NCBI GenBank assembly: GCA_030841025.1
Contig: JAVEDJ010000015.1
Span: 1-37,658 of the forward strand
Origin: Actinomycetota bacterium
GTDB taxonomy: Bacteria > Actinomycetota > Actinomycetes > JACCUZ01
Direction of reading: 5' to 3'
DNA: 37,658 nucleotides
Shown one piece after another: positions 1 through 37,658 of the stretch (positions are counted from its first letter, which is position 1; each line of letters starts with the position of its first letter). The position numbers and the translations under genes are program-made. The notes below the pieces were generated by a model. The model had not been told where the DNA came from, made no database searches, and saw only the letters and a list, made by a program, of their open reading frames with translations.

Positions 1-66
1 CTATGGATGTCCAGGGCATGTAAGGTAACGTTTCCGCAATGGTGCCGATCACTGGAGGGTGCTACC

Positions 67-1110
67 GTGACAACGGTGTCAGGCGGCCCGCGCACCTCTC
101 CACGCACCGCAACCATGCGGGACGTCGCGGCCGTCGCCGGCGTCAGCCTCAAGACGGTCTCGCGCGTTGTCAACCGCGAGGCGGGCGTGTCCGAAGATCT
201 GGAAGAGCGCGTCATCGACGCCGTCCAACTGCTCGGCTATCGGCACAACCTGGCCGCCAGCAGCCTGCGTCGCACCGACGGCAAGACGGGCACGATCGGC
301 CTCCTCCTGGAGGACGTCGCCAACCCATACTTCTCAACGCTGCATCGCGCCGTCGAGAACGTCGCGCGTCGGCACGGCAGCCTCACCTTCGCCGCCAGCA
401 GCGATGCCGACCCGCAACGGGAACGAGAGCTGCTGCACGCACTCGCGTCCCGCAAGGTCGACGGGCTGATCGCGGTGCCCGCCGGACAGGATCACGCCGG
501 ACTGCTACACGAGCACCGGCTCGGCACGCCCGTCGTGTTCGTGGACCGCCCGGACCTTTCCGGCGTAGCCGACAGCGTGACGGTCGACAACCGGGCAGGC
601 GCGGACAGCGCCGTCCGCCACCTCCAGGCCCACGGCCACCGGCGCATCGCCTACCTCGGCGACCGGCGAGAAATCTGGACCGCCGACCAACGCTACCTAG
701 GCTATCGCGAAGCGTTGCTTGCCGGCGGGCTCAGCCTCGTTCCCGAGCTGGTCCAGCACGACATCCTCAACACGGCCGAGGCCGAGGCCGCTGCGATACG
801 CATGCTCGCCCTCGACCAGCCCCCGTCGGCCTTCTTCGCCGCGCAGAACCTGGTGACCATCGGCACCTTGCGCGCGCTGCAAGCGGCGCAGCTCAGCCGC
901 ACCGTAGCAGTCGTGGGGTTCGACGACTTCACGCTGGCTAACCTTCTTGAACCCGGCATCACCGTCGTATCCCAAGACGTCAACCTCATCGGAAGGAAAG
1001 CGGCTGAGCTGCTCTTCGGGCGCATCGAAGGTTCCGCTGCTGCGCCTCAACACATTGTCACGAGGCCCACTCTCATCCCGCGCGGGTCCGGTGAGATCGC
1101 CCCTTCTTGA
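67..1110 (+). CDS. LacI-family transcriptional regulator
   Basis: This is a LacI/GalR-type DNA-binding repressor of 347 aa, the usual family length. An N-terminal helix-turn-helix (about residues 17-45, MRDVAAVAGVSLKTVSRVV) is followed by a periplasmic-binding-protein-like sensor domain that normally binds a sugar or related effector. I chose the GTG at 67 because GGAGGG lies 7 bases upstream; the ORF-track start at 7 has no such site, and an ATG at 115 is a shorter alternative. The gene stands alone here: its upstream neighbour is outside the window, and downstream it is followed by a hairpin terminator. The target genes and effector cannot be read from the sequence. Members usually repress a nearby carbohydrate operon, most likely one to the left of this window. 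Family assignment is firm; specificity is unknown. Confidence 0.93.
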   Translation: MTTVSGGPRTSPRTATMRDVAAVAGVSLKTVSRVVNREAGVSEDLEERVIDAVQLLGYRHNLAASSLRRTDGKTGTIGLLLEDVANPYFSTLHRAVENVARRHGSLTFAASSDADPQRERELLHALASRKVDGLIAVPAGQDHAGLLHEHRLGTPVVFVDRPDLSGVADSVTVDNRAGADSAVRHLQAHGHRRIAYLGDRREIWTADQRYLGYREALLAGGLSLVPELVQHDILNTAEAEAAAIRMLALDQPPSAFFAAQNLVTIGTLRALQAAQLSRTVAVVGFDDFTLANLLEPGITVVSQDVNLIGRKAAELLFGRIEGSAAAPQHIVTRPTLIPRGSGEIAPS

Positions 1111-1491
1111 TCGCAACTGGGCCCTCGTCCGGATCCGACCGCGTTGGCTTGGGCCGTCTGTGGGCCGTCACAGCTCGGCCTTTCGCGGTTTCTTTCGGTG
1201 AAGCAGGGTAACCCTCAGAACAGTGTTTTCCCAGGTCAGAGGGGTGCGACGGTGCGATCGCGCTGATCAGCGGCTCGAGAAAACCCCCGCGGACAGATCC
1301 CGCTTCAACGTCTAGCGCTCTTCTCCTGACCAGTGGCGTGGTCCAGCAGCCTGCCGCTGACCTGCATGAACATGTCCAGCCCGGTCCCGTCCGTGCCCGC
1401 CTGTTCCTGCCCCTCTTGCGGACTGGTGGCGGACCGAAGGGCTGCGATGCTGTCTAGCGGTCGATTCCGCCAAGGACGGGTCGCTGCCCGG
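1111..1491. other. Gene-free interval between lacI and the CBU_0592-like gene
   Basis: This 381-bp stretch separates two convergent genes and holds the hairpin described separately. The short ORFs listed here (1305-1523 minus, 1333-1539 plus) have no ribosome-binding site and read like random high-GC translation. I see no other feature. Confidence 0.5.
1151..1184 (+). terminator. Hairpin terminator after the LacI gene
   Basis: A two-part stem, GGCCG and CTGTG pairing with CACAG and CGGCC around the loop GGCCGT, is followed by TTTCG. It lies about 40 bases after the repressor stop codon, where an intrinsic terminator is expected. The T tract is short, as is usual in high-GC actinobacteria. 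Confidence 0.5.
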
Positions 1492-1746
1492 CTAGAGCGG
1501 GCGGTTGGCCACATCAGCACCAAGGCTTGCGCGCAGTAGTGATCCCAGAGACACCAGCGCCCACACGGCCTCGAGAAGGAGGAAGCCCCACTGGTGTCCG
1601 TGCGCCGCGTCGATGGCGAGGATCGTCGAGCCCACCAAGTTGAGGGACATGAAGGCCTTCGAGCTCGTTGCCATTCGGCCGAGCTGCGCCAGGACGAACG
1701 GCACTAGGACGAGGAACGAACCGAAGATCTGGACGACCTGACTCAT
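1492..1746 (-). CDS. Small membrane protein, CBU_0592-like
   Basis: The 84-aa product has three hydrophobic segments: about residues 4-21 (IFGSFLVLVPFVLAQLG), 33-47 around LNLVGSTILAI, and 52-70 around WGFLLLEAVWALVSL. The pattern LAQLGR...LNLVGS...WGFLLLEAVWALVS matches the CBU_0592 family of small bacterial inner-membrane proteins, whose function is unknown. The start at 1746 is preceded by AGGAG with 7-base spacing; the longer ORF-track start (1839) would add an Arg/Ser-rich stretch with no membrane logic. It is monocistronic and convergent with lacI. Family match is from memory of the motif pattern; the role is not known. Confidence 0.8.
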   Translation of the reverse strand: MSQVVQIFGSFLVLVPFVLAQLGRMATSSKAFMSLNLVGSTILAIDAAHGHQWGFLLLEAVWALVSLGSLLRASLGADVANRPL

Positions 1747-2655
1747 GGGGTGCTCCTGCTCGGTTCTGAAAGAAGTGCGCCCCACCCCGCCCGGCGAGAG
1801 GCAGGGTGAGGCGCGGCTCGTCGCCTTCGACGGGGTCACAAGCGAACGGTTCGTCTCCGCGAAGGGAGATCACGCCGGACCGGTCTGGACGATGCTGTGC
1901 GGGACCTCACGCCGTGCGCGGCGCGACGGGGCCCCTGGCGCCATTGTGCCGACATGTGCAGGCCTGTCCGCTCTGTCGTCTCACCAAGTGGATCATGCAC
2001 GGGTGAGCGGTTGTCCTCGGAGGGGCGAGGGCACCGTTGCGCTACGGCCCGGCGGCGGCCCGCGCACCCATCGAGCAAGCTCGGTGGTGGTTGCACACGT
2101 GGGCTGCCGGGCCGGCCAGGCCTGTGCCTGCTGGTTGGTGCGGGCGGAACGTGACCGCCCGCTGACGCAGCGAGGTCCTGCCACCGGTCCTCGTGACAGC
2201 GAGCTGAAGCAGGCGCAGGCTGGTGAACGGCTCGCCGCTTCATCGGCCCCCTTCACTGCGCACTAGGGGGTGACGGGCCAGCCCGCGCCGCCATATCCCC
2301 CCCATGGCGGCGCGAGCCTGAATTACGCTGCACTGCCTGGTCCTGGTGTCCTGGTCGGCGCCGACGGGGTGCGCGCCGAGCAGGTCCCGCAGCCGCGCAG
2401 CTCGGACTAGCCTCAACCGCTGTGGCCGACCATCCCGGACCGCTGCCGGGCCGCCTCGTGGTCACGCTCGGCGTCGCCATGGGCTGCGTGGTCCTGGAAT
2501 CCCTTCGTGGACGGTGACTTCTCTGCCCTGTGGCGCTGGCCGCCGGGGTGCCTCTCGGCCAGCCAGGTTTGGCCCCATGACGTCGTGGAAGATCCACTTC
2601 GCGCTCAGCGCTCGATGCGTGGCCGTGGACGCCCGCGTAACTGGGAGGGGTCACC
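1747..2655. other. Gene-poor interval of about 900 bp
   Basis: No ORF here has both a credible ribosome-binding site and protein-like composition. Overlapping ORFs on both strands (for example 1745-2266, 1836-2243, 2253-2849, 2346-2924) are Arg/Pro/Ala-rich frame shadows. A strong inverted repeat at 2284-2314 is the only defined element. The stretch could hold decayed gene remnants, but none is recognisable. Confidence 0.5.
2284..2314. repeat. Perfect 11-bp inverted repeat with a C-run loop
   Basis: The arms CGCGCCGCCAT and ATGGCGGCGCG pair perfectly around a 9-base loop ending in seven C residues. It lies inside the gene-poor interval. No T tract follows on either side, so it could be a terminator, a protein-binding site or a structural element; the sequence does not decide. 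Confidence 0.6.
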
Positions 2656-2904
2656 ATGCCGTACGTTCCGCCGCCGGGCTGGGTCGAGGAGTTCCGGGTA
2701 GAGCAGGCGCACTCGCCGGAAGACAGTCGCATCGTCACGAGGTTCCATGCCCGCACCGACTGCCCGCGCGTCCACGATGTGACCGCGCTGCGCCAGGTAG
2801 ACAAGCCGTACAGCGCGCTGCGCTGCACCCTGTGCGCAGACGAGCTCACGGAGCCGCGGACATGGCGCGTCCCTCAGGCTGGCTCGGACAAGCAGCTGGC
2901 CTGA
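2656..2904 (+). CDS. 82-aa conserved-looking hypothetical protein with Cys residues
   Basis: This small soluble protein starts at ATG 2656 with a clear purine-rich site (GGGAGGGG) 5 bases upstream. Its composition is protein-like, unlike the shadows around it. It has an aromatic N-terminus (PYVPPPGWVEEFRVE) and three cysteines: one in TDCPRVH and a CxxC pair in RCTLCADEL. With the histidines these could bind a metal such as zinc, but no known domain is recognised. It stands alone between two gene-poor stretches. The function is unknown; I am fairly sure it is a real gene because of the start site and the non-random amino-acid sequence. Confidence 0.6.
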   Translation: MPYVPPPGWVEEFRVEQAHSPEDSRIVTRFHARTDCPRVHDVTALRQVDKPYSALRCTLCADELTEPRTWRVPQAGSDKQLA

Positions 2905-3005
2905 CGCTCATGCCGCAGTCCTAGCGCAGGGCCGACCGCTCCCGCGCACGACAGCAGGTACGGGCCCGAGGCGACCAGCAAGCTGGTGGTGGGCTCTGTC
3001 GACGA

Positions 3006-3176
3006 ATGACTACTGCGCGTAAGCCGTGTGCCCACCGGAGCCGTGTTCGAGCCAAGGGGCGCGGCACGGTGCGCCTGGAGGGCAAGCACTGCGTGATGGC
3101 TGGCGGTCACGTCGTGGAAGTCCGCTTCGACGCGGGACCGGATGCCTTCCAGACGTCTCAGTTAACGCAGGGTTAA
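3006..3176 (+). CDS. Possible 56-aa small protein
   Basis: An ATG-to-TAA frame of 56 codons, below the ORF-track cutoff, reads with a basic N-terminus (KPCAHRSRVRAKGRG) and an alternating, beta-strand-like middle (TVRLEGKHCVMAGGHVVEVRF). GC at third positions is high in the middle and lower at both ends. The upstream GGTGGTGGG is a poor ribosome-binding site and sits far from the ATG. It could be a real small gene, a remnant or chance. No family is recognised. Confidence 0.25.
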   Translation: MTTARKPCAHRSRVRAKGRGTVRLEGKHCVMAGGHVVEVRFDAGPDAFQTSQLTQG

Positions 3177-3191
3177 GGCCGCCGGGCTTGG

Positions 3192-3217
3192 GTTTACCCA
3201 TACCGAATGCGGTAAAC
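3192..3217. promoter_or_regulatory. Inverted repeat GTTTACC-N12-GGTAAAC, possible operator
   Basis: Seven-base arms GTTTACC and GGTAAAC pair perfectly, and an overlapping smaller repeat TACCG-AATG-CGGTA shares the right arm. It lies about 115 bases before the operon start at 3334, in locally AT-richer sequence, as expected for a regulator-binding site. The binding protein is unknown. Confidence 0.4.
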
Positions 3218-3333
3218 GACACCGGTCTCAACGGGGAACGAAGTTCGAACGCTTCCTACCCAAGGCGCGGACAGCTGATCATGACTGGTCGTCGATTCGG
3301 TAAGGCAGTACCCGGCCTCACGGGGTGCGTCTG

Positions 3334-4107
3334 ATGGAGGCGCTGATCCTCGCTGCCGGTGAGGGCTCTCGGCTGGAAGTTGATGTCCCCAAGTGCCTGG
3401 TCGATGTCGGTGGCCAGCCGCTGCTCAACCGCCAGCTCGATGCGTTGGAGGAAGTCGGCGCTGACGAGATCACTGTGGTCGTGGGGCATGAGCACGAGCA
3501 GGTGCGCGAGGTCGCGGACAAGCGCGCGCGCATGGTGGTCAACGAGCGGTACGCACAGACGAACAGCCTTTACTCCTTTTGGCTCGCCCGGCACCGGGTG
3601 CCGGACGAGCTGTTGCTGCTCAACAGCGACGTGCTGTTCCCGACCGCGCTCGTGCATCGCCTGCTGACCGTTCGCGGTAGCGCGTTGGCCTATGACTCCA
3701 GCTCGGGAGACGACGAGGAGCACATGAAGGTGCGCCTGAGCTGGGGTCGGCTTCGTGGCATGAGCAAAGCGATGCCGCAGACCGACACCGACGGCGAGAA
3801 CGTAGGCATCTTGCGGCTCGCTACCAGCGAAGCGGAAGCCGCCTTCGCGGCGGCAGAAGGCCTGGTCCGCGAGGGTTGCGTCGACGACTGGGTGGGCGCT
3901 GCGATCAGCGAAGTCGCGCGCCGACACGTGATCACCTGCCTGGACGTCGCCGATCTGCCGTGGGTCGAGATCGACTTTCCGGAGGACCTCGCCCTCGCCC
4001 GAGATGAGGTGTGGCCGGCCATCGCCGCACTCGGGACCGCCGCTGCTGGTGGCGCAGGCCTGCGGAGCACGGGCTGGCAAGAGACTGCGAGAGAGGTAGC
4101 GATATGA
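3334..4107 (+). CDS. LicC-like sugar/phosphoalcohol nucleotidyltransferase
   Basis: This 257-aa protein belongs to the NTP-transferase fold that activates a phosphorylated sugar or alcohol with a nucleotide. The N-terminal LAAGEGSRL and PKCLVDVGGQPLL form the nucleotide-binding loop, NSDVLF supplies a likely metal-binding Asp near residue 99, and TNSLYSFWLAR resembles LicC-type phosphocholine cytidylyltransferases. WVEIDFPEDLALA near the C-terminus is also typical. ATG 3334 gives the standard N-terminus; GTG 3325 is an alternative, and neither has a strong ribosome-binding site. The stop codon overlaps the next start as ATGA, so the three genes 3334-6244 are translationally coupled. With the neighbouring glycerophosphotransferase, it probably makes a CDP-activated alcohol or related donor. 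Exact substrate is inferred, not shown. Confidence 0.85.
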   Translation: MEALILAAGEGSRLEVDVPKCLVDVGGQPLLNRQLDALEEVGADEITVVVGHEHEQVREVADKRARMVVNERYAQTNSLYSFWLARHRVPDELLLLNSDVLFPTALVHRLLTVRGSALAYDSSSGDDEEHMKVRLSWGRLRGMSKAMPQTDTDGENVGILRLATSEAEAAFAAAEGLVREGCVDDWVGAAISEVARRHVITCLDVADLPWVEIDFPEDLALARDEVWPAIAALGTAAAGGAGLRSTGWQETAREVAI

Positions 4108-5174
4108 CCCGAATCCTGTTCACCGGGTACGCGCCCGTGCACTTCGTCTGCTTCCGCCCTTTGTACGAGGCACTGTCCGCCGACCCGAGCAATGAGGTGC
4201 TGGTCTCGGGAGGAACACGGCACGTAGACGAGGCCGGGAACAGGCAGCACGACACAGCCGACATGTATGCATCCTTCGACCTGCCCCCAGAGAGCGTCGT
4301 CGACTACGACGAGCTTCCTGATCTCGATGTCGACGTACTGGTGTCGGCCTGCACCAAGCCGATCAAGCCGCGCAGCTATGCGGAGACCGTGCAGATCTTC
4401 CACGGGCTGTCGTTTCGAAACCGTGCCATCCGCAGCCAGAACACCCACTACGACAACTACCTGATGCTCGGCCCGTACATGGTGCGAACCTTCGAGCGAC
4501 GGGGTCTCTTTGCGAAAGGAGATCCTCGCGTCTCAGAGATCGGATTTCCCAAGACCGACCGCCTCCTCAACGGGACTCTCGACCGTGCGTCGGTGCTGCG
4601 GGAGCTGGGCTTCTCCGGCGATCGCCCAGTGGTGATGTTCGCCCCGACCGGAGCGCACGGAAACGCCATGGAGGTGCATGGCGAGGAGCTGGTGAAGTAC
4701 TTCACCGAGACCCAGGAGTACGACCTGCTGGTGAAGCCCCATGACCATCCCAAGGCCGACGTCGACTGGTTCGACCGTCTGGCGCCGCTGGAGAGTGAAC
4801 ACACCCGCTTGCTTCGCGAGTTCGACTCGATCCCGTCCTTGTTCGCCACGGACGTCCTCATCAGCGATGCCTCGTCCATCGCGAACGAATATCTGCTGCT
4901 CGATCGGCCGCTGGTCTTCCTCGACGTTCCTGCGCTGCTGGAGTCGGCCGCTGGCGAGGATGACCGGTTGGACCTGGACACCTGGGGACGCAAGGGCGGA
5001 ACCGTAGCGCATGACGTGGCGGAAGCGGAACGGGCCGTCGCGTCCGCGCTTGCGGACCCCGACCGGCTCTCCTCCGTGCGCCAGTCGATCACCCAAGACC
5101 TGTTCTTCAACCCAGGCAGCGCCACCGAGGCTGCCGTAGCCTGGTTCCGTGACCAGGCGAGGTTGAGTGCATGA
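4104..5174 (+). CDS. CDP-glycerol glycerophosphotransferase-like protein
   Basis: The 356-aa product fits the TagB/TagF-type polyol-phosphate transferase family (PF04464), which transfers glycerol-phosphate or similar units from CDP-activated donors onto a growing surface polymer at the inner membrane face. Visible family features are QIFHGLSFRN (residues about 98-107, the conserved His-Gly), FAPTGAHGN, KPHDHP and the nucleotide-binding ISDASSIANEYLLLDRPLVFLD near residues 253-275. The start ATG 4104 overlaps the previous stop (ATGA) and follows GAGAGAGG; the ORF-track start at 4011 lies inside the upstream gene. Its own stop overlaps the next start the same way. At about 356 aa it is a single-domain form, shorter than TagF fused to a glycosyltransferase. 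Acceptor and donor are not determinable from sequence. Confidence 0.88.
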   Translation: MTRILFTGYAPVHFVCFRPLYEALSADPSNEVLVSGGTRHVDEAGNRQHDTADMYASFDLPPESVVDYDELPDLDVDVLVSACTKPIKPRSYAETVQIFHGLSFRNRAIRSQNTHYDNYLMLGPYMVRTFERRGLFAKGDPRVSEIGFPKTDRLLNGTLDRASVLRELGFSGDRPVVMFAPTGAHGNAMEVHGEELVKYFTETQEYDLLVKPHDHPKADVDWFDRLAPLESEHTRLLREFDSIPSLFATDVLISDASSIANEYLLLDRPLVFLDVPALLESAAGEDDRLDLDTWGRKGGTVAHDVAEAERAVASALADPDRLSSVRQSITQDLFFNPGSATEAAVAWFRDQARLSA

Positions 5175-6244
5175 CCGATCTGCTCAAGTCGGGCCGTCAG
5201 GCGCGTTCGGCGTACCGCTTCCTGAAGTCCTACGGCCGGCCGCACCGCCGCCACCTGACTGCGGGCGCTGCCCTTACCGTGGCGCTGGTCGCGGCCCGGC
5301 TGGCGTTTCCGTGGCCGTTGCGTGGACTGATGGAGATCGTCTTCCACCAGGGGGCCCCCGGCCGGGCCACCGGAGTCGTCGACGTCGTCCCGCAGGCCGG
5401 CGACCCGAAGTACTGGCTCATCGGAGCCTTCCTTGTGATCGTCTTGATCTGGGGTGTCTCAGAGTCTCTGCAGCGCCTACAGTTCACCAGGTTTGCCGTT
5501 GGGCTCGTGCACGACGTTCGACGCAAGGCGATCGGGAAGGTGTCGGCTGACGCCACGACCGCTTCGCCCGGCGACCTGATCTCCACCATCACCGGAGACA
5601 CCAGTCGTCTCAAGAGCGGCATCACCTCGATCCTCATCGGCGTCTCACGCAACGGCATGTTCTTCCTCGGTGTCGCCGTCATCGTCACGCTGATCGACCC
5701 GGTGATAGGGCTGGTGTTCCTCGGCGGGGGACTTGCCACCGTGGCGGCCAGCGCCATCGGCGCGGCGCGCTCGAGACCCATCAGCCGCAAGTCACGCCTT
5801 CGCGACGGAGCATTGGCCGAGGACCTGCACCGCTACCTTGCAGGCGAAGCCGACCTGGAAAAGCCACAGCCCCGCCGTGGAAAGCCTGACTCCAAGACCA
5901 CTCGGGTCGAGGGGCTCACGACCTTCGTGGTGCACGCCATCCTCGGCATCTCCACGTGCATCATCCTGATCCTGACGATCCAGGCCGGTCAGAGCGGGAA
6001 GCTTTCGCCCGGTGCGGTGTTCACCGTGCTGGCCTACATCCTGCTGATGCACAACAAGACCGTCAGCCTTGGCCGCAGCGTCGTGCGCGCGGGGCGGGTG
6101 CTGCCGAGCATCAAGCGGATCTCCACGCTCGTGCGGAAGTCGAACGGGCCCCCTGGAGACGCCGGTGCCGACGACGACCGCGCCTGGCCGGCTCCGCGGG
6201 ACGGCAGACACCCCGAGTCGGCCGGGCAGCACCGGCGGTCTTAG
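5171..6244 (+). CDS. ABC exporter membrane domain lacking its ATPase domain
   Basis: This 357-aa protein matches the transmembrane half of type-I (MsbA-like) ABC exporters. Hydrophobic helices lie near residues 30-50, 77-97, 150-190 and 258-300, and GDLISTITGDTSRLKSGI is the typical cytoplasmic coupling region between helices 2 and 3. The frame ends soon after LPSIKRISTLV, the point where an ATP-binding domain normally follows, in a low-complexity Pro/Arg/Asp-rich tail. I searched the next few hundred bases in all three frames by eye and found no Walker A, signature or Walker B motif. It starts at ATG 5171, overlapping the previous stop by ATGA. It may use an ATPase encoded elsewhere, or be a truncated gene. 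A region of lower helix (about residues 205-255) also looks shortened and highly charged. Confidence 0.8.
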   Translation: MTDLLKSGRQARSAYRFLKSYGRPHRRHLTAGAALTVALVAARLAFPWPLRGLMEIVFHQGAPGRATGVVDVVPQAGDPKYWLIGAFLVIVLIWGVSESLQRLQFTRFAVGLVHDVRRKAIGKVSADATTASPGDLISTITGDTSRLKSGITSILIGVSRNGMFFLGVAVIVTLIDPVIGLVFLGGGLATVAASAIGAARSRPISRKSRLRDGALAEDLHRYLAGEADLEKPQPRRGKPDSKTTRVEGLTTFVVHAILGISTCIILILTIQAGQSGKLSPGAVFTVLAYILLMHNKTVSLGRSVVRAGRVLPSIKRISTLVRKSNGPPGDAGADDDRAWPAPRDGRHPESAGQHRRS

Positions 6245-6404
6245 CAGGCGTCGACCGCACTTCTGGAGCGACCGGTCCCGCAGCTATCTCGGCCTCCGAC
6301 CGGCGTGGCCTCCAGCACGGTCGTTCGGCGACGTGCCAGCCTCGATACCACGCCCGTCACCGCGCGCACCCCCCGCTCGCGGTGGCGGGTGCTTGGATGT
6401 GGCT

Positions 6405-6620
6405 ATGGGCGACAGGGCCGAGGACTCGGTCGTCGGGGTCCTCCGTCGCTGGGAAGACAGCGGCGGGGTGTGGCGGGTCGTCTCCCGGTCGGCCACCCGC
6501 CTCGACCTCGCCCTGCTCACCTGCGACGCCGGAGAAGAGATGGAACGGGTGACCTCGACGGATCCCGCGGTGCTCGCGTTCGTCGGAGCGCGCGCGGGCA
6601 GCGATGATCCTGCCCCGTAG
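6405..6620 (+). CDS. 71-aa conserved actinobacterial hypothetical protein
   Basis: This small acidic soluble protein reads VVGVLRRWEDSGGVWRV, LDLALLTCDAGEEMERVTS and DPAVLAFV. That pattern matches a widespread short actinobacterial protein of unknown function, in which a single cysteine precedes a GEE motif. The start ATG 6405 is chosen because homologues begin just before such an acidic stretch; GTG 6399 is an alternative. No strong ribosome-binding site is visible. The ORF-track frame that contains it (6069-6620) begins inside the ABC gene and is not the true start. It stands between the polymer operon and the racemase without an obvious link to either. Confidence 0.7.
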   Translation: MGDRAEDSVVGVLRRWEDSGGVWRVVSRSATRLDLALLTCDAGEEMERVTSTDPAVLAFVGARAGSDDPAP

Positions 6621-6668
6621 GCTGGTCATGCCGGTCAGCTACAGCTTCACGGACACGGGCTGCCGCTC

Positions 6669-7388
6669 ATGCAGCTGATCGGGTTCCTGGGCGGTATGAG
6701 CTGGGAGTCCTCCGCGGAGTACTACCGGCTGGCCAACGAGATGGTCCGGGACCGCTGCGGCGGTCTGCACTCGGCTCGCTGCCTGCTGTACTCCGTGGAC
6801 TTCGCTGCCATCGAGCGCATGCAGGTCGACGGGCGCTGGGACGACGCCGCGACCGCCCTCGTGGAGGCCGGCGGGGCGCTGCAGGCGGCTGGCGCAGACT
6901 TCATCGTGCTGTGCACCAACACGATGCATCGCGTCGCTGACACCCTCGCAGACGCGGTCGACGTACCGGTCCTGCACATCGGGGACACCACTGCGGCCGC
7001 CGTGGTCGGCGCCGGGGTGCACCGGGTCGGGTTGTTGGGCACGGAGTTCACCATGGCCCAGCCGTTCTACGCCGACCGACTCGCCAGCCACGGTCTGGAG
7101 GTCCTCGTTCCTGATGAGGCCGATCGGGCCACGATTCACCGCATCATCTATGACGAGCTCTGCCTGGGCATGGTGCGTGAGGAGTCGCGAGACGCCTACC
7201 GGCAGGTTATTCGCCGGCTCGTGGCCGCGGGCGCCGAGGGCGTGATCTACGGCTGCACCGAGATCGAGCTGCTCGTCGGGCCGCAGGACAGCCCCGTTCC
7301 CGTGTTCCCGACCACCCGACTACACGTCGAAGCGGCGGTCGACAGGGCAGTCACCGGTGCCGTGGTCCGGCGGCCCGAGCTGCCGTAG
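6669..7388 (+). CDS. Aspartate/glutamate racemase family protein
   Basis: This 239-aa enzyme belongs to the cofactor-independent Asp/Glu racemase superfamily, which interconverts L- and D-amino acids using two cysteines. The N-terminal GGMSWESSAEYYR, the first catalytic cysteine in LCTNTMH (Cys82) and the second in YGCTEIELL (Cys196) are all intact, and the length is normal. The best match by motif is the aspartate racemase/YgeA subgroup rather than MurI. A TAGGCT at 6618-6623 could be its -10 element with a leader of about 40 bases. It may supply a D-amino acid for cell-surface polymers, consistent with the operon just upstream, but that is inference. A hairpin follows the stop. Confidence 0.92.
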   Translation: MQLIGFLGGMSWESSAEYYRLANEMVRDRCGGLHSARCLLYSVDFAAIERMQVDGRWDDAATALVEAGGALQAAGADFIVLCTNTMHRVADTLADAVDVPVLHIGDTTAAAVVGAGVHRVGLLGTEFTMAQPFYADRLASHGLEVLVPDEADRATIHRIIYDELCLGMVREESRDAYRQVIRRLVAAGAEGVIYGCTEIELLVGPQDSPVPVFPTTRLHVEAAVDRAVTGAVVRRPELP

Positions 7389-7394
7389 GGAGCC

Positions 7395-7416
7395 GGTCGG
7401 CTGGGCCCGGCCGAGC
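7395..7416 (+). terminator. GC hairpin after the racemase gene
   Basis: TCGGC and GCCGA pair around TGGGCCCG just 8 bases after the racemase stop codon. There is no T tract, so termination is plausible but unproven. Confidence 0.35.
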
Positions 7417-7549
7417 GCCCTGATGACAGAGCCCCGAATCCGAGGCAGAGTGACAGAAGCTCGACGCTTCATCGGTCCTCGAGTAGTCAGGGGCGGTGGG
7501 CTAGCCCGCGTCGCCAAGCGGTGACCCATTGCCGCACCGGGGAGAGACG

Positions 7550-9304
7550 ATGTCACGACGGCCCGATCCGCTGATCAGTGCGCGCCGGGACCACGCGGGC
7601 TCGGTGCTCCTGTCAGCGGCAGTTGCGTTGCTGCTGGCCCTGGCCGGCTGCACCGGCAGCGCCGGCGGAGAGTCGCGCTCGACGGCGTCGAGAGGTAGCA
7701 CCACGGACAAGCAGGGTACGGCGGCCTCCGTGGCGGGCGCCGCGCTCGCGGCTGCGCCGTCCGGCGAGCCGATGCCGCGCGGGAACGTGCCGGGTTGGAC
7801 CAAGGTCTTCGCCGAGGACTTCGTGAGGGATGTGCCGGTGGGCCGCTTCCCCGGCAAGGTGTACGGCGCCCGGTGGGGCGCCTACAAGGACGGCTGGAAA
7901 GACACGACAGGACGCGGGACATACCTGCCCTCCAAGGTCCTGTCCACCCGGGGTGGTCTGCTGGACTACTCCATCCGCACCGAGAACGGCGTGCACATGG
8001 TGTCGGCCCCGACACCCAAGCTGCCCAAGGGCGCCTACGGGCGTTACTCGGTGCGCTTCCGTGTGGACCCCCTGCCCGGCTACAAGACGGCCTGGCTGCT
8101 GTGGCCTGACTCAGGCAACTCCCCACCCGACGGCGAGATCGACTTCCCCGAAGGGAACCTGAATGGTCCGATCAGCGCCTTCCTGCACCATGCCGACCGG
8201 TCCGGGCGACAGGAGAGTTTCCCCACCCGGGCGCGATACCCGACGTGGCACACCGCGACCACCGAGTGGGTCAAGGGCAGGGTGACGTTCATCCTCGACG
8301 GACGGGTCATCGGCAGGTCGACGACGAAGGTGCCGGACAGGCCGATGCACTGGGTGCTGCAGACCGAGACCGCGACCGAGGGCAGCAAGCCCAGCGCCAA
8401 GACGGCCGGTCACGTGCAGATCGACTGGGTGGTGGCCTACCGGCCGGCGAGCAGGACAAAGCCGTTGCCAGCGCTCGGGAAGGGCGCGCTGCAGGTCGCG
8501 GCCGTCGGGGACATCCAGCCTCCGTCCCGCAGCAAGAACTCCGCAGGCACCGCCGCCGTGGCAGCCAAGGCGGACTTCATCCTGGGCCTGGGTGACTACC
8601 AGTACGAGAACGGAGCGATGTCGCAGTACAACGCCTACTTCGACAGGGACTGGGGCCGCAACGTCGCAAAGACCTACCCGGTCCTTGCGCCCAACCACGA
8701 CCAGGACTGGAGCGGTGGCGATCCGCTCCGCTACTGGAACGGGGGAGGGGCGAAGGGCTACCGGGCACCGGTGCGGCTCAAGCCGCACCAGTCGTACAGC
8801 TTCGACAGAAATGGCTGGCACTTCCTCGCGATCGACGACGCGTGCTACCGCGCCCCGGACAGGTGCTCGCCCGACAGGTTGCGGGCGTGGGTCAAAGCCG
8901 ACCTGGCCGCCCACCAGAGCCGGTGCACCGTGGCCTACTGGCACCAGCCCTACTTCACGAGCACAGCCGGCCACCCCGCCTACGAGCCGATGAAGCCAAT
9001 CGTTCGACTGCTGCAGGCTCGTGGTGTCGACATCGTGCTCCAGGGCCACAACCACAACTACGAGCGGTTCGCACCGCAGACGGCCGACCGGGTCGCGAGC
9101 CGCCGAGGCATGCAGGCATTTGTCGTCGGCACGGGTGGTATCGGGTTCTACGCCTTCAAGGACAAGGCAGCCAACTCCGTCAAGCGCACCGACAGCACGT
9201 ACGGCGTCCTGCGGCTGACGTTGGGCAAGGGCCGCTACGGATGGCAGTTCGTCCGCACGGGAGGAACTCCCTTTGCCGACAGCGGGACCGCGAGGTGTCA
9301 CTGA
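7550..9304 (+). CDS. Lipoprotein: GH16-like domain fused to a metallophosphoesterase
   Basis: The 584-aa product has a signal sequence ending in a lipobox (LALAGC, about residues 22-27), so it should be a lipid-anchored surface protein. Residues about 83-298 resemble a GH16/concanavalin-type glycan-binding or hydrolase domain, with EIDFPE near residues 196-201 matching the GH16 ExDxxE catalytic motif. Residues about 313-584 resemble a calcineurin-like metallophosphoesterase: VGDIQ, LGDYQYE, NHDQD, WHQP and GHNHNYER supply the expected metal ligands, though GDxH is replaced by GDIQ. ATG 7550 is chosen because GGGGAGAG precedes it by 4 bases; the ORF-track start adds seven residues. The downstream gene overlaps its stop by 10 bases. 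The combination suggests an enzyme acting on a phosphorylated surface glycan, which is inference. Confidence 0.85.
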   Translation: MSRRPDPLISARRDHAGSVLLSAAVALLLALAGCTGSAGGESRSTASRGSTTDKQGTAASVAGAALAAAPSGEPMPRGNVPGWTKVFAEDFVRDVPVGRFPGKVYGARWGAYKDGWKDTTGRGTYLPSKVLSTRGGLLDYSIRTENGVHMVSAPTPKLPKGAYGRYSVRFRVDPLPGYKTAWLLWPDSGNSPPDGEIDFPEGNLNGPISAFLHHADRSGRQESFPTRARYPTWHTATTEWVKGRVTFILDGRVIGRSTTKVPDRPMHWVLQTETATEGSKPSAKTAGHVQIDWVVAYRPASRTKPLPALGKGALQVAAVGDIQPPSRSKNSAGTAAVAAKADFILGLGDYQYENGAMSQYNAYFDRDWGRNVAKTYPVLAPNHDQDWSGGDPLRYWNGGGAKGYRAPVRLKPHQSYSFDRNGWHFLAIDDACYRAPDRCSPDRLRAWVKADLAAHQSRCTVAYWHQPYFTSTAGHPAYEPMKPIVRLLQARGVDIVLQGHNHNYERFAPQTADRVASRRGMQAFVVGTGGIGFYAFKDKAANSVKRTDSTYGVLRLTLGKGRYGWQFVRTGGTPFADSGTARCH

Positions 9305-10506
9305 CCTCGCGATGCCTGCCGCGGACGATCATGGCGGTGGGCGCGCTTGCCGGGTGCGCTGTGTGTGCGGGTGCGCCGGTCGCAGCATCCTTGGCATGGT
9401 CAGGTGGCGGCGCCGCCAGCACCATCGTCGACCGGCGTATCCAGGATCGCCTGATCACCGAGTCCAGCGGGTTGGCTCCGTCGGGCCGCGTGCCCGGGGT
9501 TCTGTGGACGATGAACGACAGCGGTCATCGGCCCGTTCTCTATGGCATCGGGCCGGACGGTGACACCGTGGCGAGGCTCGTGGTGTCAGGCGTCCGCGAC
9601 ACCGACTGGGAAGCCCTGGCTGCAGGCCGCGACGAGAAGGGTCGTCCGGTCCTGTGGGTGGGCGACATCGGCGACAACGGCGGTAGCCGGCGCCAGGTCC
9701 TCGTGCACCGCGTCGTGGAGCCCGCGAAGCTGAAGGACACGCGAGTGCAGCCCCAGTCGTTCCGGTTGGCCTTCCCGGGGGGTCCCCGCAACGCCGAGGC
9801 GATGATGGTCGACCCCCGCACCCAGCGTTTGTATCTCGTGAGCAAGGCCGCCACGGGTGCGAAGGTCTACGCCGCACCCAAGCGCCTGGACAGCCGGAAG
9901 GTGAACAGACTCACACCGGTCGCGACTGCGCCGGCAACGGTCACCGACGCGGCGTTCCTGCCTGACGGGCGCATCGTGATGCGCAACTACCAGCGCGGTT
10001 TCCTGCTCTCCGGCCTCGGCGCGACGCCGACGCCCTTCCGGCTGCCCCGACAAGAGGCCGGCGAGAGCCTCGCAGTCACACCGGACGGTGTTGCCGTGCT
10101 GGTCGGCCAGGAGGGCGCGGACCGGTCCATCTCTCGGGTCAGTCTCCCCGCGACCGCACAGCCCTCGTCAGCCGCGCCCGCGCCGCCGGTGGCCTCCGTG
10201 AAACCGTCGTCGCGTCCTGCGGTCCCCGTGGGGCACGAGGAGGGCGTCTTCGCGCGGGCCAAGACGGTGGCCATCATCGTGCTCAGTGCCATCCTGGCGC
10301 TGCTCGTCTCCCGAGAGGCGACGTCAGGGCGGCGCCGTGGACCTCCGGCCACGTCAGCCGTAGGCGATGACGGCCTCGTCCAGTCGCCCGGGAAAGAACT
10401 CGGCGCCGGGGTAGGCGCCCACGATGACGGGGTTGCTGTTGCTGATGGAGCCGACCGCGGCGTTCTTGGTGAAGCTCGCCCCGTCGACCGTGAGCCGGAC
10501 GAGTGA
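9295..10506 (+). CDS. Secreted, membrane-anchored propeller-like protein
   Basis: The GTG start at 9295 overlaps the stop of the lipoprotein gene by 10 bases, so the two are probably co-translated; ATG 9331 is an alternative that would lose the basic n-region of the signal peptide. The 403-aa protein has a signal sequence, then repeated strand-turn units such as PGVLWTMNDSGHRPVLYGI, DTDWEALAAG, NAEAMMVDPRTQRLYLVSK and VTDAAFLPDG, which suggest a beta-propeller. A Pro/Ala/Ser linker and one membrane helix (about residues 324-341, VAIIVLSAILALLVS) follow, with basic residues after it. The last ~50 residues lie antisense to the convergent LamG gene and look non-protein-like, so the functional C-terminus may end near residue 355. 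Function unknown; a surface partner for the lipoprotein is inferred. Confidence 0.78.
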   Translation: MSLTSRCLPRTIMAVGALAGCAVCAGAPVAASLAWSGGGAASTIVDRRIQDRLITESSGLAPSGRVPGVLWTMNDSGHRPVLYGIGPDGDTVARLVVSGVRDTDWEALAAGRDEKGRPVLWVGDIGDNGGSRRQVLVHRVVEPAKLKDTRVQPQSFRLAFPGGPRNAEAMMVDPRTQRLYLVSKAATGAKVYAAPKRLDSRKVNRLTPVATAPATVTDAAFLPDGRIVMRNYQRGFLLSGLGATPTPFRLPRQEAGESLAVTPDGVAVLVGQEGADRSISRVSLPATAQPSSAAPAPPVASVKPSSRPAVPVGHEEGVFARAKTVAIIVLSAILALLVSREATSGRRRGPPATSAVGDDGLVQSPGKELGAGVGAHDDGVAVADGADRGVLGEARPVDREPDE

Positions 10507-11049
10507 CGCCGTCTTCGCGCAGGTGATGGTGTGCCATGCCCCGTTGCTGACCGATGGGCCGGCCGTGAGCTCGGCGTACCCCCTGGAACCCTTGAAGCCG
10601 CAGGTGGCCTTGCCCGAGGGTTGGTACTCCACCTTCCACTCGCCCCCGGCGCTCGAGTAGTAGCCCTTGCGGATGAGGTCGAAGTCGCCGGTGCCAGTAG
10701 GCCTCCGGGTCGTGTTCATCCGGATGGTCACGGTGACGTTGCGCGAGCCAGGGTTGAGGTTGGCATTGGACGGCACCGACACATAGCTCGAGCGGCCGTT
10801 GAACTCGTAGGCCGTGCCGGCAAACCCGGGCCGGCCGACCGCGACCGAGTGCAGGGTGCCGTGGTTGGCGCCGACCGAGTCGGCCATCACTGAACCGCTG
10901 GTCTCGTCCATGTGCCATTGGGCCACCGTGACGCTGGCCGCGGACGCGGGGTGGGCGCCGAGCGCCACGCCGAGCGCGGTCATGGCGACCACTGCCGCGT
11001 AGCTCCTGGCCCTTCGGCCGGACCGGATTGAACGCAAGGGATGAGCCAT
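10354..11049 (-). CDS. Secreted LamG/concanavalin-like domain protein
   Basis: The 231-aa product begins with a classical secretion signal ending in HPASA-A (residues about 35-39). The rest is one LamG/concanavalin-like lectin domain: VAQWHMDETSGSVMADSVG, GTAYEFNGRSSYVSVP, NLNPGSRNVTVTIRMN and GRLDEAVIAYG are the hallmark strands and turns. Such domains bind glycans or proteins; no catalytic motif is present. ATG 11049 is preceded by GAAGGG at 7 bases. Its 3' end overlaps the end of the convergent propeller gene by 153 bp, which is unusual and suggests the other gene's tail is read-through sequence. It lies beside the GH16 lipoprotein, so a shared role on the cell surface is likely. Confidence 0.85.
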   Translation of the reverse strand: MAHPLRSIRSGRRARSYAAVVAMTALGVALGAHPASAASVTVAQWHMDETSGSVMADSVGANHGTLHSVAVGRPGFAGTAYEFNGRSSYVSVPSNANLNPGSRNVTVTIRMNTTRRPTGTGDFDLIRKGYYSSAGGEWKVEYQPSGKATCGFKGSRGYAELTAGPSVSNGAWHTITCAKTASLVRLTVDGASFTKNAAVGSISNSNPVIVGAYPGAEFFPGRLDEAVIAYG

Positions 11050-11153
11050 GACGGTGCCCTTCGCCTGGTGTCTTCAGTCCGAACTATGGGCGCCGGAGAG
11101 GGGTCGGTCCATCTGCACCTGACGTAGTCGGCCCGTACGTTCGGGTTGGCTCC

Positions 11154-11285
11154 CTAGAGCACGCCGAGAAGGATCAGGAGCAGGATGGTCAAGAGGGCTG
11201 AAACGACGAGCGAGCCGAGGCAGCCGAGCCGGTTCGAGAAGAAGAAGAACACGTCCCGCTCGCTACCCCACGGCAGCGCACCCAT
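11154..11285 (-). CDS. 43-aa single-span membrane protein
   Basis: This gene is too short for the ORF track. The frame starts ATG 11285 and ends TAG 11156-11154. It opens with MGALPWGSERDVFFFFSNR, followed by LGCLGSLVV and a leucine/isoleucine-rich helix (SALLTILLLILLGVL) ending at the C-terminus. A run of four phenylalanines before a basic residue and a Gly-Cys-Leu-Gly turn is a pattern I associate with small actinobacterial membrane proteins. The ribosome-binding site is weak (GCCGCAGG). It follows another tiny membrane-protein gene by 21 bases, so the two are likely co-transcribed. Function unknown; the clean amphipathic/hydrophobic layout makes chance unlikely. Confidence 0.65.
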   Translation of the reverse strand: MGALPWGSERDVFFFFSNRLGCLGSLVVSALLTILLLILLGVL

Positions 11286-11306
11286 ACCTGCGGCGTCTGG
11301 TCGCGC

Positions 11307-11414
11307 TCACCAGAAGATCATGCTCAGTACGACGACGACCACCGCGACGGCGGCATAGAAGCCGGCAATCAGCTCGTAGTTCCTCGGTGCCGACACCTTG
11401 TGCGTCCGCCTCAT
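11307..11414 (-). CDS. 35-aa single-span membrane protein
   Basis: This frame, also below the ORF-track cutoff, runs from ATG 11414 to TGA at 11309-11307. A perfect GGAGG lies 7 bases before the ATG, which is the strongest support. The product has a basic N-terminus (MRRTHKVSAPR), then a single helix, NYELIAGFYAAVAVVVVVL, ending SMIFW. It should sit in the membrane with its N-terminus inside. The 43-aa protein gene follows closely on the same strand. No family is recognised with confidence. Confidence 0.7.
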   Translation of the reverse strand: MRRTHKVSAPRNYELIAGFYAAVAVVVVVLSMIFW

Positions 11415-11500
11415 TCGGTTTCCTCCGCTCGCCCCACCCCTCGCGGGACCCGACCCTCAGCATTGCCAGGAATCGGTCAGGTTGCGAGCCCCCGGTGAGG

Positions 11501-11536
11501 GAGCCCTGCACCCCCAAGGTTGGGGGTCCAGGGCTC
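11501..11536 (-). terminator. Strong hairpin terminator after the MFS gene
   Basis: GAGCCCTG pairs with CAGGGCTC, and after one C/C mismatch ACCCCC pairs with GGGGGT around the loop AAGGTT, giving 14 paired bases. It lies about 50 bases downstream of the MFS stop codon on the minus strand and about 90 bases before the 35-aa gene, so it should separate those transcripts. No U tract follows. Confidence 0.65.
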
Positions 11537-11586
11537 CGGCGCGCCTCGCTGGCCCGGCAGGCGCGGATGCAAAGGTGCCTTTCCGG

Positions 11587-12945
11587 CTACAACGGTTTGG
11601 CGGCAGTCAGCCGCCTCTCCTCGGCCTCTTGCAGGTCGATGACCCGCTGGTCCTCGGCGTCGACCCGGCGCGGCATGAGCAGCAGCGCTGCCATGGCGAT
11701 CACGCAGCACCCGATGATGTACCAGCTGATCCCGGTGGTGGACCCCGTCGACTCCAGGATCTTTGCCGCAATCAGCGGCGCCGGGCCACCGGCGATGACA
11801 GAGGCCAGCTGATAGCCCAGGCCGGCGCCGGAGTAGCGCAGGTTGGTGCCGAAGTTCTCCGAGATCAATGCGGCCTGCGGGCCGTACTGCATGTCGTGGA
11901 ACACGAGCGACAGCACGATGGCCAGGAGCACCAGGCCGGGACGTTGAGTGTTGAGCAATCCGTAGTAGGGAAACGCGTACGCTGCGGTGCCGATGATGCC
12001 CAAGGCGTACATCGTCCGTCTGCCGATGATGTCGGAGAGGGCGCCGAAGAGCGGGACCGAGATGAGTCCGACGGTCGCGGCGATGAGCGTGTCGTTGAGC
12101 AGCTCACCCTTTTCGAACTTCAGCTGCGTGGTGCCGTAGGTCAGCACGAACGTGATGAAGATGTAGAAAGGCGCCTGCTCCGACATCCGGACCAGGGCCG
12201 ACGTGATGATCTCCCGGGGCTGGGTGCGGATCACCTCGAGAAGCGGCTGCTTGATGACGCGCTCCTCCTTGCGCACCGCGGTGAACTCCGGGCTTTCGAG
12301 GACCCGCAGCCGCACATACAGACCGACCCCGATCAGCACGATGCTGAACAGGAACGGGATGCGCCAGCCCCACGTGTCGAAGTTGTCCCCGGTGAGACTC
12401 GACGTGATCTTGACCGCGCCGGTCGACAGGATGAGCCCGAGGGGAACCCCCATCTGGGGCCAGCTCGCCATCAGGCCACGCCGCTTGTGCGACCCCCACT
12501 CCATGGACAGCAGTACGGAGCCGCCCCACTCCCCACCGACCCCGATGCCCTGGGCGACACGCAACAACGTCAGCAGGATCGGCGCGGCGACCCCGATCGT
12601 CGCGTAGGTCGGAAGGAGGCCGATCAAGAAGGTCGCGATGCCCATCAGGAGCAACGTGATGACCAGCGTGCCCTTGCGCCCGACACGGTCCCCGAAGTGA
12701 CCGAAGATGGCCGCTCCGATCGGTCGCGAGGCGAAGCCGACGAACTGGGTCCCGAACGACAGCAGAATGCCGGTGAACGCCGCCTGGTTGGGGAAGAAGA
12801 GCGACGGGAAGATCAGCGCCGCCGCCGTACCGTAGAGAAAGAAGTCGTACCACTCGATCGTGGTGCCCACCGTGCTGGCAAGCACCGCACGCCGGCGTTG
12901 GCTTCGCTCGAGAGCGGTCAGCGTTCCGGCATGTGCATCGGTCAT
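11587..12945 (-). CDS. MFS transporter, metabolite:H+ symporter (MHS) type
   Basis: The 452-aa product is a 12-helix major facilitator of the metabolite:H+ symporter group (shikimate, proline/betaine, citrate and alpha-ketoglutarate carriers). Hallmarks are GTTIEWYDFFLYGTAA in helix 1, SRPIGAAIFGHFGDRVGRKGTL (the helix 2-3 loop motif), RVAQGIGVGGEWGGSVLL in helix 4 and LFGALSDIIGRRTMY in the second half. ATG 12945 is preceded by GGAGG at 5 bases and trims 26 Arg/Pro/Gly-rich residues from the ORF-track start. It should import an organic acid or zwitterion with protons across the cytoplasmic membrane; the substrate cannot be told from sequence. It is monocistronic, ending at the hairpin at 11501-11536. 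Confidence 0.92.
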   Translation of the reverse strand: MTDAHAGTLTALERSQRRRAVLASTVGTTIEWYDFFLYGTAAALIFPSLFFPNQAAFTGILLSFGTQFVGFASRPIGAAIFGHFGDRVGRKGTLVITLLLMGIATFLIGLLPTYATIGVAAPILLTLLRVAQGIGVGGEWGGSVLLSMEWGSHKRRGLMASWPQMGVPLGLILSTGAVKITSSLTGDNFDTWGWRIPFLFSIVLIGVGLYVRLRVLESPEFTAVRKEERVIKQPLLEVIRTQPREIITSALVRMSEQAPFYIFITFVLTYGTTQLKFEKGELLNDTLIAATVGLISVPLFGALSDIIGRRTMYALGIIGTAAYAFPYYGLLNTQRPGLVLLAIVLSLVFHDMQYGPQAALISENFGTNLRYSGAGLGYQLASVIAGGPAPLIAAKILESTGSTTGISWYIIGCCVIAMAALLLMPRRVDAEDQRVIDLQEAEERRLTAAKPL

Positions 12946-13021
12946 GACGCCTCCAGGCGGGGCCTGCCAGGCTCCCTGTCGGCAGGGCCACCCTGCGGGG
13001 TTCCCAACCCGCCGCTCCCGC

Positions 13022-13042
13022 AAACGGCCTTGCGTGCCGTTT
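13022..13042 (-). terminator. Hairpin after the pterin dehydratase gene
   Basis: AAACGGC and GCCGTTT pair perfectly around a 7-base loop about 45 bases past the dehydratase stop on the minus strand. On that strand the right-hand arm ends in TTT, as in a short intrinsic terminator. Confidence 0.4.
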
Positions 13043-13087
13043 CCTGCTCAACGGCCGGCTAGGGACCCCGCTGGCTGGAGCGGGCGG

Positions 13088-13393
13088 TCAGGCTGGCGGA
13101 TCCTGGACGGTTCCGGAGAGCACCTGGTCGATGCGCGCCGCCAGCTCGACGTCCTTGTCCGTCACCCCACCGTCGCTGTGCGTCCACAGCGTGAAGCGGG
13201 TGACGCCGGAGGAACGGTCGACCTGGGGGTGGTGGTTGAGCTCGTCGGCGGCCTTGGCCACAGCGCCTTCGAGGTTGTCGGCCGCGTCGTCGTCGACCTC
13301 CACCTCCTTGACCAGGGTGTTGGCGACCCGCTCCCACCCCGCGAGAGAGGCAAGGGCGGTCGTGATGGCGTCGTCATCGAGGCGCTGTGCCAT
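13088..13393 (-). CDS. 4a-hydroxytetrahydrobiopterin dehydratase
   Basis: This 101-aa protein is a pterin-4a-carbinolamine dehydratase (PCD/DCoH/PhhB family), which dehydrates the 4a-hydroxy pterin left by aromatic amino-acid hydroxylases so the cofactor can be recycled. The family signature is plain: NHHPQVD near residues 53-59, then RFTLWTHSDGGVTDKD carrying the conserved aromatic and Asp residues. The length is normal. ATG 13393 is preceded by AGGAGG at 5 bases. It is divergent from the Nudix gene, sharing a 109-bp promoter region. No hydroxylase lies in the window; in actinobacteria this protein is often an orphan and may have other roles, so the pathway partner is uncertain. Confidence 0.92.
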   Translation of the reverse strand: MAQRLDDDAITTALASLAGWERVANTLVKEVEVDDDAADNLEGAVAKAADELNHHPQVDRSSGVTRFTLWTHSDGGVTDKDVELAARIDQVLSGTVQDPPA

Positions 13394-13502
13394 GTCGTCC
13401 TCCTGGGTCCGGTTGGTCTGTCATGGTGTTCCACCGTGCCGACCGTGCGTAACACCGGCGTACCGCCGCGGCGCGGGCCCCGGTCTGTCAGAGTTGCGCC
13501 TC

Positions 13503-13895
13503 ATGACGGTGTGCGTGGTGGGGGCGGCCATCCTGGACGACCGTGGCCGTCTGCTCGCGGCTCGCCGCAAGGAGCCTCCAGCGCTCGCCGGTGGCTGGGA
13601 GCTGCCGGGCGGCAAGGTCGAGCCCGGGGAGGACGACGAGAGCGCGCTGGTGCGGGAGTGCCGCGAGGAGCTGGGCGTCGTGATCGAGCCGATGCATCGG
13701 GTCGATGGGGACTGGCCCATGTCCGGGGACGCGGTGCTACGCGTCTGGACCGCCCGGGTTGTCCAGGGCGATCCCGAGCCCCTCGAGGACCACTCCGAGA
13801 TCCGATGGTTGGAACCCGGTCATTGGTTCGACGTCGACTGGCTGACGGCCGACCTGCCCGTCGTCCGCGCGCTGATCGATCAGTCGACGTCGTGA
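13503..13895 (+). CDS. Nudix hydrolase, MutT-like
   Basis: The 130-aa product is a Nudix pyrophosphohydrolase. The Nudix box GKVEPGEDDESALVRECREELGV (residues about 38-60) has every required Gly, Glu and Arg for Mg-dependent catalysis. The short length and the N-terminal VVGAAILDDRGRLLAARR match MutT-type house-cleaning enzymes, which remove oxidised nucleotides such as 8-oxo-dGTP; other nucleoside triphosphates are possible. I chose ATG 13503; the ORF-track start at 13131 runs antisense through the dehydratase gene. No clear ribosome-binding site is visible, so the transcript may be leaderless. The stop lies 27 bp from the convergent sdhB stop. Confidence 0.9.
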   Translation: MTVCVVGAAILDDRGRLLAARRKEPPALAGGWELPGGKVEPGEDDESALVRECREELGVVIEPMHRVDGDWPMSGDAVLRVWTARVVQGDPEPLEDHSEIRWLEPGHWFDVDWLTADLPVVRALIDQSTS

Positions 13896-13922
13896 CGCAG
13901 ATCAGCTGCTGACCACGTTCGC

Positions 13923-15272
13923 TCAGGTGGCGGCCACGCCCATGTCCCGGACGGTGTCCTGTGCCGTCCGCAGGCGCGGGTTGTCCGGCCACAGCGAACG
14001 GGCCTCGCGCAAGGCCGAGGCCGACTCCTCCTCCTGTCCGAGGCCGGCCAAGGCCTCGGACAGGGTGACGAGGTCGTCGGCGCGTCGCGGGCGGTCGACG
14101 TCCCACTGGATGGCCTCGCGGGCGTGCTGGGCCGCCTCGGCCAGTCGGCCGTGCACCAGGTGGTGCAGCGCGTGCGCGCCGGCGAGCACCGTGCCGGTGC
14201 TCGCCAAACGCTGGGCATCCTGCAACGTCGCGGCGACCTCGTCCTCGTGGCGGTCGAGGCTGAGCTGGCCGGCCTCGATGCCGAACAGCAGCGCGAAGAC
14301 GTGCGCCGTCAATGCGTCGAGGCGGGCGCCGCGGCTGCGTCCGGCGTTGTCGACCAGCGTGCGGGTCGCCTTCGCGGCCTCGTCGAAGCGACCCTGGCCG
14401 CGCAGCGAGTCGGCCAGGGCCAGCAGCGCTGCGGGATCTGTGGGCTTGCTGCGGAGCCGGTCCCGGGCATGCAGCTCGGCCTGCGCCAGGTCACCCTGCT
14501 CGAGCGCCTTGTTGGCGGCCGAGGCGGAGCGGCGCGGGATCTTGCTTCCGAGCCACACCAGCGGGTCGTACTGCGTGTCCACAACGCGCTCCTTCATGGG
14601 GATGATCGCGTTGTCTGTGATCTTGATGTGCTCGGGGCAGACCTCGGTGCAGCACTTGGTGATGTTGCACATCCCCAGTCCGTGCTGAGACTGCGCCTCA
14701 CGCTTGCGGTCGCGGGTGTCCAACGGGTGCATGTCCAGCTCGGCGAGCCGGATGAAGAACCGCGGGCCGGCGAAGGCCTCCTTGTTCTCCTCGTGGTCAC
14801 GGATGACGTGGCACGTGTCCTGGCACAGGAAGCACTCAATGCACTTACGGAACTCCTGGCTCCGCTCGACATCCACCTGCTGCATGCGGTACTCGCCCAG
14901 GGCCAGGTCGGCCGGCGGCGCGAACGCCGGCACCTCGAGTGCCTTCTGGTAGTTGAACGACACATCGGTGACGAGGTCCTTGATGACCGGGAACGTCCGC
15001 AGCGGCGTGACGGACACGACCTCGTCCTCGGCGAACGTGCTCATGCGCGTCATGCACATCAAGCGGGGACGCCCGTTGATCTCCGCGCTGCATGAGCCGC
15101 ACTTCCCGGCCTTGCAGTTCCAGCGCACCGCCAGGTCCGGCGTCTGCGTGGCCTGCAGCCGGTGGATGATGTCGAGCACGACCTCGCCGTCGTTCACCTC
15201 GACCCTGAAGTCCTCGAGCTCGCCGTCCCTGTCGTCACCGCGCCACACCTTGAATCGTGCGTTGTAGCTCAT
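13923..15272 (-). CDS. sdhB: Succinate dehydrogenase iron-sulfur subunit with TPR-like extension
   Basis: Residues 1-248 are a complete SdhB, the electron-transfer subunit of succinate dehydrogenase. The [2Fe-2S] cysteines are Cys53, 58, 61 and 73 (CKAGKCGSC...RLMC); CIECFLCQDTC (144-154) and CNITKCCTEVCP (202-213) hold the [4Fe-4S] and [3Fe-4S] clusters. SdhB proteins usually end near 250 aa; this one continues in frame to 449 aa. The extra ~200 residues are Ala/Leu-rich helices with TPR-like repeats, for example ALEQGDLAQAELHARDRLRSKP, DEAAKATRTLVDN and LAEAAQHAREAIQWD, each with the Gly/Ala spacing of TPR units. ATG 15272 shares one base with the sdhA stop (TGATG), so the pair is coupled; the ORF-track start lies inside sdhA. 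What the extension binds is unknown. Confidence 0.93.
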   Translation of the reverse strand: MSYNARFKVWRGDDRDGELEDFRVEVNDGEVVLDIIHRLQATQTPDLAVRWNCKAGKCGSCSAEINGRPRLMCMTRMSTFAEDEVVSVTPLRTFPVIKDLVTDVSFNYQKALEVPAFAPPADLALGEYRMQQVDVERSQEFRKCIECFLCQDTCHVIRDHEENKEAFAGPRFFIRLAELDMHPLDTRDRKREAQSQHGLGMCNITKCCTEVCPEHIKITDNAIIPMKERVVDTQYDPLVWLGSKIPRRSASAANKALEQGDLAQAELHARDRLRSKPTDPAALLALADSLRGQGRFDEAAKATRTLVDNAGRSRGARLDALTAHVFALLFGIEAGQLSLDRHEDEVAATLQDAQRLASTGTVLAGAHALHHLVHGRLAEAAQHAREAIQWDVDRPRRADDLVTLSEALAGLGQEEESASALREARSLWPDNPRLRTAQDTVRDMGVAAT

Positions 15273-17164
15273 CAGGCGTTCCCCTCCGGCAGGATCGCGA
15301 GCTCCTCGTCGGTCATGTACTTGTTCAGCTCGTCTCGTTCGAACAGTGAAAGCAGCTCCGGCGGCATCACCGGGAGCGGCTGCTGATCGATCCGGACGCC
15401 CTCGTCCTCCGGCCGGCAGACCAGGTTGACCTTGCGCCACTCCGGACTCATGGCCGGGAAGTCGTCCCGCGTGTGCCCGCCTCGCGACTCCTCACGGATG
15501 AGGGCCGACCGCGCGATGCACTCGGAGACGATCAGCATGTTGGTCAGGTCGAGGGCCAGGTGCCACCCGGGGTTGAAGATCTTGTCGCCGGCGACACTGA
15601 TGCGCTTGGCCCGCGACTTGAGGTCCTCGAGCTTGGCCAGCGCCTCCTCCATCTCCTCGCGCTTGCGGATGATGCCGACCAGGTCGTTCATCGTCTGCTG
15701 CAGGTCGGAGTGGATCGTGTAGGGGTTCTCGCCCCCGTCGCCGTCGAAGGGCGCCTCGGCGGCCCGCCGCGCCTCCTCGACGTCGCGGTCGCTGACCGTG
15801 GGACGAGCAGTGCCCAGGGAGTCGATGTAGGCGCTCGCGCCCGCCCCCGCGCGGCGCCCGAAGACCAGCAGGTCGGAGAGGGAGTTCCCGCCCAACCGGT
15901 TGGAGCCGTGCATGCCGCCCGAGCACTCGCCTGCGGCGAAGAGGCCGGGTACGACGGCGGCCGCGGTGTCGGGGTCGACCTCGATGCCGCCCATGACGTA
16001 GTGACAGGTCGGGCCGACCTCCATGGGCTCGGCCGTGATATCGACGTCGGCAAGCTCCTTGAACTGGTGGTACATCGAAGGCAGCTTCTTGCGGATCGCC
16101 TCGGCGGGCAGCCGCGAGGCGATGTCGAGGAAGACGCCTCCTGCCGGCGAGCCGCGCCCGGCCTTGACCTCCGAGTTGATCGCACGGGCCACCTCGTCGC
16201 GCGGCAGCAGCTCAGGTGGTCGGCGGTTGTTCTGCGGGTCCTCGTACCAGCGGTCGGCCTCTTCGGGCGTCTCGGCGTACTGCTTGCGGAAGACCGCGGG
16301 CACGTAGTCGAACATGAACCGCTTGTCCTCGGAGTTCTTCAGGATGCCGCCGTCACCACGCACCGACTCGGTGACGAGGATGCCCTTGACGCTCGGCGGC
16401 CACACCATGCCCGTGGGATGGAACTGCACGAACTCCATGTTGAGCAGGCTCGCGCCGGCCTTCATGGCGAGAGCGTGCCCGTCGCCGGTGTACTCCCAGG
16501 AGTTGGACGTCACCTTGAACGACTTCCCGATGCCCCCGGTGGCGAGGATGACGGTCGGCGCCTCGAAGACGACGAAGGTGCCGTTCTCCCGCAGGTAGCC
16601 GACCGCGCCCGCGATCCGGTCACCGTCCTTGAGCAAATCCGTGACGGTGCACTCGGCGAAGACCTTGACCATCGACTCGGCGTCGCCGTACTCACGCTGA
16701 TCTTCCTGCTGCAGCGACACGATCTTCTGCTGAAGGGTGCGGATCATCTCGAGCCCGGTGCGGTCCCCGACATGTGCCAGCCGGGGGTACTCGTGACCGC
16801 CGAAGTTGCGCTGGCTGATCTTGCCGTCCTTGGTGCGGTCGAACAGCGCGCCGTAGGTCTCGAGCTCCCACACCCGGTCGGGTGCTTCCTTCGCGTGCAG
16901 CTCCGCCATGCGCCAGTGGTTGAGGAACTTCCCACCGCGCATCGTGTCGCGGAAGTGCACCTGCCAGTTGTCGTTGGGGTTGACGTTGCCCATGGCGGCT
17001 GCCGCGCCGCCCTCTGCCATGACGGTGTGCGCCTTGCCGAACAGTGACTTGCAGACGATGGCGGTGCGCCTTCCCTGCAAGCGGGCTTCGATGGCCGCGC
17101 GCAGACCGGCACCACCGGCGCCGATCACCACGACATCGAAGGTGTGGCGTTCGATCTGGGTCAT
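15272..17164 (-). CDS. sdhA: Succinate dehydrogenase flavoprotein subunit
   Basis: This 630-aa protein is the catalytic flavoprotein that oxidises succinate to fumarate on the inner face of the membrane. VVVIGAGGAGLRAAIEA is the FAD dinucleotide-binding loop, and His46 in GKAHTVMAEGG is the expected covalent FAD attachment site. FHPTGMVWPPSVKGILVTESVRGDGG and GSNRLGGNSLSDLLVFGRRAG are the substrate-side and flavin-side family motifs. Length and motifs are those of the actinobacterial enzyme that pairs with a single large cytochrome b. The start ATG 17164 follows GAGGAAG at about 8 bases. It is the middle gene of sdhC-sdhA-sdhB, 47 bp after sdhC and overlapping sdhB by one base. Confidence 0.96.
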   Translation of the reverse strand: MTQIERHTFDVVVIGAGGAGLRAAIEARLQGRRTAIVCKSLFGKAHTVMAEGGAAAAMGNVNPNDNWQVHFRDTMRGGKFLNHWRMAELHAKEAPDRVWELETYGALFDRTKDGKISQRNFGGHEYPRLAHVGDRTGLEMIRTLQQKIVSLQQEDQREYGDAESMVKVFAECTVTDLLKDGDRIAGAVGYLRENGTFVVFEAPTVILATGGIGKSFKVTSNSWEYTGDGHALAMKAGASLLNMEFVQFHPTGMVWPPSVKGILVTESVRGDGGILKNSEDKRFMFDYVPAVFRKQYAETPEEADRWYEDPQNNRRPPELLPRDEVARAINSEVKAGRGSPAGGVFLDIASRLPAEAIRKKLPSMYHQFKELADVDITAEPMEVGPTCHYVMGGIEVDPDTAAAVVPGLFAAGECSGGMHGSNRLGGNSLSDLLVFGRRAGAGASAYIDSLGTARPTVSDRDVEEARRAAEAPFDGDGGENPYTIHSDLQQTMNDLVGIIRKREEMEEALAKLEDLKSRAKRISVAGDKIFNPGWHLALDLTNMLIVSECIARSALIREESRGGHTRDDFPAMSPEWRKVNLVCRPEDEGVRIDQQPLPVMPPELLSLFERDELNKYMTDEELAILPEGNA

Positions 17165-17211
17165 CCGTCTTTCTTCCTCGTCAGTCGGTTGAGCGGGCAG
17201 CGGGACCGTGC

Positions 17212-18012
17212 TCAGTTGAAGATGCGCAGGTCATCGATCGTGCCGCTGGCGACGAGCCAGACGTAGGCGTCCGCGATGACGATGGAGTACATCGACGCGA
17301 ACGCGAACAGGCCGTGTCGGGCGTTGAGCTTGGAGACCTGCGACCAGATCCAGTAGCGGATGGGGTGCTTGGAGAAGTGGTTGAGCCGCCCACCCGTGAT
17401 GCTGCGGCAGGAGTGGCAGCCAAGGGTGTAGGCCCAGATGAGCACCACGTTGATCCACAGGATCACGGTGCCCAGGCCCACGCCGATGCCGCCGTCCTTG
17501 CCGTGGAAGGCCAAGACGGCGTCGTAGGTGAGGATCAGACCGATGAGCACCGCGGCGTAGAAGAACCAGCGGTGGGCGTTCTGGAAGATGAGCGGGAAGC
17601 GCGTCTCTCCGGTGTACTTCTTGTGCGGCTCGGCCACGGCGCAGGCGGGCGGAGACAGCCAGAAGGCTCGGTAGTAGGACTTCCGGTAGTAGTAACAGGT
17701 CGCCCTGAACCCGCCCGGGAGGGCCAGGATGATCATGGCCGGCGACAGCCACGCGGGCAGCGACCCGACCGGCGTTCCCAACGGCGAGGTGCCGGGGACG
17801 CAGTCATCGGACAGGCAGGGGGAGTAGAACGGCGCGATGTAGTGGAAGTCCTCGACGAAGTAGGACTTGTCCCAGAACAGTCGCACGGTTGCGTAGACCA
17901 GGAAGGAGCCCAGCGCGAGAGCGTTGAGCAGGGGGGGGATCCACCATCGGTCGGTACGCAGGGTGCGGGCCGGGATCTTTGCCCGCTTCTCGCTGAAGAT
18001 GCCAGTGCTCAT
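17212..18012 (-). CDS. sdhC: Succinate dehydrogenase cytochrome b membrane anchor
   Basis: The 266-aa protein anchors SdhAB and passes electrons to menaquinone. I see five membrane segments, near residues 30-50, 88-106, 148-168, 180-202 and 238-258, and histidines suitable for haem b ligation, including NAHRWFFY and GCHSCRS. The paired cysteines CHSC and an outside-loop CLSDDC pattern are notable and could form disulfides or bind metal. There is no separate SdhD gene, as expected for single-anchor enzymes. ATG 18012 has only a weak ribosome-binding site (GCGGGA). Eight consecutive C residues encode Ile-Pro-Pro-Leu near codon 25. It is first in its operon and divergent from typA across 270 bp that must contain both promoters. 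Confidence 0.92.
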   Translation of the reverse strand: MSTGIFSEKRAKIPARTLRTDRWWIPPLLNALALGSFLVYATVRLFWDKSYFVEDFHYIAPFYSPCLSDDCVPGTSPLGTPVGSLPAWLSPAMIILALPGGFRATCYYYRKSYYRAFWLSPPACAVAEPHKKYTGETRFPLIFQNAHRWFFYAAVLIGLILTYDAVLAFHGKDGGIGVGLGTVILWINVVLIWAYTLGCHSCRSITGGRLNHFSKHPIRYWIWSQVSKLNARHGLFAFASMYSIVIADAYVWLVASGTIDDLRIFN

Positions 18013-18184
18013 CGCCGTCCCGCTGCCGTCTCGTGCCGCCCGCCGCGAGTCACGCGACGGGTCTGAACTGCTGGTCCGGTCGGTCAGTTTGTCACCCCCC
18101 CGACTTCTGCTCGATACCAGGAGGGTGTGAGGTCAGTCACGGGCAGGACCTGACCCCCGCTGCTGGGGGTGGCGTCCGGTTGGA

Positions 18185-18215
18185 GTACGGCGGCCGGCCG
18201 GCTACGCCGTACCAT
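18185..18215 (+). promoter_or_regulatory. Inverted repeat plus TACCAT -10 element before typA
   Basis: GTACGGCG and CGCCGTAC form a perfect 8-bp inverted repeat (18185-18192 with 18205-18212) around a GGCCGGCC palindrome. TACCAT (18210-18215), a good actinobacterial TANNNT -10, overlaps its right edge and would start transcription about 60 bases before the typA ATG. The repeat may be an operator, or a terminator-like hairpin if transcribed from further upstream. Confidence 0.45.
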
Positions 18216-18282
18216 GGTTCTGCGTGCTGGGCTCCGTACAGCCGTGCGCCCCCCACCTCCGATCAGGATCGAGCACCTAGCC

Positions 18283-20166
18283 ATGCCCCGCTCTACACGT
18301 GACGACCTCCGCAACGTGGCCATCGTCGCGCACGTCGACCATGGCAAGACCACGTTGGTCGACGCGATGCTCTGGCAGAGCGGCGCCTTCTCGACCCACC
18401 AGGCCGAAGAAGGCTCGGTCAACGAGCGGGTCATGGACTCGATGGACCTGGAGCGTGAGAAGGGCATCACGATCCTCGCCAAGAACACGGCGGTCCGGCA
18501 CGGGGACCTGACGATCAACATCATCGACACGCCTGGGCACGCCGACTTCGGTGGCGAGGTGGAGCGAGGCCTCTCGATGGTGGACGGCGTGGCCCTGCTG
18601 GTCGACGCCAGCGAAGGCCCGCTCCCGCAGACGCGGTTCGTGCTGCGCAAGGCACTGGCCCTGAACCTGCCGGTCATCCTGATCATCAACAAGGTCGACC
18701 GCAGCGACGCCCGCATCGCCGAGGTCGTCGACGACACTTACGAGCTCTTCCTGGACCTGGACGCCACCGAGGAGCAGATCGACTTCCCGATCGTCTACTG
18801 CCAGGCCAAGACGGGCCAGGCGTCGCTGAACCGGCCGGCCGACGGCGAGAGCCCCGACAGTCCCGACCTCGAACCGCTGTTCCAGGTGATCCGAGAGACC
18901 ATCCCGGCGCCGACGTACGACGAGGAGATGCCGCTGCAGGCACACGTCACCAACCTCGACGCGTCCCCCTACCTGGGTCGCCTCGCGTTGTGCCGCGTCC
19001 ACAACGGCTACCTCAAGAAGGGCCAGACCGTCGCCTGGTGCAAGCAGGACGGCACCATCGACCGCGTCAAGCTGACTGAGCTGCTCGGCACGGAGGCCCT
19101 CGACCGCGTGCCCATCGACCACGCGGGCCCGGGCGACATCGTGGCCATCGCCGGCATCCCCGAGATCACCATCGGCGAGACCCTGGCCGACCCCGAGGAC
19201 CCGCGTCCGTTGCCCGTCATCACCATCGACGAGCCCAACATCTCGATGACCCTGGGCATCAACACCGCGCCGGTCGCGGGCCGGAGCGGGAAGAAGCTGA
19301 CCGCCCGGCTGGTGAAGAACCGCCTCGATGCCGAGCTGGTCGGCAACGTGTCGATCCGCGTGCTGCCGACCGAGCGGCCCGACACCTGGGAGGTGCAGGG
19401 GCGCGGCGAGCTGCAGCTGGCCATCCTCGTCGAGATCATGCGTCGCGAGGGCTTCGAGCTGACGGTCGGCAAACCGCAGGTCGTGACCCGCGAGATCGAC
19501 GGCAAGCTTTGCGAGCCCATGGAGCGGCTGACCATTGACGCGCCGAGCGACTACCAGGGCGTGCTGATCCAGCTGATGGCGCTGCGCAAGGGGCGCCTCG
19601 AGCAGATGGTCGACCACGGAACGGGTTGGATCCGGATGGAGTACATCGTCCCGGCCCGCGGGCTCATCGGCTTCCGGACGGAGTTCCTGACCGAGACGCG
19701 CGGCACGGGACTGCTGCATCACATCCACGAGCGTTACGAGCCGTGGCACGGTGAGCTGCGCACGCGCCCCACCGGCTCCCTGGTGGCCGACCGGTCCGGC
19801 TCCACGACGGGCTTTGCGCTGGCCAACCTGCAGGAGCGAGGGACGATGTTCGTCGGCCCGGGCACCGAGGTCTACGAGGGCATGATCGTCGGCGAGAACT
19901 CACGGTCGGACGACATGGACGTCAACCCCACCAAGGAGAAGAAGCTCACGAACATGCGGCAGTCGTCCGGCGACATCCTGGTGCCGCTGATCCCGCACAA
20001 GCAGCTCTCCCTCGAGCAGGCGCTGGAGTTCTGCCGTGAGGACGAGTGCGTCGAGGTGACTCCTGGGGCGGTGCGGATCCGCAAGGTTGTGCTCGATGCC
20101 CAGGTGCGGGGCCGGGCCAGCAAGCGGTCGCAGACAGGGCGGGCTCCGTCCGGACAGACCTCGTGA
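18283..20166 (+). CDS. typA: Translational GTPase TypA/BipA
   Basis: This 627-aa ribosome-associated GTPase is related to EF-G and acts in ribosome assembly and stress adaptation. All G motifs are present: AHVDHGKTTLVDAM (G1), REKGITI (G2), DTPGHADFGGEVERGLSMVDG (G3) and NKVD (G4). The EF-G-like domain II, III and V regions follow, and the BipA-specific C-terminal part includes GIRTEFLTETRGTG-like sequence, RPTGSLVADRSGSTTGFALANLQERGTMFVGPG and the EDECVEVTPGAVRIRK end. ATG 18283 gives the standard N-terminus; the ORF-track start adds 38 non-conserved residues. The ribosome-binding site is weak. The gene is monocistronic or loosely followed, 197 bp later, by the peptide transporter operon. 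Confidence 0.97.
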   Translation: MPRSTRDDLRNVAIVAHVDHGKTTLVDAMLWQSGAFSTHQAEEGSVNERVMDSMDLEREKGITILAKNTAVRHGDLTINIIDTPGHADFGGEVERGLSMVDGVALLVDASEGPLPQTRFVLRKALALNLPVILIINKVDRSDARIAEVVDDTYELFLDLDATEEQIDFPIVYCQAKTGQASLNRPADGESPDSPDLEPLFQVIRETIPAPTYDEEMPLQAHVTNLDASPYLGRLALCRVHNGYLKKGQTVAWCKQDGTIDRVKLTELLGTEALDRVPIDHAGPGDIVAIAGIPEITIGETLADPEDPRPLPVITIDEPNISMTLGINTAPVAGRSGKKLTARLVKNRLDAELVGNVSIRVLPTERPDTWEVQGRGELQLAILVEIMRREGFELTVGKPQVVTREIDGKLCEPMERLTIDAPSDYQGVLIQLMALRKGRLEQMVDHGTGWIRMEYIVPARGLIGFRTEFLTETRGTGLLHHIHERYEPWHGELRTRPTGSLVADRSGSTTGFALANLQERGTMFVGPGTEVYEGMIVGENSRSDDMDVNPTKEKKLTNMRQSSGDILVPLIPHKQLSLEQALEFCREDECVEVTPGAVRIRKVVLDAQVRGRASKRSQTGRAPSGQTS

Positions 20167-20363
20167 CACTGCCGCGCACAACGGTGGCCGAGTTGTAATC
20201 GAATCGAAACCGTGGGGTGAGCGGAAACCCGCTGCCCGAATGGTAAGAATGCACCACTTGCTGACCGCAGGTGACCATCACCCTGCCCGCGGACGGCCAT
20301 GCGTTTGGGTACACCGGACGCGCCGGAGCGGCGGTCCGAAGAAGAATCACTAGGAGGCAATAC

Positions 20364-22019
20364 ATGCGTGGTCTCTCACGCGCAGCCCGGGCAGTGGCAG
20401 GAGCGGCAACGATCGCACTTGTCGCGACGGCCTGCGGCGGCGGTTCCGGGGACAGTGGCGGCAGCTCGCCGTCCGCCGCTGGCAAGACCGGCGGCGCCAT
20501 CACCTACGGCAGCTGCAAGCCGCAGAACAACCTGATCCCGGCGAACTCGAACGAGGTCTGTGGCGGACGCGTCATCGACGCCCTGTTCACCGGACTGGTG
20601 GACTACAACTCCGACGACGCCTCTCCCCAGAACGCGGTTGCCGAAAGCATCGAGTCCACCGACAACAAGCTGTGGACGATCAAGCTGAAGACGGGCTGGA
20701 CCTTCCACGACGGCACGCCGGTCGACGCGGCCAGCTTCGTCGACGCCTGGAACTACAGCGCCTACGGACCCAACGCCATGCAGAACTCCTACTTCTTCGG
20801 CCCCATCGACGGTTTCACCGACGTCCAGGGCGAGGACAAGAACAAGGACGAGAAGATCGAGGCGTCCGAGGCTCCCATCAAGGAGATGAAGGGCCTCAAG
20901 GTCGTCGACGACTCGACGTTCGAGGTGACCCTGTCCACACCGTCCTCGGTGTTCCCGGTCATGGTCGGCTACACCGCCTTCTCCCCGCTCCCCAAGTCCT
21001 TCTTCGACGACCCCAAGGCCTTCGGCGACAAGCCGGTCGGCAACGGTGCCTTCAAGCTCGACAGTGGCGACGGCGACACCGGCTACACTCTGTCGGCCTA
21101 CAAGGACTACAAGGGTGCGAAGCCGAAGATCGACAAGCTGACCTTCAAGACCTACCAGACGCCCGAGGCCGAGTACGCCGACCTGCTGGCTGACAACCTC
21201 GACTTCATCGACCAGGTCCCGCCGTCGGCGCTCGCCGGCGACCAGTACAAGCAGGACCTGGGCGACCGGCAGATCGACAAGGCCGTCGGCGTCATCCAGA
21301 CCGCGACCGTGCCGATCTACGACAGCAAGTACAAGAGCCCGGACCTGGCCAAGGCCATCTCCCTGGCCATCAACCGTGAGCAGATCGTCAAGCAGATCTA
21401 CAACAACGGTCGGCAGCCGGCCACGGGCTGGGTCTCGCCCGTCGTCAACGGTTACAAGGCTGGCGCCTGTGGCGAGTTCTGCACCTTCGACGCCGCCAAG
21501 GCGAAGGAGTTCCTGCAGAAGGCCGGTGGCTTCACGGGCACCATGACCTACGGCTACAACGCTGACGGTCCGGGCAACAAGGAGGCCGCAGAGGCCATCT
21601 GCGGCAGCATCAGCAACGCGCTGGGCGTGAAGTGCCAGGCCAAGGCGTACGTCGACTTCAACACGCTCCGTACCGACGTCGACGAGCGCAAGATGACCGG
21701 CTTGTTCCGTACCGGCTGGGTGATGGACTACCCGTCGATCGAGAACTTCCTCGTCCCGCTGTACTCGACCGGCGCGTCGTCGAACGACAACGACCAGTCG
21801 ATCCCGCAGTTCGACGCGCTGGTCAAGGAGGCCGCCGCGGCGGACACCACCGAGGCTGCCAACGCCAAGTACGAGGAGGCGGAGAAGCTGCTCGCCACCA
21901 CCATGGCGGTCATCCCGCTCTGGTACAGCAACCAGCAGTCGGGTTGGTCGAGCAAGGTGTCGAACGTCAAGGTCAACCCGTTCGGCAACCTCGACCTGGA
22001 GAGCGTCACCGTCAAGTAG
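20364..22019 (+). CDS. Peptide ABC transporter substrate-binding lipoprotein
   Basis: The 551-aa product is a family-5 extracellular solute-binding protein (DppA/OppA type) that captures di- or oligopeptides outside the membrane. A signal peptide ends with the lipobox LVATAC, followed by a flexible Gly/Ser linker. The family signature is seen in VCGGRVIDALFTGLVDYN, the WTFHDGTPVDAASFVDAWNYSA motif and the C-terminal VIPLWYSNQQSGW. ATG 20364 has a perfect AGGAGG 6 bases upstream, one of the strongest start sites in the window; the ORF-track start adds 31 residues. It heads the five-gene transporter set, but a strong hairpin after it suggests it is made in excess over the permeases, as binding proteins usually are. 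Peptide length preference is not readable. Confidence 0.95.
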   Translation: MRGLSRAARAVAGAATIALVATACGGGSGDSGGSSPSAAGKTGGAITYGSCKPQNNLIPANSNEVCGGRVIDALFTGLVDYNSDDASPQNAVAESIESTDNKLWTIKLKTGWTFHDGTPVDAASFVDAWNYSAYGPNAMQNSYFFGPIDGFTDVQGEDKNKDEKIEASEAPIKEMKGLKVVDDSTFEVTLSTPSSVFPVMVGYTAFSPLPKSFFDDPKAFGDKPVGNGAFKLDSGDGDTGYTLSAYKDYKGAKPKIDKLTFKTYQTPEAEYADLLADNLDFIDQVPPSALAGDQYKQDLGDRQIDKAVGVIQTATVPIYDSKYKSPDLAKAISLAINREQIVKQIYNNGRQPATGWVSPVVNGYKAGACGEFCTFDAAKAKEFLQKAGGFTGTMTYGYNADGPGNKEAAEAICGSISNALGVKCQAKAYVDFNTLRTDVDERKMTGLFRTGWVMDYPSIENFLVPLYSTGASSNDNDQSIPQFDALVKEAAAADTTEAANAKYEEAEKLLATTMAVIPLWYSNQQSGWSSKVSNVKVNPFGNLDLESVTVK

Positions 22020-22059
22020 GTGGTTCTCCCCAACTGATCAGGCAGTACTGACGTGCGGG

Positions 22060-22102
22060 CCGGTCGGTCGCTGAGGGCGTGTTCCCCGAAGCGGCCGACC
22101 GG
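22060..22102 (+). terminator. Strong hairpin between binding-protein and permease genes
   Basis: CCGGTCGGTCGCT pairs with AGCGGCCGACCGG, 13 bp including one G-T wobble, around a 17-base loop, 41 bases after the lipoprotein stop. It lacks a T tract, so it is more likely a partial terminator or an mRNA-stabilising structure giving higher binding-protein expression. A possible internal -10 element, TAGGGT, follows at 22164-22169. Confidence 0.6.
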
Positions 22103-22233
22103 TCTGCGTCACGGCTCTGTTCAGGCAGCGCACTCTGCCCGACCACGCGGCTCTCCGCGGGGGTAGGGTGCGGCAGGTTGCGTCGCCGTGCCCCTACCGG
22201 AGCGATTTTTCCCGAGGAGGTTGACGAGGGTCC

Positions 22234-23160
22234 ATGGGCCGTTATGCGCTGAGGCGTCTCTTGCAGATGATCCCGGTGCTCCTGGGCAGCACGTTCCTGA
22301 TCTACGTGATGGTCTGGGCTCTCCCGGGCGACCCGTTCGCGGGCCGGTGCGGGCAGCGGCCGTGCACGGACGCATACATCGCGGCACAGACCGCGAAGTT
22401 CAACCTGGACGACCCCCTGATCGTCCGGTACTTCAAGTACCTCGGCAACCTGTTGCAGGGCGACCTGGGCCAGACCTTCGCGGGCCAGAACGTGTCCGAT
22501 CTGGTCGCGCGCGCCTACCCAACGACGTTGAAGCTGGCGCTGGTGGCGCTGACGATCGAGGCAGTCGTGGGTCTCGGCGCTGGTGTGCTGGCGGGGTTGC
22601 GGCGCGGCGGCTACTTCGACAACTTCGTCCTGGTCTCGACGCTGTTCGTGATCTCGCTGCCGGTGTTCGTCATCGGCTTCATGCTGCAGTACGGCCTGGG
22701 CATCCGGTGGGGGGTCTTCCCCGTCACCGTGTCCGCCGGCGCGCCGTTCGCAGACCTGATCCTGCCCGGCCTGGTGCTGGGCAGCCTGTCCCTGGCCTAT
22801 GTCGCGCGGTTGATGCGGTCGAGCCTGGCCGAGAACATCCGCGCCGACTACATACGTACCGCCATCGCCAAGGGCCTGCCGCGCAGGCGCGTGGTGGGCG
22901 TCCACGCGGTGCGCAACTCCTTGATCCCGGTCATCACCTTCATCGGCGCCGACTTCGGAACGCTGATGGGCGGCGCGATCATCACCGAGGGCATCTTCAA
23001 CATCAACGGTGTCGGTGGCCTCGTCTACCGCTCGATCCGGCTCCGGGAGGGCGCCACGGTCATCGCCGTCGTCACCCTGCTCGTGCTGGTGTTCCTGCTG
23101 ATGAACCTCATCGTCGACCTGCTGTACGCAGTCCTGGACCCGAGGATCCGCTATGAGTGA
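22234..23160 (+). CDS. Peptide ABC transporter permease, DppB/OppB type
   Basis: This 308-aa membrane protein is the first of two permeases forming the transport channel. MGRYALRRLLQMIPVLLGSTFLIYVMVWALPGDPF is the usual first helix and the following PGDPF motif, and TAIAKGLPRRRVVGVHAVRNSLIPVI carries the EAA loop that contacts the ATPases. Six membrane helices are expected and visible as hydrophobic blocks. ATG 22234 follows GAGGG at 3 bases and GAGGAGG further upstream. It overlaps the next permease gene by 8 bases. Upstream lies the hairpin-containing 214-bp leader that separates it from the binding-protein gene. Confidence 0.96.
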   Translation: MGRYALRRLLQMIPVLLGSTFLIYVMVWALPGDPFAGRCGQRPCTDAYIAAQTAKFNLDDPLIVRYFKYLGNLLQGDLGQTFAGQNVSDLVARAYPTTLKLALVALTIEAVVGLGAGVLAGLRRGGYFDNFVLVSTLFVISLPVFVIGFMLQYGLGIRWGVFPVTVSAGAPFADLILPGLVLGSLSLAYVARLMRSSLAENIRADYIRTAIAKGLPRRRVVGVHAVRNSLIPVITFIGADFGTLMGGAIITEGIFNINGVGGLVYRSIRLREGATVIAVVTLLVLVFLLMNLIVDLLYAVLDPRIRYE

Positions 23161-24112
23161 CCCGACCGCGAGTGCCGCCGGTGTCACCGGAACCCTGGAG
23201 GGTCACGCCGGGTCCCCCCCGACGACGGCGGAACCCGGCCGGGAGAAGCCGAGATCGCTCGGCCGTGACGCGTGGGAGGACCTCCGGCACAACTGGGTCT
23301 TCTGGATCGCGTCGGTGCTCATCCTGATCCTCATCGTCATGGCCATTGCCCCCGGCGTCTTCACCAGTGCCAGTCCGACGGCCAGCGACCTGGACGTGAG
23401 TCGACAAGGCCCGGGCCCAGGTGCGCCGTTCGGCTACGACCTGCAGGGCCGCGACGTGCTGGCGCGCACCATCTACGGCGCGCGAGCCTCGATCCTCGTC
23501 GGCATCTTTGCCACGGCCTTCGCAACGATCGTGGGTTCCTTCATGGGCATCGTGGCCGGCTACTACGGGGGCTGGACAGACACGATCGTGTCGCGTCTGA
23601 CGGACGTGTTCTTCGCGATCCCGATCTTCCTCGGCGCCATCCTCGTGCTGACCTCGTTCCCCAGTGACGAGAACACTTCCCAGGTGGCCGCGTACACGAA
23701 GGTGGCTGTCGCTCTGGCGATCTTCGGTTGGACGTCCACCGCTCGGATCATGCGGTCGTCGGTGATCCAGGTGAAACAGGCCGACTTCGTGCAGGCGGCG
23801 CGGGCGCTGGGAGCGAGCAACTCCGCCATCATCCGCAAGCACGTGCTGCCCAACTCGCTCACGCCCGTCATCGTCGTGGCGACGATCTCGCTCGGTGGCT
23901 ACATCGGCGCCGAAGCCGGGCTGTCGTACCTCGGCATCGGGCTCCAGCCGCCGGTCATCTCGTGGGGTATCGCGATCTCCGACGCGCAGACCTACCTACG
24001 CGTCAGCCCGCACATGATGATGTTCCCGATCGCCTTCTTGTCCATCACCGTGCTCGCGTTCATCATGCTCGGTGACGCCGTGCGCGAGGCTCTCGACCCC
24101 AAGCTGCGCTGA
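23153..24112 (+). CDS. Peptide ABC transporter permease, DppC/OppC type
   Basis: The second permease (319 aa) has a ~35-residue cytoplasmic N-terminal tail rich in Gly, Pro and Thr, then the DppC-type first helix WVFWIASVLILILIVMAIAPG and the family motif FGYDLQGRDVLARTIYGARASILVG. The EAA loop is FVQAARALGASNSAIIRKHVLPNSLTPVI, and the end motif is EALDPKLR. The start overlaps the dppB stop by 8 bases, which links their translation. It pairs with the DppB-like protein in the membrane. Seven consecutive C residues occur in the N-terminal tail coding sequence, a slippage-prone spot that does not break the frame here. Confidence 0.96.
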   Translation: MSDPTASAAGVTGTLEGHAGSPPTTAEPGREKPRSLGRDAWEDLRHNWVFWIASVLILILIVMAIAPGVFTSASPTASDLDVSRQGPGPGAPFGYDLQGRDVLARTIYGARASILVGIFATAFATIVGSFMGIVAGYYGGWTDTIVSRLTDVFFAIPIFLGAILVLTSFPSDENTSQVAAYTKVAVALAIFGWTSTARIMRSSVIQVKQADFVQAARALGASNSAIIRKHVLPNSLTPVIVVATISLGGYIGAEAGLSYLGIGLQPPVISWGIAISDAQTYLRVSPHMMMFPIAFLSITVLAFIMLGDAVREALDPKLR

Positions 24113-24126
24113 GGGAAGGCTGATCC

Positions 24127-25161
24127 ATGACCCTCACTGAGACGGGCTCGCCTGCGGCCGTGCCCGCGGGGACGCCGCCCCTGCTGGAAGTCGACAACCT
24201 GCACGTCGAGTTCCGCACCCGCGAAGGCGTGGCGAAGGCCGTCAACGGCGTGAGCTACGCCATCAACGCGGGGGAGACGCTGGCCGTGCTCGGCGAGTCC
24301 GGCTCGGGCAAGTCCGTGACCGCGCAGGCCATCATGGGCATCCTGGACACCCCGCCCGGCTTCGTCACCAAGGGGTCCATCCGCTACCAGGGTGACGACC
24401 TGCTGCAGATGCCCGAGGGCGTGCGGCGCACCTACCGGGGCGAGCATCTCGCGATGATCTTCCAGGACGCGCTGTCGTCGCTGAACCCCGTCTTCAGTGT
24501 GGGCTACCAGATCGCCGAGATGTTCCGGGTGCACCGCGGCATGTCGCGGTCCGACGGCATGAAGAAGGCCCTCGAGCTGATGGAGCTGGTGAACATCCCA
24601 GCCGCGCGCGAACGGGTCAAGGACTATCCCCATCAGTTCTCCGGCGGTATGCGCCAGCGCATCATGATCGCCATGGCGATCGCACTCGACCCCGAGGTGC
24701 TCATCGCGGACGAGCCGACCACGGCGCTCGACGTGACCGTCCAGGCGCAGATCATGGCACTGCTCAAGGAGCTGCAGCGCGAGCGCGACATGGGCTTGAT
24801 CCTCATCACGCACGACCTGGGTGTCGTCGCCGACGTGGCGGACAAGATCGCCGTGATGTACGCCGGCCGCATCGTCGAGCGCGCCCCCGTCTACGACATC
24901 TACGCCCGGCCGGCGCACCCGTACACCGAGGGCCTGCTGGCCTCCATCCCCCGAGTGGACATGAAGGGGCAGGAGCTGTTCGCCATCAAGGGCATACCGC
25001 CGAGCCTGATGCGCATCCCGCCGGGGTGCCCCTTCAACCCGCGCTGCGGCTACGCCCGGGACATCTGCCGCGAGCAGGACCCGCCGAACTACCCCGTGGG
25101 CGATGCGCATGACAGCGCCTGCCACTTCTGGGAGGAGGTCGTCGATGGCACCCGCCGGTGA
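24127..25161 (+). CDS. Peptide ABC transporter ATPase, DppD/OppD type
   Basis: This 344-aa cytoplasmic protein powers peptide import together with the next gene product. Walker A is GESGSGKS, the signature is FSGGMRQR, Walker B is [13 protein letters not shown] and the H-loop is THDLG. The C-terminal extension with [20 protein letters not shown] and SACHFW is the oligopeptide-transporter domain, whose four cysteines bind an iron-sulfur cluster in studied relatives. ATG 24127 lies 14 bases after the dppC stop. It overlaps the next ATPase gene by 17 bases, so the two ATPases are made together. Confidence 0.96.
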
Positions 25162-26239
25162 GGCCGTGCTCGAGGTCCGGGACCTGGTCAAGCACTTCCC
25201 CCTGACCCAGGGCATCGTGCTGCAGCGCCAGATCGGCGCCGTCAAGGCGGTCGATGGTGTGTCCCTGGACCTTCACAAGGGCGAGACGCTCGGCGTGGTG
25301 GGTGAGTCCGGCTGCGGCAAGTCGACCCTGGCCAAGCTGCTCATGGTGCTCGAGCGCCCGACGGCCGGCCAGGTCAAGTTCAACGGCGAGGACATCTACT
25401 CGCTCAAGGGCAAGGCCTTCAAGGCCATGCGTCGCAACATCCAGATCGTGTTCCAGGACCCTTACTCCTCGCTCAACCCGCGCATGACGGTGGGTGACAT
25501 CGTCGGGGAGCCGTTCGACATTCACCCCGAGGTGGCGCCGCGCAGGGACCGGCGGCGCAAGGTCCAGGAGCTGCTCGAGGTGGTCGGGCTGAGTCCCGAG
25601 CACATCAACCGCTACCCCCACCAGTTCTCCGGCGGTCAACGCCAGCGGATCGGCATCGCGCGCGGTCTCGCTCTGCGCCCTGACGTCATCATCTGTGACG
25701 AGCCGGTGTCCGCGCTCGACGTGTCCGTCCAGGCGCAGGTCATCAACCTGTTCGAGAACCTGCAGTCCGAGTTCAACCTGTCGTACATCTTCATCGCTCA
25801 CGACCTGTCGATCGTGCGCCACATCTCCGACCGCGTCGCGGTGATGTACCTCGGCAAGATCGTCGAGATCGGCGACGAGAGCCAGATCTACGGCGCCCCC
25901 TCGCACCCCTACACCCAGGCACTCCTGTCGGCCGTGCCGATTCCCGACCCGACCCAGCGCGACCGCAAGACCCAGATCGTGCTGCAGGGCGACGTGCCGA
26001 GCCCCGCCAACCCTCCGTCGGGCTGCCGGTTCCGCACGCGGTGCTGGAAGGCGCAGGACATCTGCGCCACCGAGGAGCCCCTGCTCACGATCCGGCCCGG
26101 CATCTCGCACCCGAGCGCCTGCCACTTCGCGGAGCAGGCTCAGATCGTCGAGACCCACGACGCGGAAGAGTTCGGCCTCAATCAGCCCGTACCGACACCC
26201 GACGACGACGACCTGGTGGAGCCCGGCACGCTCCCGTAG
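25145..26239 (+). CDS. Peptide ABC transporter ATPase, DppF/OppF type
   Basis: The second ATPase (364 aa) pairs with the DppD-like protein. Walker A is GESGCGKST, the signature FSGGQRQR, Walker B VIICDEPVSALDV and the H-loop AHDLS. The oligopeptide C-terminal domain has CRFRTRCWKAQDIC and SACHF, again with four cysteines. ATG 25145 is preceded by AGGAGG at 3 bases, so I trimmed 14 residues from the ORF-track start, which is inside dppD. An acidic Pro-rich tail of about 25 residues ends the protein. It is last in the operon; its stop lies only 4 bases from the stop of the convergent S9 peptidase gene. Confidence 0.96.
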   Translation: MAPAGEAVLEVRDLVKHFPLTQGIVLQRQIGAVKAVDGVSLDLHKGETLGVVGESGCGKSTLAKLLMVLERPTAGQVKFNGEDIYSLKGKAFKAMRRNIQIVFQDPYSSLNPRMTVGDIVGEPFDIHPEVAPRRDRRRKVQELLEVVGLSPEHINRYPHQFSGGQRQRIGIARGLALRPDVIICDEPVSALDVSVQAQVINLFENLQSEFNLSYIFIAHDLSIVRHISDRVAVMYLGKIVEIGDESQIYGAPSHPYTQALLSAVPIPDPTQRDRKTQIVLQGDVPSPANPPSGCRFRTRCWKAQDICATEEPLLTIRPGISHPSACHFAEQAQIVETHDAEEFGLNQPVPTPDDDDLVEPGTLP

Positions 26240-26243
26240 GCGC

Positions 26244-28388
26244 TCAGCGATCGAGGGCGCGGTGCAGCCATTCGACCTGCAGGCGCAGCAGGTTCTCGGT
26301 GACGACCTCCTGTGGGGTCATGTGCGTGACCCCTGACAGTGGCAGTACGTCGTGCGGTGCGCCGGCCGCGAGCAGCGCCGACGACAGCCGCAGGGTGTGC
26401 GCCGCCACGACGTTGTCGTCGGCCAGCCCGTGGATGATCAGTAGCGGCCGGCGCAGCTTCGGGGCGTCGTCCAGCAGCGAGTTCCGGTCGTAGACGTCAG
26501 GATTCTTCGAGGGCAGGCCCAGGTAGCGCTCGGTGTAGAAGGTGTCGTAGAGCCGCCAGTCGGTCACGGGCGCGCCGGCGACAGCAGCGTGGAAGACGTC
26601 CGGTCGCCGCAGCACCGCCAGCGCCGACAGGTAGCCGCCGTACGACCAGCCGCGGATGGCGACCCGCGACGTGTCCAGGTCGGGGTACTCGTCCGCGACC
26701 GCCTGCAGGGCCTCGACCTGGTCGTCGAGCGTCACCGTGGCGAACTCGTGGTGCACGGCGCGATCCCATTCCGGTCCGCGTGCACCGGTGCCCCGCCCGT
26801 CGGCGACGACGACGGCGAAGCCCTGGTCGGCGAGCCACTGGGCCTCGAGCCACCGGTCGTGGGTCTTGAGAACCCGTTGCGCGTGCGGGCCGCCGTACGG
26901 GTCCATCAGCACCGGCAACCGCGTGCCTGGAACGTGTCCGTGGGGAAGCACGACACCGACGCACAGCCCGCGCGGACCCACGCGCAACAGCCGCGGCGCG
27001 GCGTCCAGCACCGGCACGTCCGCTCGTGACGCGACCGTCGCCACCTCGGCTCCGTCGCGCAGCACCTGCACCTGGACACCGGACTTCTCGAGCGTGCGGC
27101 GGACGACGACGACCGTGCCCGCGGCGCCGGTGCCGACATGGTGACCACCCGGGGACGTCAGCCGGGTGACGCTGCCGTCGAGCGATGCGCGCCACAGGTG
27201 CTGCTCGGTCGGGTCATCCGTGCCCCCGAACAGCACGCCGTCGTCGTCCACCGCGACGACGTGCGAGACCTGGAGGTCGGGGGGAGTCACGATCTCGTCG
27301 CCGAATGCCAGCCGGCGCGCGCCGTCGCGGTCGACCGTCATGAGCAGGCGTCCGTCGGGCAGCCAGCCGGGAGTGCCGGTCACGACGTCGACCCATGTGT
27401 CGTCGTGCACCTCCCGCACCACCCGCGTCGTACCCGTGGCAGGGTCGACGGCGAGAACACGCGCGTCGCGCTGGTCACGGCTCATGACGAGGAGCAGGGG
27501 GTCACCGTGCCCGGTCCACTCGGCAGCGACGAGATAGGGGTGCTCGGTGCCGTCCCAGGCCACGTCGATGCGCGACCCGTCGAGGCCGAGCAGGTGCAGG
27601 GAGACTGTGGCGTTGGGCGTGCCCGCGGCGGGATAGGCGATCTCGGCCGGCTCCGAGGCCGGGTTGGCGGGATCGGCGATGTGCCAGCGCTGCACCGGCG
27701 ACTCGTCCACCCGCGCTGCCAGGAGGGCGCTGCCGTCCGGTGCCCACCAGTAACCGCGGAACCGGTCCATCTCCTCGGCGGCCACGAACTCGGCCAGGCC
27801 CCAGGTCACGTCGTCGCCGTCGGGCTCGGCGAGGGCTCTTCCGTCGGCGCCGTCGATGCGTACGACGTGCAGGGCGCCGGCGCCTGCGTAGGCGGCCCAC
27901 TCACCCGTGGGGTCCGGCCGTGGGTCGATGACCGGCCCGGTGGCCGGCAGCTCGCGCGTGCCGCCGCCGCCGGTGTCGGTCACCCACAGTCGGCTGGACA
28001 GGGCGAAGGCGGCCACCGAGCCGCTGCGGTCGGTGGCATAGCCGACGATGCCCGAGGAGGCCTCCCGCGACCGCTCTCGGCGCGCCCGCTCGGCCGCCGA
28101 CAGCTCCTCGTCGCCGGCCGACAGCAGTTCTCGCGGGTCGACGAGCAGCTGCTCCCGGCCGGTGGCCAGGTCCAGGGCCCACAGCAGCCCGACGGGGTCG
28201 GTGCCGCTCTCGGAGCGGACGAACAGCACTCGGCTGCCGGCCGCTGCGAGGCCGATGTTCCGCGGCAGGCCGCGCGTGAACCGCTGCGTGCGTGCGCTCT
28301 GGCGCGGATAGGACAGCTCCGACGACGCGGCTGTTGCATCGGCCCCGTGGGTGGCGGTGGACGTGGGGCTCGGGGACGAGAAGGACAT
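26244..28388 (-). CDS. S9-family dipeptidyl peptidase-like serine peptidase
   Basis: The 714-aa product is a prolyl-oligopeptidase/DPP-IV-type enzyme with no secretion signal, so it should act in the cytoplasm on short peptides. The N-terminal ~440 residues form the beta-propeller (DPP-IV N-terminal domain), with [20 protein letters not shown] carrying the double Glu that binds the peptide amino end. The C-terminal alpha/beta hydrolase has the nucleophile in GWSYGGYLS, the Asp in HGLADDNV and the His in GVTHMT. ATG 28388 (or 28400) is chosen because upstream residues to 28550 run into mshB; neither has a strong ribosome-binding site. It converges on the peptide transporter operon, so it may digest imported peptides; that is inferred from location and activity class. 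Confidence 0.93.
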
Positions 28389-28412
28389 GGTGGGCAACAT
28401 ATCCCGCGCCGA

Positions 28413-28418
28413 TAGGCT
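28413..28418 (+). promoter_or_regulatory. Leaderless-type -10 element TAGGCT for mshB
   Basis: TAGGCT fits the actinobacterial -10 consensus TANNNT, and ends 8 bases before the mshB ATG, so transcription would start at or next to the start codon. No ribosome-binding site precedes that ATG, which fits a leaderless mRNA. Confidence 0.6.
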
Positions 28419-28426
28419 CTTCAGAC

Positions 28427-29446
28427 ATGACGACAATGCCCGACGGACCGCTCGCCGAGGAGCCGGAGGCACGCCCCTCCAGCCCGGAGGAAGCCGTGCT
28501 CCGGGAAGCCGAGTCGGTCCTCGAGGACGTCGCCCCCGAGGCCGAGGCATCGATGGACGTTCTCGACTCGCCCCGTCGTCTGCTGCTGGTGCATGCCCAT
28601 CCCGACGACGAGACGATCGGCAACGGCGCCACCATGGCCCGCTACGCCGCGTCCGGAACCCACGTCACCCTGGTCACCTGCACGCTGGGCGAGGAGGGCG
28701 AGGTCCTGGTCCCCGAGCTGACCGCGCTGGCCGCCGACCAGGAGGACGGTCTCGGCCAGCACCGCGTGGGCGAGCTCGCGACCGCGATGGAGGCGTTGGG
28801 GGTGACCGACCACCGGTTCCTCGGCGGTCCGGGACGCTTCCGGGACTCGGGGATGATGGGGTTGCCCACGAACGACCGTCCCGACTGCTTCTGGCAGGCC
28901 GATGTCGACGAGGCGGCTCGGCTGCTCGTCGAGGTGGTGCGTGAGGTGCGCCCGCAGGTCCTCGTCACCTACGACGAGAACGGGGGCTACGGCCACCCCG
29001 ACCACATTCAGGCGCACCGGGTCGCCATGCGCGCCTTGGAGATGGCGGCTGACCCCCAGGTCCGCGATGGTGAGCCGTGGCAGGTGGAGAAGGTCTACTG
29101 GAACGCCATTCCCGACTCGTGGCTCCGCGAGGGCATGCGCCGGCTCCGCGAGGCCGGCGACGAGACGACGTTCGAGGGGATGGACCCCGAGGGAGAGCTG
29201 CCGATGGCGACGCCCGACGAGCTGGTGACCACTGCGGTGGACGCCACCGATTTCGTCGACGCCAAGCTCGCCGCGATGCGCGCCCACGCCACCCAGATTG
29301 CCGTCGACGGCCCGTTCTTCGCGCTGTCGAACAATCTCGGCAACGCCGTCTGGGGCGTCGAGCACTACCGGCTGGTGCGGGGTGAGGTGGCCGGTGACCG
29401 GGACCAGAACGGTCGCGAGACAGACCTGTTCGGCGGGCTGGACTAG
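28427..29446 (+). CDS. mshB: Mycothiol biosynthesis deacetylase MshB
   Basis: This 339-aa zinc enzyme removes the acetyl group from GlcNAc-inositol, a step in making mycothiol, the main thiol of actinobacteria. [24 protein letters not shown] holds the zinc ligands His58 and Asp61, and [15 protein letters not shown] holds the third ligand; [11 protein letters not shown] and the [19 protein letters not shown] end favour MshB over the amidase Mca. I used ATG 28427 because a leaderless-type promoter fits it exactly. This adds an acidic, probably disordered N-terminal tail of about 45 residues; ATG 28553, preceded by GAGG, would give the usual length. The divergent S9 gene starts 27-39 bases away, so their promoters must overlap. 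Confidence 0.9.
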
Positions 29447-29502
29447 AGGGGTCCGCCGGCGGCTACCGGCTTGTCCGGTTCGTCCATGCCGGACTGGGCT
29501 GA

Positions 29503-29648
29503 ACGGGTGACGCGCTCGTCGCATACGGGTGAATGGGTGCGCGTGGAAGACGACCGGCCGCGCGGCCAGTGAGACTGACCGCAGATGCTCGTCCGCCAAG
29601 ACATGGATCGGCAGGACCCGCGCCGGAGTTGATGCTCCGAACGGGTGA
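29503..29648 (+). repeat. Three copies of ACGGGTGA upstream of the FtsH-like gene
   Basis: The octamer ACGGGTGA occurs at 29503, 29525 and 29641 in the 282-bp gap between mshB and the FtsH-like gene. The first two start 22 bases apart, about two helical turns. A GGCCGCGCGGCC palindrome lies between copies two and three at 29556-29567. Possible regulator-binding sites; the octamer also occurs once in a coding region near 6544. Confidence 0.4.
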
Positions 29649-29728
29649 ACCCGGTCATCTCGTCGTTCGTTCGACCCGACGAGTCGTCCCGCGCGGAAAG
29701 CGCGACGCGACGAAGGGCTGGAGGGGCT

Positions 29729-31708
29729 GTGAGCAAGGAACACGCAGAGGTGGGGGCCGCACGGACAGGGTCGATCGAGCCGGAGGGCCTCGACCTGCCG
29801 ATGCGGGACGCCAACAACGCCGACGTCGGCGCGAGCCGGGAGCGACTGCGTCGCAAGCGTCTGCGCGGGCTCGCGGTCGTCCTCGGTGCTCCGACCGCCT
29901 TCCTGTGGTGGCGCATCCTCAGCGGTGACCCGATCAACTTCTTCCAGCTGCCCAGCATCGACCCGCTGATCCTCGTCCCGTCGCTGTTCTTCGTGCTCCT
30001 GGCGGTGGTCCTGCTCGGCCAGTTCGCGTTCACCGGCCGCTCGCCGCACGTCACCTACCGTCCCGAGCAGATCGAGACCCGCCTGGCCGACGTCAAGGGG
30101 ATCGACGCCGTCAAGGAGGACGTCGTCCGGTCGCTCAACCTGTTCCTGGCGCACAAGACATTCGCCAGCGAGATGGGCGGTACGCCGCGGCGCGGGCTGC
30201 TGTTCGAGGGTGCGCCCGGAACCGGGAAGACCTACCTGGCCAAGGCGATGGCCAATGAGGCGGGCGTGCCGTTCCTGTTCGTCTCGGGCACGTCGTTCCA
30301 GTCGATGTTCTACGGAGCCACCGCCAAGAAGATCCGGTCCTACTTCAAGGCACTGCGCAAGGCGGCGCGGCAGGAGGGCGGGGCCATCGGTTTCATCGAG
30401 GAGATCGACGCGATCGCCATGGCACGCGGTGGTCTCAGCACGACCGCCATGCCCGGCGTGGCCCGAGCCACCCACGGCATGTCCACGCTCAACTGTGGCG
30501 GCCTGACCGGTCTGCCCGCCGGTTACGCCCACGCGGCCGGCAGCATCACGCACCCGACGACGATGTCCGAGGGCGTCGGCGGCGTCGTCAACGAGCTGCT
30601 GGTCCAGATGCAGTCCTTCGACGAGCCGACCGGCATGCAGAAGGTCCAGTCCAAGATGGTGGACCGCCTCAATCTCTACCTGCCGCCGCACCGCCAGCTG
30701 CGCCGTCCGCAGCCGCCGTCGACGAACGTGCTGCTCATCGCGGCCACCAACCGTGCCGACAACCTCGACCCCGCCCTGCTGCGCCCGGGTCGCTTCGACC
30801 GCCGCCTGACCTTCGAGCTGCCGGCCAAGGCCGGGCGTCGTACCCTCATCGATCACTTCCTTGCGACCAAGGCGCACGTTCCCGAGCTCGACGACGACGA
30901 GCGACGCGACGCCCTCGCCGGCGTGACGCAGGGTTATACCCCGGTGATGATCGAGCACCTCTTCGACGAGGCGCTCGTCAACGCCGTACGCCGCGGTGTG
31001 AAGGCCATGTGCTGGGCCGACGTCGAGAAGGCCCGGCTGGTCGAGGAGGTCGGCATGGGTCAGCCGGTCGCCTACACCGACCACGAGAAGCGCCTCATCG
31101 CCACCCACGAGGCCGGGCACGCCACCGTTGCGTGGCTCGTCGCCCCCGAGCGACGTCTGGAGGTCCTCACGATCATCAAGCGGCGCGAGGCCCTGGGGAT
31201 GCTGGCGCACGGTGACCGTGACGACGTCTACACCCGGTCCCGCGCCGAGATGACCGCCCTCATCCAGATCGCGATGGGCGGCCAGTGCGCGGAGGAGATC
31301 TTCTTCGGCGATGTGTCGACCGGCCCCGGTGGCGACCTGCTCTACGCCACCAACGTGGCTGCGGAGATGATCGGGTCCTGCGGGATGGTCGACACGCTGG
31401 TCTCCTACGCCGCCATCCAGAACAGTGCGTTCTCCGACACCAACATCGTCGGGCGGGTGCTGACCGACGCCGAGGGCCGGGCCCGGGTGGAAGAGCTGCT
31501 GCAGAAGCAGAAGGTCGTGGTCGCGGGCCTGCTCGAGAGCAACCAGCATCTGGTCGCGGCCCTGCGCGACGCGCTGATCGACCGCCACGAGCTCATCGGC
31601 AGCGAGATCACCGACATCCTGACGACGGCACAGCTCGCCGGCCCGGGGCCCGACGTGATCGACCTGCGCCACAACCTGTCCGCGCGGCCTCTCGACCCGC
31701 CTGTGTAG
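29729..31708 (+). CDS. FtsH-like AAA membrane metalloprotease, divergent
   Basis: The 659-aa product resembles FtsH, the membrane-bound ATP-dependent protease. Two membrane segments lie near residues 46-66 and 78-102. The AAA domain has Walker A GAPGTGKT (about 162-169) and the second region of homology ATNRADNLDPALLRPGRFDR. The protease domain has HEAGH (460-464) and a distal Asp in GGDLLYAT near residue 535, so zinc binding looks intact. Two oddities: Walker B reads FIEEID where FtsH has FIDEID, and about 80 extra residues, rich in Gly, Thr and Met, sit between Walker B and the second region of homology. GTG 29729 follows GGAGGGG; the ORF-track start is 28 residues earlier without support. 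It is probably a specialised paralogue, not the housekeeping FtsH. Substrates unknown. Confidence 0.85.
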   Translation: MSKEHAEVGAARTGSIEPEGLDLPMRDANNADVGASRERLRRKRLRGLAVVLGAPTAFLWWRILSGDPINFFQLPSIDPLILVPSLFFVLLAVVLLGQFAFTGRSPHVTYRPEQIETRLADVKGIDAVKEDVVRSLNLFLAHKTFASEMGGTPRRGLLFEGAPGTGKTYLAKAMANEAGVPFLFVSGTSFQSMFYGATAKKIRSYFKALRKAARQEGGAIGFIEEIDAIAMARGGLSTTAMPGVARATHGMSTLNCGGLTGLPAGYAHAAGSITHPTTMSEGVGGVVNELLVQMQSFDEPTGMQKVQSKMVDRLNLYLPPHRQLRRPQPPSTNVLLIAATNRADNLDPALLRPGRFDRRLTFELPAKAGRRTLIDHFLATKAHVPELDDDERRDALAGVTQGYTPVMIEHLFDEALVNAVRRGVKAMCWADVEKARLVEEVGMGQPVAYTDHEKRLIATHEAGHATVAWLVAPERRLEVLTIIKRREALGMLAHGDRDDVYTRSRAEMTALIQIAMGGQCAEEIFFGDVSTGPGGDLLYATNVAAEMIGSCGMVDTLVSYAAIQNSAFSDTNIVGRVLTDAEGRARVEELLQKQKVVVAGLLESNQHLVAALRDALIDRHELIGSEITDILTTAQLAGPGPDVIDLRHNLSARPLDPPV

Positions 31709-31745
31709 GCCGGCACGGGCAGGCCGACAACGCGGTCGGTCTGCG

Positions 31746-31751
31746 TAACCT
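31746..31751 (+). promoter_or_regulatory. Possible leaderless -10 element TAACCT
   Basis: TAACCT fits TANNNT and ends 6 bases before GTG 31758, in the 49-bp gap after the FtsH-like gene. Transcription would begin at or beside the GTG, giving a leaderless mRNA; this supports that start over GTG 31752. Confidence 0.5.
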
Positions 31752-31757
31752 GTGCGG

Positions 31758-32165
31758 GTGCCCGCGCTCGTTCGTGTGATCGTGCACGGCACTGCGTTCC
31801 TCGCAGGTGTCGCGGCAGGTGGGCTCGGGTCCTTCGTGCAGGGCTACCTCTGGCACGGGCTTCCCGTCGGCCTGCTGGTCGCGCTCGCGCTGTCGGTCGC
31901 GGTGTTCAGCGCCGCCGGGCTCATGCTGGGCGCGCGCAGCGGCGCGCTGGCTGCGACGGCGGGGTGGCTGCTCGCCGTCCTCTACCTGTCGCTCCGGCGC
32001 CCCGAGGGCGACCTGATCGTCCCCGCCTCCACGCTCGGCTACTGCTGGCTCTTCGGCGGCACCCTCCTGGCGGGCGCGGCCATCGCCGTCCCCTCCGCAC
32101 TGTGGGCTGCCGCCGGCAACCGCTCGGGGGGGCAGCCTTCAGGGAGCGCGCCCTCCGGTCGATGA
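31758..32165 (+). CDS. DUF6113-like membrane protein
   Basis: This 135-aa protein has four hydrophobic helices, near residues 6-28, 34-54, 58-76 and 90-113, and ends in a hydrophilic Gly/Ser/Pro tail. The sequence LSLRRPEGDLIVPASTLGYCWLFGG between helices 3 and 4 resembles DUF6113, a small actinobacterial membrane family that I recall lying next to mshB in other genomes. The start GTG 31758 is chosen from its spacing to TAACCT. Its TGA overlaps an ATG in another frame, and the CheW-like gene begins 7 bases later. The function is unknown; here the FtsH-like gene sits between it and mshB. Confidence 0.7.
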   Translation: MPALVRVIVHGTAFLAGVAAGGLGSFVQGYLWHGLPVGLLVALALSVAVFSAAGLMLGARSGALAATAGWLLAVLYLSLRRPEGDLIVPASTLGYCWLFGGTLLAGAAIAVPSALWAAAGNRSGGQPSGSAPSGR

Positions 32166-32172
32166 CCAGTGC

Positions 32173-32754
32173 ATGGCTGGCCTTGACGGTGCACCGCACC
32201 TCGTCTCCGCCGGCCTCCTCCCCGAGCGGCACCTGAGCTCGGCCGGCTCCGCGCCGGCGCCGGCGCCGGCCGCGGAGGAGCTCGCCGCGTCCGGGGGCGT
32301 CCTGCTGCGTCTGGGCGGCTCCCGCTTCGTCGTCGACATGGCCGACGTCGCCGAGGTCGCCGCTCTGCCATCGGCGACCCGGCTGCCCGGGGCTCCACCA
32401 TGGCTGGCCGGTGTCGCCAACTGGCGCGGTCGCGTGCTCCCGCTGCTGGACGTACGCAGTCTCGTCGGCGCGCCCGTGACCCCCCTCGCATCCAGTGCCC
32501 GGCTCGTGGTCATCGCAGGCGGCGGGCAGGGCGGGCAGAGCGAGCTCACCGCCGGGCTGGTGGCCGAGGCGGTCCCCGGTGTGTACGACGGCGCGCTCGA
32601 CGTCCTTGCGGCCCCGCCGGCCACGTTGCCGGCACAGGCGGCGCAGGTCGTCCGCGGTCAGGTCGCCGACGCCCTGGGGCCGATCGCCGTCCTCGACGTC
32701 GCGGCTTTGCTCAGGCTGCGCGAGCTGGTCGACCGCCGCAGGCACGGCAGCTGA
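32173..32754 (+). CDS. CheW-like chemosensory coupling protein
   Basis: The 193-aa product carries a CheW domain, the adaptor that links receptors to the CheA kinase. From about residue 38, VLLRLGGSRFVVDMADVAEV, WLAGVANWRGRVLPLLDVRSLVGAP and GPIAVLDVAALL follow the CheW beta-barrel pattern; the NWRG turn is the receptor/kinase contact region. The first ~37 residues are an extra Ala/Pro-rich segment with an APAPAPA run encoded by a repeated GCGCCG hexamer. ATG 32173 has no strong ribosome-binding site, and GTG or ATG codons further in could be used instead. It is the first gene of the chemosensory cluster, 7 bp after the DUF6113-like gene, with 120 bp before the receptor gene. Confidence 0.85.
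   Translation: MAGLDGAPHLVSAGLLPERHLSSAGSAPAPAPAAEELAASGGVLLRLGGSRFVVDMADVAEVAALPSATRLPGAPPWLAGVANWRGRVLPLLDVRSLVGAPVTPLASSARLVVIAGGGQGGQSELTAGLVAEAVPGVYDGALDVLAAPPATLPAQAAQVVRGQVADALGPIAVLDVAALLRLRELVDRRRHGS
32251..32270 (+). repeat. GCGCCG hexamer tandem repeat inside the CheW-like gene
   Basis: Three tandem GCGCCG units encode the alternating Ala-Pro linker of the CheW-like protein. Unit gain or loss would keep the frame and change linker length. Confidence 0.6.
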
Positions 32755-32874
32755 GCGGGGCGCACGCGCGTACGCGAACCCCCGTTCGGCCTACAGATGC
32801 GGTCCCGTTGGACCGATGCCACGAGTGCGTGTCGTGTCCCTCGCGGCGCGCATCGTTCCGGCTGGAGGCCTTCG

Positions 32875-34419
32875 GTGGAGTTCTGGAAGATGCTCAACCG
32901 CGCGTCCACGGTCACCCTCGCGGTGAGCGTGCTCGTCGCGGCGTCGGGCGTCGTGGCCGACAAGACGGCTGGCGCCGACTACTCGAGCGCCGCCGCTGCG
33001 ATGTGGCTCGCGGTCGGCCTCGTGAGCGCCGGTGCCCTCGGTGCCCTCACCCTGCTCGGCACCCGCCTGATGGAGGACCGCGCCCGGCTGGAGCGCTTCC
33101 ACACCGGGCTCATCGTCGCGAACATCATCTGGATCGCCGGCCTGGTCTCCGTGACGGACGGCCTCGACCGCCCCTACTGGGCACTTGTCACCGCGCCACT
33201 GCTGATCGCTGCCGTCTCCATGAGCAGGACGCGGAGCCTGATCCTCAGCTTGTTCGCGACGGCGGCCATCATGGTGGCCGTGCTCGCCTCGGGGCCGATC
33301 ACGCAGCACGAGATCAGCTTCCTGATCGTCGTGCTGCCGGTCGGGCCCGGCGTGTCGTGGTTCGTCGGCCTGCTCTACGCGTCGGTCTCCAACGAGCGGC
33401 GCATCGCCCGCGAGGAGCGCGACGACCTCCGGCAGCGCGTCGACGACCTCTCCGCCGTGCTCGCGCAGGCGGCCGAAGGCGACCTCGCCGTGCAGGTCAC
33501 GACCGAGGGCGCCAGCGAGTCGGTGCTGGCGCTTACCGCCTCCTTCAACAACACGTTGCTCAACCTGCGCCACCTCGTCGAGCAGATCCGCTCGGGCGGC
33601 GAGCAGATCACCGCGAGCGCCGGCGAGCTGCTCGCCACCGCCGAGGAGCACGCTGCCAGCGCCACCGAGCAGTCCTCGGCTGTCGCCGAGACCACGTCCA
33701 CGATCGAGGAGCTGGCCGCCACGGCGGCGCAGATCGCCGACACCGCCGAGTCGGTGGCGCGCTACGCCGCCGAGACCCTGCGGCACGCCGAGCACGGCCG
33801 GACCGCCGTGGCGACGTCTGTGGCCTCGATGGACGCCATCTCCGAACGGGTCAACTCCATCGCCAGCCGCGCCTTGTCGCTGGGGGAGAAGGGCCAGGAG
33901 ATCGGCCGCATCCTCGAGGTCATCGACGACATCGCCGACCAGACCAACCTGCTCGCGCTGAACGCGGCCATCGAGGCCGCACGCGCCGGTGAACACGGCC
34001 GCGGCTTCGCTGTCGTCGCCGCCGAGGTGCGCAAGCTCGCCGAGCGGGCCCAGGAGGCGACCGGTCAGATCCAGGCGATCGTCGCCCAGATCCAGGCAGA
34101 GACCAACGCCACCATCCTGGCCAGCGAGGAGGGCGCCAAGGAGGTCGCGGGAGGCGCGTCCCTGGCCCGCGACGTGGTGGACGCCCTGGAGCGCATCTCC
34201 GGCATGGTCGACGAGACCACCACGGCAGCCAAGGAGATCTCGATCGCGACCCAGCAACAGCGATCGGCCTCCGACCAGGTCGTGTCGGCCATGACCCAGG
34301 TCTCCGACGTCTCCCGGCAGTACGCCGTGGGCTCCAAGCAGTCCGCAGCGGCCGCCGCTCAGCTGAACGTCCTCGCCGCTGAGCTGCGATCCTCGATCGA
34401 GCAGTTCCGGGTCTCATGA
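32875..34419 (+). CDS. Methyl-accepting chemotaxis protein with polytopic membrane sensor
   Basis: The 514-aa receptor has no large external sensor domain. Instead the first ~170 residues contain about six hydrophobic helices (near 10-28, 41-64, 76-95, 102-118, 122-141 and 147-171), suggesting it senses something in or at the membrane. A HAMP-like stretch (residues about 172-215, [23 protein letters not shown]) leads into a long coiled coil. The signalling tip, [42 protein letters not shown], is canonical and should bind CheW and CheA. GTG 32875 has GGAGG 6 bases upstream; the ORF-track start lacks one. It overlaps cheA by ATGA. No CheR-binding pentapeptide is seen at the C-terminus. Confidence 0.95.
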
Positions 34420-36608
34420 GCAAGAGCTGGGCCGACGACCCGGAGCTGGTGGCAACGTTCCGCGCGGAGGTCGACGAGCGGCTCGGCACCTTGTGCGAGG
34501 GCCTGTTGCGGCTCGAGCACGACCCGTCGCCGCGGCAGCTGGTGGCCTCGCTGTTCCGCGACGCACACACCGTCAAGGGCACCGCCCGCATGCTCAGCCT
34601 CGACAGTGTTGTCGAGGTGGCGCACCGGGTCGAGGATCTCTTGGGCGCCATCCGCAGCGGTCGCATGACACCGCGCCGGGACCTCGTCGACCTGTTGCTG
34701 GTCTCTGCCGAAAGCATCTCCCGCTCGCTGCCGGGCGCCGAACGGCCGGTGGACGCCGACGAGGTCGCAGCCGTTGTCGCGGCCCTCGACTCTGCCTGCG
34801 CGGGCGAGGACCCCGTCACCGTCCCGCGGCTGCGGGTCACCGATGTCGAGGACGCCGACGAGTCCGGCCGGCCCCGCGGGGGTGACTCGGTGCGCGTCCC
34901 GACGCGGCGCGTCCACGAACTGCTCGAGGTCGTGGGCGAGGCCGAGCTCGACGTACGCCGCATCACCACCCACAGCCGCGAGCTCACTGGCCTGACCCGG
35001 CGTCAGCTGCACTCGGCGCGCGCGCTGCGCGACGCCGCCGCGGCCGACGACGCATTGCCCACCTCGGTCACCGACGCCTTGCACGCGCTGGTCTCGCTCG
35101 GCGACCAGCTCGTTGCCGCCAGCCGCGAGCTGGCCGCGCGCGCGGAGGACGCGGACGGCCGGCTTGCGCGCGTCCGCGACGGCGCGATGGGCCTGGCCAT
35201 GGTCCCGGTACGTCGGGTCGTCGCCGGCTTCCCGCACCTGGTGCGCGAGCTGTCCGCGGCCGGTGACCAGCCGCGCGAGGTGCAGCTGGTGCTCTCCGGG
35301 CAGGACGTCGAGCTCGACACCCGTGTCCTGGACGCGGTTGCCGACTCGCTGCAGCACCTCGTGACCAATGCGGTCGACCACGGCTGCGAGACGCCGGCCG
35401 AGCGGGTCGCCTCGGGGAAGCCGGCCCGGGCCACCGTCACAGTCGCCGCGCGAGCTGCGGGCTCGACTGTTGTCATCGAGGTCTCCGACGACGGCCGCGG
35501 CATCGACGAGGAGAGCCTGCGGGCCGTCGCGGTCAGCCGCGGGCTGCTGCCGGAGGGCTCGACGGCCACCGGTACACCGTTGCTGCAGGTGATGTTCTCG
35601 CCCGGTTTCTCGACTCGCTCGGAGGTGACGCAGACGTCGGGCCGCGGTGTCGGGCTCGACGTGGTGCGCACCGTGGTCGAGGACCTCAGCGGTGCCATCG
35701 ATGTCGCGTCGAAGTCCGGGCTCGGCACGACGTTCACCCTCACCCTTCCGGTGACCCTGGGCGTGCTGCGGTGCCTGATCGCGCGGGTGGGGACCGAGCG
35801 GTACGCCGTGCCGGTGGCGGGCGTCATCGAGACGCTCGGGCTGGCGGGTGCGGAGCGCCACGAGGTCGCCGGTGTCCCCGTGCTGGCCCGGCAGGGCGTG
35901 ACCATGCCGCTGGTCGACCTCGGGCAGATCCTGGAGGCGCCGGGCGACCGTGACCCGCGGTCGGCGATCGTGGTGCATTACTCCGGCTCGGACGAGCTGC
36001 TCGCTCTCGCCGTCGACGCGCTCGAAGGGGAGGCTGAGCTGGTCGTGAAGGAGCTCGGCGGCTTCCTGGGTCGGCTGCCGACGGTGACCGGAGCGACCAT
36101 CGACGGGGATGGGAGCGTCGTGCTCGTCCTCGACGTCCGCGAGCTGGCCGTGCGCCAGCTCGCCGGCGGCGTCGCCCACGCACCCGCAGCCCCGCGTCGT
36201 CGTACCTCGGGTGGGACCGTGCCCCTGCACCCCGGAGGCCGGGCGCGGGTGCTTGTCGTCGAGGACTCCGTGGGCGTCCGCGAGCTGCAGCGGGTGATCC
36301 TCGAGGGCGCGGGCTACGAAGTCGTGACAGCGGTCGACGGCATGGACGGCGCCGCGCGCCTCACCGAGGCGCCGGTCGACCTGGTGGTCTCCGACGTGGA
36401 GATGCCGCGGATGGACGGTTTCACCCTGACCCGCACGATCCGCCGTACGCGCGGCTGGGAGGACGTGCCGGTCGTGATCATGACTTCGCGCGGGGACGAG
36501 GCCGACCAGCGGGCCGGGCTGGACGCAGGAGCCAGCGCCTATCTGCTCAAGAGTGAGTTCGACCAGGCCGAACTCATCGATACGGTCCGACGACTCGTCG
36601 GCCGCTGA
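34416..36608 (+). CDS. cheA: Hybrid CheA histidine kinase with C-terminal receiver domain
   Basis: The 730-aa protein is a CheA-type kinase fused to a CheY-like receiver. Domains in order: Hpt (residues 1 to about 105) with phospho-His51 in HTVKGTARM; a dimerisation region (about 155-290); HATPase from about 311 with [25 protein letters not shown] and GRGVGLDVV; a CheW-like domain (about 450-585); and a receiver (about 608-730) with [15 protein letters not shown] (phospho-Asp near 660), MTSRG and a Lys in LLKSEF. No P2 (CheY-binding) domain is visible between Hpt and dimerisation, consistent with in-cis phosphotransfer. It overlaps the receptor gene by 4 bases and is followed 20 bp later by the receiver-GAF gene. 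All catalytic residues look intact. Confidence 0.95.
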
Positions 36609-36628
36609 CGCTCGAAGCGAGGATCCCG

Positions 36629-37591
36629 ATGCCCACCGTCCTGATTGCGGACGACAGCCCCACGATGCGCCGCATCGTGTCCACGGTGCTCGAGCGCGCC
36701 GGCCACACCGTCGTCACGGCCGAGGACGGCGTCGAGGCAGTCCAGGGGGCGTTCCGCTGCCAGCCGGACGCGATCATCCTGGACGTGCAGATGCCGCGTC
36801 TGTCGGGCTATGTCGCCGCGCGGCTGCTCAAGGACGACTGGCAGACCACGGAGATCCCCATCGTGCTGCTGACGTCGCTGGACGCCGCCTCGGACCGCTA
36901 CTGGGGCGCGCAGACCGGTGCCGACCGCTTTCTGACCAAGGACTTCGAGGCACCCGAGCTGGTCCAGGCGCTGGCCGAGGTCATCCGGGCCGCCGACGAG
37001 GCACGTGGGGGCCGACCTCCGCTGCGGCCCGACCCGCTCGAGCTGGGTCCGGACGAGGTGTTGGCGCGGGTCTCCGAGCTGCTCGACCGCAAGCTGTTCG
37101 AGGCGTCGCTGTCGGCCGAGGTCACGCAGATCGCGGCCGACGTCCACGGCTTCGAGGAGACCGTCGCCGGTGTCCTCGGTGTCCTCGCCCGGGTGGTCGA
37201 CTACGACATGGCGGCCGTCTGCATGCTCGACGACCGGGCGACCTACCTGACGGTCGTGCGCGACAGCTCGCAGCAGCAGTACCACGAGTTCTTCGGCGCC
37301 ATCGCCGACGCCGCCACCCAGGTGACCGGGACACCGGTGATGGTGCACGACCTGGTCCCACGGATCGCCGACGCTGAGGGCCGGTTGGGAGCCGACGACG
37401 AGGGCCGCATGGCGACGTTCCTGTCCATGCCGCTGCGGGCCGGCGGACGCATCGTGGGCTGCCTCGCTCTCTCGAGCGCCACCAAGAACGCATTCGGGGA
37501 GGCCTCGCTCAACACGCTGCGCCTCGTCGAGCAACCGGCCGCCGTCGTCATCAGCAACGCCCGCCTCGCCGGGCACACCACCCACGCCTGA
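36629..37591 (+). CDS. Receiver-GAF response regulator
   Basis: This 320-aa protein starts with a CheY-like receiver (residues 1-120): IADDSPTMRRIV, the phospho-Asp in ILDVQMPRLSG near residue 52, LLTSLD and the conserved Lys in FLTKDFEAPEL. After a short linker, residues about 170-315 resemble a GAF domain, with FEETVAGVLGVLARVVDYDMAAVCMLD and FLSMPLRAGGRIVGCLALSS. There is no DNA-binding, GGDEF, EAL or kinase domain, so its output is probably protein contact or ligand-gated signalling. ATG 36629 follows GAGG at 7 bases. It is the last complete gene in the window and likely receives phosphate from the CheA just upstream; downstream partners are out of view. Confidence 0.92.
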   Translation: MPTVLIADDSPTMRRIVSTVLERAGHTVVTAEDGVEAVQGAFRCQPDAIILDVQMPRLSGYVAARLLKDDWQTTEIPIVLLTSLDAASDRYWGAQTGADRFLTKDFEAPELVQALAEVIRAADEARGGRPPLRPDPLELGPDEVLARVSELLDRKLFEASLSAEVTQIAADVHGFEETVAGVLGVLARVVDYDMAAVCMLDDRATYLTVVRDSSQQQYHEFFGAIADAATQVTGTPVMVHDLVPRIADAEGRLGADDEGRMATFLSMPLRAGGRIVGCLALSSATKNAFGEASLNTLRLVEQPAAVVISNARLAGHTTHA

Positions 37592-37658
37592 CCGCTCCCC
37601 ATCCCCTCTCGCAGTTGACCACGTTTGGCAGGTGAACCGTCGCGTCAGCAGGCGCGCA

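What the first reader, a model, noticed from the sequence alone, without database searches (positions are those of the whole stretch)
7550..9304. GH16-like domain fused to a metallophosphoesterase in one lipoprotein
Seen: lipobox LAGC, then EIDFPE (GH16-like), then GHNHNYER (phosphoesterase-like) in one uninterrupted 584-aa frame. The pairing suggests trimming of a phosphate-bearing glycan at the cell surface, matching the polymer operon 1.3 kb upstream. The first phosphoesterase motif reads GDIQ instead of GDxH.
Basis: partly seen in the sequence, partly recalled or inferred. Interest (0 to 1): 0.6.

Follow-up and report, generated by a model that had tools for sequence, protein, structure and literature searches.

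The report
Glucanase–phosphatase fusion on a surface lipoprotein
An actinobacterium carries one predicted surface protein that joins a sugar-polymer-cutting domain to a phosphate-removing domain; both halves look intact and are common on their own, but I found them joined in no other genome searched, so this is a rare new pairing rather than a new kind of enzyme.

Summary
Window 7550-9304 (+) is one 584-aa frame with a lipobox (LAGC), a GH16 domain and a calcineurin-like phosphoesterase domain. Both halves model with high confidence (pLDDT 95.5 and 93.1). The first matches GH16 laminarinases, the second purple acid phosphatases (PAPs). Catalytic E196/D198/E201 and metal-ligand positions D321, D349, Y352, N382, H465, H500 and H502 are in place. 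The pairing is rare: about 1,200 genomes, 40 further loci, plasmids and phages gave only separate halves. The halves have different nearest kin. The tie to the upstream polymer cassette is weak: two related genomes keep that cassette without this gene. Better support for glycan work: stand-alone GH16 relatives sit beside exopolysaccharide genes in 9 of 21 lineages (0 of 20 control stretches), and one genome has a GH16 and a PAP lipoprotein tail to tail there. Best reading: a surface bifunctional hydrolase acting on exopolysaccharide, probably phosphate-bearing. Substrate and cooperation of the halves are inferred, not shown.

The parts
7550..9304 (+). 584-aa fused lipoprotein gene (GH16 + purple-acid-phosphatase-like)
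   Evidence: uninterrupted frame; coding-type GC3 of 0.88; GGGGAGA before the ATG
7550..7651 (+). lipoprotein signal peptide, lipobox L-A-G-C with Cys34
   Evidence: read directly from the translation: Arg-rich start, hydrophobic stretch, LALAGC
7745..8467 (+). GH16 domain (residues about 66-306); catalytic motif E196-I-D198-F-P-E201 at 8135-8152
   Evidence: Pfam, profile against PDB, AlphaFold2, Foldseek; E196 and E201 in 41 of 41 relatives
8468..8494 (+). short linker between the domains (about residues 307-315)
   Evidence: stand-alone GH16 relatives end near residue 300-305 and PAP relatives begin near 311-316
8495..9301 (+). purple-acid-phosphatase-like domain (residues about 316-584); motifs GD321IQ, GD349YQY352, PN382HD, H465, GH500NH502
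   Evidence: Pfam, profile against PDB, AlphaFold2, Foldseek, column counts
3325..6244 (+). nearby cassette: MobA-like nucleotidyltransferase, Glyphos_transf (PF04464), ABC membrane half; possible but unproven context
   Evidence: Pfam; conserved in G001 and G006 without the fused gene

Best explanation
This is a cell-surface lipoprotein with two working hydrolase domains: an N-terminal GH16 endo-glycanase (retaining mechanism, E196/D198/E201) and a C-terminal dinuclear-metal phosphatase/phosphodiesterase of the purple-acid-phosphatase type. It most likely arose by fusion of a GH16 lipoprotein gene with a secreted PAP gene of a different lineage. It most likely acts on exopolysaccharide at the cell surface: the GH16 half cuts the backbone, and the PAP half removes phosphate groups or phosphodiester-linked substituents from the same or nearby glycan. 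Domain identity and intact residues are shown by computation. Export to the membrane, activity, substrate and cooperation of the two halves are inferred.
For: Domains and catalytic residues. [quoted passage not shown] Stand-alone GH16 relatives lie near glycosyltransferases, a Wzx-like flippase or a polytopic polymer-assembly-like protein in 11 of 36 loci (9 of 21 lineages), against 0 of 20 control stretches at the same cut-off (Fisher p = 0.004), and again in several further genomes. Genome G009 has a GH16 lipoprotein (49% identical) tail to tail with a PAP lipoprotein beside two GT2 genes. PAP relatives are often joined to carbohydrate-binding or adhesive modules: CBM96, F5/8C, PA14, fn3, PKD, laminin-G.
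Against: The fusion is seen in one genome only, so no conservation supports a joint function. The window itself holds no GT2 exopolysaccharide cluster, and the phosphopolymer cassette upstream is conserved elsewhere without this gene. In G281, same genus as G009, the GH16 locus lacks the PAP. No substrate-specific residues were tested. The comparison with 20 control stretches does not fully correct for relatedness of the loci.
Confidence: 0.45

Rival explanations
1. Two independent nutrient-scavenging hydrolases on one lipid anchor: the GH16 half releases sugars from beta-1,3-glucan-like polymers, and the PAP half releases phosphate from organic phosphate such as inositol phosphates or nucleotides. 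The two do not share a substrate.
For: GH16 best matches are beta-1,3-glucanases. PAP matches include plant phytase and TRAP. In a Nitrospirae bin the nearest PAP gene overlaps an ABC exporter gene and lies just upstream of a myo-inositol-1-phosphate synthase gene. The fusion is not conserved.
Against: GH16 relatives repeatedly sit in polymer-assembly loci. One genome pairs GH16 and PAP lipoproteins next to glycosyltransferases.
Confidence: 0.3
2. The GH16 half serves mainly as a glycan-binding anchor that places the PAP on a polymer, as CBM96, F5/8C or PA14 modules do in relatives; its hydrolysis is secondary or lost.
For: PAP relatives carry many binding modules in the same N-terminal position.
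Against: E196, D198 and E201 are all kept, as in 41, 38 and 41 of 41 rows.
Confidence: 0.12
3. Trimming of the phosphate-bearing polymer made by the cassette at 3325-6244.
For: Same strand, 1.3 kb away; PF04464 transferases typically make polyol-phosphate polymers (for the domain; family role from own knowledge).
Against: The cassette is kept in G001 and G006 without the fused gene; a racemase gene intervenes; simple polyol-phosphate chains have no glycosidic backbone for GH16.
Confidence: 0.1
4. The fusion is an assembly error of a draft contig.
For: Draft assembly of 433 contigs; the fusion is in one genome only; the halves have different nearest kin.
Against: The join is in frame, falls at the domain boundaries with a short linker, and has smooth GC; the downstream half has no ATG or export signal of its own.
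Confidence: 0.03

Closest known systems
GH16 beta-bulge (ExDxxE) endo-glycanases, laminarinase type (e.g. PDB 8va4, 6xof, 3atg)
   Same: beta-jelly-roll fold, GEIDFPE catalytic strand, about 15-21% identity over the domain
   Different: fused to a phosphatase; the close relatives form a lipoprotein/secreted clade often found near exopolysaccharide genes; subfamily number not assigned
Purple acid phosphatases (e.g. PDB 1war, 5uq6, 6git; M. tuberculosis Rv2577)
   Same: fold, and positions of the seven metal-ligand residues including the GDXXY tyrosine
   Different: GH16 stands where plant-type PAPs and Rv2577 have their PAP N-terminal domain; one extra residue in motif III (APNHD instead of GNHE)
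Secreted PAP-like proteins with CBM96, F5/8C, PA14, fn3 or PKD modules
   Same: module plus PAP-like phosphatase in one protein
   Different: partners there are binding or adhesive modules; here it is a catalytic glycanase
Exopolysaccharide-associated glycanases such as ExoK/ExsH of Sinorhizobium (from own knowledge; papers listed were not read)
   Same: glycanase encoded with polymer assembly genes (relatives)
   Different: no sequence comparison with ExoK/ExsH was made; they are not fused to a phosphatase as far as I know

Membership tests
GH16 | beta-jelly-roll fold of clan GH-B | tested here: met
   AlphaFold2 pLDDT 95.5; Foldseek E 7e-14 to GH16 structures
GH16 | ExDxxE (beta-bulge) or ExDxE catalytic motif | tested here: met
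   E196-I-D198-F-P-E201; both Glu in 41 of 41, Asp in 38 of 41; motif meaning from PMC6827312
GH16 | Pfam PF00722 above gathering score | tested here: met
   31.5 bits against cut-off 22
GH16 | glycanase activity and CAZy subfamily | not testable with these tools
   needs assay and CAZy subfamily models
[quoted passage not shown]
   D321, D349, Y352, N382, H465, H500, H502; motif III reads PNHD, not GNHD
Purple acid phosphatase | fold closest to PAP among metallophosphoesterases | tested here: met
   top 21 Foldseek hits are PAPs, best E 2e-16
Purple acid phosphatase | Fe(III)-M(II) centre, purple colour | not testable with these tools
   needs purified protein
Bacterial lipoprotein | signal peptide with lipobox [LVI][ASTVI][GAS]C | tested here: met
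   LAGC, Cys34, read by eye; no signal-peptide predictor on hand
Part of the upstream phosphopolymer system | gene kept with the cassette in relatives | tested here: not met
   G001 and G006 have the cassette without it; the G006 contig ends about 1.1 kb past the cassette's matched part

The most novel reading that the evidence does not exclude
A single enzyme that depolymerises and dephosphorylates the same phosphorylated exopolysaccharide at the cell surface, a coupled phosphoglycan processor not described before, with the tail-to-tail GH16/PAP pair of G009 as its unfused counterpart.
Probability: 0.25. Interest if true: 0.55.

Novelty: new variant of a known kind. Interest (0 to 1): 0.35.

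Why it matters
If the two halves share a substrate, the fusion points to phosphorylated exopolysaccharides in actinobacteria and gives a ready-made enzyme for probing them. It also gives the uncharacterised GH16 lipoproteins beside exopolysaccharide genes, and the secreted PAP-like proteins with sugar-binding modules, a joint and testable role.

Tried and rejected
GDIQ as a lost catalytic motif: rejected. Among the 32 aligned rows that cover the motif the fourth residue is mostly Ala (20), then His, Gly, Ser. The 616-aa L078 protein as a second fusion: rejected, its C-terminal part is Ig-like. Hits that start inside the GH16 part (in G677, G644, G441, G1003, G1039) as possible fusions: rejected, profile scans of those loci find only the PAP domain. 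A mixed alignment of both halves (A1) misaligned the PAP-only rows and was dropped for separate alignments. Literature searches for the pairing found nothing relevant. A promoter and terminator scan found none. Neighbourhoods of the three nearest PAP relatives are not shared with one another beyond the gene.

Full report
What is there. Window 7550-9304 (+) is a single 584-aa open frame with coding-type GC3 and GGGGAGA just before its ATG. It starts with a signal peptide ending in LAGC (Cys34). Pfam finds GH16 at residues 162-294 and Metallophos at 316-504, both above curated cut-offs.

The N half. An alignment of 41 rows keeps E196 and E201 in all and D198 in 38, the beta-bulge ExDxxE motif of GH16 (PMC6827312). 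The profile finds beta-1,3-glucanases and laminarinases in the PDB (E 8e-15). AlphaFold2 gives pLDDT 95.5 and pTM 0.90, and Foldseek's best hits are GH16 enzymes (E 7e-14, TM about 0.7).

The C half. An alignment of 71 rows gives a profile whose best PDB matches are purple acid phosphatases (E 9e-24). AlphaFold2 gives pLDDT 93.1 and pTM 0.92; Foldseek's top hits are mammalian and plant PAPs (E 2e-16). The ligand positions are D321, D349, Y352, N382, H465, H500 and H502. [quoted passage not shown] So GDIQ is normal for this type. A real small peculiarity is motif III, APNHD with one extra residue, shared by the nearest relatives.

How rare is the pairing. Searches of 98, 395, 397, 11 and 299 genomes (partly overlapping), one scan of the species collection (40 loci), plasmids and phages gave only one half per protein. 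Profile scans of the 160 loci then held found the fusion only in the window's own copies. Eukaryotes and UniProt were not searched. So the statement is: absent from the sets searched, not absent from nature.

Origin. In a maximum-likelihood tree the PAP half groups with proteins from a Nitrospirota bin and a Rokubacteriota bin (100/98; 58-60% identity; a third bin, L077, is alike) and apart from 66 other PAP rows, all of the window's phylum. The GH16 half groups, with weaker support (93/88), with Frankiales bins. This suggests fusion of genes of different descent; the bins could hold misassigned contigs, so transfer between phyla is not proven.

Context in the window. Upstream lies a three-gene cassette: nucleotidyltransferase, Glyphos_transf PF04464 and an ABC membrane half (3325-6244), then an Asp/Glu racemase (6669-7388). 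The same-genus genome G001 keeps the cassette at 71-79% identity and G006 keeps a more distant form; neither genome has the fused gene or a close racemase relative. The link to that cassette is therefore weak.

Context of relatives. Around stand-alone GH16 relatives I found GT2 glycosyltransferases, a Wzx-like protein or a polytopic assembly-type protein in 11 of 36 loci, from 9 of 21 lineages, against 0 of 20 control stretches from four genomes at the same cut-off (one weaker GT2 hit at 1e-7; Fisher p = 0.004, relatedness not fully removed). A further set of loci shows the same in at least five genomes. In G009 a GH16 lipoprotein (49% identical) stands tail to tail with a PAP lipoprotein beside two GT2 genes; its congener G281 lacks the PAP there. 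PAP relatives often carry CBM96, F5/8C, PA14, fn3, PKD or laminin-G modules.

Mechanism. Shown by computation: two complete folds with catalytic residues. Inferred: export as a lipoprotein, both activities, exopolysaccharide as substrate, and cooperation. I put 0.45 on exopolysaccharide processing with both halves active, 0.3 on two independent scavenging activities, and small values on a binding-only GH16, on the upstream polymer as substrate, and on an assembly error.

Verdict. Both halves belong to well-known families; the pairing is new to the sets searched. New variant of a known kind, interest 0.35.

Noticed in passing
window 3325-6244: Nucleotidyltransferase / Glyphos_transf / ABC membrane-half cassette, kept in G001 and G006; the ABC protein has no ATPase domain in its 357 aa.
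   Followed up: partly
L161 8179-9303 (-) and the GH16 frame 6814-8166 (+) before it: In G009 a GH16 lipoprotein and a PAP lipoprotein lie tail to tail next to two GT2 genes: an unfused counterpart of this protein.
   Followed up: partly
L051 3044-7400: In a Nitrospirae bin the nearest PAP gene overlaps an ABC exporter gene by 4 bases and is followed by myo-inositol-1-phosphate synthase; not shared with L052.
   Followed up: partly
window 13923-17164 (-): Succinate dehydrogenase/fumarate reductase flavoprotein with an Fe-S subunit that carries a C-terminal TPR part.
   Followed up: no
window 32173-37591 (+): Chemotaxis block: CheW, MCP, CheA with CheW and receiver domains, then a receiver-GAF protein.
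   Followed up: no
L078 2867-4714 (+) and 1770-2903 (-): Two GH16 genes side by side in opposite orientation; one carries Big_7 and Big_5 Ig-like domains after the GH16 domain.
   Followed up: no
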